Part shown: piece by piece, positions 1 to 51,808 of the stretch
Layout: the number at the start of each line of letters is the position of its first letter
How positions within the stretch are numbered: the stretch's first letter is position 1
Assembly (NCBI GenBank): GCA_023247275.1
Contig: JAHFGT010000006.1
Coordinates: 1-51,808 of the forward strand
Direction: 5' to 3'
Source: Candidatus Omnitrophota bacterium
GTDB lineage: Bacteria > Omnitrophota > Gorgyraeia > Aquiviventales > Aquiviventaceae
Length of the DNA: 51,808 bases
Position numbers and translations under genes: made by a program
Notes under the pieces: model-generated
Database searches by the model: none
Told to the model about the DNA's origin: nothing
What the model saw: the letters and a program-made list of their open reading frames with translations, nothing else

Positions 1-955
1 CGAACCCGACCCCCTGCAGATAAGGAAACTGCATCGACTCTTCGACAAAGGTCATCTGCCCAGCCAGTTTAGGGTTCATCTGCTTGATCGCTTCCATCAT
101 CACGTCGGAAAAGTTCGGCACTTTCTGGGCCGCGCTCATAACGGTGAGATCGAGCGCGCGCAGCTGATAATCCAGCATCACGGCGGTGGCTTCGCCCTCG
201 ATCACCGCTAATCGGGCCAGAATCGAATCGTCGGAATCGTCGTTGGAATCGTCGAGGTACCGGGTCAGATTGAAATGCTGGTCCTGCAACGCGTGGACCA
301 ACTCATGGGCGATCACCCCTTCTTGCAACACGGCTGGAATCCAATCAGCGAGATACAGCGTCTTGGTTTGCTGATTGTACATCCCGGCGATCTGTTGCGT
401 GTACAGCTCCAGCACGTACGTTTGGTACTCCATCTCGGCCGGGATCAGTCCAAACCGCTTCAGCGCCTTGCCTTCATTGACGATCTGCTCGGGCGTCGCC
501 TGGCGCGCCACCACTTCGTCCAACCGTTGACGGATAGTGGCCTTGTCCGCTATTTGTCGACGGATCGGCCCGGTGGGCTTGAGCCCGCGCAGGTCGGCGA
601 TGATCGGCAGCAGCGTATCGACGAGCTGTGCTAGCTCGTCGGCGGTGGGCGGCGCGGTGGAAGCGGAACCAGGAATCCCTGGCTCTAGCGCCGTCGCGGT
701 CGGCGAGGACGGACTGGCTTGCGATGATTCGTCGAGTTCGATGCGTTGCACCTCGGCCAGCTCGATGTTCACCGTGCCGGCACCGACGTCGAGGATCACG
801 TGCTGATCCGTCTGGCTGATCACCGTTCCGCTCATTCGTCGGCCATTCTTCAAGTACAGCGTATCGCCTCGCGCCGCCGGAGCGGTCATCGCCAGCCCGC
901 CGGTCAGCAGTCCAACAGCCAGGACGAACCGCCCGTGTGCCCTGCGAACGTTCAT
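1..955 (-). CDS. Exported HEXXH zinc metallopeptidase (3' end outside window)
   Basis: The reading frame starts at an ATG (953-955) and runs off the left edge of the window. The protein begins with a hydrophobic signal peptide ending near Ala-Ala-Arg-Gly. A small beta-type segment (LKNGRRMSGTVI...VQRIEL) follows, then a Ser/Pro/Ala-rich linker and a peptidase-like domain. The motif AHELVHALQDQHF supplies the HEXXH zinc site, and the downstream IEGEAT could supply a third glutamate ligand, as in gluzincin-type peptidases. The start overlaps the stop of the ABC permease gene in an ATGA, so it is the most distal visible gene of the glycogen/ABC operon. The substrate is unknown. The peptidase assignment rests on the motif and the export signal only. 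Confidence 0.75.
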   Translation of the reverse strand, partial: MNVRRAHGRFVLAVGLLTGGLAMTAPAARGDTLYLKNGRRMSGTVISQTDQHVILDVGAGTVNIELAEVQRIELDESSQASPSSPTATALEPGIPGSASTAPPTADELAQLVDTLLPIIADLRGLKPTGPIRRQIADKATIRQRLDEVVARQATPEQIVNEGKALKRFGLIPAEMEYQTYVLELYTQQIAGMYNQQTKTLYLADWIPAVLQEGVIAHELVHALQDQHFNLTRYLDDSNDDSDDSILARLAVIEGEATAVMLDYQLRALDLTVMSAAQKVPNFSDVMMEAIKQMNPKLAGQMTFVEESMQFPYLQGVGF

Positions 956-2646
956 ACGGCGCTCTCTAATCGTTCCAGCCGGGCCAAGCCGAGCCGGATC
1001 GACAGGACGCACACCAGCGCAGAGATCGCTGTCAGCCCCAGGCTAATGAATCCGAGCCGAGCCCACGCGCCGACGAGCCAGCTCAGCCAGGCCAACACCA
1101 GCGCAGCCACCACGCAGCCGACGTACGCTAAGACAAACACCAGCACGAGTGCGCCATTTGACGAGGACACCATCCGGACCGCATCCTGGCTGGTGGGATC
1201 CATCCACCACGCTCCGAGGCCCACTGTCAGCCCGACAATCGTCGCGGCGGCCATCACGCCAACGAGCGCCAACCACCACCGCAGCGTCAGTGGAACGCCC
1301 AGCTGCGCCATGGACAGCCCGAGCAGACATTCAATAATGACCACTGCCGCCATCCCATAGAAGGCCAGCTTGGAGACAAACAGTTGCCGAACGCCCCTGG
1401 GCACGATCCGAACCAGCCACAGATTCCGGCCCTCCAGACTCATCTGCGGGAACAGAAATCGGACCGCGAGCGATCCAAAGACGAGTAAGGTGCAGGCCAG
1501 ATTCAGCGCGGCGATCCCGATTCGCCACTGGGGGTCAACGCTCAGTTGCGCGATCCGATGGATGTTCGCAAAGTACGCTCCCAGCAGCCCGAAGAACATC
1601 ACGGCTTGACTCCATTGCATCGGATCTCGCCCTGCGAGCAACGCGTCTTTCGTCAGACAGGCGAGCAGCGGATGCCGCACCCACCACGGAGCATGCCCCT
1701 TGCCCCGGCGGGCCGGCGCAGCCTCACCGAGCGCCGGCTGAGCATGCTGCCGCAGCACCGGCCACAACAGTGCGGCGCTGAGATGGTCGAGCACCCGCCA
1801 AGCGACGAACAGGGTCGTCCACAAGAGGGCGGTATACACCGCGCATTCCACACGCCGACCCTCCAGCCACGCTAACATGGCGGTCGCTGCCCAACGACTG
1901 GGGAGCCATCCGGACATCGCAATCCGCATCCTGGGCAGGAGCGCTTGCAGGGCCACAAACCACACGTCTTGCTGGCCGGTGCTGCGTTGCTCACCGAGTA
2001 GCCAGAAGAATCCAATGCTCGCGACGACAAATCCGAGGGGAATCCACTCACCCCGCACCACGAATCGACTGCAACATCGCAGCCACACCAGCAGGCCGAT
2101 GGTGGAGATGGCGGTCATGATCCCGAGCAAGGGAACAAAGACCAACCCGCCGATCGCCGCGACCAGGTAGAGCGGCTGATTCAGCACGCGCACATAGGCC
2201 ATCGTCAGCGGCAGCAAGAGCAGCAGGACGGCCCACGCGCTGTAGACACTGCTCTCAACCCATTTGACACGGCACAGTGTGCGGGCCGAAACCGGCAGCA
2301 CCATCCACCAGCGCGTCTCAGGCGCACGAATGAAGGTGGAATACGCGCTCGCCACCTGGCTGATTCCTAACATGGCCAGGATCACGAACAACAACAGATA
2401 CCACAGCCGGCTGAGTAGAAACGGGCCAAACCCTGGACTGTTGTAGATGAACCGGACGCCGTGATCGCACAACGTCGACAAACCAGCCAGCAGCACAGTC
2501 CAGGTGATCGTCATGACGACCAGCTTGGCCGGCGCCTGCCACAACGCGCGAATCCCGGCGCGCCACATACGCCATCGCACCCAAAAAAACAGCGCCTCGC
2601 CAGCAGGCTGCCGATGGGCGCTGGTGACACGGTCACATCCTGTCAT
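952..2646 (-). CDS. ABC transporter permease, multi-spanning membrane protein
   Basis: This 564-residue protein has about a dozen hydrophobic segments and no recognisable soluble domain beyond a basic loop near residue 310 (EAAPARRGKGHAPWW). Its start overlaps the stop of the ATP-binding gene by ATGA, so the two are translationally coupled and presumably form one ABC-2-like exporter. I do not recognise a substrate signature. Its position after a transglutaminase and before an exported peptidase suggests an envelope-related cargo, but that is inference. The length and number of spans suggest two permease halves in one chain. Confidence 0.75.
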   Translation of the reverse strand: MTGCDRVTSAHRQPAGEALFFWVRWRMWRAGIRALWQAPAKLVVMTITWTVLLAGLSTLCDHGVRFIYNSPGFGPFLLSRLWYLLLFVILAMLGISQVASAYSTFIRAPETRWWMVLPVSARTLCRVKWVESSVYSAWAVLLLLLPLTMAYVRVLNQPLYLVAAIGGLVFVPLLGIMTAISTIGLLVWLRCCSRFVVRGEWIPLGFVVASIGFFWLLGEQRSTGQQDVWFVALQALLPRMRIAMSGWLPSRWAATAMLAWLEGRRVECAVYTALLWTTLFVAWRVLDHLSAALLWPVLRQHAQPALGEAAPARRGKGHAPWWVRHPLLACLTKDALLAGRDPMQWSQAVMFFGLLGAYFANIHRIAQLSVDPQWRIGIAALNLACTLLVFGSLAVRFLFPQMSLEGRNLWLVRIVPRGVRQLFVSKLAFYGMAAVVIIECLLGLSMAQLGVPLTLRWWLALVGVMAAATIVGLTVGLGAWWMDPTSQDAVRMVSSSNGALVLVFVLAYVGCVVAALVLAWLSWLVGAWARLGFISLGLTAISALVCVLSIRLGLARLERLESAV

Positions 2647-3377
2647 GCCAGCTCGCGGTGTGGAGCGCCGGTCAGTTGGAAAAAGATGTCCTCCAGCCGT
2701 TGGCCGCCGTGCTGCTGCTTCAGCTCATCCCAGGTCCCGAGCGCGAGCAATCGCCCGCGCGACAGCACAGCGATGCGATGGGCCACGTCTTCAACAATGG
2801 GCAGTTGGTGCGTCGACAGCATGATCGTCATCCCATCAGCCGCCCGTTGGATGAGCAGCTGCTTCATCAGCCGCAAGGTCTGCGGATCCAGTCCGAAGAA
2901 CGGCTCATCAAGGATCATCGCCTTGGGCTCGTGGAGCAAACTGACCAACAGCAACAACCGGCTCTTCATCCCGTAGGACAGTTGTCCGATCTGCCGTCCG
3001 GCCACCTGTTCAAGATCAAACGTGCGCAGCAACTGCTCGGCACGCCGCTGGAGATTGGCCGGGTCCATCCGGTACATGCCGCCAATAAAGCTTAACAATT
3101 CACTGACGGTGAGCTGCTCGTACAGGAACGGCTGGTCTGGCACAAAGGCGAGCAACCGCTTGGCGTCCACCGGCTGATGATGCACATCAAACCCGCCAAT
3201 CAGCGCCTGGCCAGCCGTCGGCGTCAACGATCCAACCAGCAGCTTCAGGGCTGTGGTCTTGCCAGCCCCATTGGGGCCAACCAGGGCCAAAATTTCGCCG
3301 GGCCGTGATTCAAAACTCAGATCGTGCAGCGCGACAAACGATCCGTAGTGCTTCGTCAGCCCGATCGCCTGGATCAT
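2643..3377 (-). CDS. ABC transporter ATP-binding protein
   Basis: The 244-residue protein carries all ABC ATPase motifs: Walker A GPNGAGKTT near residue 35, a signature region at LSYGMKSR instead of canonical LSGGQ, Walker B AMILDEPFFGLDP, and the switch histidine in STHQ. It resembles the ABC-2 exporter ATPases (CcmA/NatA type) that hydrolyse ATP to drive a separate permease. It lies 21 bp downstream of the transglutaminase gene and overlaps the permease gene by 4 bp. The LSYG signature is a common variant and does not suggest inactivity. Confidence 0.92.
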   Translation of the reverse strand: MIQAIGLTKHYGSFVALHDLSFESRPGEILALVGPNGAGKTTALKLLVGSLTPTAGQALIGGFDVHHQPVDAKRLLAFVPDQPFLYEQLTVSELLSFIGGMYRMDPANLQRRAEQLLRTFDLEQVAGRQIGQLSYGMKSRLLLLVSLLHEPKAMILDEPFFGLDPQTLRLMKQLLIQRAADGMTIMLSTHQLPIVEDVAHRIAVLSRGRLLALGTWDELKQQHGGQRLEDIFFQLTGAPHRELA

Positions 3378-3398
3378 GCGGGTCCTTCCTCGTCTCCG

Positions 3399-4940
3399 TT
3401 ACTTCGATTCCTCGACGTCAAGCACCTCAATGCCCACCTGACCAACAAAATGGCCGAGGACGGTGAGCTGTTCATCCTCCGCCTCGGCAATGGCGAGATG
3501 CGTGGCATCCGCAACGGGTTGTCCAAGCGTGGGGTCGGTGGGGATCCAGTCGTGCACCCAGATTTCAGGCCAGGCATGATAGTAGAATCGGCCGCCCTGA
3601 TACACCAGGCCGGCCACCATGCGAGTCGGCACTCCAAGGCTGCGGGCCAGCGCGGTGAACAGCACCGTATGTTCATGGCAATCGCCAGAACGCACGCTCA
3701 GCACATCCACGGCCGAGGGCAGGCCGATGGAGAGCTGCTTATTGAGCGACGCATAGACCCATTGGTTCAACAAGAAGGCTTGGCCTAATGGATCGGTGGT
3801 GGTGCCGACGATCTGCGCGGCTTGGGCGCGGATTCGCGGATCGTCGGATTGCACCAGATAGCTCGGTTGCGTGTAGCGACGCGGTGGGCCCTCAGGGGCG
3901 GTTGTTAACGACGCGCCGATGGTCGGTCGCCGGAGCTCCACCACGCACCACGACCCGTCCGGCGCGGCGTGGTGAGCGTTGGCCAACGTCTCTGGTGGGA
4001 GCACGCGCTGCCACGGGCGCGCGATCGCAAACTGGTCGGCTGTGACCCCCTGAATCAGGAGCGTTACTCGTATCAGGCGCTCGGGCGCTGGAATCTCGCG
4101 ATTGACCGGGACAGCGGTCGCTGTTAGAAGATCCGGCGCGGTGGTGGACGCTGCGGCCATCTCGCGCATGACCTCGTGCCGCGTGTGGCGGCGCAGCTCC
4201 CATCCAAGCGGTGAACGTTCTTTCAGCACTTCGCCGGCTGGCGTGACCCAACTCGTGGCCTGCAGACCGGCCATATCCGTATCGACGACGAGCGCCTCGC
4301 TGCCATCCACCGATTCGCGCCCGCGCACATGGTAGAACATGGGGTCCAACGTCAGTGACAGCGGATTGAGCACCCAGGCGCGCCCAGACTGCCCATCTCG
4401 CAGACGATGGAACGCGGTCCACGAGGCCAAGCCGTTGACAAATGCTGTGCCGGATGGATCCGGAATTCGGCGGGTCGTCGTGCTTTCTGGGGTTGTCACT
4501 GTCATCCACAGGTCATCGCCATGACGCTCACCAACCCAACGCACTTGATTGGACCCGCCAGAGATCGCCGCGTACACCGCTTGCAACCGCCAATTGGCGT
4601 CGATGAATCCTTGCGCGAGGACGTCCATACGCTGTGGCACGCCCAGGAGCGTAAACGAGAGCCGGCCTTGGTCTCTGATCACGACCCCTGGCATGCCCTG
4701 CCGTTCACCCGGGCTGATGGACGTAGACGTGAACCCAATGCAGTAGTTGTGATAGTAGAGTCCGAACCACTGTTCTTTCGCTTCCAACGTCGCGTTGAGC
4801 ATCGCGATGGGATTCGCCTGCTGGCCCCAGAGTTGCCCATGCTCGTGCAACAGGACCAAGCCGATCGCCACAAGCCAGGCGCAGAACATGGCGGCGTCCA
4901 GGCTGATCATTCGCACGATGCGTGGCCATGACAAGGTCAT
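3399..4940 (-). CDS. Membrane-anchored transglutaminase-like protein
   Basis: The 513-residue protein has an N-terminal membrane anchor (about residues 12-30) followed by a large extracytoplasmic region. A C-terminal transglutaminase-like domain carries the Cys of SGDCHEHT, the His of YYHAWPE and the Asp of PTDPTLG, which form the expected Cys-His-Asp triad. I chose the ATG at 4940 rather than the longer frame because it overlaps the pfkB stop as ATGA and because the longer N terminus is a basic shadow of pfkB. Such domains may act as proteases or cross-linking enzymes on envelope proteins. The substrate here is unknown. Confidence 0.82.
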   Translation of the reverse strand: MTLSWPRIVRMISLDAAMFCAWLVAIGLVLLHEHGQLWGQQANPIAMLNATLEAKEQWFGLYYHNYCIGFTSTSISPGERQGMPGVVIRDQGRLSFTLLGVPQRMDVLAQGFIDANWRLQAVYAAISGGSNQVRWVGERHGDDLWMTVTTPESTTTRRIPDPSGTAFVNGLASWTAFHRLRDGQSGRAWVLNPLSLTLDPMFYHVRGRESVDGSEALVVDTDMAGLQATSWVTPAGEVLKERSPLGWELRRHTRHEVMREMAAASTTAPDLLTATAVPVNREIPAPERLIRVTLLIQGVTADQFAIARPWQRVLPPETLANAHHAAPDGSWCVVELRRPTIGASLTTAPEGPPRRYTQPSYLVQSDDPRIRAQAAQIVGTTTDPLGQAFLLNQWVYASLNKQLSIGLPSAVDVLSVRSGDCHEHTVLFTALARSLGVPTRMVAGLVYQGGRFYYHAWPEIWVHDWIPTDPTLGQPVADATHLAIAEAEDEQLTVLGHFVGQVGIEVLDVEESK

Positions 4941-5874
4941 GCGGTGATCGTCCGGATCCGCACCTGCTTCACCAAACGTACGACATCCGCCCGACGGCAC
5001 AGTTGGGTCCCCGGCGCCATCGCGGTCGCCGCGCCGCTGGCCAGCCCCCACCGAAACGCGTCAACCAGCGACCGGGTTCGTTGCCACCCGACGAGAAATC
5101 CAGCCACCAGCGAATCGCCTGCGCCGACCGCAGTCTCTGATTTCACCCTGGGTGGCCGGCCCATCCAAAGGCCAGACGGTGAGACGCTGCCGAGCATGGC
5201 CCCCTCGCGACCCATCGACAGGATGACCAGCCGCACACCTCGAGCCAACAACTCACGGACACCGCGAACGATCGCCGTCTGGTGAGCCAGCTTAGTCTGC
5301 AGCAGCTCCTCAGCCTCTGGCCGATTTGGCTTGATCAGCCATGGACGAGCGGCCACGCCGTGTCGGAGCGCTGCCCCAGAGGAGTCTAACACCGCTGGGA
5401 TGCCTCGGTGTTGCAGCCGGCGAATCCACCGGGCATACATCGACGACCTGACCCCTGGCGGGAGACTGCCTGAGAGCACCACGCAGGTCGGTCGAGGTTG
5501 TTGGCCCATCACCCGCTGCTCTACTTGATCAAGCGCTGTCGCGCTGACCCGTGGGCCAGGGGTGTTGATTTCGGTCAGCCCGTGGGGAGACACCGTCCGG
5601 ATCTTATAGTTGTTCCGGGTCGATCCCTCAACCGGGACAACAGCGCATCGGATTCCGAGCCGGCGAAGCAGGCCATGGAGAATGACGCCGTCGTGCCCGC
5701 CACTGGTTGCCACCGCCAGCGTCCGCTCACCCAGCTCCTTGATGACGCGCGAGACATTGATTCCTTTGCCGCCTGGATATCGCGCAAACCCGGTGGCCCG
5801 ATTTAAGGTGCCCATCGCCAAGGTGGGCAGCTGGATCCATTCGTCGAGGGATGGGTTGAGCGTCACGGTGACAA

Positions 5875-5878
<4 letters not shown>
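4937..5878 (-). CDS. PfkB-family sugar-phosphate kinase (1-phosphofructokinase/tagatose-6-phosphate kinase type)
   Basis: The 313-residue protein matches the hexose-phosphate branch of the PfkB family. It begins VTVTLNPSLDEWI, has the glycine-rich PGGKGINVSRV near residue 36, and ends with the VGAGDSLVAGF signature near residue 254, where the Asp is the catalytic base and the glycines form the anion hole. Family members phosphorylate fructose-1-phosphate or tagatose-6-phosphate with ATP. Which substrate is used cannot be read from the sequence. ATGA overlaps on both sides tie it to glgA upstream and the transglutaminase downstream. No PTS genes are nearby, so a role in a storage-sugar pathway is inference. 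Confidence 0.85.
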
Positions 5879-7407
<1,529 letters not shown>

Positions 7408-7432
7408 TCGAGGGCGAGAGCGGGACGACGGC

Positions 7433-9025
7433 TTACGCGGCGTAGACCCGGTAGTCAAGGAAAGGGAATAGGTTGTCTTTGGCTTCAACGTCGGCGAGCC
7501 AGGACGCTTGAATGCGGTCCTGGGTCACAGCATCGTAGAGCGCCTGAAATCGTGCCAGATGCGTCTCGAGTCGTCGATACGCGTACGCGGTATGCGTCTG
7601 CGTTTTCAAGATAAACGCCCAATCAGAGGATTGCGCCAACATCAGCTCGCGCGCCATCTGATTCAGCACCCGAGCGCGGATCCCGTCGGCCTGCGGATAC
7701 TGCTGCGCGAGCTGTACCATCCGTTCCACCATCTTATGCAGGTGGCGGTAGATCCAGTCGTTGGATCCATTCAACCACACCTCGTTATACCCCCCATACC
7801 CCCAGCTGGACTGGCAGGGTTCTACCGTTTGGTTGGTCGCATACCGTTGGAAATAGTCTGCCGGGGCGGCGAGTTGAAAAACGCTCTGCTCGGCATGGGC
7901 CTTGCGGATCACCAGCTCCAACCAGTCCGGCCCCTCAAACCACCAGTGACCGAACAACTCTGCATCATACGGGCTCACAATAATTGGCGCGCGATCGATG
8001 AGCGTTTGCAGGTGCTCGATTTGCTTGGTGCGATTGAACACGAAATTGCCAGCGTGCACCGCCGCACGTTCCAGCGCTTGATCCGGATCATACGGCTGCT
8101 TGTCATTGGTCTGCCCGGTAATTCGGTAGTACTTGATCCCCGTGTTCAGACGCGCCCCGTCACCGTTGAGATACGGGCGAACATAGTCATATTCCAGGTC
8201 GTGGCCAATGTCGCGATAGAACTCTCGGTACTCGCCATCCCCTGGATAGCCTTCCTCCGCGCTCCACACGCTCTTTGATGATTCGAGATCCCGCCCAAAC
8301 ACCGCCACCCCGTTGGGACACACAATCGGCGCGAACACCCCGTACTTTGGCCGCGGCGAACCGAACAAGACCCCATGGGAATCGGTGAGCGCGTATCGGA
8401 TCCCGGCTTCTTTCAGAAACTGCTCATGCCCCGGATGGTATCCGCACTCCGGCAGCCAAAACCCCGCCGGCCGTCGCCCGAAGGCATGTTCGAATGCTTG
8501 AACGCCGATCTGAATCTGGGCCCGGACGCCAGCTGGCGTATAGCTCATCAACGGCAGATACCCGTGCGTGGCGCCCGAGGCCAGCGGCTCCAGCACGCCC
8601 TGGTCAATGAACCCCCGGAAGGCCCCAATCAGATCACGGTGGTACTGTGCGGTGTAGCGTCGGTGCGCTTGCGTGAATCGATGATGATAGAACAGCGCCA
8701 ACCGATGGAACGGCGGCAGCCACCGCGTCCGTTGGATTTCTTTCTCTGACAACTCGAGGAGTTTCTCGAGATGTTGCTGATACCGCGTCTGGAGCAGGTC
8801 GTCCGCCAACATCGCTAACAGCGGCGGGGTAAACGACATCGTGATCCGAAACGGCACTCGGTCACTGCACAGCCGATCGAATCGCTCCAGTAAGGGCAGA
8901 TAGGTTTCCGTGATGGCTTCGAACAACCACCGCTCTTCGAGAAAATTGGGATACTCCGGGTGTCGGACAAACGGCAGGTGCGTGTGTAACACGAGCGAAA
9001 CCAATCCTTGCGGCTCAGCGCTCAT
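7433..9025 (-). CDS. GH57 (DUF1957) 1,4-alpha-glucan branching enzyme
   Basis: The 530-residue protein starts with the GH57 motif VLHTHLPFVRHPE. It contains the nucleophile region GFWLPECGYHPG (Glu) and the acid/base region SPYDAELFGHWWFEG (Asp), followed by the C-terminal DUF1957 helical region. Enzymes of this kind introduce alpha-1,6 branches into glycogen. The frame continues 32 residues upstream, but I chose the ATG at 9025 because MSAEPQG leads straight into the first strand and overlaps the DUF4912 stop by only 11 bp. Together with glgA just downstream it forms a minimal glycogen-making pair. No glgC is visible in the window. Confidence 0.9.
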   Translation of the reverse strand: MSAEPQGLVSLVLHTHLPFVRHPEYPNFLEERWLFEAITETYLPLLERFDRLCSDRVPFRITMSFTPPLLAMLADDLLQTRYQQHLEKLLELSEKEIQRTRWLPPFHRLALFYHHRFTQAHRRYTAQYHRDLIGAFRGFIDQGVLEPLASGATHGYLPLMSYTPAGVRAQIQIGVQAFEHAFGRRPAGFWLPECGYHPGHEQFLKEAGIRYALTDSHGVLFGSPRPKYGVFAPIVCPNGVAVFGRDLESSKSVWSAEEGYPGDGEYREFYRDIGHDLEYDYVRPYLNGDGARLNTGIKYYRITGQTNDKQPYDPDQALERAAVHAGNFVFNRTKQIEHLQTLIDRAPIIVSPYDAELFGHWWFEGPDWLELVIRKAHAEQSVFQLAAPADYFQRYATNQTVEPCQSSWGYGGYNEVWLNGSNDWIYRHLHKMVERMVQLAQQYPQADGIRARVLNQMARELMLAQSSDWAFILKTQTHTAYAYRRLETHLARFQALYDAVTQDRIQASWLADVEAKDNLFPFLDYRVYAA

Positions 9026-10412
9026 GCGTCTGCCCTGTCCCGTGCTGGAGCGGTTGGATCTTCTGCGAGGAGGTGCCTGGTGTTGCGGCCTCTGACGCAT
9101 CGAGCGGGCCGGCCCACCCAAAGGTCATCACTGGGGTCATCCGTCGGATGTGGCGCCCGTCGGGTGAGATGGCTTCGATGCTGACCGATTGCGTGCCCTC
9201 GGGCATGGTGAATCGAAATGAGAATGTGCCGTCCTTTCGGACAGGGACGAGTTGCCCCTGAACTCGCACAACCGAGCGAGGTTCGGTCACGCCATGGATC
9301 ACCAGATCCGTACTCACTCGGCACCAAAATCCGCGCAGCCCAGCCTGTCGAGCCGGAGGCAACAAGGCTGCGGAAGGCCAGTTGTCAAACAGCTCTTGCG
9401 CCTGCCGGGCCCAGGCGGTCGGGCTGCCGCCAACGCCGATGCCCGCAGAAGAGCCAAACAGTTTCCAATAGGCCTGGTCGCCGAGTGTCCAGTTCGGATC
9501 AATCACATCCGACGGTCCGAACCGCGGCGTGGTCACCCGATTGGACCGCACGAGCATGACGTATCGGCCGCTGGTCGTCAGTAACCCCACCTCGACCATG
9601 AAGGAGCGATTGGGGGCGTTGCTATGCACGTACCAATTCGTGGCCAACCCTGACAACGGGATATCAAACGATCGGATCGCTGACTGCGAGGGATAGTCCA
9701 CGCCAGTCACATCGTAGACCCGCAGGATGGATTGCAGACCAATGACCTCTTGCGGACTGAGTTGGCTTCGGGCTGCGCGATCGGTGGCCGGTTGAATTTC
9801 CCAATACGCATAGAGCCACCAGGGATCCTTCACCATCAGCACGACCCGGTGATCGCCATAGCCGGACGGAATCGAGAACTGCGCCTCGACGACTGGCTTG
9901 ATCGTCGGTCCAGCCACCTCGCTCATCATCGCCGACGGTGCAGGCGCGGCCTCCTTCACACCCGGGAAGACCACGCGTCCGGTTGGGATCCGTCGACGAC
10001 GACGGCGGTCGTTGGCGGGCCGGACGCGCTTGCGTCGCTCTGACGATTCCAGCGGCGGCGCCAGGCTTTTCGTCGACTTTCGCGCCCTGATCGTGGGTCG
10101 CTTTTCCGGTTTCTTCACGACGGACGTTCGCGGCACGGGTTCCACCCGGCGAATAGATGGCGGCCGGGGAGCAGGCGCCGAGGCAGGTTGTTGCCGCGGA
10201 CGCGCCGACTCTGTGGCCGCCGGCTGAGCGGCCTTGCGGCGGGCCAGGTTCGCTTTGATGGCCGAGACGATGGAGGTCAACGGCGATCGCTTACTGGCCG
10301 AGCGCGGATTCTTCCCCGAGCGAGCGGCGGCTGATTCGGACCGCTTGCTGATCGGACCTGATTTCAGAATCTTCGACGCGGCAGGGGGGCGCGACGATGG
10401 TTTGCGAGCCAT
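9015..10412 (-). CDS. DUF4912-domain protein with long basic disordered N terminus
   Basis: This 465-residue protein has about 180 residues of Arg/Lys/Pro/Ser-rich, probably disordered sequence. A DUF4912-type domain follows (SGYGDHRVVLMVKDPWWLYAYWEI to VMLVRSNRV). The C-terminal beta-rich stretch (about residue 350 on) contains EPRSVVRVQGQLVPV and looks like an Ig-like module. DUF4912 proteins are commonly found beside GH57 and glycogen synthase genes. A carbohydrate-binding or scaffold role is inference. The ATG at 10412 is preceded by GGAGG at about 8 bp, which decides the start over a 30-residue longer frame. It is the first gene of the glycogen operon. Confidence 0.8.
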   Translation of the reverse strand: MARKPSSRPPAASKILKSGPISKRSESAAARSGKNPRSASKRSPLTSIVSAIKANLARRKAAQPAATESARPRQQPASAPAPRPPSIRRVEPVPRTSVVKKPEKRPTIRARKSTKSLAPPLESSERRKRVRPANDRRRRRRIPTGRVVFPGVKEAAPAPSAMMSEVAGPTIKPVVEAQFSIPSGYGDHRVVLMVKDPWWLYAYWEIQPATDRAARSQLSPQEVIGLQSILRVYDVTGVDYPSQSAIRSFDIPLSGLATNWYVHSNAPNRSFMVEVGLLTTSGRYVMLVRSNRVTTPRFGPSDVIDPNWTLGDQAYWKLFGSSAGIGVGGSPTAWARQAQELFDNWPSAALLPPARQAGLRGFWCRVSTDLVIHGVTEPRSVVRVQGQLVPVRKDGTFSFRFTMPEGTQSVSIEAISPDGRHIRRMTPVMTFGWAGPLDASEAATPGTSSQKIQPLQHGTGQTHER

Positions 10413-10451
10413 ACGGATCGCCTCCGATGATGAGGAATTCGTTCCACACCT

Positions 10452-10480
10452 ATTATAGCGCAGTTCATGAATCAAATGAA
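10452..10480 (-). promoter_or_regulatory. Sigma-70-type promoter of the glycogen operon
   Basis: A perfect -10 hexamer TATAAT (10452-10457, minus strand) lies 17 bp downstream of TTCATT (10475-10480), a weak -35. Transcription would start about 40 bp before the ATG at 10412, leaving room for the GGAGG ribosome-binding site. The promoter overlaps the last codons of the antiporter gene, so the glycogen operon can be read independently of it. Confidence 0.6.
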
Positions 10481-11706
10481 TTGCGCGGTGGCCGCCACCC
10501 ATGACGAACCAAGTCCCCCAGCGACCGACGAAACCCGGGATGAATCAGATAGCCCCCAGCCATCGCGACGTACCCGAACCCCAGCAGGATTCGAATCGAT
10601 GGCGTCGGAAAGACAAACTGCACCACAAACAGTCCGAGCAGGAGCACCGCTTCCCAAAACCCGAAACTCAAATTCGCCAGCACCACCATGCCGAGCAACG
10701 ATTGCGCCGCCGTCAGAAACATCTCTTCCACTTGCCGACTGTCCAACGGCATCGGCTGCACATGTCCGCCGGACACCGCATACACCAGCGGCAGCATCCC
10801 AATCAGCAGCGTCCATTGATTGACTTTTGACGAGATCAGCGTCCCCAGGCCAGCGGTCGGGTTGCTGCGCAGCGCAAAGATGATGGCGACGATAAATTCC
10901 GGCGCCTCGGACGCCAACGGAGCCACCCACTGAATCAGGATGAACTCTTCAATACCGAACCGACGCGCATTCTCCACCAACCCGTTGGCAAATGGTTCGG
11001 CCGAAATGAAAATCGCATACGCCGGCACCACAAACAACAGCACGGTGACCCACCGTCGCCAGGGGCGTGGCAGCACGGCCAGCCGCTCAGCCGGTCCGGC
11101 CAGCCCTGGCTCCTGCACATGTCCTTGGCTGGCTCGACGGATATAGAAGACGAACAGCCCGATGAAGCAGACCGTGTCAAACAGCGACAACGTGCCCTTG
11201 GCCGGAATGACAAACGCGTAGCAGGTGGCTACCAGCAACGTGAACAACTCTAGGCGTTGCTGCGGCTCGACCCGGATCGCCCGGGCGCGCGTTTTTCCCC
11301 AAGAGGCCAGCAGGACGGCAGACCATCCCATTCCAATGAGCAACCGGTTGGCGCCGGTCATATTCGCCGCGGCCAGACTGATGTAGGCGGGGTGTTTCGC
11401 GGCCTGCCATGCCAAATACATATCGACCGCGTACTCTGGCAGGACGGCGACGAGCGCGAGAAAGGCCAGCGCCAGGGCTTGAGAAATTTCGATCTGCGCC
11501 AGCTCAGCGGCCCAGGACAACAGGGCTGCCGCGCCGAAAATCGCCAGCCCGGGCAGCACCGTGTCCCAGACAGGACCGAGTCGGAGATGCAGCACACCGT
11601 GGACAACAATCCACTGTCCAACAAGGGTGATCGCGCTCAGCAACAGACCGTGGTCGCGGACCATGGTCTGCCGGCGCGCGTCCCGGACGGACCGGGAGGA
11701 GCCCAT
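10465..11706 (-). CDS. CaCA-family sodium/calcium exchanger-like membrane protein
   Basis: The 413-residue integral membrane protein has the two inverted alpha-repeats of the cation/Ca2+ exchanger family. The first is VAVLPEYAVDMYLAW followed by AANMTGANRLLIG. The second is APLASEAPEFIVAII followed by LISSKVNQWTLLIG. Each repeat carries the acidic residue (PE) and the polar GAN/SKVN segment that normally line the ion path. The transported ion cannot be read from the sequence. It starts 23 bp after the NIL-domain gene. An internal ATG 14 codons later (MVRDHG) is an alternative start, and neither has a strong ribosome-binding site. Confidence 0.82.
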   Translation of the reverse strand: MGSSRSVRDARRQTMVRDHGLLLSAITLVGQWIVVHGVLHLRLGPVWDTVLPGLAIFGAAALLSWAAELAQIEISQALALAFLALVAVLPEYAVDMYLAWQAAKHPAYISLAAANMTGANRLLIGMGWSAVLLASWGKTRARAIRVEPQQRLELFTLLVATCYAFVIPAKGTLSLFDTVCFIGLFVFYIRRASQGHVQEPGLAGPAERLAVLPRPWRRWVTVLLFVVPAYAIFISAEPFANGLVENARRFGIEEFILIQWVAPLASEAPEFIVAIIFALRSNPTAGLGTLISSKVNQWTLLIGMLPLVYAVSGGHVQPMPLDSRQVEEMFLTAAQSLLGMVVLANLSFGFWEAVLLLGLFVVQFVFPTPSIRILLGFGYVAMAGGYLIHPGFRRSLGDLVRHGWRPPRNSFDS

Positions 11707-11729
11707 GCTCGCTGTCTCGACCTGGTTGG

Positions 11730-11969
11730 TTAGCTGACGACGTCCCCGACCACCGGTTCGACCTTCACGCCCTTTTTCTCCAGAAACGCGACCGCCTTCT
11801 TCAGGCTCTCGTCTGAGCCCTCAAGCTCCAGCGTGACTTCGCCAATTTGCTCGGTCACTTTGGCGCGACGGATGTTCGGGACAACGCCATGCTCCTTCGC
11901 CATCATGTAGATGACCGGTTCCTTGATGAGGTGCTGCGGAAAGATCAACGTGACCTGACGCTTCGCCAT
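11730..11969 (-). CDS. NIL-domain small protein
   Basis: The 79-residue protein is a stand-alone NIL domain (VTLIFPQHLIKEPVIYMMAKEHGVVPNIRRAKV...IGEVTLELEG). This ferredoxin-like fold is also found at the C terminus of methionine ABC transporter ATPases (MetN). Free-standing NIL proteins often sit in clusters for homocysteine or cysteine synthesis, and here it follows the MoeB/ThiF and ThiS-like genes. A role in binding a sulfur amino acid or in sulfur transfer is inferred from context. A GGAGG ribosome-binding site precedes the ATG. Confidence 0.85.
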   Translation of the reverse strand: MAKRQVTLIFPQHLIKEPVIYMMAKEHGVVPNIRRAKVTEQIGEVTLELEGSDESLKKAVAFLEKKGVKVEPVVGDVVS

Positions 11970-12001
11970 GAACAGGCCTCCTGGGTTATGATGGTCCGCA
12001 G

Positions 12002-12838
12002 CTACACGGCCAGGCCTGAGCAGACCTCGGCCGGAGCTGGGGATGATTGATAGTCAGGGTTGTCTGCGAGGATGTCGCGGATGGTGGGATGGTCTCCGCA
12101 CACCGCACACGCGGGATCTCGCCGGAGGGCTACCTCACGAAACCGGCTGGCGGCCCCCTCAATGATCAGGAATCGGTTCACCAACGGTTCGCCGATTCCC
12201 AATAACAGCTTCAAGGCTTCATGCGCCATCAGCGTGCCGACGACCCCGGCCACCGAGCCCAGGACCCCGGCCGCTTGGCAAGTGGGGATCGCGTCAGGCA
12301 GCGGTGGCTCAGGAAACACGCACCGCAGGCAGGCGCCCTGGCGCGGCAGCACGGTCAGGACTTGGCCGCCGACGTGGATCGCCCCGGCGTGCACCAACGG
12401 CTTGCCCAAGACCACCGCCACATCATTCGCCAGGTACCGCGTCGGGAAATTGTCCGACCCGTCAACCATCAGGTCGTAGCGCTGACACAGCTCCTGGGCC
12501 ATCGCCGGACGCAGCCGGTCGTGGATGGGCTCAACGACCACATCAGGATTCAGTTGCGTGATCCGTTGAGCGGCTGACGCGACTTTGGGTTGTCCGACGT
12601 GCTGGGTCGCGTGAACAATTTGCCGATGCAAATTGCCGAGCGAGACCACGTCTGAATCGATAATGCCCAACCGCCCGACCCCTGCCCCAGCGAGATACAG
12701 CGATGCTGGCGAGCCCAATCCGCCGGCGCCGATGATGAGCACCGAGGCCTGGAACAGCTGTTGCTGGCCCCGCACGCCAACCTCTGGCACGATCAGTTGC
12801 CGCGCGTACCGCTCAACCTGTTGCTTGGAAAGACCCAT
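12002..12838 (-). CDS. moeB: ThiF/MoeB/HesA-family adenylyltransferase for a sulfur-carrier protein
   Basis: The 278-residue E1-like enzyme activates the C-terminal glycine of a ubiquitin-fold sulfur carrier by adenylation. It has the nucleotide-binding loop LIIGAGGLGSPASLYLAGAGVG, the Asp and Arg residues of DSDVVSLGNLHRQIVH, and VDGSDNFPTRYLANDV. Four zinc cysteines are visible as CLRC and CAVC, as in MoeB. The gene lies directly downstream of the ThiS/CysO-like gene, its likely partner. No rhodanese domain is fused. The symbol is by family; ThiF or HcyD-type function is equally possible. Confidence 0.85.
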   Translation of the reverse strand: MGLSKQQVERYARQLIVPEVGVRGQQQLFQASVLIIGAGGLGSPASLYLAGAGVGRLGIIDSDVVSLGNLHRQIVHATQHVGQPKVASAAQRITQLNPDVVVEPIHDRLRPAMAQELCQRYDLMVDGSDNFPTRYLANDVAVVLGKPLVHAGAIHVGGQVLTVLPRQGACLRCVFPEPPLPDAIPTCQAAGVLGSVAGVVGTLMAHEALKLLLGIGEPLVNRFLIIEGAASRFREVALRRDPACAVCGDHPTIRDILADNPDYQSSPAPAEVCSGLAV

Positions 12839-12853
12839 GGATCTGCGCGTGAG

Positions 12854-12908
12854 TTCAATGGCTCAATTGCTCAGCGGCTCCAGAGGAACCAGCCATTGAG
12901 CCAATGAA
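12854..12908. repeat. Imperfect 55-bp palindrome across the 3' end of the sulfur-carrier gene
   Basis: Arms of 16 bp at 12854-12869 and 12893-12908 are complementary at 14 of 16 positions. The spacer contains a second short stem (GGTTCC/GGAGCC with one G-T pair, on the minus strand). The palindrome straddles the stop codon of the ThiS-like gene at 12871 and encodes part of its C-terminal extension. It may fold in the mRNA between carrier and activator genes, or be an inserted palindromic repeat. There is no T-run, so it is not a typical terminator. Confidence 0.6.
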
Positions 12909-13209
12909 CAATTGCACCAATGAGCGACGTGCGTGAGCCGCCGGCAATCGCCGGAATGATGGACACGTCGTCGCCATCCTTGACAGCCGTGTGATCCCCT
13001 TGAAGAAATCGGATGTCTTCTTCGTTGACGAAGATGTTCACAAACCGGCGCAATTTGCCCTGCGGGTCGCAGATCCGTTCTTTGATCCCTGGATAGCGCC
13101 GGTCCAGGTCGGCCAACAGCTCAGCAATCGTGTGCCCATCGCACGAGACTTCTGTCTGACCATTGGTCAGTCGCTGCAACGGGGTCGGGATCCGGACGGT
13201 AATCGCCAT
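12871..13209 (-). CDS. ThiS/MoaD/CysO-type sulfur-carrier protein with a 21-residue tail after Gly-Gly
   Basis: The 112-residue protein has the ubiquitin-like sulfur-carrier fold: an N-terminal strand AITVRIPTPLQRLT, the DLDRRYPGIKERI helix, the FVNIFVNEEDIRFLQG strand and the SIIPAIAGG end. In CysO and ThiS the chain stops at Gly-Gly. Here Gly90-Gly91 is followed by 21 more residues (SRTSLIGAIVHW to FLWSR), so the thiocarboxylate can form only after trimming. A JAMM protease is encoded 2.9 kb upstream in the same cluster. A strong GAGGAGG precedes the ATG. It sits between threonine synthase and the MoeB/ThiF gene. Confidence 0.85.
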   Translation of the reverse strand: MAITVRIPTPLQRLTNGQTEVSCDGHTIAELLADLDRRYPGIKERICDPQGKLRRFVNIFVNEEDIRFLQGDHTAVKDGDDVSIIPAIAGGSRTSLIGAIVHWLNGWFLWSR

Positions 13210-13218
13210 GACTCCTCC

Positions 13219-14475
13219 TCAATGACCGAGTTGGTCCGCTAACTGTGATTCGAATGACGCCAGGGTGGGCTTGATCCGCACCCCTTGGCCGACGCGGTTG
13301 ACGAGCGGCTCTTGGGTTTTCAGCCCGTTGCCGGTGATGCAGATGACGATCGACTCATCGCGCGGGATCGTACCTTGCTCAATTAACTGTTTCGCCACCG
13401 CCAGCGTGACCCCACCGGCGGTCTCGGTGAACACGCCTTCGGTCTCGGCCAACAACTTCATCGCTTCCACAATCTCCTCATCGCTGGCCGACGCTGCCCC
13501 GCCGCCCGACTCAAGAACGCACCGTGTCGCGTAGTAGCCGTCTGCTGGGTTGCCAATCGCCAGCGATTTCGCAATCGTGTTCGGCTTCACCGGCTTGACG
13601 ATGATGTCGTCGTCCGGACCGCCGGCATAGCTCTTGATGGTATTGACGATGGGAGCGCACCCTGTCGCCTGCGCGGCATACAGCCGGGTGTGCGCCTCGT
13701 CAATCAACCCGAGCAGCTTGAGCTCTTTGAGCGCCTTGCTGATCTTGGTGATGAGCGACCCTCCGGCCGCCGGGATCACGATATGCTGCGGCGGCCGCCA
13801 GCCCAGCTGTTCGACGATTTCATAGGCGTACGTTTTTGATCCTTCGGCATAGTACGGGCGGATATTGATGTTCACAAACGCCCACGGATACTTGGCCCCG
13901 ATCTCGGCGCACAGCCGATTGACCTCGTCATACGTCCCTTCAACCGCCACTAATGTTGGATGATAAATCAGCGACGCAACGATCTTGCCGGCTTCGAGAT
14001 CGGCGGGGATAAAAATGTAGCGCGCAAGTCCGGCCCGAGCCGCATGGGCCGCGACAGAGTTCGCCAGGTTGCCGGTTGAGGCGCAGGCTACGGTATCAAA
14101 CCCAAACTCTCTGGCCCGGGTCAGCGCGACCGAGACCACCCGATCCTTGAACGAGAGCGTCGGATGACTGACCGAATCGTCTTTGATGTAGAGCTCGTCG
14201 ACGCCCAGCGCCTGCGCCAGCCGCTCGGCGCGAAACAACGGCGTGTAGCCAGAAAACAATCCGACGGTCGGGTCGCCCTCAATCGGCAGGAGTTCCCGAT
14301 AGCGCCAGAGCGATTTGGGCCGGGTCGCCAGCGCCGCCTTGGTGAAGACCTGGCGGATCGCCTCATAATCGTACTCGACCTCGACGCTGCCAAAGCAGTA
14401 CTCGCAGACGAACACCACCTCTTTAGGATAGAGATGGCCGCATTGACGACATTTGAGTCCGACAAAAAAGCTCAT
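13219..14475 (-). CDS. thrC: Threonine synthase (PLP-dependent)
   Basis: The 418-residue enzyme converts O-phosphohomoserine to threonine. An N-terminal zinc-ribbon-like motif (Cys9, Cys12, Cys24, Cys27) precedes the PLP domain. The PLP lysine lies in HPTLSFKDRVVS, the phosphate loop is near ASTGNLANSVAAHA, and GNGLKT is at the C-terminal side. Placement immediately before a ThiS-like carrier gene recurs in bacterial sulfur amino-acid clusters, so a PLP enzyme using a carrier-bound sulfur on a homoserine ester cannot be excluded. Threonine synthase is the best family call. Confidence 0.88.
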   Translation of the reverse strand: MSFFVGLKCRQCGHLYPKEVVFVCEYCFGSVEVEYDYEAIRQVFTKAALATRPKSLWRYRELLPIEGDPTVGLFSGYTPLFRAERLAQALGVDELYIKDDSVSHPTLSFKDRVVSVALTRAREFGFDTVACASTGNLANSVAAHAARAGLARYIFIPADLEAGKIVASLIYHPTLVAVEGTYDEVNRLCAEIGAKYPWAFVNINIRPYYAEGSKTYAYEIVEQLGWRPPQHIVIPAAGGSLITKISKALKELKLLGLIDEAHTRLYAAQATGCAPIVNTIKSYAGGPDDDIIVKPVKPNTIAKSLAIGNPADGYYATRCVLESGGGAASASDEEIVEAMKLLAETEGVFTETAGGVTLAVAKQLIEQGTIPRDESIVICITGNGLKTQEPLVNRVGQGVRIKPTLASFESQLADQLGH

Positions 14476-14514
14476 GGATGGATTGAGCCGGTCGCGTGCG
14501 GAATGCGCATCGCC

Positions 14515-14775
14515 CTACGAATCCTGGATCAGATCCCGCTTGCGGACCAAGAGCCGCACCCCCTGGGTGGCCGGCTCACTGATGAGGATCTCATGCCCTT
14601 CAGCGCGTAGGCCGAACGGAATCGTATTGAGCGGTTCGCCCTCGTCGACATACAGCTCTAGCACCTCGTTCTCGGCCATCTGATTCAACCGGTCGACGGC
14701 TTGCCGATAGCTGGCCGGTCGCTCGACCCCTCGGACATCCAGCGTCTGATCAACGCGCAGCCCTTGTGGAACCAC
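14515..14775 (-). CDS. TusA-like sulfurtransferase-family protein lacking the active cysteine
   Basis: The 86-residue protein aligns with TusA-family proteins across LDVRGVERPASYRQAVDRLNQM, LELYVDEGEPLNTIPFGLRAEGHEILI and RLLVRKR. The normal CPxP motif, whose Cys carries the persulfide, reads RPAS here. The Cys-to-Arg change needs more than one base (cga for tgc), so it is not a single-base error. A GTG start is preceded by AGGAGG at 5 bp. It lies between thrC and cysK. A structural or regulatory sulfur-relay role is possible, but catalysis of the usual type is not. Confidence 0.75.
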   Translation of the reverse strand: MVPQGLRVDQTLDVRGVERPASYRQAVDRLNQMAENEVLELYVDEGEPLNTIPFGLRAEGHEILISEPATQGVRLLVRKRDLIQDS

Positions 14776-14791
14776 TACAGCCTCCTGGTCG

Positions 14792-15730
14792 TCATCCTTC
14801 GAAATACGGTTGAATGCTCAAGTACCGCTCGCCAGTATCTGGACACACGACGACCACGGTCTTGTCAGGCCCCAGCTCCGCGGCGACACGGGCGGCTGCC
14901 CAGCACGCTGCTCCGGAGGAAATCCCCATGAACAACCCTTCTTCTCGGCCCAAGCGCTTCGCCATGTCGTATGCGTGTTCGTCCGCCACGGTCACGATCT
15001 CGTCGATGATCTCGCGATGGAGCACCTGCGGGACAAATCCGGCGCCGATTCCTTGGATCATATGCCGGCCAGGCGCCCTGCCGGACAGCACCGCAGAGGT
15101 CGTGGGTTCCACCGCAACGATTTTGACGCGCGGGTTGCGCTGCTTGAGGACCTCTCCAACACCGGTGATGGTCCCACCGGTGCCCACCCCGGCGACGAAC
15201 GCATCGATGTCACCTTCGGTGGCGTTGAGAATCTCCTGCGCGGTCGTGCGGCGATGCACCTCTGGATTGGCCGGGTTCGTAAATTGTTGCGGCATAAATG
15301 CCCCGGTGTCTTTCGCGATCTGCTCCGCCCGTTTCACAGCGCCGACCATGCCCTCCCGCTCAGGCGTCAACACCACCTGGGCGCCGTAGCTGTTGAGGAT
15401 CTGGATGCGCTCAGCGCTCATCGTCTCCGGCATGGTCAAGATGACCGGGTACCCCTTCACCGCGCCAATCATGGCCAGACCGATCCCGGTGTTGCCGCTG
15501 GTTGGCTCGACGATGGTGGACCCTGACTTCAGCAGCCCGCGCGTTTCCGCCTCCTCCACCATCGCCAGGCAGATGCGATCCTTAACGCTGCCACCAGGAT
15601 TAAACGATTCCAGCTTGGCGAGTACCGTGGCGGATCGCTGCTCCAGAATACGCTTGAGCCGCACCATCGGCGTGTTGCCGATGAGCTCCAACACACTGCT
15701 GGCGACTTGTCGTCTGGCACGGCTGCCCAT
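14792..15730 (-). CDS. cysK: Cysteine synthase (O-acetylserine sulfhydrylase family)
   Basis: This fold-type II PLP enzyme of 312 residues forms cysteine from an activated serine and a sulfur donor. It has the PLP lysine in NPGGSVKDRICL, the substrate loop PTSGNTGIG, the phosphate-binding GVGTGGTITGVGE, and the PLP-nitrogen serine region CPDTGERYLS. The start is either the ATG at 15730, sharing one base with the previous stop (TGATG), or a GTG at 15733. The neighbouring JAMM protease and sulfur carrier raise the possibility of a CysM-like, protein-thiocarboxylate-dependent enzyme. Confidence 0.9.
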   Translation of the reverse strand: MGSRARRQVASSVLELIGNTPMVRLKRILEQRSATVLAKLESFNPGGSVKDRICLAMVEEAETRGLLKSGSTIVEPTSGNTGIGLAMIGAVKGYPVILTMPETMSAERIQILNSYGAQVVLTPEREGMVGAVKRAEQIAKDTGAFMPQQFTNPANPEVHRRTTAQEILNATEGDIDAFVAGVGTGGTITGVGEVLKQRNPRVKIVAVEPTTSAVLSGRAPGRHMIQGIGAGFVPQVLHREIIDEIVTVADEHAYDMAKRLGREEGLFMGISSGAACWAAARVAAELGPDKTVVVVCPDTGERYLSIQPYFEG

Positions 15731-15969
15731 CACGTCCCTGTCCCCGAAGAGTGCAGATGGATCGCATGGGGAGCCGGTTCGCTGACGCGATGGCCTTGGT
15801 CACGGGCCCAGGAGAGGATGTCGCGCCTCACGTCATCGCTATTATAGCGGACCACCAGGTGGCTGCCAGGCACCAGCCGACGCATGGCTGTCCCGACCAC
15901 CGCCAACGCTTGGGCGCACAACATGTCTTGGACATCGACGAGCAACCGGTCCATTATACTGGGCCGCAT
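15730..15969 (-). CDS. Second, divergent TusA-like protein
   Basis: The 79-residue protein matches the C-terminal two thirds of the TusA fold (ALAVVGTAMRRLVPGSHLVV, DDVRRDILSWARDQGHRV). In place of GxxCPxP it reads DMLCAQA, keeping the cysteine but losing both prolines. With the Cys-less paralogue 1 kb downstream, the cluster has two unusual TusA-type proteins around cysK. The start is unsure: ATG 15969 or ATG 15954, and a TATAAT promoter element overlaps the latter. It overlaps cysK by one base. Confidence 0.65.
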   Translation of the reverse strand: MRPSIMDRLLVDVQDMLCAQALAVVGTAMRRLVPGSHLVVRYNSDDVRRDILSWARDQGHRVSEPAPHAIHLHSSGTGT

Positions 15970-15982
15970 CAGATCGTGGCAA
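15953..15982 (-). promoter_or_regulatory. Sigma-70-type promoter overlapping the start of the second TusA-like gene
   Basis: TTGCCA (15977-15982) and a perfect TATAAT (15953-15958) are separated by 18 bp on the minus strand. The -10 box overlaps an in-frame ATG of the TusA-like gene, so a transcript from here would begin inside the annotated frame and would mainly serve cysK and genes beyond it. Confidence 0.45.
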
Positions 15983-16005
15983 TCTTGTTAGCCGTCCCTC
16001 AGCCA

Positions 16006-16032
16006 CCAGACTTCAGAAAGTCTGAGGTCTGG
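16006..16032. repeat. 12-bp hairpin of a dispersed AGACTTCAGA repeat family
   Basis: Arms at 16006-16017 and 16021-16032 pair at 11 of 12 positions around an AAG loop, between the JAMM protease and TusA-like genes. The same words (CAGACTTCAGAAA, GACCTCAGACTT) recur at 19304-19396. On the minus strand it lies just after the JAMM gene stop, but it lacks a following T-run, so a repeat element is more likely than a terminator. Confidence 0.6.
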
Positions 16033-16072
16033 AGTCTGCTGGCGCCGGTTGACCTATTCACGAATCGCGACC

Positions 16073-16480
16073 TCATGGCGTGATTGCGATCTCTTCGGGT
16101 CTCACGGTCGTACCGTCAATGTGATAGCTCTTGATGTCCGGCTGAGCTTGATCCTTTAGCGAGACCAGGACATACGACACCTCTGGCGAGATGGCCAGAC
16201 TCACGTCGACCGAGGATGGGTAGGCTGGGCTGGCCGTATGCGAATGATAAATGGCCACCAGCCGTTGACCTTTTTGCCGCATCTGCTTGTCGACACGGAG
16301 CTGTTCCTTTGGATCCATCGAATACCCGATGGGGCTGTCCTCGACATTGCTCATTCGATACAGCTCAACCGCCAGTCCGAGTTGGGCTGAGCCGGCGAGC
16401 AGGCCGCACGCCTCTTTCGGATAGGCGCTGCGGCAGTGTGCGAGCATGTCGTCGACCAGTCCGCGCGACAGCTTCAGCAT
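16073..16480 (-). CDS. JAMM/MPN+ metalloprotease (Mec/HcyF-like)
   Basis: The 135-residue protein is a single JAMM domain with a complete zinc site: Glu23 (YPKEACGLLAG), His79 and His81 (YHSHTASPAYP), Ser89 and Asp92. Family members in sulfur clusters cut after the Gly-Gly of sulfur-carrier proteins. They release cysteine from CysO-Cys (Mec+) or remove a short C-terminal extension (HcyF, QbsD). The linked carrier with a 21-residue tail makes the second role attractive here. The gene starts 12 bp after sat and lies upstream of cysK. Confidence 0.88.
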   Translation of the reverse strand: MLKLSRGLVDDMLAHCRSAYPKEACGLLAGSAQLGLAVELYRMSNVEDSPIGYSMDPKEQLRVDKQMRQKGQRLVAIYHSHTASPAYPSSVDVSLAISPEVSYVLVSLKDQAQPDIKSYHIDGTTVRPEEIAITP

Positions 16481-16492
16481 GCCTGCCAGGAT

Positions 16493-17659
16493 CTACCGGG
16501 TTGTCGCAGCCGGCTGGCCCTGCGTCCGCATCGATTCGATCAGCACCGCGGCGACCTCGGGTCGGGACACCTCTGGCGGCGGCGGGGTGCCGGCTTGCAA
16601 CAGCTCACGGACCTTGGTTCCGCTCAAGCTGACATGTCGCTCTGGCGGGTGCGGGCAGGTCTTGCTGGACACCATGCTGGCGCACACAGTGCAATAGGCC
16701 GCGTTCTCGAAGCAGAGCGGGATAATGCCGATCTCTTCAGGGGCAAACTCATCGAACATCCGCTGCGCATCATACGTGCCGTAAAACTTGCCGACGCCGG
16801 CATGGTCACGCCCGACGATAAAATGGGTGCAGCCATAGTTTTTTCGGATCAGCGCGTGAAAGATCGCTTCCTTCGGACCGGCGTAGCGCATCGACGCCGG
16901 GTTGACGGCCAGCACGACCCGATCTTTCGGATAGTAGTTGGCCAACAACACCTCGTAGCTGCGCATCCGAACCGCAGCCGGGACATCATCGCCTTTTGTT
17001 TCCCCAACGATGGGATGCAACAGCATCCCATCGCACATCTCCAGCGCGCACTTTTGCAGATGCTCGTGGGCCCGATGGATCGGATTGCGAGTCTGGAAAG
17101 CGACAATCCGCTTCCACCCGCGCTCGGCGAACAGCCGGCGCGTGTCCGCCGGATCAAGCCGATAGGGTAAAAACGTCGCTGGTGGTGGGCGATTAACGAC
17201 GCTGATCTGTCCACCCAGATAGACCGGCCCGGTGGCCTCGAGCCGCTTGACCCCAGGATGGGATGGATCGGTCGTGCCAAAGACGGCTTGCGCCTCTCGG
17301 GTTTTGTCCGGCGTGTAGCGTTCCTCGACGTGAAGGATGGCGACCACCTGTCCGTCCGACGCCAACGCCACATCGCCCCGCAACCCAGCGGCGTGTTCTT
17401 GGGTCACCGACAGCGTCACCGGGATGGTCCAAACCAGCCCAGTGGCCAATCGACGGTTGGCGAGCACGCTGTCGTAGTCGGCCCGCCCCATAAATCCCTG
17501 CAACGGGCTCAACCCGCCGATCGCGATCATTTCAACATCCGACAACGCCCAGGGATCGAGTGCGATCTGTGGGAGGCTGCGACTGGTGTGCAGCAGCGAC
17601 TCTCGCTCGCTGCCTTGCACGATTCGATTGATCAATGTTCCGCCGTGCGGTGCGACCAT
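16493..17659 (-). CDS. sat: Sulfate adenylyltransferase (ATP sulfurylase, monomeric Sat type)
   Basis: The 388-residue enzyme activates sulfate with ATP to give APS. It carries the nucleotide and sulfate site FQTRNPIHRAHEHLQ, the GRDHAGVGKFYG motif, a C-terminal cysteine group CFENAAYCTVCASMVSSKTCPH typical of zinc-containing bacterial and archaeal Sat proteins, and LSGTKVRELL. It replaces the CysDN type. It overlaps the 3' end of rarA by 28 bp, and a purine-rich GGAGGGGGA lies directly before the ATG. APS made here would feed CysC and CysH encoded 2-3 kb upstream. Confidence 0.95.
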   Translation of the reverse strand: MVAPHGGTLINRIVQGSERESLLHTSRSLPQIALDPWALSDVEMIAIGGLSPLQGFMGRADYDSVLANRRLATGLVWTIPVTLSVTQEHAAGLRGDVALASDGQVVAILHVEERYTPDKTREAQAVFGTTDPSHPGVKRLEATGPVYLGGQISVVNRPPPATFLPYRLDPADTRRLFAERGWKRIVAFQTRNPIHRAHEHLQKCALEMCDGMLLHPIVGETKGDDVPAAVRMRSYEVLLANYYPKDRVVLAVNPASMRYAGPKEAIFHALIRKNYGCTHFIVGRDHAGVGKFYGTYDAQRMFDEFAPEEIGIIPLCFENAAYCTVCASMVSSKTCPHPPERHVSLSGTKVRELLQAGTPPPPEVSRPEVAAVLIESMRTQGQPAATTR

Positions 17660-18978
17660 TCCCCCTCCTGTTGACTGTTCAGACGTTGTAACCGTTGCTT
17701 GATGGCCTGCTCAGCCCCCAACTCTGTCGGTTCATAGTAGGCTCGCCGCGTCGGCACATAGGCTTGTTTGACGTGGTGCTCAGGATAGTCGTGCGCGTAC
17801 TTGTACCCCACGCCGCGCCCCAAGGACGCGGCCCCACGGTAGTGCGCATCTTTCAGATGGTCAGGCACCTCAAGGGTACGACCCTGTTTGACATCTTCTA
17901 ACGCCCGCTCAATGCCCAGGTACGCTGCGTTGGACTTTGGCGCGCAAGCCACATAGATCGCGGCTTCGGCCAACGGAATCCGCCCCTCTGGCATGCCGAC
18001 AAATTCGACCGCGTGCATCGCTGCGGTCGCGAGAATCAGCGCCTGCGGATCTGCCAGGCCCACATCTTCGGCCGCGCAGATCACGATCCGCCGCACAATC
18101 AACCGAGGATCTTCGCCGGCGTACAGCATCTTCGCCAGCCAATACAAGGTCGCCTGGGGATCTGAGCCGCGCATCGATTTGATCAACGCGGAGATGGTGT
18201 CATAGTGCGCGTCGCCCTGCTGGTCATACACGACCGCCTTCTTTTGAATCGACTCTTCGATCGCCTGTCGGGTCAGCATAATCGTCCCGTCATCGCGCTT
18301 CGCCGTCGTCAGCGCGGCCACCTCGAGCGCGCTCAGCGCACGGCGCGCATCCCCGTCGCAGACCTCAGCCAGATAGGCCAGCGCCGGCTCTTCAGCGCGA
18401 ATCGACAGCTGCCCAAGCCCATGATCCGCATCGGTCAATGCGCGTTGCAGCACGATTCGAATGTCCGCCGGTAATAGCGGTGTAAATTCACACACGATCG
18501 ACCGCGATAACAATGCTGGGGCCAAGGCGAAAAATGGGTTGAACGTCGTCGCCCCGATGAGAATGGGATTGCCCTGCTCAACGTCTGGCATTAGCACATC
18601 CTGCTGCGCCTTGTTGAATCGATGGATTTCGTCGATGAACAAGATGGTCCGCCGGCCGGTCATGTGGGCTCGCTGCTTGGCCGAAGCGAGCGCGGCCCGT
18701 ACGTCGCTGACACCGGCGGCGGTGGCGTTGAGCGGCTCGAAATACGCGTGGGTGGTGTGCGCCACGATATTCGCCATCGCGGTCTTCCCGGTGCCTGGCG
18801 GTCCGTACAAGATGAGCGATGTGATCCGGTCCGCTTCGATGGCGCGCCGGAGCAGCTTGTCAGGACCAACCAGCTCGGCCTGGCCAACAAACTCGTCGAG
18901 TGTGCGCGGACGCATCCGGGCCGCCAGCGGTTGCGGCGGGCCGGCGGACGCTGGAGCAGACGACTCAAACAGGTCCAT
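17632..18978 (-). CDS. rarA: Replication-associated recombination protein A (AAA+ ATPase)
   Basis: The 448-residue RarA/MgsA homologue acts on stalled replication forks. It has the entry motif RPRTLDEFVGQAEL, Walker A GPPGTGKTAMAN, Walker B ILFIDEIHRFNKAQQD, sensor 1 IGATTFNP and the C-terminal tetramerisation region ending LPDYPEHHVKQAYVP-like (here DYPEHHVKQAYVPTRR). It lies just downstream of the probable 6S RNA gene. That adjacency is seen in several bacterial phyla and supports both calls. The AAA+ domain is complete. Confidence 0.95.
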   Translation of the reverse strand: MDLFESSAPASAGPPQPLAARMRPRTLDEFVGQAELVGPDKLLRRAIEADRITSLILYGPPGTGKTAMANIVAHTTHAYFEPLNATAAGVSDVRAALASAKQRAHMTGRRTILFIDEIHRFNKAQQDVLMPDVEQGNPILIGATTFNPFFALAPALLSRSIVCEFTPLLPADIRIVLQRALTDADHGLGQLSIRAEEPALAYLAEVCDGDARRALSALEVAALTTAKRDDGTIMLTRQAIEESIQKKAVVYDQQGDAHYDTISALIKSMRGSDPQATLYWLAKMLYAGEDPRLIVRRIVICAAEDVGLADPQALILATAAMHAVEFVGMPEGRIPLAEAAIYVACAPKSNAAYLGIERALEDVKQGRTLEVPDHLKDAHYRGAASLGRGVGYKYAHDYPEHHVKQAYVPTRRAYYEPTELGAEQAIKQRLQRLNSQQEGEWSHRTAEH

Positions 18979-19069
18979 AGGTTGACTGACTCCGACGGCG
19001 ACAACTGCCTCGGGGAGAGACGAAGAATGCGTTGGCGTTGCTCACACGAACACGTGATCTGCGGGAAAG

Positions 19070-19257
19070 AAAAAGCCCCGCCTCTGCCGTGGGTTTGTCC
19101 ACGTTGAACCCAACCTCTTCAGGTGGGTATCCTCCCCGACGGGGCGATGGATCCCTCAACAGCTCGGGCCTGCGTCCCCCGACAGGAGCCGGATTCCCGG
19201 TCACGTGGTGTTGGCTCACGTCGAACAGAACCTCACGCACAGCGCAGGGCCAGCTCT
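19070..19257 (-). ncRNA. ssrS: Probable 6S RNA
   Basis: The 431-bp gap between rarA and cysH contains a 180-190 nt transcript candidate on the minus strand. The ends form a closing stem: GCCCTGC pairs with GCGGGGC, and CTGT(G)CGTG pairs with CACGGCAG. A second stem joins CTCC...CGGGG with CCCCG...GGAG towards the apex. The 3' half has CCACCTGAA and GGTTCAACGTGG, resembling the conserved 6S 3' strand. A T-rich end follows at 19066-19074, and a promoter lies just upstream. 6S RNA binds the housekeeping RNA polymerase, and a position next to rarA is typical. The call is by pattern, not by a covariance-model search. Confidence 0.72.
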
Positions 19258-19258
19258 T

Positions 19259-19287
19259 AGGCTAGCACCCTGGCACGGGATTTTCAA
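19259..19287 (-). promoter_or_regulatory. Promoter of the 6S RNA gene
   Basis: TTGAAA (19282-19287) and TAGCCT (19259-19264) are 17 bp apart on the minus strand. Transcription would start around 19250-19257, exactly where the predicted 6S closing stem begins. The agreement of promoter and stem supports both. Confidence 0.55.
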
Positions 19288-19303
19288 GACTTCACGTAGA
19301 CTT

Positions 19304-19396
19304 CGGACCTCAGACTTCAGACATCAGGAAAAATAGAACTTCGTAGCAACAAGCCTCTTCGCTTGGCATTTTCTGAAGTCTGCTGTCTCATGTCCG
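19304..19396. repeat. 28-bp inverted repeat pair, AGACTTCAGA family
   Basis: Arms at 19304-19331 and 19369-19396 share the spaced pattern CGGAC-AGAC-CAGAC-TCAG-AAAA in inverted orientation, with 37 bp between. The element fills the space between the cysH stop and the 6S promoter. The words match the hairpin at 16006-16032, so this looks like a dispersed palindromic repeat family rather than a gene-specific site. No coding potential is seen in it. Confidence 0.6.
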
Positions 19397-19409
19397 CAGA
19401 TCGCCTGAC

Positions 19410-20129
19410 TCATTGTTCTTCCGATGCGGTAGCCTTTCCGATGTCATGGATGCCGCACTCGGTCCGCTGCCCGGCCCATCGACCAGATCGTGGATGGCTC
19501 GGGTCGACCGGGCGCAGCGTGCATGGCCAACAGCCGATCGACGTGTACCCCTGCTTCCAGAGCGGATGAGACGGCAGTTGGTGCTTGGTCAAATAGGCGT
19601 GGTACTCTTTCGCCGTCCAGGTCGCCAGCGGCGCGACCTTGGTGACGCCGTTGGCCAGCCGTTCCACAAACGGCGTGGCCGCCCGGGTTGGCGCATCGGA
19701 CCGGCTGATCCCGCTAATCCAGCCGCGCAGCCCGGCCAGAGCTCGCTCGGTCGTTTCTACTTTATAGGGGCTGCAGCAGTTGTCCGGATGCCCGATCGGC
19801 AGATGCGCGTGCTCTTTTTTCCATCGGTTCACATCCAGGCGAGTTTTATAGACGGCGAGGTTCAACTTGAATTGCTTGCGCAACTGCTCCATGAACTCGT
19901 ACGTCTCAGGAAACAAGAGCCCAGTGTCCACGACCCGAATGCTGATCGCCGGATCGACCTGGGTCGCCAGATGGATCAAAGCCGCGCTTCTGGCGCCGAA
20001 TGACGAGGTCATGGCGACCTCGGGACGGAACGTGTCCACCGCCCAGCGGATGATGTCCTGTGGCGGTGTGGTGACGAACCGCTTGTTCAATTGCTCAAGT
20101 TCATCCTGGCTGAGCGGTGTGTGCGCCAT
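19410..20129 (-). CDS. cysH: APS/PAPS reductase with iron-sulfur cysteines
   Basis: The 239-residue enzyme reduces adenylylsulfate to sulfite. It has the ATP-pyrophosphatase-like TSSFGARSAALIHL loop, VDTGLLFPETYEF, the cysteine pair Cys118-Cys119 in HPDNCCSPYKVE, the GCWPC pair, and the C-terminal ECGIH with the catalytic cysteine. The four cluster cysteines point to the APS-using 4Fe-4S type rather than the cluster-free PAPS type of E. coli. I chose the ATG at 20129, preceded by GGGAG, over a frame ten residues longer that runs into a palindromic repeat. It is probably cotranscribed with cysC. Confidence 0.92.
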   Translation of the reverse strand: MAHTPLSQDELEQLNKRFVTTPPQDIIRWAVDTFRPEVAMTSSFGARSAALIHLATQVDPAISIRVVDTGLLFPETYEFMEQLRKQFKLNLAVYKTRLDVNRWKKEHAHLPIGHPDNCCSPYKVETTERALAGLRGWISGISRSDAPTRAATPFVERLANGVTKVAPLATWTAKEYHAYLTKHQLPSHPLWKQGYTSIGCWPCTLRPVDPSHPRSGRWAGQRTECGIHDIGKATASEEQ

Positions 20130-20144
20130 GGAACACTCCCGAGG

Positions 20145-20205
20145 ATCGGGGACAGCCACTCATTTCCCACGCATTCGTCCTAAGAAATGAGTGGCTGTCC
20201 CCGAT
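20145..20205. repeat. Perfect 22-bp inverted repeat (REP-like palindrome) between cysC and cysH
   Basis: Arms at 20145-20166 and 20184-20205 are perfect inverse complements around a 17-bp loop. The core is GGGGACAGCCACTCATTTC. The right arm touches the stop codon of cysC. Such GGGGACAG/CTGTCCCC palindromes resemble REP-type elements mobilised in trans by RAYT (IS200-like) transposases. No transposase lies in the window. In mRNA it would make a strong hairpin between the two genes. Confidence 0.8.
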
Positions 20206-20741
20206 TATGCACGAGGAATCCAGTCGTGCTGCTCCAGATAGTCCAGGATCTTCCGGACGCTCTCATCGACCGACAGACGTTCTGAGTCAATGAGGATCTC
20301 TGGTTGGAGCGGCGGTTCGTACGGATCTGAGACCCCGGTGAAGTGTGGGATCTCGCCGGCAAGCGCTTTCTTGTACAGCCCTTTCACGTCCCGCTTGGTC
20401 AGCGCCTCAAGAGAGCACTGCACGTAGACCTCAATAAAGTGGCCGATCTCTCGACGATTGTGGTCCCGGATCTCGCGGTACGGGGAAATCGCCGCGCTGA
20501 TCGCCACGACGCCATTGCGCGTCAGCAGCTTGCAGACATAGCCGATCCGCTTGATATTGGTATCTCGGTCTTCCTTGCTAAACCCTAATCCCTTGCTCAA
20601 GTTCGTGCGCACTTCGTCCCCGTCAAGGATTTCAACCTGCAGGCCGCGCCGACGTAATTCCTGCGCGATCGGCACGGAGAGCGTTGACTTGCCGGCTCCG
20701 GATAGTCCGGTCAACCACACCGTGAATCCTCTCTGTGCCAT
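20205..20741 (-). CDS. cysC: Adenylylsulfate (APS) kinase
   Basis: The 178-residue enzyme phosphorylates APS to PAPS. It shows the P-loop [10 protein letters not shown], the DGDEVRTNL motif, [19 protein letters not shown], and the ISPYREIRD and [16 protein letters not shown] segments of the family. An AGGAGGGG ribosome-binding site precedes the ATG. Finding an APS kinase next to an APS-type reductase suggests that PAPS is also used for sulfation, or that the reductase accepts both. It has its own promoter and a leader hairpin upstream. Confidence 0.95.
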
Positions 20742-20768
20742 GCGCTGGTCTCCCCTCCTGTAGCAGAA

Positions 20769-20819
20769 CCGCCAGGGACAACTCCGACCCTGGCGGTGTC
20801 GTCTGAAATTTTCATTATA
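20769..20819 (-). promoter_or_regulatory. cysC promoter -10 and leader hairpin
   Basis: A perfect TATAAT (20814-20819, minus strand) lies downstream of the pheT stop, without a convincing -35. Between it and the cysC ribosome-binding site is a perfect 9-bp stem, CCGCCAGGG (20769-20777) with CCCTGGCGG (20788-20796), around a 10-base loop. The hairpin could act as a leader control element. It is not a standard terminator because no T-run follows. Confidence 0.45.
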
Positions 20820-20857
20820 TCACGTCGACGGCTGTCTGTGGCGCCAACCGACCGCGT

Positions 20858-22942
20858 TTACCGATCGCGCACACTGGCTCCGCACCGCTCACGCAGCGCT
20901 TGGCCGATCCGTTGGTGCACGGCGTCGACTTGGGCCGCCGTCAGCGTCCGAGACGGATCACGATACTCGATCGAAAACGTCACACTCACCTGACCGACAG
21001 GAATCGGCGTGCCGTTGTACCGATCGATTAATGCGATCCGTGCCGCCAACGGATGGCCCACCTCCTGCACGACAGCCTGAATCGATTCGTACGGGGTGGC
21101 CTCATCGACCATCACCGACAGGTCGCGTTTGACCGCAGGCAACAACCCTGGCATCACGATTCGTCCAGCCGATGGCCGCAGGGCGACGAGCTGCTCGACC
21201 GACAACTCGGCGCACCAGAGCTCTTGCTCAATGTCGAGCGCCTTCGTAGTGGGGGGGCTCACTCGGCCGGCAACCCCAATGTCCTGACCGGCGACCTGAA
21301 GGCCAACGCCGACGTCCGCCCACGGCGCGGCGTGCGGCGCAAGCGTCACCGAACGATGACACAGCTGTTCAACGAGTGCGGCGATGACCCCTTTCAGACG
21401 AAACGCGTCGCCTGGCTCTCGGCCGCGCCAGTCGCGCGTCCACACGCCACACACGGCGATCCCAAGCCGCAGCTGTTCTCGACCCTGCTCCACGACCCGA
21501 CCAAGTTCGAACAGTCGCACGCCGTCTGCGCCCTGCGTCAGATTGCGGCGCACGGCCTGGGTCAGCCCCATCACCAGCGACGGACGCAGCACCGCATGGT
21601 CTTGACTTAAAGGGTTGACCAGCCGGGTCGCCTGACCAGGCTGATAGCCAAAGTGTCGCAGATCAGATTCCGACACCAAGGACCAGGTGATGGCTTCTTG
21701 CAACCCGACCGACGCGCACAAACGCCGGATGGCCTGCAGCTGGGCACCTCCGTCTTGCGAGACGCCCGGCGTCGGGACCACCGGCCGGATCGGCAGTCGG
21801 CTGGGCATGCGGTCATAGCCAATCAGGCGGGCGACTTCTTCGTAGACATCCACATCTGCGGCAAGATCCTGGCGATACGACGGCGGCGTGACGGCCAGCG
21901 CCTTCGACGAATCAGACGAGGCGACTCGACAGCCCAGCCGCGCGAGCGTCGTGCGAATGGTCGCCCCGTCGATCCGCATGCCAAGCCACGTACTCACGCG
22001 CTCCGCCTCCACCTTGATCATCGGGCGCGCCTTGGGTCGATCGCCCAGATCGCAGACCGCAACCTCTTCGCCGCCGGCGAGCTGGCGCATTAGCGACGCG
22101 GCGCGCGCTGAGGCGGCTTCGACCCCGGCCGGATCAACCCCGCGCTCAAATCGATACGACGAGTCGCTGGCCAATCCGAGCTGGCGGCCGGTTCGTCTGA
22201 TCGCGATCGGATCAAACCTCGCGCTTTCTAACAAGACCCGCGTCGTCTTCGGTGTGACCTCGCTGCCAACACCGCCCAGGATCCCGGCGACCGCCACCGG
22301 CCGCTGGCCATCAGCGATCACCAGCATCTCCACACGTAATTGTCGTGTCACGCCGTCGAGCGTGGTGATGGGTTCGTTGTGCCGCGCGCGCCGCACAATA
22401 ATCATGCCCTGCGCCAACTGGTCAAAATCAAACGCGTGCAGCGGTTGCCCGTATTCTAGCAGCACGTAATTCGTCATATCGACCACGTTACTAATCGGCC
22501 GCAGGCCGCAGGCAACCAACCGCCGCCGCATCCAATCAGGCGAAGGCCCCACCTTCACCTCGGCGATGAGCCGCCCAATATAGCGGGAACAGCCCTGTTG
22601 GTCCTCAATCTGTATCACCGGCTTAGCCGGAGCGCTGCGGACGTTTGGCCGCCGCTTGACTTGTCGTTGGTCGCTTGCCGGCCCCGAGCCGTGTCGAGGG
22701 GTCGCTGGTCGCCGAGAAATCATGCGCCGTCCCCCAGTAATCGCCGCGACCTCGCGCGCCACGCCGATGATCGACAACCAATCCGGCCGATTCGGGGTAA
22801 TTTCCAGATCGAACACCGGCCCGATCTCCGATTCTTCGATCGCCACGACCTCAAGCCCGGCCATCGTCAGCCGCTCAGCCAGCGCCTTCGCCGCCAGCCG
22901 AATCGTCACAAACTCCTTGAGCCATTCCAGCGGGACTTTCAT
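20858..22942 (-). CDS. pheT: Phenylalanyl-tRNA synthetase beta subunit, short form
   Basis: The 694-residue subunit has the N-terminal B1 part (MKVPLEWLKEFV, AGLEVVAIEES), the B3/B4 region with EITPNRPDWLSIIGVAREV, the B5 domain, the catalytic-like core, and a C-terminal FDX-ACB domain (PAVKRDLSVMVDE to RTLTAAQVDAVHQRI). The OB-fold tRNA-binding insert of about 100 residues, found in E. coli PheT between B1 and EITPNRPD, is missing. That explains the shorter length. It follows pheS with a 240-bp gap that holds a decayed toxin gene. Confidence 0.94.
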   Translation of the reverse strand: MKVPLEWLKEFVTIRLAAKALAERLTMAGLEVVAIEESEIGPVFDLEITPNRPDWLSIIGVAREVAAITGGRRMISRRPATPRHGSGPASDQRQVKRRPNVRSAPAKPVIQIEDQQGCSRYIGRLIAEVKVGPSPDWMRRRLVACGLRPISNVVDMTNYVLLEYGQPLHAFDFDQLAQGMIIVRRARHNEPITTLDGVTRQLRVEMLVIADGQRPVAVAGILGGVGSEVTPKTTRVLLESARFDPIAIRRTGRQLGLASDSSYRFERGVDPAGVEAASARAASLMRQLAGGEEVAVCDLGDRPKARPMIKVEAERVSTWLGMRIDGATIRTTLARLGCRVASSDSSKALAVTPPSYRQDLAADVDVYEEVARLIGYDRMPSRLPIRPVVPTPGVSQDGGAQLQAIRRLCASVGLQEAITWSLVSESDLRHFGYQPGQATRLVNPLSQDHAVLRPSLVMGLTQAVRRNLTQGADGVRLFELGRVVEQGREQLRLGIAVCGVWTRDWRGREPGDAFRLKGVIAALVEQLCHRSVTLAPHAAPWADVGVGLQVAGQDIGVAGRVSPPTTKALDIEQELWCAELSVEQLVALRPSAGRIVMPGLLPAVKRDLSVMVDEATPYESIQAVVQEVGHPLAARIALIDRYNGTPIPVGQVSVTFSIEYRDPSRTLTAAQVDAVHQRIGQALRERCGASVRDR

Positions 22943-23011
22943 GAGCTCCGTGTCATCTCAACGACATGTTCGAGGTAGCGGCGGATGTCGATGATGCTGT
23001 TGGCGATGCGG

Positions 23012-23162
23012 TCACTCAGACCGATACACATCTTTGCGAGGCTGGATGTCATCGACGTAGACCTGGCGACGGGGTCGCTCCACCGCGTAGACAATCCAGG
23101 AGTCGCCAAGACGGTACCGGTCATCGTGCTCTCCGTCTGTCTGTGAGCCGCTTGATTTCTGG
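23012..23162 (-). pseudogene. Decayed RelE/ParE-type toxin fragment
   Basis: Two minus-strand frames together resemble the C-terminal half of a RelE/ParE toxin. PEIKRLTDRRRAR sits in one frame and DRYRLGDSWIVYAVERPR plus VYVDDIQPRKDVYR in the next, ending at a TGA (23012-23014). The pattern YR-GD-IVY-V--R-VYV matches the strand order at the end of RelE proteins, and at least one frameshift separates the pieces. No antitoxin is visible. A short alternative frame (22939-23124) overlaps the pheT start by ATGA but resembles nothing I know. Confidence 0.5.
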
Positions 23163-23181
23163 AGCGGTCGTCCCCCGTCCC

Positions 23182-24228
23182 TTAGAACTGCGCCAGGAAC
23201 CGCAGGTCGTTCTCGAAGAAGAGGCGAATGTCAACGATGCCGTGCTGGAGCATCGCGATGCGCTCAACGCCCATCCCAAAGGCGAATCCTTGCACGCGTT
23301 TGGGATCATAGCCGACCGCCTTGAACACATTCGGATGGACCATGCCGCAGCCCATGATCTCGAGCCAGCCTTTGCGCCCGCACGTCGAGCAGCCGGCTCC
23401 CTCACACGCGGCGCAGGCGATATCGACTTCGGCGGATGGCTCTGTGAAGGGGAAGAAGTGTGGTCGAAATCGTGTGCGGGTCTGTTCGCCAAACAGCGCT
23501 TTCAGGAAGTGGTCCAACACGCCTTTGAGATCGGCGAATGATGTTCGACCATCGACGAACAGCCCCTCCACCTGATGAAACATGAAGCTGTGGCTCGGGT
23601 CGAGCGGATCTGGCCGGTACACTTTGCCCGGCACGATGACCGCTAATGGCGGCTGGCGCTGTTCCATGACGCGGATTTGGACCGGCGAGGTATGGCTGCG
23701 CAACACTAGCCGCCCTTTCTTTGGCTCTGGCGAGGGCCCCTCGACGAAGAACGTATCGAACGACTCGCGCGAGGGATGCTCGCGCGGGATATTCAGCGCA
23801 TCGAAGTTGTAGTATTCGAACTCCACCTCTGGCCCATCGGCGATCTCGAACCCCATCGTCACGAAGAGCGAGCGGATGGTCTCGATGGTCTGCGTAATCG
23901 GATGCAGTCGACCGATCGGGATCGCGCTGCCTGGGAGCGTGAGGTCCATCGTGGGACGGACTGGGATGGCCGCTAGCGTCCGTTGCCGCTCAGCGAGGCG
24001 CGCCTCTACCACCCGCTTCGCGTCGTTGGCGCGCTGACCGACCGCGGCGCGCTGGTCAACGGCCAGGGTCGGCACACTGCGGAGGATGTCGGTCAACCGG
24101 CTTTTGCGCCCAAGGAAGGTGACGCGGGCGCGCTCTAATTCGGCGCTGGTGCGAGCGCTCTCGATGGCAGCAATCGCTTCGGTCTGGAGCCGGTCGACGT
24201 GCTGGAGCGCATCAGCCCCGTCAATCAT
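23182..24228 (-). CDS. pheS: Phenylalanyl-tRNA synthetase alpha subunit
   Basis: The 348-residue catalytic subunit has an N-terminal coiled-coil arm and the class II core. Motif 2 lies around HSFMFHQVEGLFVD. A CAACEGAGCSTCGRKGWLEIMGCGMVHPNV stretch holds four extra cysteines, and motif 3 is FAFGMGVERIAMLQHGI. The substrate-specificity region reads FTEPSAEVDI. The start is the ATG at 24228, directly after an in-frame GTG at 24231. It sits 15 bp after the permease gene and before pheT. Confidence 0.95.
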   Translation of the reverse strand: MIDGADALQHVDRLQTEAIAAIESARTSAELERARVTFLGRKSRLTDILRSVPTLAVDQRAAVGQRANDAKRVVEARLAERQRTLAAIPVRPTMDLTLPGSAIPIGRLHPITQTIETIRSLFVTMGFEIADGPEVEFEYYNFDALNIPREHPSRESFDTFFVEGPSPEPKKGRLVLRSHTSPVQIRVMEQRQPPLAVIVPGKVYRPDPLDPSHSFMFHQVEGLFVDGRTSFADLKGVLDHFLKALFGEQTRTRFRPHFFPFTEPSAEVDIACAACEGAGCSTCGRKGWLEIMGCGMVHPNVFKAVGYDPKRVQGFAFGMGVERIAMLQHGIVDIRLFFENDLRFLAQF

Positions 24229-24243
24229 CACGGCCGAGACACT

Positions 24244-26190
24244 TCATGCGGCGGTCCTGGCCATGCCTTTCCCGGTGAAGATCCACACCCGGCCAGGGGC
24301 GTTGTGGATGACATACTCGACGGTTGTTCCCAGCGCGGCGCGCCCTGGCGCCAGCGGACGCGGACGGGCCCCGAGGATAATGACATCATACCCGCCTTCC
24401 TTGGCGATTTCGACGATCGTCTCACCGGCGAACCGGGCCTGCTTGACCTGCGCGTCGACCGGAATTTCGTACTCGCGGGCGATCGCTTGCGCGTGCTGCA
24501 TCACCGAGTCTGCCGCCGACAATTTTTCAGGGAAAAACGTGTCCAGCGGCAGCGAGGGAGGAATCTCGATGACATGCAGGGCGGTGACATCCGCGCCATG
24601 GACCTTCGCCAAATTGGCGGCGAACTGGATGATTTCACTTGTATACGGATCGGTGGTTGGCACCAAGATCTTCTTGAGGCGCGTATGTTGGTAGTCCGGG
24701 ATGTGCACCCGCTCGAGTTCGATTCGGCCAGCGGCGGGGAGCTTTTGCGCGTGCCGATACCAGAAGTAGCACGCCAACCCAGCCCCCATCCAGAGGAATC
24801 CCAAGTTGCGTCCAGCCGGCTTGGTGAGGATGACATCGACCCAGACCGCTGCCGTCCCGACCAGCCCGAGGATCGCCGTGAAGGGAAGCTCATAGCCACG
24901 GATCCGAATCGGCCAGCCGATTTTAAAGGGCCGGTGCAGGCCTGGCTGGCGCATGCGCAAGCCTAAGAGCGAGAGGTGGGCGAGCGCAAACGACAGCATC
25001 GCGCCGAAGTTGTACAGGTCGGCGATATGGGTCAACCGTTGCGCGACCATCACGATCGCCGCCGCGATGACGGTGAAGGCGATCAGCGAGACATACGGGG
25101 TTTTGTATCGCGGATGCAGCCGGTAGAAAATCCGCGGGAGCGTAAAATGCTCGCTCATCGCAAAGGTCAGCCGCGAGGCGCCGATCAGACCCGCGTTGGC
25201 AGCCACGAACAGGATCGTCCCGCCCAATAACCCGACCCAGGGCGCCAAATATTGCCGGCCGAACGGCATCGAAGACGCGATGCCCGCGATCGGATCCTCC
25301 AGGTAATACGTGGTCAACTCATTCGGGCTCAGGGCGGACAAGGCGATGGACGAGATGCCAAAGTACAGCACCAGCAGCGTCACCATCGTTCCCATCATCG
25401 CGCGCGGGATGGTACGATCCGGATGGCGAGCTTCCCCCGCCAGCTGGGAAATCGATTCGATCCCGATGTAGGCGACCATCGCCATCCCGACCCCTTTGAG
25501 AAACTGCGGCCAGGATGGTGACCACGACACGCCGGCCACGCCGATCTGCATCCCGACCCACAGCTGACGCAAATGCGCGAGGAAGTGCGCGGGATGGGCG
25601 ATCTCCAGCACGAACACCACCCCCAGCGTAATGATGACGAGTTGGGTGGCGATGTCGAAGAGACACAACAACAGCGAGATGCGCGTGGATTCCTTCACGC
25701 CGATCAGGTTCAACATCAGCAGCACGCCAAGCACGCCGAGCGTACAGATCACATTGACGCCGGCATGCGCTGTCATCGCCGCGTCCAGCGCGGGAAACAG
25801 GTTCGCCAAGTACGGGCCGATGGAATACGCGGAGATCGCGATCGTCACGATGTAGTCGAGGAGGAGTGCCCACCCGGCGATGAAGGAGAGCAGGTCGTTG
25901 AACGCATGGCGGGCAAAGCTGCACGACCCGCCGGATTCTGGCATGGCGGTGGACAGCTCGGTGTAGGTCAGTACCGTGCAGAAGAAGACGATTCCGGCTA
26001 ACGCCAGCGCCAGGGGTGTGGCCCCAAGCGCGTACAGCGCGGTGACCCCCAGCGCGTAATAGATGGACGAGCCTACGTCCCCATAGCCGATGGCATACAG
26101 CTGGGGCGCGTGCAGCACGCGGTGCAAGTTGCCCTTATCAACCACGGTTACACGGGATGAGGGCGGCTCGGAGAAATCGATCGACCCCAT
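24244..26190 (-). CDS. APC-superfamily amino-acid permease with C-terminal universal stress (USP) domain
   Basis: The 648-residue protein has about twelve membrane spans. The APC signature is IGYGDVGSSIYYALG near residue 35, with MPESGGSCSFARHAF following. After the last span a cytoplasmic USP domain begins near residue 500 (KKILVPTTDPYTSEII) and contains the nucleotide-binding-type GARPRPLAPGRAALGTTVEYVI. USP tails in such carriers may sense ATP and regulate transport. The substrate is unknown. It is inserted between rplT and pheS, which are usually adjacent, so an amino-acid supply role for the translation operon is plausible. Confidence 0.88.
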   Translation of the reverse strand: MGSIDFSEPPSSRVTVVDKGNLHRVLHAPQLYAIGYGDVGSSIYYALGVTALYALGATPLALALAGIVFFCTVLTYTELSTAMPESGGSCSFARHAFNDLLSFIAGWALLLDYIVTIAISAYSIGPYLANLFPALDAAMTAHAGVNVICTLGVLGVLLMLNLIGVKESTRISLLLCLFDIATQLVIITLGVVFVLEIAHPAHFLAHLRQLWVGMQIGVAGVSWSPSWPQFLKGVGMAMVAYIGIESISQLAGEARHPDRTIPRAMMGTMVTLLVLYFGISSIALSALSPNELTTYYLEDPIAGIASSMPFGRQYLAPWVGLLGGTILFVAANAGLIGASRLTFAMSEHFTLPRIFYRLHPRYKTPYVSLIAFTVIAAAIVMVAQRLTHIADLYNFGAMLSFALAHLSLLGLRMRQPGLHRPFKIGWPIRIRGYELPFTAILGLVGTAAVWVDVILTKPAGRNLGFLWMGAGLACYFWYRHAQKLPAAGRIELERVHIPDYQHTRLKKILVPTTDPYTSEIIQFAANLAKVHGADVTALHVIEIPPSLPLDTFFPEKLSAADSVMQHAQAIAREYEIPVDAQVKQARFAGETIVEIAKEGGYDVIILGARPRPLAPGRAALGTTVEYVIHNAPGRVWIFTGKGMARTAA

Positions 26191-26213
26191 GGGTCGCCGG
26201 ATCCTTGAGGTGG

Positions 26214-26564
26214 TTAGTTGTTGGTGGCGTGCGCGACGAGCTGGTCAAACGCCGCGTGATCGTTGATCGCCAACTCTGACAACTGCTTGCGATTCAGCGC
26301 AACGTTGGCCTTGCGCAGCGCGGCCATGAGCTGGCTATACGTCAGCCCTCGTTGGCGGGCCGCTGCATTCAGCCGAATCACCCACACGTGTCGAAATTCG
26401 CGCTTGCGGGCCTTGCGGTCTCTGGTCGCGTACACCTTGGCCCGCATCAGCGTCTCTTTGGCCTTCAACAGATGCAGCCTTCGCCCGCCCCGGTACCCCT
26501 TGGCTTGCTTGAGCACCGCTTTGCGGCGGCGGCGAGATGCAACCGCCCATTTGACTTTCGCCAT
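26214..26564 (-). CDS. rplT: Ribosomal protein bL20
   Basis: The 116-residue basic protein has the usual bL20 features: the N-terminal arm AKVKWAVASRRRRKAVLKQAKGYRG, ATRDRKARKREFRHVWVIRLNAAAR and the C-terminal LNRKQLSELA. It helps assemble the 50S subunit. The ATG at 26564 is preceded by GGGAGGG at 5 bp. A GTG one codon earlier is unlikely. It is the last gene of the infC-rpmI-rplT unit. Confidence 0.97.
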   Translation of the reverse strand: MAKVKWAVASRRRRKAVLKQAKGYRGGRRLHLLKAKETLMRAKVYATRDRKARKREFRHVWVIRLNAAARQRGLTYSQLMAALRKANVALNRKQLSELAINDHAAFDQLVAHATNN

Positions 26565-26616
26565 CACACCCTCCCTCTGCCTTCAGCCGCTTATGGATTC
26601 GTGAGCGGTTTCCTCT

Positions 26617-26814
26617 TCACAGGTACGGGATCAGCGTCTTGATCTTCCGCGCATCCACCTGCTGCAAGGTCTGCGGGCGCCGCAAGTGCCGCTTGATCTT
26701 CGACCGTTTCCCGACGAGCAGATGCCGTCGACCAGCCCGATAGCCGACTAGCTTGCCGGTCCCGGTCACCTTGAGTCGAGCTTTCACCCCTTTGACCGTC
26801 TTCAGTTTCGCCAT
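26617..26814 (-). CDS. rpmI: Ribosomal protein bL35
   Basis: The 65-residue basic protein has the canonical bL35 sequence MAKLKTVKGVKARLKVTGTG, GRRHLLVGKRSKIKRHLR and the C-terminal KIKTLIPYL. It lies 5 bp downstream of infC and 52 bp before rplT, the conserved order in most bacteria. Confidence 0.97.
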   Translation of the reverse strand: MAKLKTVKGVKARLKVTGTGKLVGYRAGRRHLLVGKRSKIKRHLRRPQTLQQVDARKIKTLIPYL

Positions 26815-26819
26815 GGCAG

Positions 26820-27476
26820 TTAGGCCCCTTCTGCTTTGCCTCGTCCAGCATCCACCGGCGCGGCTGGCGATGTCCCGCCGGTCCCTGGGTCGCCTGCCGG
26901 CCGACCGGCGGCTGAGCCGGACTTCCCAGATCGTTGCCGAGCCGTTTCGCGCTCCAGCCGCTTGATCTTATCGCGGTCAGGCCCGAACACCATCGTCATA
27001 AACCGTCCGTCCAGGATCGGGGTGCGCTCGACCTTGCTGATCGGCCTGAGTTCTTCGATGAGCCGGTCGAGAATTCGGCGCCCGAGCTCGGTATGCGCCA
27101 ACTCGCGGCCTCGGTACACCATCGTCACCTTGGCCTGGTCGCCGCGCATGAGAAACCGTTTGAGCATGTTCAATTTCACTCGATAGTCGTGCTCTTCAAT
27201 ATGCGGCTTGAATTTGACTTCTTTCAGTTTGGCCACGTGATGCTTTTTCTTGGCCTCGCGCTCACGACGTTGTTCATCGTAACGAAACTTGTTGAAATCC
27301 AAGATCCGGCAGACCGGCGGCGTTTCGTTCGGGGCGACTTCAACCAGATCCAACCCTTTCTCGCGAGCGAGCCGGATCGCATCCGATGGAGCCATCACGC
27401 CCAGCTGGGCTCCGTCCTCGCCAATCACCCGAACCTGTGCAATTCGGATCCGCTCATTCACCCGCCACTGTCTCAA
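26820..27476 (-). CDS. infC: Translation initiation factor IF-3, TTG start
   Basis: The 218-residue factor has the N domain (VNERIRIAQVRVIGEDGAQLGVM, DLVEVAPNETPPVCRILDFNKFRYD), the basic linker and the C domain (VKFKPHIEEHDYRVKL to PILDGRFMTMVFGP). A Gly/Ala/Pro-rich tail of about 40 residues is extra. The start codon is TTG, supported by AGGAGG 5 bases upstream, with no ATG alternative. IF-3 rejects unusual start codons, so a non-AUG start would allow autoregulation, as the AUU start does in E. coli. Confidence 0.95.
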   Translation of the reverse strand: MRQWRVNERIRIAQVRVIGEDGAQLGVMAPSDAIRLAREKGLDLVEVAPNETPPVCRILDFNKFRYDEQRREREAKKKHHVAKLKEVKFKPHIEEHDYRVKLNMLKRFLMRGDQAKVTMVYRGRELAHTELGRRILDRLIEELRPISKVERTPILDGRFMTMVFGPDRDKIKRLERETARQRSGKSGSAAGRPAGDPGTGGTSPAAPVDAGRGKAEGA

Positions 27477-27498
27477 CCGGTCCTCCTGTGTCGAGCCG

Positions 27499-29256
27499 CT
27501 AACTGACGCGCCGGCTCACGCTTTCGTCGCGAACCCGCTGCGCGAACGCCTCCAGCGGCATCGCGCCCAGGTCGCCTTCCCGACGGTGCCGCACCGCCAC
27601 CGTGCCGGCTTGGGCTTCTCGCCCGCCGACAACGGCCATATACGGAATCTGCTGCAATTGGGCATCACGGATCTTGGCCTGCATCTTATCGTTGCGATCG
27701 TCGAGCTGCGCGCGCAGCTCGTGCTGACTGAGCGTGTCGACCACGCGCCGACCATAGTCCACAAACTTCTCGCTGATCGGCACGACGACCACCTGCACCG
27801 GCGAGAGCCAGACCGGCAACGCCCCGGCATACTGTTCGATCAGCATCCCAAAGAACCGCTCAACGCTGCCCAACAGCGCGCGATGCACCATGATCGTCCG
27901 ATGTGCTTTGCCGTCCGCGCCGGCATAGGTCAGGTCAAACCGCTCGGGCAACGCAAAGTCGCACTGGATCGTGCCGCATTGCCAGCTCCGGCCGATCGCG
28001 TCTTTGATCTTGATGTCGATCTTCGGGCCGTAGAATGCGCCTTCGCCTTCGTGGACCGTAAACGCGATTCCACGCGCGGCCAGTGCCTCGCGCAATGCGC
28101 TTTCGGCATGCTCCCACGACTGCGCGCTGCCAATGGCCTTGTCCGGCTTGGTCGACAGCTCGATCTCATACTCGGTAAATCCAAACGTCTGCATCACCTC
28201 GAATTCGAACTCCAGGATCCGCTCGATCTCCTCCACGAGCTGGTCCTCCCGCAGAAAGATGTGCGCGTCATCCTGCGTAAACCCGCGAACGCGCAGCAAT
28301 CCATGCAGCACCCCGGACTTTTCTTGTCGGTAGACGGTGCCCAATTCGAAGTAGCGCATCGGCAGGTCCCGATAACTGCGCAGCGTCGAGTTGTAGATGA
28401 GAATATGCCCTGGACAGTTCATCGGCTTGATGCCGTACTGCTGCTCTTCCGACTCGAACAGGTACATGTAGTCTTTGTAGTACTCCATGTGCCCGGACTT
28501 CTTCCAGATGTCGGTGCGGAAGATATGCGGCGTAGCCACCAGCTCGTACCCGCGCTTGAGATGTTGTTCGCGAATGTACTCCTCGATGAGCAGCCGTAGC
28601 CGCGCGCCCTTGGGGTGATAGAACACCACCCCTGGCCCGGCCAATTCCTGGAAACTGAACAGACCCAGCTCTGTGCCCAACCGCCGGTGATCGCGCCGCT
28701 TGGCTTCTTCGAGCCGTTTGAGATGTGCCTCGAGTTCGGCCGCCGAGTTGTACGCGGTCCCGTAAATGCGTTGCAGTTGCGGTTGGTGCTCGTCGCCGCG
28801 CCAATACGCGCCGGCCAAGCTGAGCAACTTGACGGCCTTGATGTCTGCTGTCGTCCCGACGTGCGGCCCCTCGCACAGGTCGAGAAATTCGCCGTCGGTG
28901 TACAGCGAGACTCGGCTGTCCTGGATGCCCTCGATGATCTCGACTTTGAACCGCTCACCCTGCTCGCGGAAATACGTGATCGCTTCGTCCTTGCCCATGT
29001 AGGACCGCTCGAACCGATGGCCCTCTTTGATGATCTTGGCCATCTCGGCCTCGATCTTCGGCAGATCCTCGTCGGTCAACTTCACCGGCAGATCCAAGTC
29101 ATAGTAAAACCCCTCCTCGATCGGCGGGCCGATCGCGAGCTTGGTCTGCGGATGCAGCCGCCGCACCGCCTGCGCCATCACGTGCGCGGCGCTATGCCGC
29201 AGCGCGTACAGCGGATCCTGGGCTTTGCGTTCTTCTTTCTGCCCTGCGTGCCCCAT
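27499..29256 (-). CDS. thrS: Threonyl-tRNA synthetase lacking the TGS domain
   Basis: The 585-residue enzyme starts almost directly in the editing (N2) domain, with the zinc-like His pair in RHSAAH (His21, His25) and GPPIEEGFYYDLDLP. The class II core follows (KSGVLHGLLRVRGFTQDDAHIF, CGTIQCDFALPERF), then the anticodon-binding domain. Compared with E. coli ThrS, about 50 residues forming the N-terminal TGS domain are absent. Editing and aminoacylation residues look intact. It is the first protein gene of the thrS-infC-rpmI-rplT group and follows three tRNA genes. Confidence 0.95.
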   Translation of the reverse strand: MGHAGQKEERKAQDPLYALRHSAAHVMAQAVRRLHPQTKLAIGPPIEEGFYYDLDLPVKLTDEDLPKIEAEMAKIIKEGHRFERSYMGKDEAITYFREQGERFKVEIIEGIQDSRVSLYTDGEFLDLCEGPHVGTTADIKAVKLLSLAGAYWRGDEHQPQLQRIYGTAYNSAAELEAHLKRLEEAKRRDHRRLGTELGLFSFQELAGPGVVFYHPKGARLRLLIEEYIREQHLKRGYELVATPHIFRTDIWKKSGHMEYYKDYMYLFESEEQQYGIKPMNCPGHILIYNSTLRSYRDLPMRYFELGTVYRQEKSGVLHGLLRVRGFTQDDAHIFLREDQLVEEIERILEFEFEVMQTFGFTEYEIELSTKPDKAIGSAQSWEHAESALREALAARGIAFTVHEGEGAFYGPKIDIKIKDAIGRSWQCGTIQCDFALPERFDLTYAGADGKAHRTIMVHRALLGSVERFFGMLIEQYAGALPVWLSPVQVVVVPISEKFVDYGRRVVDTLSQHELRAQLDDRNDKMQAKIRDAQLQQIPYMAVVGGREAQAGTVAVRHRREGDLGAMPLEAFAQRVRDESVSRRVS

Positions 29257-29284
29257 GCCTCGTTCACCAGCTCCGGATTCTAAA

Positions 29285-29358
29285 TGGGCGGTAGAGGGTT
29301 CGAACCTCTGACCTCCGCGATGTCAACGCGGCGCTCTAACCAGCTGAGCTAACCGCCC
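29285..29358 (-). tRNA. tRNA-Val (anticodon GAC)
   Basis: A 74-nt cloverleaf has acceptor stem GGGCGGT/ACCGCCC, an anticodon stem CCGCG/CGCGG around loop TTGACAT, and a T-arm with GTTCGAAC. The CCA end is not encoded. It is the last of three tRNA genes, 28 bp before thrS. Confidence 0.95.
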
Positions 29359-29405
29359 TCGAGAACTCGTTACCGTTGTCGCTCCAACTCCCACGACGAT
29401 AAAAA

Positions 29406-29490
29406 TGCCGGGGGTGGGAGTCGAACCCACATGCCCTTTCGGGCACATGATTTTAAGTCATGCGCGTCTAGCCAGTTGCGCCACCCCGGC
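29406..29490 (-). tRNA. tRNA-Leu (anticodon TAA)
   Basis: This 85-nt class II tRNA has acceptor GCCGGGG/CCCCGGC, anticodon stem CATGA/TCATG with loop CTTAAAA, and a long variable arm (GTGCCCGAAAGGGCA) typical of leucine tRNAs. The CCA end is not encoded. Confidence 0.94.
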
Positions 29491-29521
29491 TCTTTTGGTG
29501 TTTCCCGCATACCGACGGAAA

Positions 29522-29593
29522 AGGCGGCGATCGGAATCGAACCGATGTATAAGGGTTTTGCAGACCCTCGCCTTACCACTTGGCTACGCCGCC
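29522..29593 (-). tRNA. tRNA-Cys (anticodon GCA)
   Basis: This 72-nt cloverleaf has acceptor GGCGGCG/CGCCGCC, anticodon stem AGGGT/ACCCT with loop CTGCAAA, and a T-arm with GGTTCGATTCC. It is the first of the three minus-strand tRNAs. No CCA is encoded. Confidence 0.94.
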
Positions 29594-29665
29594 CAGGAGT
29601 GACGGCCGTTGGGTTGACAACAGAGCGACGTGGAATCTACGGGGATCCATGCCTGTAGCGGACGA

Positions 29666-30115
29666 TCAAATCTCGCCGTCGGATTGGAATTCCACCTGGC
29701 CACCGACGCGGAGGACATTGACCCCGTCAGGGTGGTTGTGGTCCTTGTCCTCGACGATGGCATCGGTGGATCGGCTCGCAGGCGATAAGCCGGTGTGGTA
29801 CTCGTAATCTCCGGCAGCCGCCGAGGCAGGGGCGGCACTCGCGGAGGACGGGCACTTGAACACCTCCAAATCGTCGACATATTTGTCATAGAGCGCATCC
29901 AGCGACGGTGGGTACTGCTCGTTGTGATCGTCGCGGTACCCGGAGATCGCATAGAAAATCTGTTTCAGGTTGTTCTGACATTTTGAGCGCCGTGCCTTCT
30001 CGCGCATTTTCATCGCCCCAGGCGCCAACAACCCGATCAAGATTCCAATAATGGCAATCACAACCAACAGCTCAATGAGGGTAAACCCGGATCGGGATCG
30101 CATCTGCTGGCGCAT
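29666..30115 (-). CDS. Type II secretion/type IV pilus G-type pseudopilin
   Basis: The 149-residue protein starts with a class III prepilin signal: RSRSG, with peptidase cleavage before [17 protein letters not shown] helical stalk follows ([18 protein letters not shown]), then a small globular domain. The Glu at position 5 of the mature protein is present. The ATG at 30115 has AGGAG upstream, inside the end of coaB. The frame stays open far upstream, but that part is a shadow of coaB. Isolated pseudopilin genes of this kind are frequent in PVC and Omnitrophota genomes. No other secretion genes are nearby. Confidence 0.9.
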
Positions 30116-30116
30116 C

Positions 30117-30803
30117 TTAACTCCTGGCGTGTGAAGCTGTTGGCCTACGTTGACCGTAGCAGAGCTCCTCAACTTTGTCAAGGAGCGCCCGGGCAAGGTC
30201 GGACTTGGCGCGTCGCCCCAGCCGAATGACCGTTCCGTTGGATTGCAGGATCCATGCCTCAACGGCTCGGCGACCAAATGGCGCTCCAGATCGGTCCGTG
30301 CGCTGTGCCAGCAACACATCCAACCGTTTGTCGCGCAGCTTGCGCTTGGCTTCTTTCACCACCGCATCCCCGGTGTGAACTCCACAGCCCACACGCAACT
30401 GTCCTGGCCGGTGTGGGAGCCGTCGAATGATGTCTGGAACGGCTTCGCAGGTAATAGTGAGTTGCCCTCGTCGGCGAATCTTTGCTCGCTGCACATGGAC
30501 CGGCCTGAAATCCGCGACCGCAGCCGCCATGATCACGACATCGGCCTGTGGGGCGAGCCGTCGTAACGCTCGCTCCATCTCGTACGCGCGCTCCACCGAC
30601 ACGCAGCGCACCTGAACCGGCATCGGTTCAGTCACCGGACCACAAATGGCGGTGACGCGGTGCCGCCGCGCCAACGCGGCAGCAGCTAGTTGCGTCCCCA
30701 TATACCCGGTCGAATAGTTCGAGAGGAACCGGACCGGATCAATCGGTTCTCGCGTCGGTCCAGTCGTCATCAGAATTCGCAGCGATCGTCCAGGCGCGTG
30801 CAT
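30117..30803 (-). CDS. coaB: Phosphopantothenate-cysteine ligase (separate CoaB)
   Basis: The 228-residue protein corresponds to the CoaB half of bacterial CoaBC. It joins cysteine to 4'-phosphopantothenate using CTP. Signature parts are [17 protein letters not shown] with YSTGYMG, the [10 protein letters not shown] motif and a lysine in QRAKIRR. It begins 15 bp after coaC, so the usual CoaBC fusion is split into two adjacent genes here. It stops one base before the pseudopilin start. Confidence 0.9.
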
Positions 30804-30818
30804 CCATCACGCGTCGAT

Positions 30819-31460
30819 CTATCGCCGACGGGCGGTGCGCTTGACCGCGCGATGGCCGCGGGGCTTTGTCGCGACGTTCGCCGGATGCCGGTGACTTGAG
30901 ACCGGCGACGGTGTCGTGCTGCTCGGCACCAACTGTCGTACCGCTCGGATGATGTCTTCCGTCTCAGCCAAATGGCCGATCGCTTCATACCCACACGCCA
31001 GTTTCCCGACGTCCGGACCGACAAACCGATGCCCCAAACGTTTCAGCGCGGTCACATTGCGCTGAACCGTGGGATGCTGCCACATCTGGACGTTCATGGC
31101 CGGGGCAATCAGCACCTTGGCTCGCGTCGCTAACAGGAGGCAGGACACCAAATCATCCGCGATTCCGTTGGCAAATTTCGCAATGATGTTGGCCGTCGCC
31201 GGAGCGATCAACACCAGCTTGGCATGGTCCGCAAGGCTCGTGTGGAGAATCTGCGGCGTGTGCTCGTCGAACAAATCGGTGTACACCTTGCGCTCAGAAA
31301 GGGTCTGCAGCGTCAGTGGCGCAAGAAACTTCGTGGCCCGCTGCGTCATCACGCAGGTCACCGCATAGCCGGCCTCCTTCAAGTGTCGCACCACATCGGC
31401 GGCTTTGTACGCGCCGATCGACCCGGTGATTCCTAGCACGATCTCCGGCATCGTCGTCAT
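30819..31460 (-). CDS. coaC: Phosphopantothenoylcysteine decarboxylase (separate CoaC)
   Basis: The 213-residue flavoprotein decarboxylates phosphopantothenoylcysteine. It has the FMN-binding GITGSIGAYKA, the catalytic His in LHTSLADHA, the PAMN motif in APAMNVQMW and the catalytic Cys in GKLACGYEAIGHL. A basic low-complexity tail of about 35 residues follows and ends before coaB. The ATG at 31460 shares a base with the rpoZ stop (TGATG). Confidence 0.93.
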   Translation of the reverse strand: MTTMPEIVLGITGSIGAYKAADVVRHLKEAGYAVTCVMTQRATKFLAPLTLQTLSERKVYTDLFDEHTPQILHTSLADHAKLVLIAPATANIIAKFANGIADDLVSCLLLATRAKVLIAPAMNVQMWQHPTVQRNVTALKRLGHRFVGPDVGKLACGYEAIGHLAETEDIIRAVRQLVPSSTTPSPVSSHRHPANVATKPRGHRAVKRTARRR

Positions 31461-31717
31461 CAAGAGGTCCTTTTCCTCTTCTCCTCTGCCCGACCTTTCC
31501 CGCGCGATTTCTTCATGGATTCCTCTGACGTTGCCTTATACAGCACTTTCCCCTCCAGAATTTCCTCCAGCGCCACCGACGTGACCTTGTGTGTCGACGT
31601 CTGGACCAACGAGGGTGCCCCCTCGGCAATCTCCTTCGCGCGCTTCGCAGCCAGGATCACCAGTCGATACACGCTGCCGCACTTCTTCAGAAGCTCCTCA
31701 ATCGGTACCTGTGCCAT
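31460..31717 (-). CDS. rpoZ: RNA polymerase omega subunit
   Basis: The 85-residue protein matches omega: VYRLVILAAKRAKEIAEGAPSLV followed by KVTSVALEEILEGKVLYK, with a basic tail. It stabilises the beta-prime subunit. The order gmk-rpoZ-coaC is widely conserved. GAGG precedes the ATG. Confidence 0.93.
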   Translation of the reverse strand: MAQVPIEELLKKCGSVYRLVILAAKRAKEIAEGAPSLVQTSTHKVTSVALEEILEGKVLYKATSEESMKKSRGKGRAEEKRKRTS

Positions 31718-31727
31718 ACGGGGTCCC

Positions 31728-32357
31728 TCACGCTGTCCGGCCAGCCCGCGTGCCGATCGGTCGCCGTCTGCGACCAGTGGGCTCGAGCTCTTGCCGGTGT
31801 TGGTGGATAATCTGTTTCACGTCGGTCACGGCTTGCTCTAAGCGGTCGTTCACCACTCGATAGTCATACCACGCTGCGCAGGCGATTTCGCGCCGGGCGG
31901 CGGTCAGCCGCTGCCGCAACGCAGCGGCGGTTTCTGTCCGTCGCTGAATCAGCCGCTGCCGCAATCGCTTCATCGATGGCGGCAAAAGAAAAATCAAGAC
32001 GGCGCGTTTGCCCAGGGCCCTCCGGACCTGCCGCGCTCCCTGGACATCGATGTTCAGCAATACATCCCGTCCCTGTGCCAGGGTCCGGATCAGCGGCTGC
32101 TTGGGCGTCCCATAGCAGGCGCCGTGCACGCGCGCCCATTCCAGCAGTCGGCCTGTGCGGCGCAACCGGGCGAACGCCGCTGGAGTGACAAATCGATACT
32201 CCTCCCCATCGTGCTCGCCCTGTCGGGGCACTCGCGTCGTAACCGAGATGGACCGAGCCAGCTTGCGGGTCGTCCGCCGCAGGCGGTCAACAACCGTTGT
32301 TTTTCCGCCCCCGGAAGGGCTGGAAATCACAAACACGTATCCGCGGCGACGACTCAC
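31728..32357 (-). CDS. gmk: Guanylate kinase
   Basis: The 209-residue enzyme phosphorylates GMP. It has the P-loop SSPSGGGKTTVVDRL, the GMP-binding SVTTRVPRQGEHDGEEYRFV, and NIDVQGARQVRR. A basic C-terminal extension (GRRRRPIGTRAGRTA) is unusual but harmless. The start codon is GTG. It lies 49 bp after the remA-like gene. Confidence 0.95.
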   Translation of the reverse strand: MSRRRGYVFVISSPSGGGKTTVVDRLRRTTRKLARSISVTTRVPRQGEHDGEEYRFVTPAAFARLRRTGRLLEWARVHGACYGTPKQPLIRTLAQGRDVLLNIDVQGARQVRRALGKRAVLIFLLPPSMKRLRQRLIQRRTETAAALRQRLTAARREIACAAWYDYRVVNDRLEQAVTDVKQIIHQHRQELEPTGRRRRPIGTRAGRTA

Positions 32358-32406
32358 GTCACGCCCCGCGGCGCCGACCTCCCCTGTCTCTGCCGGGCAG
32401 ATCGCC

Positions 32407-32658
32407 TCATGCCGCTCGCAACTCTGCGAGCCGTTGCGCCACCGTCACCGGTTGCAAGCTCGAGAGGACGACATGATCTGAATCCGTGATGATGACGGTC
32501 CGTGTCCGCCGGCCGTTGGTCGCGTCGACCAGCTTTTGATGCCGTATCGCGGCCTCGCGCAGCCGTTTAACAGGTGACGGATCCGCTGAGACGATTGCAA
32601 TGATGCGCTCTGCCGCAACTGCGTTGTCAAATCCCACGTTGAGCAATGTCGGAGACAT
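32407..32658 (-). CDS. remA: RemA-like (DUF370) DNA-binding protein
   Basis: The 83-residue protein fits the RemA/DUF370 family: LLNVGFDNAVAAERIIAIVS, SPVKRLREAA and a DATNGRRTRTVIITDSDHVVLSSL core. In Bacillus RemA is a regulator of biofilm genes. In other phyla the gene is usually found, as here, between yicC and gmk. The function in this organism is not known. Confidence 0.9.
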   Translation of the reverse strand: MSPTLLNVGFDNAVAAERIIAIVSADPSPVKRLREAAIRHQKLVDATNGRRTRTVIITDSDHVVLSSLQPVTVAQRLAELRAA

Positions 32659-32670
32659 CGCGCCCTGGAT

Positions 32671-33576
32671 TCATTCCAAGTTTTGGACTTGCTCGCGGAT
32701 TTTTTCGATGCACTCTTTAATCGCTACGACCGATTGCGCCGCCTGGGGGTCGTTCAGTTTTGCGCCCATCGTGTTCGCTTCGCGCATGAGTTCTTGCGCG
32801 ATAAAATCTAGCCGTTTCCCCACCAGGGGTTCCCCGACCAGCGTCTGCCGCATATATCCAAGGTGACTCTCTAACCGCACCAGCTCCTCATGGATGTCGG
32901 CGTCGCGGACTAACGCCGCTGCCTGCTCGATCTGGGACGAAGATCCTGCCGCCTGCGGGCCAAGCAGCTCGCGCAATCGCTGCCGCATGGCGTGCCGTTG
33001 TTGCCGAAGCGCCTCGGGCAATCGTCGCTTCACCGCGCGTAGATGTCGCTCGATCGCCTGCAATTGTCCTCGCAGATCCTTGACCAGCTTCCCACCCTCT
33101 TGTCGACGCGCCTGCACCAGCTCTTGCAACGCGGCCTTCAGCGTTTGTTCCACCGAGTCCCATACCGATTCCGGAGCGCTGGGGGTTTCGGCCACGCTGA
33201 TGGCCTGTGGCAAGGCGAGCAGATGTTCGAGGGTCACCCGCCCAGCCAGCCCGAATCGGGCTTTGAGATCCACCAGCACATCGTGGTATCGTCTCAACAG
33301 CGCCTCATCAAACACAATGCGACGGTCATTCGAGCGATCCAGTTGCGCAACGACAGCCACTTCGACGCGTCCCCGACGAACGACGCCTCGGATCTGCTGG
33401 GCCACCCGGCTCTGCAACCCGCTGAGTCCGTTCGACAGCCGCTGGTCGATTTCAAGGTAGCGATGGTTGGTGCTACGGAGTTCAACCGTAATCATGCCGC
33501 CCGAGGTTCGCCGGCTGGCCCGGCCATAGCCGGTCATGCTCTGGATTGTTCTCCGATGAGCCAACGCCTGGCTCAT
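32671..33576 (-). CDS. yicC: YicC-family endoribonuclease
   Basis: The 301-residue protein has the YicC N domain (SMTGYGRASRRTSGGMITVELRSTNHRYLEI) and the C-terminal DUF1732 region (HEELVRLESHLGYMRQTL, GKRLDFIAQELMREANTMGAK). YicC proteins are RNA-degrading nucleases. The start overlaps the ndk stop as ATGA, which favours MSQAL over the later MTGYG. Confidence 0.93.
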   Translation of the reverse strand: MSQALAHRRTIQSMTGYGRASRRTSGGMITVELRSTNHRYLEIDQRLSNGLSGLQSRVAQQIRGVVRRGRVEVAVVAQLDRSNDRRIVFDEALLRRYHDVLVDLKARFGLAGRVTLEHLLALPQAISVAETPSAPESVWDSVEQTLKAALQELVQARRQEGGKLVKDLRGQLQAIERHLRAVKRRLPEALRQQRHAMRQRLRELLGPQAAGSSSQIEQAAALVRDADIHEELVRLESHLGYMRQTLVGEPLVGKRLDFIAQELMREANTMGAKLNDPQAAQSVVAIKECIEKIREQVQNLE

Positions 33577-34079
33577 GAGCGGGTCCGGGCCTGGGCCGTG
33601 TTCGGATGTTGCGGCGCTTGACTCACGACCGGCTTCAGCAGTTCATCCGGCCGAAACCACAGTCGGATCTCGCGGTCCGCATCCGCCGGATCCGACGACG
33701 AATGGAGCACATTTTCCATCAGTCCGCTCGTCGTCATCCGGCCAAAGGCCCCGCGCAGCGACGTGGGGTCTGCCTTTTCCGGATGGGTCGCACCCGTCGC
33801 TACTCGCACCCGCTCGATGGCGCCGTCGCCCCAGTACACGATCGCCAAGACGGCGTCAACGCCATGGAGCTTGCCCATCAGGTGCTCGACAGTCTCGTTG
33901 AAAAACGGTTTTCCTCGGATATGCTCATAATGCGCTTCGGCCAACGCGCGACTGACCCGCACCATCTTGGCGCCAATCATCTCCAGCTGTAGCTGATCCA
34001 AGCGCGACATCACCAGCCCGGTGAGCCCTCGCCGAATGGCATCAGGCTTGACAATGACAAGCGTGGCTTCCCGTGCCAT
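33573..34079 (-). CDS. ndk: Nucleoside diphosphate kinase
   Basis: The 168-residue enzyme balances nucleoside triphosphate pools. It begins EATLVIVKPDAIRRGLTG and has the catalytic His in ENVLHSSSDP, where the usual NVIHGSD reads NVLHSSSD. A tail of about 20 residues beyond the family end (QAPQHPNTAQARTRS) is extra. It lies 6 bp after parB and overlaps yicC. Confidence 0.93.
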   Translation of the reverse strand: MAREATLVIVKPDAIRRGLTGLVMSRLDQLQLEMIGAKMVRVSRALAEAHYEHIRGKPFFNETVEHLMGKLHGVDAVLAIVYWGDGAIERVRVATGATHPEKADPTSLRGAFGRMTTSGLMENVLHSSSDPADADREIRLWFRPDELLKPVVSQAPQHPNTAQARTRS

Positions 34080-34085
34080 GGGGTC

Positions 34086-34922
34086 TTATGCTGCGACTCC
34101 CAACGTTTGTAAAATTCGCGCCAGATCCTCCGAGGAAAAATATTCCACCATCATGCGCCCGCCATTTTCTCGCGGCACCAGGATCACCTTGGTCCCCAAG
34201 ACGCGCTGGAGCTGGTCTTCGATAGCTTGCAGATGCGGATCGTGATGCCGAAGCCTTGGCCGACGTCGTTTCGCATTCTTTGCTGCCAAGGCTTCAACTT
34301 GTCGCACCGTCAATTTTGTCCCGATGGCTTGTCGATAGAGCGCCATCTGCTGGGCGCGATCCTCCACGGCTAACAGCGCCCTCGCATGGCCCATCATCAA
34401 CAGGCCTTGCCGGACCGCCTGCTGGATCTCCTCAGGAAGCATGAGTAAGCGGACGATGTTGGCCACCGTCGCACGATCTTTGCCGACCGCCTGCGCCACC
34501 TCTTCCTGCGTGTACCCAAACTCCTCCAGGAGGCGGGTATATCCCTTGGCTTCGTCGATCGGGTTGAGATTTTCCCGCTGGATGTTCTCAATCAGAGAGA
34601 ACTCAACCGCTTCTTTGTCTGACAATGTTCTAACAACGACTGGGATCTCTGTTTTGCCGATGGCCTGGCTTGCGCGAAATCTTCGCTCGCCAGCAACAAG
34701 CTCATACAGCCCGTCTGCCGATGGGCGCACCACGATCGGCTCGATCACCCCGGTACGGCGAATGGAAGCCTTTAACTCTTCCAGACCCTCCTCGCTCATC
34801 GCGCTGCGCGGCTGAAATCGCCCAGCCCTAATCTGGTCTAGTCGAAGTGTGGCTACGCCACCCACAGCTGTACTAGCCGGAGGCTCGATCAGATCTGCCA
34901 ACCCTTTCCCCAGCCGTCTCAT
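34086..34922 (-). CDS. parB: Chromosome partitioning protein ParB
   Basis: The 278-residue CTPase and clamp protein binds parS sites. It has GERRFRASQAIG, LIENIQRENLNPIDEAKGYTRLL, the helix-turn-helix YTQEEVAQAVGKDRATVANIVRLL, and a C-terminal dimer domain. The start overlaps parA by ATGA. I saw no complete consensus parS 16-mer in the parts I inspected, though the scan was by eye. Confidence 0.95.
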   Translation of the reverse strand: MRRLGKGLADLIEPPASTAVGGVATLRLDQIRAGRFQPRSAMSEEGLEELKASIRRTGVIEPIVVRPSADGLYELVAGERRFRASQAIGKTEIPVVVRTLSDKEAVEFSLIENIQRENLNPIDEAKGYTRLLEEFGYTQEEVAQAVGKDRATVANIVRLLMLPEEIQQAVRQGLLMMGHARALLAVEDRAQQMALYRQAIGTKLTVRQVEALAAKNAKRRRPRLRHHDPHLQAIEDQLQRVLGTKVILVPRENGGRMMVEYFSSEDLARILQTLGVAA

Positions 34923-35698
34923 GACGTCTGTTCTACAAACTCCTTTTGCATAACTTCTTCTGCTAAAAGGCGATATGCCAATGCTCCTGCTGAATGTGGA
35001 TCATAGAGGCAAATCGGTTTTCCAAAGCTCGGCGATTCTGCCAGCCGGATGTTCCTTGGGATAGCGGTCTGAAACACCCGGTCTTGGAAAAACCCCTTCA
35101 CCTCCTCTGCGACCTCGCGCGCAAGATTTGCCCGGAAATCAGTCATCGTCAGCACAATCCCACCAACCCTCAGCGATGGATTGAGGTTTTGCTGGATCAG
35201 CGTCACAGCGTGCATCAGCGAACTGAGCCCTTCCAGAGCTAGATACTCGCACTGTACAGGAATAATGGTGCTATCCGCAGCCGCCAATGCGTTGACCGTC
35301 ATCGATCCAAGAGACGGCGGACAATCAAACAGCAGTATATCGAACGAGCTGCGCAATGGCTCGCATATTCGCTTGAGTACCGTTTCTCGAGAATCCGCAC
35401 CCGCAAGATACGCTTCTGCGCCAGCCAGGTCCAGGCTTGCCGGGATGATCGACAACCGCTCGATCGCTGTTGGTAGAATAGCCTCGGTCGCCTGGATTTT
35501 TCCAATGACCACCTGATAGAGATCCTTCTGCAGATCTTTTCGCTGGATGCCGCACGCTGTCGTGGCGTTACCTTGCGGATCAAGGTCGATCAGGAGGGTT
35601 TGCTTTCCGGAAAGCGCAAGGTACGCGCCTAGATTGACGGCTGTAGTGGATTTTCCAACGCCGCCCTTTTGATTACAGATTGCGATGACTCTAGACAT
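34919..35698 (-). CDS. parA: Chromosome partitioning ATPase ParA (Soj)
   Basis: The 259-residue deviant Walker ATPase has NQKGGVGKSTTAVNLGAYLA with the signature lysine, LLIDLDPQGNATTACG, and FDCPPSLGSMTVNALAA. It works with ParB in origin segregation. The gene follows yidC after 55 bp, as in many origin regions. The codon choice here and in yidC looks less GC-rich than elsewhere in the window. Confidence 0.96.
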   Translation of the reverse strand: MSRVIAICNQKGGVGKSTTAVNLGAYLALSGKQTLLIDLDPQGNATTACGIQRKDLQKDLYQVVIGKIQATEAILPTAIERLSIIPASLDLAGAEAYLAGADSRETVLKRICEPLRSSFDILLFDCPPSLGSMTVNALAAADSTIIPVQCEYLALEGLSSLMHAVTLIQQNLNPSLRVGGIVLTMTDFRANLAREVAEEVKGFFQDRVFQTAIPRNIRLAESPSFGKPICLYDPHSAGALAYRLLAEEVMQKEFVEQTS

Positions 35699-35753
35699 GC
35701 GGTCGCAATTGTACTCCTCGCCCCGACAAAAGCAAGCGATGATTTCTCGCTGA

Positions 35754-37283
35754 CTACTTTGCTAGACGATACCAGGCCAGCGACGTCAGACTGTTTGTGA
35801 GCCAATAAAGAACCAGGCCTGCTGGAAAATGGTAGAACATCACCCCAAACATGATCGGCATAATCGGGCCTGACATCATGTTGGCTGTTGAATTACCTGT
35901 GGAAGTCGCTGTACTGGCTTGGGACATTTTTGTTTGGACAGCCATAGTAATCGCCATTAGGACCGGCAATAGATTAATCTCGCTGCCAAGAACCGGCATT
36001 GTGTATGGCAGGTGAAACAGCCGATCAGGAAGAGAAAGATCTGAAATCCATAGAAACGGCTGCCCGCGAAGCTCTGTGAAATGCGAGATGGCTTGGAACA
36101 GCGCGATAAATACCGGCATCTGAACAAATAACGGTAAACACCCGCTCAGCGGACTCACCTTGTGTTCCTTGTACAGCGCCATTACCGCAGCGTTTGCTCT
36201 TTTCGGATCGTCTTTGTGGTCGGCCATGATCTTGTCGAGCGTTGGTTTGAGAGCTTGAAGTTTTCTCATGGATCTAAAACCAATCATGGTAAACGGAGCT
36301 GTCAAACAGGTAACCCCGAGCGAAAGTATGACGATGGCGACCCCGTAATTTCCGGTCACATGGGCGATCCACTTGACAAACAGAAGTAGAACCAGGCCGA
36401 TTTTGCCCAACACGCCAATTTTGAAAGCCTTGTCGAATCCAGCTTGGTTTCTGTTGAAATAGTCTCTTGGGCCAATATATACGCGCGCCTGGAATTGATC
36501 TGTGTCCGCGTCGGCTCTTAAACCTATCGAATCTTGTCCTGTCGGGAGCAAAGTGATCGCCGCATTGTTAGCCACAGGATCCACAATGAGACAGAAGTAC
36601 CGTTCGCTCAATGCGGCCATGTCAGTTCCACGTGAAATAATTTTTGGAGACCTTAGCGGAGCCCTTACTATTATATGTTTCCCGCCATTTTCTATCTGTA
36701 GGACGTCGGCCTCAAGCTGGTTTTGTCTGCCAGAAAGCGAATCGCTCCTATACCAGGTACCATAAATGCTCGGCTTAGCTGCAGAGCTACCTGAAGAGTT
36801 CACCCCGGCTCTTACCACGATGACAGGGTGCTCTGGGTCAAGCTCGTATGAAATTGTGTGGATAGTGCCACCTGGATCAGCTCCGGAGAAGCTTACGCGA
36901 GCTGGAAGCTGTTCCTGAATTTCCCATGCTACATTTGATGCTGTCGCTAGAAGAGGCGCCTGACCCTTGATGAGCAGCTGTTCATCCTTCTTCGTTCCCT
37001 TGAAATCGCGCAGAATAGCTGAGGTAATGCTAGCTGTCTCTGTCCCGACATGAACGACGAGCGATTTTGATGTCAGTGACACGTTGGGTTCATTTTTCAG
37101 GATCGTGGCAGCTGCTGGTTGGTTCAGAGAAGTCTGTGTTGGCCTGTTATCCACAATTTCCACAGGTTTTCCAGAGGCCTGCTTTGATGCCTGCCATCTG
37201 GAAAGCTCCTTTGCGTACCATACCAGCATGATCGATGACAGCAAAGCCGCTATCAAAAGCCGCTTATCGGTCGCGTTGTTCAT
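35754..37283 (-). CDS. yidC: Membrane protein insertase YidC
   Basis: The 509-residue insertase has the N-terminal span (LLIAALLSSIMLVWYAKEL), the large periplasmic P1 domain of Gram-negative YidC, and the five-span core with VTCLTAPFTMIGFRSMRKLQALKP and CLPLFVQMPVFIALF. The hydrophilic-groove arginine is plausibly in the FRSMRK region. The P1 domain indicates a cell with an outer membrane. The gene overlaps yidD by ATGA. Confidence 0.95.
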   Translation of the reverse strand: MNNATDKRLLIAALLSSIMLVWYAKELSRWQASKQASGKPVEIVDNRPTQTSLNQPAAATILKNEPNVSLTSKSLVVHVGTETASITSAILRDFKGTKKDEQLLIKGQAPLLATASNVAWEIQEQLPARVSFSGADPGGTIHTISYELDPEHPVIVVRAGVNSSGSSAAKPSIYGTWYRSDSLSGRQNQLEADVLQIENGGKHIIVRAPLRSPKIISRGTDMAALSERYFCLIVDPVANNAAITLLPTGQDSIGLRADADTDQFQARVYIGPRDYFNRNQAGFDKAFKIGVLGKIGLVLLLFVKWIAHVTGNYGVAIVILSLGVTCLTAPFTMIGFRSMRKLQALKPTLDKIMADHKDDPKRANAAVMALYKEHKVSPLSGCLPLFVQMPVFIALFQAISHFTELRGQPFLWISDLSLPDRLFHLPYTMPVLGSEINLLPVLMAITMAVQTKMSQASTATSTGNSTANMMSGPIMPIMFGVMFYHFPAGLVLYWLTNSLTSLAWYRLAK

Positions 37284-37510
37284 TTCACTGGATCAAACCC
37301 ATAGCTGTTCAATGGGTTACATCGCAAAATGCGCCACAACGCCATCAATCCCCCAGTTACCAGGCCATACTTGCGCACAGCCACGTCGGCATATTCTGAG
37401 CACGATGGTAAGTACCTGCATGAATGTAACATGAACCGTGATAATATGTTATTGTAGAACGCAATGGCTGACACGGCGAGGAATGCGCCAGGCGTCAGAT
37501 TTTTTTGCAT
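37280..37510 (-). CDS. yidD: Membrane protein insertion efficiency factor YidD
   Basis: The 76-residue protein contains the YidD core SRFMLHSCRYLPSCSEYADVAVRKYGLVTGGLMALWRILRCNP in pieces, including the CRYLPSCSEYA cysteines and the RCNP end. It sits between rnpA (16-bp overlap) and yidC, its usual place. Confidence 0.95.
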   Translation of the reverse strand: MQKNLTPGAFLAVSAIAFYNNILSRFMLHSCRYLPSCSEYADVAVRKYGLVTGGLMALWRILRCNPLNSYGFDPVK

Positions 37511-37794
37511 AGCGACAAGAGCTCGGCTTCAAGTTGCTGCGTTACGGTTGGGGTTGCTTTTGGGTGGATCACGATCACTAAATCCATCCCTGGAGGAACC
37601 ACGGCTGCGTGCCGTGCTAATATGCCGCGCACCTGGCGTTTCAGGCGATTTCTCACCGTCGCGCCCTTGATTCCTCGACGGGTCCTGAGCCCAACGCGCG
37701 CGCCCTCGGCCTGATTTCTCATCGCCCCAATCGAGAGGGAAACCCCACGCACCCAGCGTCCCCGACGATACACCAGGTGAAAACGGTGAGTCAA
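37495..37794 (-). CDS. rnpA: Ribonuclease P protein component
   Basis: The 99-residue basic protein assists the RNase P RNA in tRNA 5' processing. It has FHLVYRRGRWVRG, RVGLRTRRGIKGATVRNRLKRQVR and DLVIVIHPKA. The start is a TTG at 37794. The frame is open upstream through the rpmH stop without ATG, GTG or TTG, reminiscent of the rpmH/rnpA overlap known from Thermus, so a longer form with a rare start is not excluded. No ribosome-binding site is evident. Confidence 0.9.
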   Translation of the reverse strand: MTHRFHLVYRRGRWVRGVSLSIGAMRNQAEGARVGLRTRRGIKGATVRNRLKRQVRGILARHAAVVPPGMDLVIVIHPKATPTVTQQLEAELLSLCKKI

Positions 37795-37831
37795 TTTGAG
37801 GTGAACTGGTGATGGTGGGATGGGGAAATCT

Positions 37832-37972
37832 TCAGGAGGGGACCAACTGCCACCGACCCTTTTGTCGACGACGGTTGAGGGTTCGTCGTCCTCCGCGAGA
37901 GCTCATGCGTTTCCTAAACCCATGCGTCCGCTTTCCGCGGAGGTTCGAGCGGTTCGTCAGATGTTTCTTCAT
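37832..37972 (-). CDS. rpmH: Ribosomal protein bL34
   Basis: This 46-residue protein has the bL34 pattern: SNLRGKRTHGFRKRMSSRGGRRTLNRRR and KGRWQL in order. An N-terminal MKKHLTN replaces the more usual MKRTYQP. The ATG (37970-37972) lies only nine bases after a TATAAT box, so the mRNA would be nearly leaderless. It is the first gene of the leftward rpmH-rnpA-yidD-yidC unit. Confidence 0.95.
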   Translation of the reverse strand: MKKHLTNRSNLRGKRTHGFRKRMSSRGGRRTLNRRRQKGRWQLVPS

Positions 37973-37981
37973 GATGGCGAC

Positions 37982-38010
37982 ATTATATGCGGACAGCCGG
38001 AGCGCTTCAA
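37982..38010 (-). promoter_or_regulatory. rpmH promoter
   Basis: TTGAAG (38005-38010) and a perfect TATAAT (37982-37987) are 17 bp apart on the minus strand. The expected start of transcription is about 3 bases before the rpmH ATG. It is back to back with the dnaA promoter; the two -35 boxes are 11 bp apart. Confidence 0.75.
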
Positions 38011-38021
38011 GCAGAAATCGC

Positions 38022-38050
38022 TTGAGACGGCTGGTTGCGATTGTTATAAT
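38022..38050 (+). promoter_or_regulatory. dnaA promoter
   Basis: TTGAGA (38022-38027) and a perfect TATAAT (38045-38050) are separated by exactly 17 bp. The in-frame ATG at 38049 overlaps this -10 box and therefore cannot be the dnaA start when this promoter is used. The leader runs about 46 bases to the GTG at 38103. Confidence 0.75.
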
Positions 38051-38090
38051 GCTTCGCCATCATTACAACCGCTCACTGCGAAGCTTTTCC

Positions 38091-38119
38091 TGTGGAAAAC
38101 ATGTGGAAACTGTGGAAAA
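38091..38119 (+). promoter_or_regulatory. Three DnaA-box-like sites at the dnaA start
   Basis: TGTGGAAAA (38091), TGTGGAAAC (38102) and TGTGGAAAA (38111) are inverse forms of TTTTCCACA/GTTTCCACA, each close to the DnaA box TTATCCACA. They overlap the start codon of dnaA and lie downstream of its promoter. DnaA bound here could repress its own gene or take part in origin function. Confidence 0.6.
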
Positions 38120-39473
38120 CTCCCCGTTTGACTGGGCTGCGGCCCGCTTAGCGCTAAAAACTCGCCTTGGCTCAGAGGTCGTCAGTCGTTGGCTTGACCC
38201 TCTGTCCATCGCAGCCGTGAGCGATCGACTGCTTGTCCTGGAAGCTCCAAACCTCTTCTTTCGGGACTGGGTCGTTGCGCACTATCTGGAGGCGATCCGA
38301 CCGCTTTCCAGCAGTCGCGACGTGCAAGTGATTGTCGCCAAAGCACCGGCTGGAGCCGGTGCTGGCGATGCGACGCGACCGCGCACACCTGCCGAGATGC
38401 GTCCGCCTGACACAGCGCTGCCAGCAACATCCGAGTGGAACCCTGGCCTCAACGCCCGGCTGACCTTTGATCGCTTTGTCGTCGGTCCCAGCAATCGATT
38501 CGCGCACGCGGCGTCGATGGCGGTGGGAGAATCTCCTGCGCGGGCGTATAATCCGCTCTTCATCTACGGCGGGGTGGGGCTGGGCAAAACGCATTTGATG
38601 CACGCCGTGGGACAGGCAATCTTCCAGCGCTGGCCGTCGCGCCGCGTCGTGTATACATCGAGCGAGCGATTTACCAACGAACTGATCGCCTCGATCCAAA
38701 CAAAGACCACCACGAAATTCCGGGAGCGGTACCGCACCGTCGACGTACTGTTGATTGATGATATTCACTTCATCGCCGAGAAGGAGGCGACCCAGGAGGA
38801 ATTTTTTCACACGTTTAATACGCTCTACGATTCCCATAAGCAGATCGTGCTGTCGAGCGACCGGTCGCCGAAGGAGATCGGGGGCCTTGAGGAGCGGTTG
38901 GTGTCTCGGTTTGAGTGGGGGCTGGTAACGGACATTCAGCCGCCAGACCTGGAGACGCGGATTGCCATCTTGCGCAAGAAGGCAGAGGAGGCGCAGGATG
39001 CCGTGCCGGACTCGGTGACAAACTTTATTGCGCAGCAGATCACGTCGAATATTCGCGAACTGGAAGGCTCGTTGAATCGGGTCGTGGCCTACTGCCATCT
39101 GTTCAACAAACCGCTCTCGGCTGACGTCGCGAGAGAGGTGTTGAAGGATTTGGTTCGGGAAGTCAGTTCCCGAATCACGCTAGAGACGATTCAGCGACGG
39201 ATCGCCGACTACTTTCGCGTGGAGGTGGTCGAGCTTAAGGGCGTCAAGCGCCAGCGATCCATCCTGTTCCCACGCCAAGTGGCGATGTTTCTCTCGCGGA
39301 AACTTACCGAATCCTCGCTCCCAGAGATTGGGCGGGCGTTTGGCGGCCGAGATCATACCACCGTCCTGCACGCGGTGGGAAAAATTGAACGAGAGATCTC
39401 ACAAGATATCCACAAGAAACAACTACTGGATCATCTCCACCATCTACTTCTCACCACGTCGAGAAACGGGTAG
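38103..39473 (+). CDS. dnaA: Chromosomal replication initiator DnaA
   Basis: The 456-residue AAA+ initiator has domain I (FDWAAARLALKTRLGSEVVSRWLDPL), a short linker, the ATPase domain with Walker A YGGVGLGKTHLMHAVG, Walker B LLIDDIHFIAEKE and sensor LSSDRSPKEI, and the DNA-binding domain IV with LPEIGRAFGGRDHTTVLHAV. The start is GTG at 38103 or the GTG three codons later. Longer frames overlap the promoter. It is the first rightward gene after the strand switch. Confidence 0.95.
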   Translation: METVENSPFDWAAARLALKTRLGSEVVSRWLDPLSIAAVSDRLLVLEAPNLFFRDWVVAHYLEAIRPLSSSRDVQVIVAKAPAGAGAGDATRPRTPAEMRPPDTALPATSEWNPGLNARLTFDRFVVGPSNRFAHAASMAVGESPARAYNPLFIYGGVGLGKTHLMHAVGQAIFQRWPSRRVVYTSSERFTNELIASIQTKTTTKFRERYRTVDVLLIDDIHFIAEKEATQEEFFHTFNTLYDSHKQIVLSSDRSPKEIGGLEERLVSRFEWGLVTDIQPPDLETRIAILRKKAEEAQDAVPDSVTNFIAQQITSNIRELEGSLNRVVAYCHLFNKPLSADVAREVLKDLVREVSSRITLETIQRRIADYFRVEVVELKGVKRQRSILFPRQVAMFLSRKLTESSLPEIGRAFGGRDHTTVLHAVGKIEREISQDIHKKQLLDHLHHLLLTTSRNG

Positions 39474-39576
39474 CTCGCTGGGACCTATCCACAAGCGCAC
39501 TGGACCGACTACGAGTGCTACCTATCTTTATAAGAAAGAATCGTACTACCCGTAAGAAGGATTTCGCTGTGGACAA
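39406..39576 (+). other. Probable oriC: DnaA boxes and AT-rich segment in the dnaA-dnaN gap
   Basis: DnaA-box-like 9-mers are ATATCCACA (39406-39414, inside the dnaA end), CTATCCACA (39485-39493) and TGTGGACAA (39568-39576, inverted). Each differs from TTATCCACA at one position. Between them an AT-rich stretch (about 39521-39545, CCTATCTTTATAAGAAAGAA) could be the unwinding element. The divergent orientation of genes on both sides agrees with an origin here. Confidence 0.65.
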
Positions 39577-39602
39577 CGTCTTATGAACGTAAAGGAGCAC
39601 TC

Positions 39603-40733
39603 ATGCGGCTCACCATCCCGCAGCCACAGTTCCTCAAAAGTCTTCAAGCGGTGGAGCATGCGGTCAATGACCGAAGCACGTTGCCGATTTTAGGAAATGT
39701 GCTGGTAGAAACAAAGGAGCAAGAGCTGTGCTTAACAGCAACCGATTTAGATGTGGGGATTCAATGTCGGTTTCCCCTAGTTCCTCCGGTGGAACCAGGA
39801 GCGGTGGCCCTGCCGGCGAGAAAGCTCACCACGATTATTCGCGAATTAGCTAGCGAGACGGTGACGCTTGAGTCGAAGAAAAATCATACGGCGACCGTTA
39901 ATTGTGGGAATAGTAGCTTCCGGATCCCTGGGTTGCCAGCGGAAGATTTCCCTGTGTTACCAACGGTTGATTCTGAGGCGCGAGTCCTGGTACCCCAAGC
40001 CGGGCTGAAGCAGTTGGTTACGCTCACCGCGTATGCGATGTCGATGGAGGAGACGAGATTCATTCTCAATGGGGCGCTGTTGACGGTCCAGAAGAGCGAG
40101 CTGGTGATGGTGGCGACGGATGGCCGACGCTTGGCGATGGCGATGACCCCGCTGGCCGAGCCGGGAAAACACCCCATGCAGGTCGTGGTGCCGTCGAAGA
40201 CAGTCCGCGAGCTCGGGCGGTTGCTCACCAATGACGAGGGGGAAGACGTTGTTGTCGCACCGCTCAAGGGAACGTCTCAGCGGGGCGCAGGGGAAGCGGA
40301 TCAGGCGATGTTTCGATTCGGGCCAATCACCATGCTGACCCGGGTGATTGAAGGGCAGTTTCCGCAGTATGAGAAAGTCATCCCGCCGGCGGTGAAGACC
40401 GGCATGACCTGCGATCGCGCCGGACTCATGAACGCGATCCGACGAGCGAGCCTCATGACGACCGCAACCTCCCAAGCGGTCGTTTTTGAATTAAGTGAGG
40501 GGAAGCTGGTGATCTCAAAGGAATCCCCAGAGCTGGGCAGCGCGCGAGAGGAGCTGCCTGTGCGGTATGTTGGGGAGCCGACCGCCATCGCGTTTAATCC
40601 GGAGTTTTGGTTGGATGTGCTCAAGGTCCTACCGGTCGATGAGGTTGTCATCGAGATTGCCGGGCCAGATCGGCCGGCGGTCATCCGCCAGCCACGATTT
40701 CTCTACCTCGTGTTGCCGATGAAGTTGACGTAA
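39603..40733 (+). CDS. dnaN: DNA polymerase III beta subunit (sliding clamp)
   Basis: The 376-residue clamp protein has three clamp repeats: RLTIPQPQFLKSLQAVEHAVNDRSTLPILGNVLVE at the start, DGRRLAMAM in the middle domain and the C-terminal RFLYLVLPMKL. It tethers polymerase to DNA. AGGAG lies before the ATG. It follows dnaA after the probable origin. Confidence 0.97.
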   Translation: MRLTIPQPQFLKSLQAVEHAVNDRSTLPILGNVLVETKEQELCLTATDLDVGIQCRFPLVPPVEPGAVALPARKLTTIIRELASETVTLESKKNHTATVNCGNSSFRIPGLPAEDFPVLPTVDSEARVLVPQAGLKQLVTLTAYAMSMEETRFILNGALLTVQKSELVMVATDGRRLAMAMTPLAEPGKHPMQVVVPSKTVRELGRLLTNDEGEDVVVAPLKGTSQRGAGEADQAMFRFGPITMLTRVIEGQFPQYEKVIPPAVKTGMTCDRAGLMNAIRRASLMTTATSQAVVFELSEGKLVISKESPELGSAREELPVRYVGEPTAIAFNPEFWLDVLKVLPVDEVVIEIAGPDRPAVIRQPRFLYLVLPMKLT

Positions 40734-40754
40734 TTGTCGGTCCGTGGACGAAGC

Positions 40755-41052
40755 ATGGCCGGGCGAGCCGTCGAACAAATTGGGGCGGTCCTGCCGACGG
40801 TGCTGCGGCAAACGCACCAGCGACAGCAGCTCCTCGCGTTGATCCAAGACCGATGGCAGCGGATCGTTGGGAAACGGTTGGCGGCACATACCCGGCCTGC
40901 GAGCCTTCGGCGGGGGAAGCTGGTGGTCCTTGTCGATCATCCGGGAGAGACGTTTGTCCTGAGCTACCAGCGCCAACGCGTGACGGACCGTCTCAGGCGA
41001 GCGACGAAGGGTCGGGTGGAGGATGTGGTGCTGCGTCCGGGAACAGTGGTCG

Positions 41053-41069
<17 letters not shown>
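40755..41069 (+). CDS. dciA: DUF721/DciA-like helicase loader
   Basis: The 104-residue protein has the DUF721 pattern RWQRIVGKRLAAHTRPASLRRGKLVVLVDHPG and LSYQRQRVTDRL. DciA family members help load the replicative helicase DnaB in bacteria lacking DnaC/DnaI. It occupies the position where recF stands in many genomes. The ATG at 40755 is chosen over a TTG touching the dnaN stop. The ribosome-binding site is weak for both. Confidence 0.82.
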
Positions 41070-43694
<2,625 letters not shown>

Positions 43695-43722
43695 CGCAGC
43701 GCGGCCGGCAAGCCAGTAACCC

Positions 43723-46700
43723 ATGTACACGCTTGGCGAGAAAATTATTCTTCGGGACATCGAGACGGAGATTAAGGATTCGTATCTCTCGTATGCGATG
43801 AGCGTGATCGTCTCGCGCGCGCTGCCCGACGTGCGCGACGGGCTCAAGCCCTCGCAGCGACGGGTGCTGGTGGCGATGCATGATCTCAACCTGACGCCAG
43901 GGCATGGCTATCGCAAGTGCGCGAAGATCTGCGGTGATACCTCGGGCAACTACCATCCGCATGGGGAAGCGATCGTCTACCCAACGCTGGTGCGGCTAGC
44001 GCAGGACTTCAATACGCGGTATCCGCTCATCGACGGCCAAGGTAACTTCGGTTCGATCGATGGGGACGCCCCGGCAGCGATGAGATATTGCGTGACAGGC
44101 GACACACTTGTTGTCACAGAGCAGGGACTTGTTCCTATCAAGGATCTCGGGAAGGATGGAGCAAAAGACGTTCATATCCGGGTGCTCGCACGAGACCGAA
44201 CCATTCAGTCGGCTGTCAAATGGTTTGATAGTGGAGAGCATCCGACGCTAAAGATGACAACAGGGCGAGGCTATTCGCTGACAGGGTCGTACAACCACCC
44301 GATCTTGACATGGACAGCGAATGCTGTCGGCGGACGACCAGGGTACCGCTGGAAGCTGTTGAGCCAGCTCAGCACCGGAGATATTGCGGTGATTGACCGC
44401 ACGTCAGATCTGCTGTGGCCAAGCCGTTCTGTTCCGCTGCGTCCGTATTGGCCGGATCTCGGCGAGCGGCGCGTGGAGATGAAAGTGCTCCCAAGCGAAC
44501 TCACGGAAGATCTCGCATTCATTCTCGGGGCGCTCATCGCGGAAGGCACAATCAAGGAACACGAGCTTGAGTTTTGCAACAGCGATCCAGAATGGATGGA
44601 CGAATTTGATCGTCGATGGCAGCACACATTCCCAGACTGTCGACTCCATGCGTTCACGAAGCGGCCGAGCTCCTACGGGAAGCGACCGTACGCTACGCGC
44701 GAGATTCATTCACGGTACGTTGTGACGTTTCTGCGGAACATCGGATTGGCGCCTGTCCGATCTCAAGAGAAAACGATCCCGCCGCTGATTGCGCAGTCGC
44801 CTCGACCCGTCGTTGCAGCCTTCCTGCGAGCGTACTTTGAGGGCGATGGGACCATCACCTGCAGCTTGCCGAAGATGGTGGAGCTTTCCTGCATCTCCAC
44901 CAGCGAGACGCTGGTCAGCCAGATCCACGTGCTTCTGTTGAGGTTCGGCATCGTGTCAACCAAGCGATTCGACCGGTACCGGAAGACGCACAAGCTGTAT
45001 ATCCGGGGCCTGGAGAATTATCGTTTGTTCCATGAACAAATCGGCTTCGTCTCAGCGCGCAAGCATACCCGGCTGGCCGGAGTCATTGGCCAGTATGGGA
45101 AACAGTTTTCCACGAGCGACTTCGTGCCATTCATCAGTCGATTCATCCGCGAGCGATTGGATCGAAACCAGTCATGGAGGCAGCGGCGGGATTTTGTGCT
45201 CAAGCATAATTTCGACCGGTACCCGAATCTCCAGGTTCATTCAAAACGCGTTGTCGCAACCCTTGAGCCGGAGGTTCGCGGGACTGCCGAGGAGTTGTTT
45301 GACCATCTGCTCGACGCGCGCTACGTGTTTGATCCCATCGTCAACATCGAGAAGGCTGGCGTGGCGCGAGTCTATTCGCTCAAGGTGGATAGCTCGTGCC
45401 ATTCGTTCATCGCGAACGGATTTGTGAACCATAATACCGAAGCGCGGCTCACGCCGATTGCGGTGGAGATCCTGCAAGACCTGGATAAGGATACCGTGGA
45501 CTGGCAACCGAATTATGACGCGACACGCACCGAGCCCAGGGTCTTGCCAGGCAAATTTCCGGATCTGATTTGCAACGGCTCGTCGGGGATTGCGGTGGGG
45601 ATGGCGACCAACATGCCGCCGCACAACTTGACCGAAGTGGCCGAGGCGATCTGCGCCTTGATCGACGATCCGAAGATCGAGCTGCCGGCGCTGATGAAAT
45701 GCGTCAAGGGGCCAGACTTTCCGACCGGAGCGATTATCTGCGGCCGACAAGGAATCAAGGACGCCTATGCGACCGGCCGGGGGTCGCTGCGCATTCGCGC
45801 GAAGGCGCAGGTCGAGCAGCTCAAAGGGAATCGCCAGGCGATCGTGATCACCGAGTTGCCGTATCAATCGAATAAAGCGCTCCTGTTGGAGAGCATCGCC
45901 AGGCTGATTCAGGAGAAACAGCTTGAAGGGATCTCGGATCTGCGCGACGAGTCGGACAAGGACGGCATGCGGATCGTGATCGAGCTGAAACGGGATTCGA
46001 ACGACCAGGTGGTCTTGAATCAACTGTATAAGCACACGCAACTCGAAACCACCTTTGGCGTCATCATGCTGGCACTCGTCGATGGCCGGCCGCGCGTGCT
46101 GGGGGTGAAGCAGCTGCTGCAGACGTTCATCGATCACCGCCGAGAGGTCATCACGCGGCGGACCACATTCGAGCTGGCCCGAGCGCAAGAGCGGGCGCAT
46201 ATTCTCGAAGGGTTGAAGATTGCGATCGCGAATCTTGACGCGGTCATCAAAATCATTCGGCAGTCCAAGAGCCCGGCCGACGCCAAAGACGCGCTCATGA
46301 AGCGGTTCGAACTGAGCGACCGACAGGCGCAGGCGATCCTGGAAATGCAGCTGCAGCGGCTGACCGCGCTGGAGCGCGATAAACTCGAGGCAGAGTACAA
46401 AGAGCTGCTGAAGAAGATCGAGTACTACCACATGCTGTTGAAAAGCGAGCGAAAAATCCTCGAACTCATCAAGGATGAGCAGGAGGATCTGAAGAAACGG
46501 TTCGGCGATGAGCGCCGGACGCAGATCGTCGGCGAGATCGAAGATCTGCAGATCGAAGATCTGATCGCCGACGAGGATGTAGTGATCACCATCAGTCACG
46601 CCGGTTACATCAAGCGGCTGCCGGTGTCGACCTACCGCAAGCAGCGACGGGGCGGGGTCGGCGTGACGGCGATGGAAACGCGCGAAGAAGATTTTGTCGA

Positions 46701-47565
46701 GCATCTCTTCGTCGCCTCCACGCACCAGACGCTGCTGTTCTTCACCAATCAGGGGCGCTGCTACTGGTTGAAAGTGCACGAAGTGCCGCAGGCCAGCCGG
46801 TATGCCCGCGGGACGGCGATCATCAACCTGATCTCGCTCCAACAAGGGGAGAAGCTGTCGACCTTTGTGGCGGTGCGCGAGTTCGACGACCAGTCGTTTC
46901 TCTTGATGGCCACCAAGCAAGGCACGATCAAGAAGACGAAGCTGGACGCGTACGCGAACCCGCGCAAAGCCGGGATCATCGCGATCACGCTGGACGCGGG
47001 CGACGAGCTGATCGAGGCGGAGCTGACCGATGGCAAGCGCGAGCTATTGCTGTTGACCCGCAAGGGCAAGGCGATTCGATGTTCCGAAGAGGAGGCGCGC
47101 GAGGTCGGCCGCTCGGCCCGCGGCGTGCGAGGGATCCGGCTGGATAAGGGCGACGAGGTCATCGCGATGGTGCTCGGCACTGCCAGGGCCGAGCTGTTGA
47201 CCGTCACACAGCTGGGGTTTGGCAAGCGTTCGCCGATCGAGGAGTATCGCATCCAGAGCCGCGGGGGCAAGGGGATCATCAACATCAAAGTCACGCCCAA
47301 AAATGGCGCGGTCGTTGGAGCCAAAGTCATGCAGGATCAAGATGAAATGATGCTGATTACGCACGAAGGGATGATGGTCCGCTGTTCGGTGAAGGATGTG
47401 CGCTCGACCGGCCGCGCGACCCAGGGGGTGCGACTGATCAATATTAAGGGCAAGGACCGCGTTGCATCCGTTGCCCGCATTGTGCTCAAGGATGAAGAGG
47501 AACCGGAGAGCGGGCCGTCAGACGCTGAGCACTCGAGCGCGAAGAAGGAAACACCTGCAACCTAG
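43723..47565 (+). CDS. gyrA: DNA gyrase subunit A containing an intein
   Basis: The 1280-residue precursor consists of an 831-residue GyrA and a 449-residue intein (codons 44089-45435). The exteins hold the breakage domain ([26 protein letters not shown]), catalytic Tyr122 in AMRY, the coiled-coil arm and the six-bladed C-terminal domain with a GyrA-box QRRGGVG. Usual QRRGGKG has a basic sixth residue; here it is Val. Splicing must join Tyr122 to Thr of TEARLTP before the enzyme can cut DNA. It lies 28 bp after gyrB. Confidence 0.97.
   Translation: [1280 protein letters not shown]
44089..45435 (+). other. GyrA intein with LAGLIDADG-type homing endonuclease domain
   Basis: The insert starts with Cys (CVTGDTLV, block A), has a block B at [10 protein letters not shown], and carries two dodecapeptide endonuclease motifs: [12 protein letters not shown] near intein residue 145 and [13 protein letters not shown] near 245. 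It ends with [14 protein letters not shown] (blocks F and G), followed by Thr as the +1 nucleophile. Cys1, the block B and F histidines and the terminal His-Asn are all in place, so self-splicing looks possible. The acidic residues of both endonuclease motifs (Glu and Asp) are also kept. Confidence 0.93.
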
Positions 47566-47575
47566 TACGCAGCTT

Positions 47576-47647
47576 GTCCCCATCGTCCAACGGTTAGGAC
47601 ACCAGCCTTTCGAGCTGATAATGGGGGTTCGATTCCCCCTGGGGACA
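47576..47647 (+). tRNA. tRNA-Glu (anticodon TTC)
   Basis: The 72-nt tRNA has acceptor GTCCCCA/TGGGGAC, anticodon loop CTTTCGA and T-arm GGGGGTTCGATTCCCCC. The outermost anticodon-stem pair is C-A. Its 3' end belongs to a 24-bp sequence repeated at 47790-47813. The CCA end is not encoded. Confidence 0.93.
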
Positions 47648-47813
47648 GGGTTTTTTCGCTCGCCAGGGGGAATCGAAGGGAGCCGCGAGCTTTCCACGGC
47701 GACGCGACCTATGGGAGCGGCGCCCTTCCTCGCGAGCGGCGGGTGGCCGACCGGAGCGAGGCCCGCGCAGCGGGGCGAGCGGAGGCGCCGATTCCCCCTG
47801 GGGACAGGGTTTT
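47631..47813. repeat. 24-bp direct repeat of the tRNA-Glu 3' end, with an internal inverted copy
   Basis: The bases 47631-47654 (T-loop part, T-stem, acceptor and seven following bases of tRNA-Glu) recur identically at 47790-47813, 159 bp apart. A 12-bp inverted copy (CCAGGGGGAATC) lies at 47662-47673. The intervening sequence is very GC-rich and shows no gene. The arrangement resembles the attL/attR left by a tRNA-targeting integrative element, but it may also be a small local duplication. Confidence 0.75.
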
Positions 47814-47832
47814 CCACCGACGGGAAATAGCT

Positions 47833-48912
47833 GTGGAAACGTTTTGGCTCGTCGGCGGCAAACTTGTCGCGCCTTCAGGGATCGTGGAGGGCGCGGTACA
47901 GATTGTTGAAGGGCGGATCGCTTCGGTCAGATTGAAGGCGACTCGGAGCGGACGGCGGATCAGTGTGCGTGGCCAGTATGTGACGCCAGGGTTTATCGAT
48001 CTGCATGTCTGGGGACCCCCTGCTCGTGTGGCGCAGGAATGTGTCCGAGCTGGCACCACCGCGTTCTTGACCGCCCTCGGGCCAGAGGCGCCGGCGCAGC
48101 TACTGGTCGATGTCGCTGAGCGAAGCCGGCCTCCTCGCGGGGGGGCGCGGTGCTTAGGCGTGCATCTTGAAGGGCCGTTTCTCAACCCGGTTCGCGGCGG
48201 GGTGCTGCCGAGGCGATGGATGCGGGCCCCGACGATTCGCGAACTCGCCGCATTGTCACGAGCGGCTGGTGGGCGGATCCGGCTGATCACGCTCGCGCCA
48301 GAGTTGTCCGGCGCCTCATCGGCGATCGCTTGGTGTCGGCGACACCGGATTGTTGTGTCGCTGGGGCACAGCGATGCGGACGCGCGAATCGCGGAGCAAG
48401 CGGTTCGTGCCGGCGCGCGGGCGGTGACCCATCTGTTCAATGGCATGCGGCCGTTCCATCATCGACAGCTCGGGTTGGTCGGGGTCGGGCTGACCGAGCC
48501 TCGGCTGACCGCGATGGTCATTGCGGATGGAGCGCATGTGAGCCCAGGCGCATTGTGGCTGGCGTCCCGCAGCAAAGGGGCGGGAGGGATCGCGCTGGTA
48601 ACCGATTCGGTTCGGTCTCAGCGCCAGGCATGGAAGTTGCACCGACGAGCAGGCGCCTATCACACGCGCGAAGGCACCCTCGCCGGCAGCCGCCTTACGA
48701 TGATTGATGCGGTGCGCAACATGGTGGAGTGTGGAGGAGCCTCGCTGGTTGAGGCCGTGACGATGGCCACCGAGACCCCCGCACGGCTGTTAGGGCTGCG
48801 GGCCCGCCTTGGTGGGTTGCGCGTGGGCGCTGCGGCAGACGTGGCGGTATTTGACCGGACATTCTGCGCGACGTTGACTCTTGTCGACGGACACATCGCG
48901 CATCAGCGGTAG
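47833..48912 (+). CDS. nagA: N-acetylglucosamine-6-phosphate deacetylase
   Basis: The 359-residue amidohydrolase removes acetate from GlcNAc-6-phosphate. It has HLEGPFLNP with the metal glutamate, SLGHSDAD, THLFNGMRPFHHR, ADGAHVSP and the catalytic Asp in LVTDSVR. The first motif reads PGFIDLHVWG, with one His of a HxH pair missing, which is common in NagA. The GTG at 47833 is preceded by GGGA. A frame 30 codons longer runs through the repeat. It precedes glmS, so amino-sugar breakdown and synthesis are linked. Confidence 0.88.
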   Translation: METFWLVGGKLVAPSGIVEGAVQIVEGRIASVRLKATRSGRRISVRGQYVTPGFIDLHVWGPPARVAQECVRAGTTAFLTALGPEAPAQLLVDVAERSRPPRGGARCLGVHLEGPFLNPVRGGVLPRRWMRAPTIRELAALSRAAGGRIRLITLAPELSGASSAIAWCRRHRIVVSLGHSDADARIAEQAVRAGARAVTHLFNGMRPFHHRQLGLVGVGLTEPRLTAMVIADGAHVSPGALWLASRSKGAGGIALVTDSVRSQRQAWKLHRRAGAYHTREGTLAGSRLTMIDAVRNMVECGGASLVEAVTMATETPARLLGLRARLGGLRVGAAADVAVFDRTFCATLTLVDGHIAHQR

Positions 48913-48921
48913 GAGCACGGC

Positions 48922-50760
48922 ATGTGCGGGATTGTCGGGTATGTCGGCCGTCGGCAGGTGGCCGAGGTCCTGCTCGAGTCGTTGAGGTGCCTGGAGTATC
49001 GGGGCTACGATTCTGCCGGAATGGCGGTGATCAACAGCAAGGGCGTCGAGGTCCACAAGCGCGTCGGTAAACTCAACGCGCTGGCGGACGCGATCAAGCG
49101 CCACCCGATCATCGGGCATGTGGGCGTTGGTCACACGCGGTGGGCCACCCATGGCGAGCCGACCGAACTCAACGCGCATCCGCACACCGACTGCACGGGC
49201 GACCTGGCGATTGTGCACAACGGGATCATCGAGAACTACGCAGAGTTGAAGGAGCGGCTCGTAGGGCGGGGGCATACGTTTAAGTCGCAAACCGATACCG
49301 AAGTGATCGCGCATCTGATCGAAGAGCGGCTCAAGCGGCATCCGATGGGCGAGGCGTTTCGGTTGGCGCTGAAAGAGCTGCGCGGGTCGTACGCGGTCTG
49401 CCTGCTGTCAGCGCATGAGCCGCGGCGGCTGTTCGGTGCGCGCAGCGGCAGCCCGCTCATCGTGGGCGTCGGCAAAGGCGAAGCGTTCTTTGCCAGCGAT
49501 GTGCCGGCGGTCTTGGCCCGGACCCGTCGAGTGCTGTATCTGAATGACGAAGAGGTGGTCGTGCTCTCCGCCGAAGGCCCGAAGGTGATGACCTTAGAGG
49601 GACAAGCGGTGACGCGTCGCCCGTCGACCGTGAACTGGAACATTGCCGCGGCCCGCAAGGGCGGGTTCGCCCATTTTATGCTCAAGGAGATCCACGAGCA
49701 GCCGCGCACCGTTGAGCAGACGTTGTTCAACCGCCTCAGCGTCGAGCGGAGACAGATTGCGTTCGACCGGCACACCCAAACCTTCCTCAACCGCCTCAGC
49801 GTCCAGGAAAAGCTGGTGATCATCGCGTGCGGCACCGCGTACCACGCTGGGCTGGTGGGCCAGTACATGCTCGAAGAGTTCGCCCGCCTGCCGGTCGACG
49901 TAGACCTGGCGAGCGAATTCCGCTACCGCGGCCCGATGCTGGATAAGCACACGACGGTGCTGGCCATTACGCAATCCGGCGAGACGGCGGATACGCTGGC
50001 CGGAATCCGATTAGCCAAGGAACAAGGCGCAAAGGTCCTTGCCATTTGTAACGTGGTGGGCTCGTCGATCGCGCGCGAGGCGGACGCGGTGCTGTACACA
50101 CATGCCGGACCAGAGATCGCGGTGGCCTCGACAAAGGCGTACACCGCGCAACTGACGGCGCTGGCGCTGTTGACGCTGTATTTAGCGAAGCGGCGGCGCG
50201 GGGTTGGGCCGGCGCGGTGGCGTGAGCTGGTCGAGGAGCTGGCTCGGCTGCCCCAGATTATTGAACAAACGCTTAGAATCGAGCCGGCCGTCAAACTGGT
50301 CGCTGAGCAATACGCCTCGCCGAGGAATTTCTACTTTCTCGGGCGGCGATATAATTTTCCCAGCGCGCTGGAAGGCGCGTTGAAGCTCAAGGAAGTGTGC
50401 CCGCTCATTCATGCCGAGGGGTATGCGGCCGGCGAGATGAAGCATGGGCCGATCTCGCTGATCCACAACGGGTGGCCGATCGTGTTCGTCGCGACGCACT
50501 CCCCGGTCTATGACAAGATCATTTCGAACATCGAAGAAGTGCGAGCCCGGAAAGGGGAGTGCGTCGTCATCGCCTCGGATGGCGATGCGCGCATCAAACG
50601 GTACGCCGACAGCCTGCTGACCGTCCCACAGACCAGCGAGTTCCTCTCGCCGATTGTGGTCGCGATCCCGCTGCAATTGTTCGCCTACTACGTCGCCGGC
50701 GCGAACGGCTGCGATATCGATCAGCCGCCCAATCTGGCGAAGAGCGTGACGGTGGAATAA
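48922..50760 (+). CDS. glmS: Glutamine-fructose-6-phosphate aminotransferase (isomerising)
   Basis: The 612-residue enzyme makes glucosamine-6-phosphate for the cell wall. The N-terminal nucleophile is Cys2 (MCGIVGYVG), with YRGYDSAG and GHTRWATHG in the glutaminase domain. Two SIS domains follow (IACGTAYHAG, ITQSGETADT, STKAYTAQL, EGAYAAGE-like EGYAAGEMKHG), and the end is LAKSVTVE. The last 35 codons are duplicated at 51475-51579, beyond a toxin-antitoxin pair. Confidence 0.97.
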   Translation: MCGIVGYVGRRQVAEVLLESLRCLEYRGYDSAGMAVINSKGVEVHKRVGKLNALADAIKRHPIIGHVGVGHTRWATHGEPTELNAHPHTDCTGDLAIVHNGIIENYAELKERLVGRGHTFKSQTDTEVIAHLIEERLKRHPMGEAFRLALKELRGSYAVCLLSAHEPRRLFGARSGSPLIVGVGKGEAFFASDVPAVLARTRRVLYLNDEEVVVLSAEGPKVMTLEGQAVTRRPSTVNWNIAAARKGGFAHFMLKEIHEQPRTVEQTLFNRLSVERRQIAFDRHTQTFLNRLSVQEKLVIIACGTAYHAGLVGQYMLEEFARLPVDVDLASEFRYRGPMLDKHTTVLAITQSGETADTLAGIRLAKEQGAKVLAICNVVGSSIAREADAVLYTHAGPEIAVASTKAYTAQLTALALLTLYLAKRRRGVGPARWRELVEELARLPQIIEQTLRIEPAVKLVAEQYASPRNFYFLGRRYNFPSALEGALKLKEVCPLIHAEGYAAGEMKHGPISLIHNGWPIVFVATHSPVYDKIISNIEEVRARKGECVVIASDGDARIKRYADSLLTVPQTSEFLSPIVVAIPLQLFAYYVAGANGCDIDQPPNLAKSVTVE

Positions 50761-50786
50761 TAGATATTCGTCCAACTTTCTGTATG

Positions 50787-50816
50787 TTGACTAACATAGA
50801 TACTTCGTGTTAAACT
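50787..50816 (+). promoter_or_regulatory. Promoter of the toxin-antitoxin pair
   Basis: TTGACT (50787-50792) and TAAACT (50811-50816) are 18 bp apart in an AT-rich stretch that contrasts with the surrounding GC-rich DNA. The promoter lies between the glmS stop and the antitoxin ATG, with GGGAG before the start. Binding by the AbrB-type antitoxin to this segment is expected from the family but not shown. Confidence 0.55.
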
Positions 50817-50838
50817 TGTTGATACCAAGGGAGATCCG

Positions 50839-51087
50839 ATGACGATTATCAAGACATTAGCCAAAGGGCAGGTCGTCATCCCAAAGGCGATCCGCCAGCG
50901 GCTCGGCATCAAACCGGGCAGCCGGCTCCTGATCCAACTCAAGGGCGAAGGGGTGGTGCTCAAGCCGCTCCCCGACGATCCCATTCACGCGCTCCATGGA
51001 GTGCTCAAGCAGGGAGGGCCCTCGACCGGGGAGCTGCTGAAATGGCGTCGAGAGGAGCGGGCACGTGAATCGCGCGATCGTGCTTGA
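50839..51087 (+). CDS. AbrB/SpoVT-type (VapB-like) antitoxin
   Basis: The 82-residue protein has the swapped-hairpin AbrB DNA-binding domain: TIIKTLAKGQVVIPKAIRQRLGIKPGSRLLIQLKG. A C-terminal tail follows that would wrap the toxin. It probably represses its own promoter. It overlaps the PIN toxin gene by 23 bp, the usual coupling in VapBC pairs. Confidence 0.9.
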   Translation: MTIIKTLAKGQVVIPKAIRQRLGIKPGSRLLIQLKGEGVVLKPLPDDPIHALHGVLKQGGPSTGELLKWRREERARESRDRA

Positions 51088-51466
51088 TACGTTCGCGCTC
51101 GTGCGATTCTTCAAAAAAGAGCAGGGCTCCGAGCGCGTGAAAGCGTTGCTGATCACGGCGACCCGCGGCAAGACCCCCGTACTGATGAGCGAAATCAGCG
51201 CGGGGGAGCTGTACTATATTGTGGCGCGCAAGCTGGGCGCAGAGCGTGCTGAGGAAATCGTGGCGAGTCTCTCTGCCATCCCCATCACACTGCTGCCCAC
51301 GACGTGGGAATTGACGCTGGCCGCCGCGAGGCTCAAAGCGCAATGGCGCTTGTCCTACGCGGATTGTTTTACGCTTGCCAGCGCCCTCGAGCAACACGCT
51401 GCGGTGGTGACCGGAGACCCGGAATTTCAGCAGGTGAAACATCTGCTCCCCATCGAGTGGGTCTGA
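51065..51466 (+). CDS. PIN-domain (VapC-like) ribonuclease toxin
   Basis: The 133-residue PIN domain carries the acidic metal site: Asp8 (VLDTFALVRFF), Glu48 (ISAGELYY), Asp100 (LSYADCFTLA) and Asp118 (VVTGDPEF). VapC toxins cleave RNA, often tRNA or rRNA, unless bound by the antitoxin. The start is GTG with GAGGAG upstream. The gene lies between the two copies of the glmS 3' end. Confidence 0.92.
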   Translation: MNRAIVLDTFALVRFFKKEQGSERVKALLITATRGKTPVLMSEISAGELYYIVARKLGAERAEEIVASLSAIPITLLPTTWELTLAAARLKAQWRLSYADCFTLASALEQHAAVVTGDPEFQQVKHLLPIEWV

Positions 51467-51474
51467 TGGGATGC

Positions 51475-51579
51475 GTCGTCTCCATTCCACGGCAGCGGTT
51501 CGCCGACTACGTCGCCGGCGCCAACGGCTGCGATATCGATCAGCTGCTCAATCTGGCGAAGAGCGTGACGGTTGAATAA
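51475..51579 (+). pseudogene. Second copy of the glmS 3' end
   Basis: This 105-bp segment encodes VVSIPRQRFADYVAGANG, then CDIDQLLNLAKSVTVE and a stop, homologous to the last 34 residues of GlmS. The final 81 bp (51499-51579) differ from 50680-50760 at 5 positions; upstream the similarity falls. The copy overlaps the rsmI start, as would be expected of the original glmS end, so the toxin-antitoxin unit seems to have entered glmS and brought or created a replacement end. Confidence 0.85.
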
Positions 51580-51808
51580 GTCCACCGGCCGGCTCATCCT
51601 TGTTGCAACGCCCATCGGCAACCTGGGCGATGTCAGCGCGCGCGCCATCGAGACGCTAAAGTCTGCGCATCTGATTGCGTGCGAAGATACACGCCAGACC
51701 GCAAAATTGCTGCAACGGTATGCTATTCGCGCGCCGCTGGGCAGCCTCCATGACCACAACGAACGGCAGCGCACGCCGGAGATTCTGAGGCGGCTGGCGG
51801 CTGGCGAG
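51572..51808 (+). CDS. rsmI: 16S rRNA 2'-O-ribose C1402 methyltransferase RsmI (5' part)
   Basis: The visible 79 codons encode LILVATPIGNLGDVSARAIETL, the CEDTRQTAKLL segment and LHDHNE, all typical of RsmI, which methylates C1402 of 16S rRNA with SAM. An in-frame TGA lies just before the TTG at 51572 and no ATG or GTG follows before the first strand, so TTG is the likely start. It overlaps the glmS-like stop by 8 bp. The gene runs off the right edge of the window. Confidence 0.9.
   Translation, partial: MNKSTGRLILVATPIGNLGDVSARAIETLKSAHLIACEDTRQTAKLLQRYAIRAPLGSLHDHNERQRTPEILRRLAAGE

Follow-up and report, generated by a model that had tools for sequence, protein, structure and literature searches.

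Results

Organisation of the DNA behind tRNA-Glu

We analysed a stretch of 51,808 nucleotides from Candidatus Omnitrophota bacterium (GenBank assembly GCA_023247275.1, contig JAHFGT010000006.1), called the window below. Towards its end a tRNA-Glu(UUC) gene is flanked by gyrA upstream and a gene for a nagA-like amidohydrolase downstream, the two neighbours named in an earlier note on this DNA. Behind the tRNA gene its 3' end recurs in direct orientation (Table 1). The repeat, CGATTCCCCCTGGGGACAGGGTTTT, is real and exact as the note had it, and at 25 bp is one base longer than the 24 bp given there. The tRNA boundaries called by ARAGORN and by Rfam place its start in the T-loop at C56, from where it runs past N73 into a 7-nt trailer. 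Shuffled windows contained no match to the 25-bp sequence at up to 3 mismatches, and in the genome to which the window belongs (1.89 Mb, 81 contigs) it was found in two copies only, again with up to 3 mismatches allowed; neither the third copy for which the note had suggested a search nor many copies at other tRNA genes turned up. The inverted copy, described as 12 bp at 47662-47673, exists and is longer, 18 nt (47660-47677) at 94% complementarity, and it fits either direct copy. The interior, put at 135 bp, does lack a gene; it measures 134 bp (47655-47788) and is a conserved structured element, as described below. Directly after the right repeat copy (47813) the native flank towards nagA begins. 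In what follows, INV is the inverted repeat of the host's T-loop and of the 3' strand of its T-stem, and DIR is the direct copy of host tRNA positions 57-73, often with part of the trailer.

Table 1. Positions of the tRNA-Glu gene and of the features behind it, in window coordinates.
Feature	Position	Strand	Remarks
Host tRNA-Glu(UUC), intact	47575-47648 (ARAGORN)	+	47576-47647 by Rfam; N73 at 47647; no encoded CCA
Left direct-repeat copy, 25 bp	47630-47654	+	C56-N73 = 47630-47647; trailer GGGTTTT = 47648-47654
Short spacer or filler TTCGCTCG, from trailer to inverted cap	47655-47662	+	Missing from the G010 empty site
INV, 15 nt, exact inverted host T-arm 3' half CCAGGGGGAATCGAA	47663-47677	+	47660-47677 with one mismatch
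Structured non-coding family core	47678-47788	+	R1 model, 104 bits over 47663-47801; no gene
DIR, right repeat copy	47789-47813	+	C56-N73 = 47789-47806; trailer 47807-47813

A family of cores behind tRNA genes

When the locus was searched as DNA against 59 related genomes, the interior, which is GC-rich, matched by itself many places in genomes of the same family. Forty matched stretches were examined, and they lay just 3' of tRNA genes, in the same orientation and with copies of the 3' end of that tRNA. The order on the tRNA strand is intact tRNA, trailer or spacer, INV, core, DIR and native flank; the core, roughly 85-110 nt long, is conserved and covarying. Forty-two copies matched in DIR over 12 nt or more and had a spacing between 60 and 200 nt; three were removed by hand (L105, L117, L132), and the remaining 39 formed the alignment A1, on which the covariance model R1 is based. 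In L117 (genome G003, tRNA-Leu) a short palindromic repeat splits the right copy, DIR, as an insertion nested inside this copy of the T-arm.

R1 found one copy in the genome of the window. Because few first-look candidates were scored per genome (123 in the family, 11 in the class and 8 in the phylum), the R1 counts are lower bounds: at least 90 copies in 17 of the 27 family genomes (26 of these copies in one genome, G020), with none found in the other 10, and copies in at least 84 of 293 class genomes and at least 95 of 384 phylum genomes (E ≤ 1e-4). In 27 genomes of other groups there was no match at E ≤ 0.1, and two fell at 0.3-0.5. A pattern scan of viral contigs gave two matches, both in stretches without a tRNA, which look like chance. 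No description of this tRNA-bound cassette family was found in the open-access literature; the passages of PMC10066038 that mention tRNA annotation contain no such element. We conclude that the core defines a previously unrecognised, structured, non-coding and Omnitrophota-wide cassette family, positioned behind tRNA genes and with ends tailored to the host tRNA.

The ends are tailored to the host tRNA

Position and tailoring were measured on a subset of the family, class and phylum matches, 117 R1 matches from 91 loci, reduced to 115 copies by removal of two duplicates. Ninety-eight of the 115 follow a tRNA gene at no more than 60 nt from its 3' end, and tRNA and element share a strand throughout. 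Of the other 17, several of which are second units of arrays, 16 are within 410 nt of a tRNA; L196 is 1491 nt from the tRNA called, and there a tRNA-like 3' end missed by ARAGORN precedes the element and is matched by its ends. Across 39 genomes, the hosts comprise 34 isoacceptors for 15 amino acids. The host tRNA that ARAGORN called upstream of the element is intact, so that the tRNA gene is uninterrupted; a group I or group II tRNA intron was rejected on this ground.

With one copy without a recognised nearby tRNA set aside (n = 114), all 17 nt of DIR at positions 57-73 were identical to the host in 90 copies. Mean DIR identity was 15.8/17 to the own tRNA vs 9.2/17 to other host tRNAs, and against these other hosts the own tRNA was the strictly best match for DIR in 105 and for INV in 62 of the 114. 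Since A1 had been chosen partly by DIR match, the comparison was repeated on the 77 copies outside A1, where 56 were identical at 17/17 and the own tRNA was strictly best in 64; among copies outside the family, DIR was identical in 29 of 34. Position by position, agreement of DIR with the host over the 98 first units was flat near 95% at 57-73 (0.91-0.98) and fell to 0.70 with the next base, +1, and to some 0.4 at +12; that of INV was about 0.9-0.98 at 57-63, with matches to about 66 and background by 69. When tRNAs were swapped as a control, agreement at the variable position 59 was 0.23-0.26.

DIR also copies the encoded CCA state (73 concordant and 8 discordant of 81), so the mature tRNA is not the source, and copying from mature tRNA was rejected. 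Where DIR and tRNA differ, INV agrees with the tRNA 22 times, with DIR 11 times and with neither 4 times, a distribution that fits several histories.

The core has a covarying fold

RNAalifold applied to the 39 aligned copies yielded 31 pairs, 24 of them with compensatory changes. At the 22 core pairs 97% of the cells pair, and both sides are changed in 123 cells (35 in shuffles); the covariation score was 0.441 vs 0.143 shuffled, a value that neither any of 500 shuffles nor any slid version reached. The core has tandem GA pairs at three places; some copies have Watson-Crick pairs instead, and at two of these places CCGG or GCGC stands where others have GAGA. G.U pairs exceed A.C pairs in the core helices (15 vs 3, p = 0.0075), an excess that cannot separate RNA from top-strand single-stranded DNA. 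In P1, the INV:DIR helix, there is no such excess (G.U 5 vs A.C 7). The core is thus kept as a sense-strand fold, whereas the caps are not obviously kept by pairing; INV and DIR look copied from the tRNA without selection for pairing. In the minimum-energy fold of tRNA plus element, DIR is the pairing partner of the tRNA 5' strand, and INV that of the first copy.

Rfam searches left the core uncovered. For the window at E ≤ 5 there was, partly over the core, one chance-level antisense match (P4, E = 3.8); for four loci at E ≤ 2, the tRNAs were found together with chance-level matches on or around them, none of which covered the core.

Near-identical cores at different tRNAs, empty sites and arrays

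Within single genomes, nearly the same core stands behind different tRNAs: 107/109 identical positions for tRNA-Trp and tRNA-Thr in G020, 109/113 for Ser and Leu in G023, 83-84/87 for Met, Thr and Arg in G091 and 80/84 for Leu and Lys in G222 (duplicate units kept). In all these pairs DIR, INV and the trailer differ as the host tRNAs do. With one copy taken per genome and isoacceptor (n = 103), 48 copies had their nearest core within their own genome, where shuffles gave 6.5 on average and 20 at most; 7 had it behind the matching isoacceptor of a different genome, where shuffles gave 2.8 on average and 12 at most. Copies of one genus at a shared isoacceptor were only 0.63-0.72 identical.

At the gyrA/tRNA-Glu site, read by eye from 70 nt, the element is present in 3 of the 27 loci shown (the window, L011 and L014). 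In the empty site of G010 (L008) the flank TTTTCCACCGACG resumes exactly at the end of the window's DIR.

Behind many tRNAs of G020 stands a second joint (positions 57-73, trailer and INV), identical or nearly so to the first, in front of an unlike core. These second cores are of a long AT-rich kind, or else the order is reversed and a core of CCCTGAAGGGG type precedes the R1 type. The long AT-rich core (GAGCCTTCGGTCAATCAAGAG...) was seen at L097, L121, L196 and L198, with an R1-type right end where read; it is perhaps a core that received an insert. A further repeat core (CCCTGAAGGGGTGCGG...) occurs in the same genome at L190, L259, L257 and L263, at Ser, Arg and Gly tRNAs and with T-arm ends.

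We also scanned tRNAs for a copy of their own positions 57-71, whatever the interior, covering 37 of 39 Rfam tRNA matches in the genome of the window, 42 of 44 in G020 and 46 of 47 in G091. Such copies were found at 2/37, 20/42 and 7/46 tRNAs, vs 0.23, 0.13 and 0.02 expected from swapped tRNAs. The second case in the genome of the window is tRNA-Arg(UCU) (L244, 3119-3193, minus strand), with an interior unlike the R1 core; tRNA-Thr(CGU) of that genome (L243, 271-342, plus strand) is followed by an inverted cap, an interior that differs again and a right copy that has decayed. Together with the G020 arrays, these scans indicate that several non-coding cargos share one kind of joint.

Discussion

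A proposed mobile cassette with host-derived ends

Comparison of related genomes lends good support to the view that these cassettes are mobile. Together with the repeats on either side, the segment 47655-47788 is probably one copy of a family of mobile non-coding cassettes of Omnitrophota that insert only behind tRNA genes. Counted against this reading are the shortness of INV, which decays to background by position 69, the near-equal numbers of A.C and G.U in P1, and the agreement counts of INV where DIR and tRNA differ, which fit several histories. As a counter-point to mobility itself, all evidence is comparative, and the near-identical cores could stem from gene conversion between resident copies.

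Cassette ends that fit 34 isoacceptors require a mechanism in which the target is copied as the cassette inserts. Such a mechanism must fit caps and trailers specific to the host, an intact tRNA and two edges of which one is fixed at T-loop position 57 and the other lies ragged in the trailer; it must also fit the copying of the encoded CCA state and the duplication of joints with new cargo. The mechanism that we favour, by inference, is one in which a folded single core strand, DNA or RNA, would be attached to the target through its 3' edge, at positions 56/57 of the universal T-loop. Synthesis running on through the tRNA 3' end would then leave a direct duplicate, fixed at one edge and ragged at the other. 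The inverted cap could arise at this T-loop sequence too (TTCGA), by fold-back synthesis or by a template switch. Host replication or repair machinery and an unrecognised recombinase are candidates for the mover. As the T-loop is common to all tRNAs, any tRNA gene could be a target.

If the reading holds, the cassette would be a mobile unit of very small size and without genes, the repeated tRNA 3' fragments in Omnitrophota would be explained, and any tRNA gene could receive DNA behind it and stay whole. The core also provides a new RNA-like fold for study, conserved and with tandem GA pairs at three sites. We see an even chance that this is a categorically new mobile system: several unlike non-coding cassettes that insert at the T-loop via a folded strand, with flanks copied from the tRNA end of the target and the host gene never broken, that form tRNA-led arrays and are maybe cotranscribed with the tRNA and able to swap its 3' end.

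Alternative explanations

The element might instead be a functional RNA module of the tRNA 3' trailer, an RNA cotranscribed with the tRNA and acting in regulation or processing, in which INV pairs with either the tRNA T-arm 3' strand or DIR as a two-state switch of the 3' end and the cores are homogenised by gene conversion. The strong covariation of the core, its G.U excess (as expected of a sense-strand RNA) and the exchange of 3' ends in the minimum-energy fold are all in its favour. However, the distribution is very patchy, from 26 copies in G020 through a single R1 copy in the genome of the window to none found in 10 of 27 family genomes, and empty orthologous sites exist; both speak against a needed function. 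Moreover, DIR is kept up to N73 although the T-stem alone would suffice for pairing, P1 lacks the G.U excess, and several unlike cores occupy the same joints. We consider this explanation unlikely.

A SINE-like bacterial retroelement, with target-primed reverse transcription supplied in trans, would account for a folded, RNA-like core and for a duplication that is fixed at one edge and ragged at the other. The idea is weakened by the search for the reverse transcriptase family RVT_1 in 19 draft genomes, which found that family in only 3 and not in G020, G091, G006, G015 or the genome of the window, and by the concordance of DIR with the encoded CCA state in 73 of 81 cases; we hold it to be decidedly improbable.

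Small, palindromic, dispersed elements could also be hairpins driven by a Y1 (RAYT/IS200-like) transposase in the manner of REPINs, and Y1_Tnp is present in 226 of 293 class genomes. It is not associated with the cassettes, being found in 68 of 84 genomes with R1 and 158 of 209 without (p = 0.36). The search did not find it in 16 R1 genomes, among them G016, G023, G043, G258 and G091, which has many similar copies nonetheless. A Y1 transposase as the necessary mover was rejected on these grounds, and a drive of this kind is very unlikely.

The 3' ends of tRNA genes are classic landing sites of islands and phages, which carry a fixed attachment sequence, and the earlier note had linked the repeat to tyrosine-recombinase elements and read the interior as a possible remnant or empty docking site. 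An insertion at the tRNA 3' end is borne out. A footprint of a tRNA-targeting tyrosine integrase island that lost its cargo would leave an intact tRNA and a displaced 3' fragment, which passages of the Islander report (PMC4383910) give as the marks of islands. But here the interior is itself the inserted element, its core conserved behind many tRNAs phylum-wide (115 copies examined), with neither gene nor integrase inside, and its ends and trailers are specific to hosts of 34 isoacceptors. Near-identical cores at different tRNAs, always with the ends and trailer of the host, do not fit a classical attachment site, and the attribution to a tyrosine recombinase was given up; we regard an island footprint as extremely unlikely.

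We give practically no weight to an assembly duplication or a chance repeat: only draft assemblies were available, but there were no shuffle matches, tens of other, independent assemblies share the interior and its anatomy, and in G010 (L008) the site is uninterrupted.

Comparison with known systems

The mobile cassette proposed here shares single properties with several known systems. Like tyrosine-integrase islands, it targets the tRNA 3' half, leaves the tRNA whole and has a 3' fragment at its far end; unlike them it is about 134 bp long and gene-free, takes its ends and trailer from the host tRNA and not from a fixed attP, and adds an inverted T-arm copy. MITEs consist of a non-coding core between inverted caps with a target duplication around it. 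The cassette has a similar plan, but its inverted caps are host tRNA sequence, different at every tRNA and not element-specific; its direct duplication, 25 bp in the window and a candidate target-site duplication, has one edge fixed at T-loop position 57 and the other ragged in the trailer.

Integron cassette and CRISPR arrays hold different cargos separated by identical joints, and so do the G020 arrays. The G020 joint, in contrast, consists of the host tRNA end, trailer and inverted cap, and no common repeat like attC or that of CRISPR is visible. GOLLD is a bacterial candidate structured RNA found near tRNAs. With such RNAs the cassette has in common a conserved secondary structure with compensatory changes; it differs in a core without an Rfam match and in ends tailored to the adjoining tRNA.

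REPINs are not known to be bound to tRNA genes. REPINs and RAYT-mobilised REP elements (PMC3116915, PMC2817692) are mobile DNA of many copies in a genome, and the proposed cassettes resemble them in this and in being short, structured and non-coding; they differ in being found only at tRNA 3' ends, with host-tailored ends and no Y1 transposase association.

Other features of the window

GyrA (43723-47565, 1280 aa) contains an intein with a LAGLIDADG domain (LAGLIDADG_3, E = 1.8e-17; Intein_splicing weak). Elsewhere in the window, the last 105 bp of glmS (50656-50760) recur at 51475-51579, 819 bp downstream, with 87% identity. The two glmS 3' repeats flank genes for a MazE-like antitoxin (50839-51087) and a PIN-domain toxin (51065-51466), apparently a toxin-antitoxin cassette inserted with duplication of the glmS 3' end.
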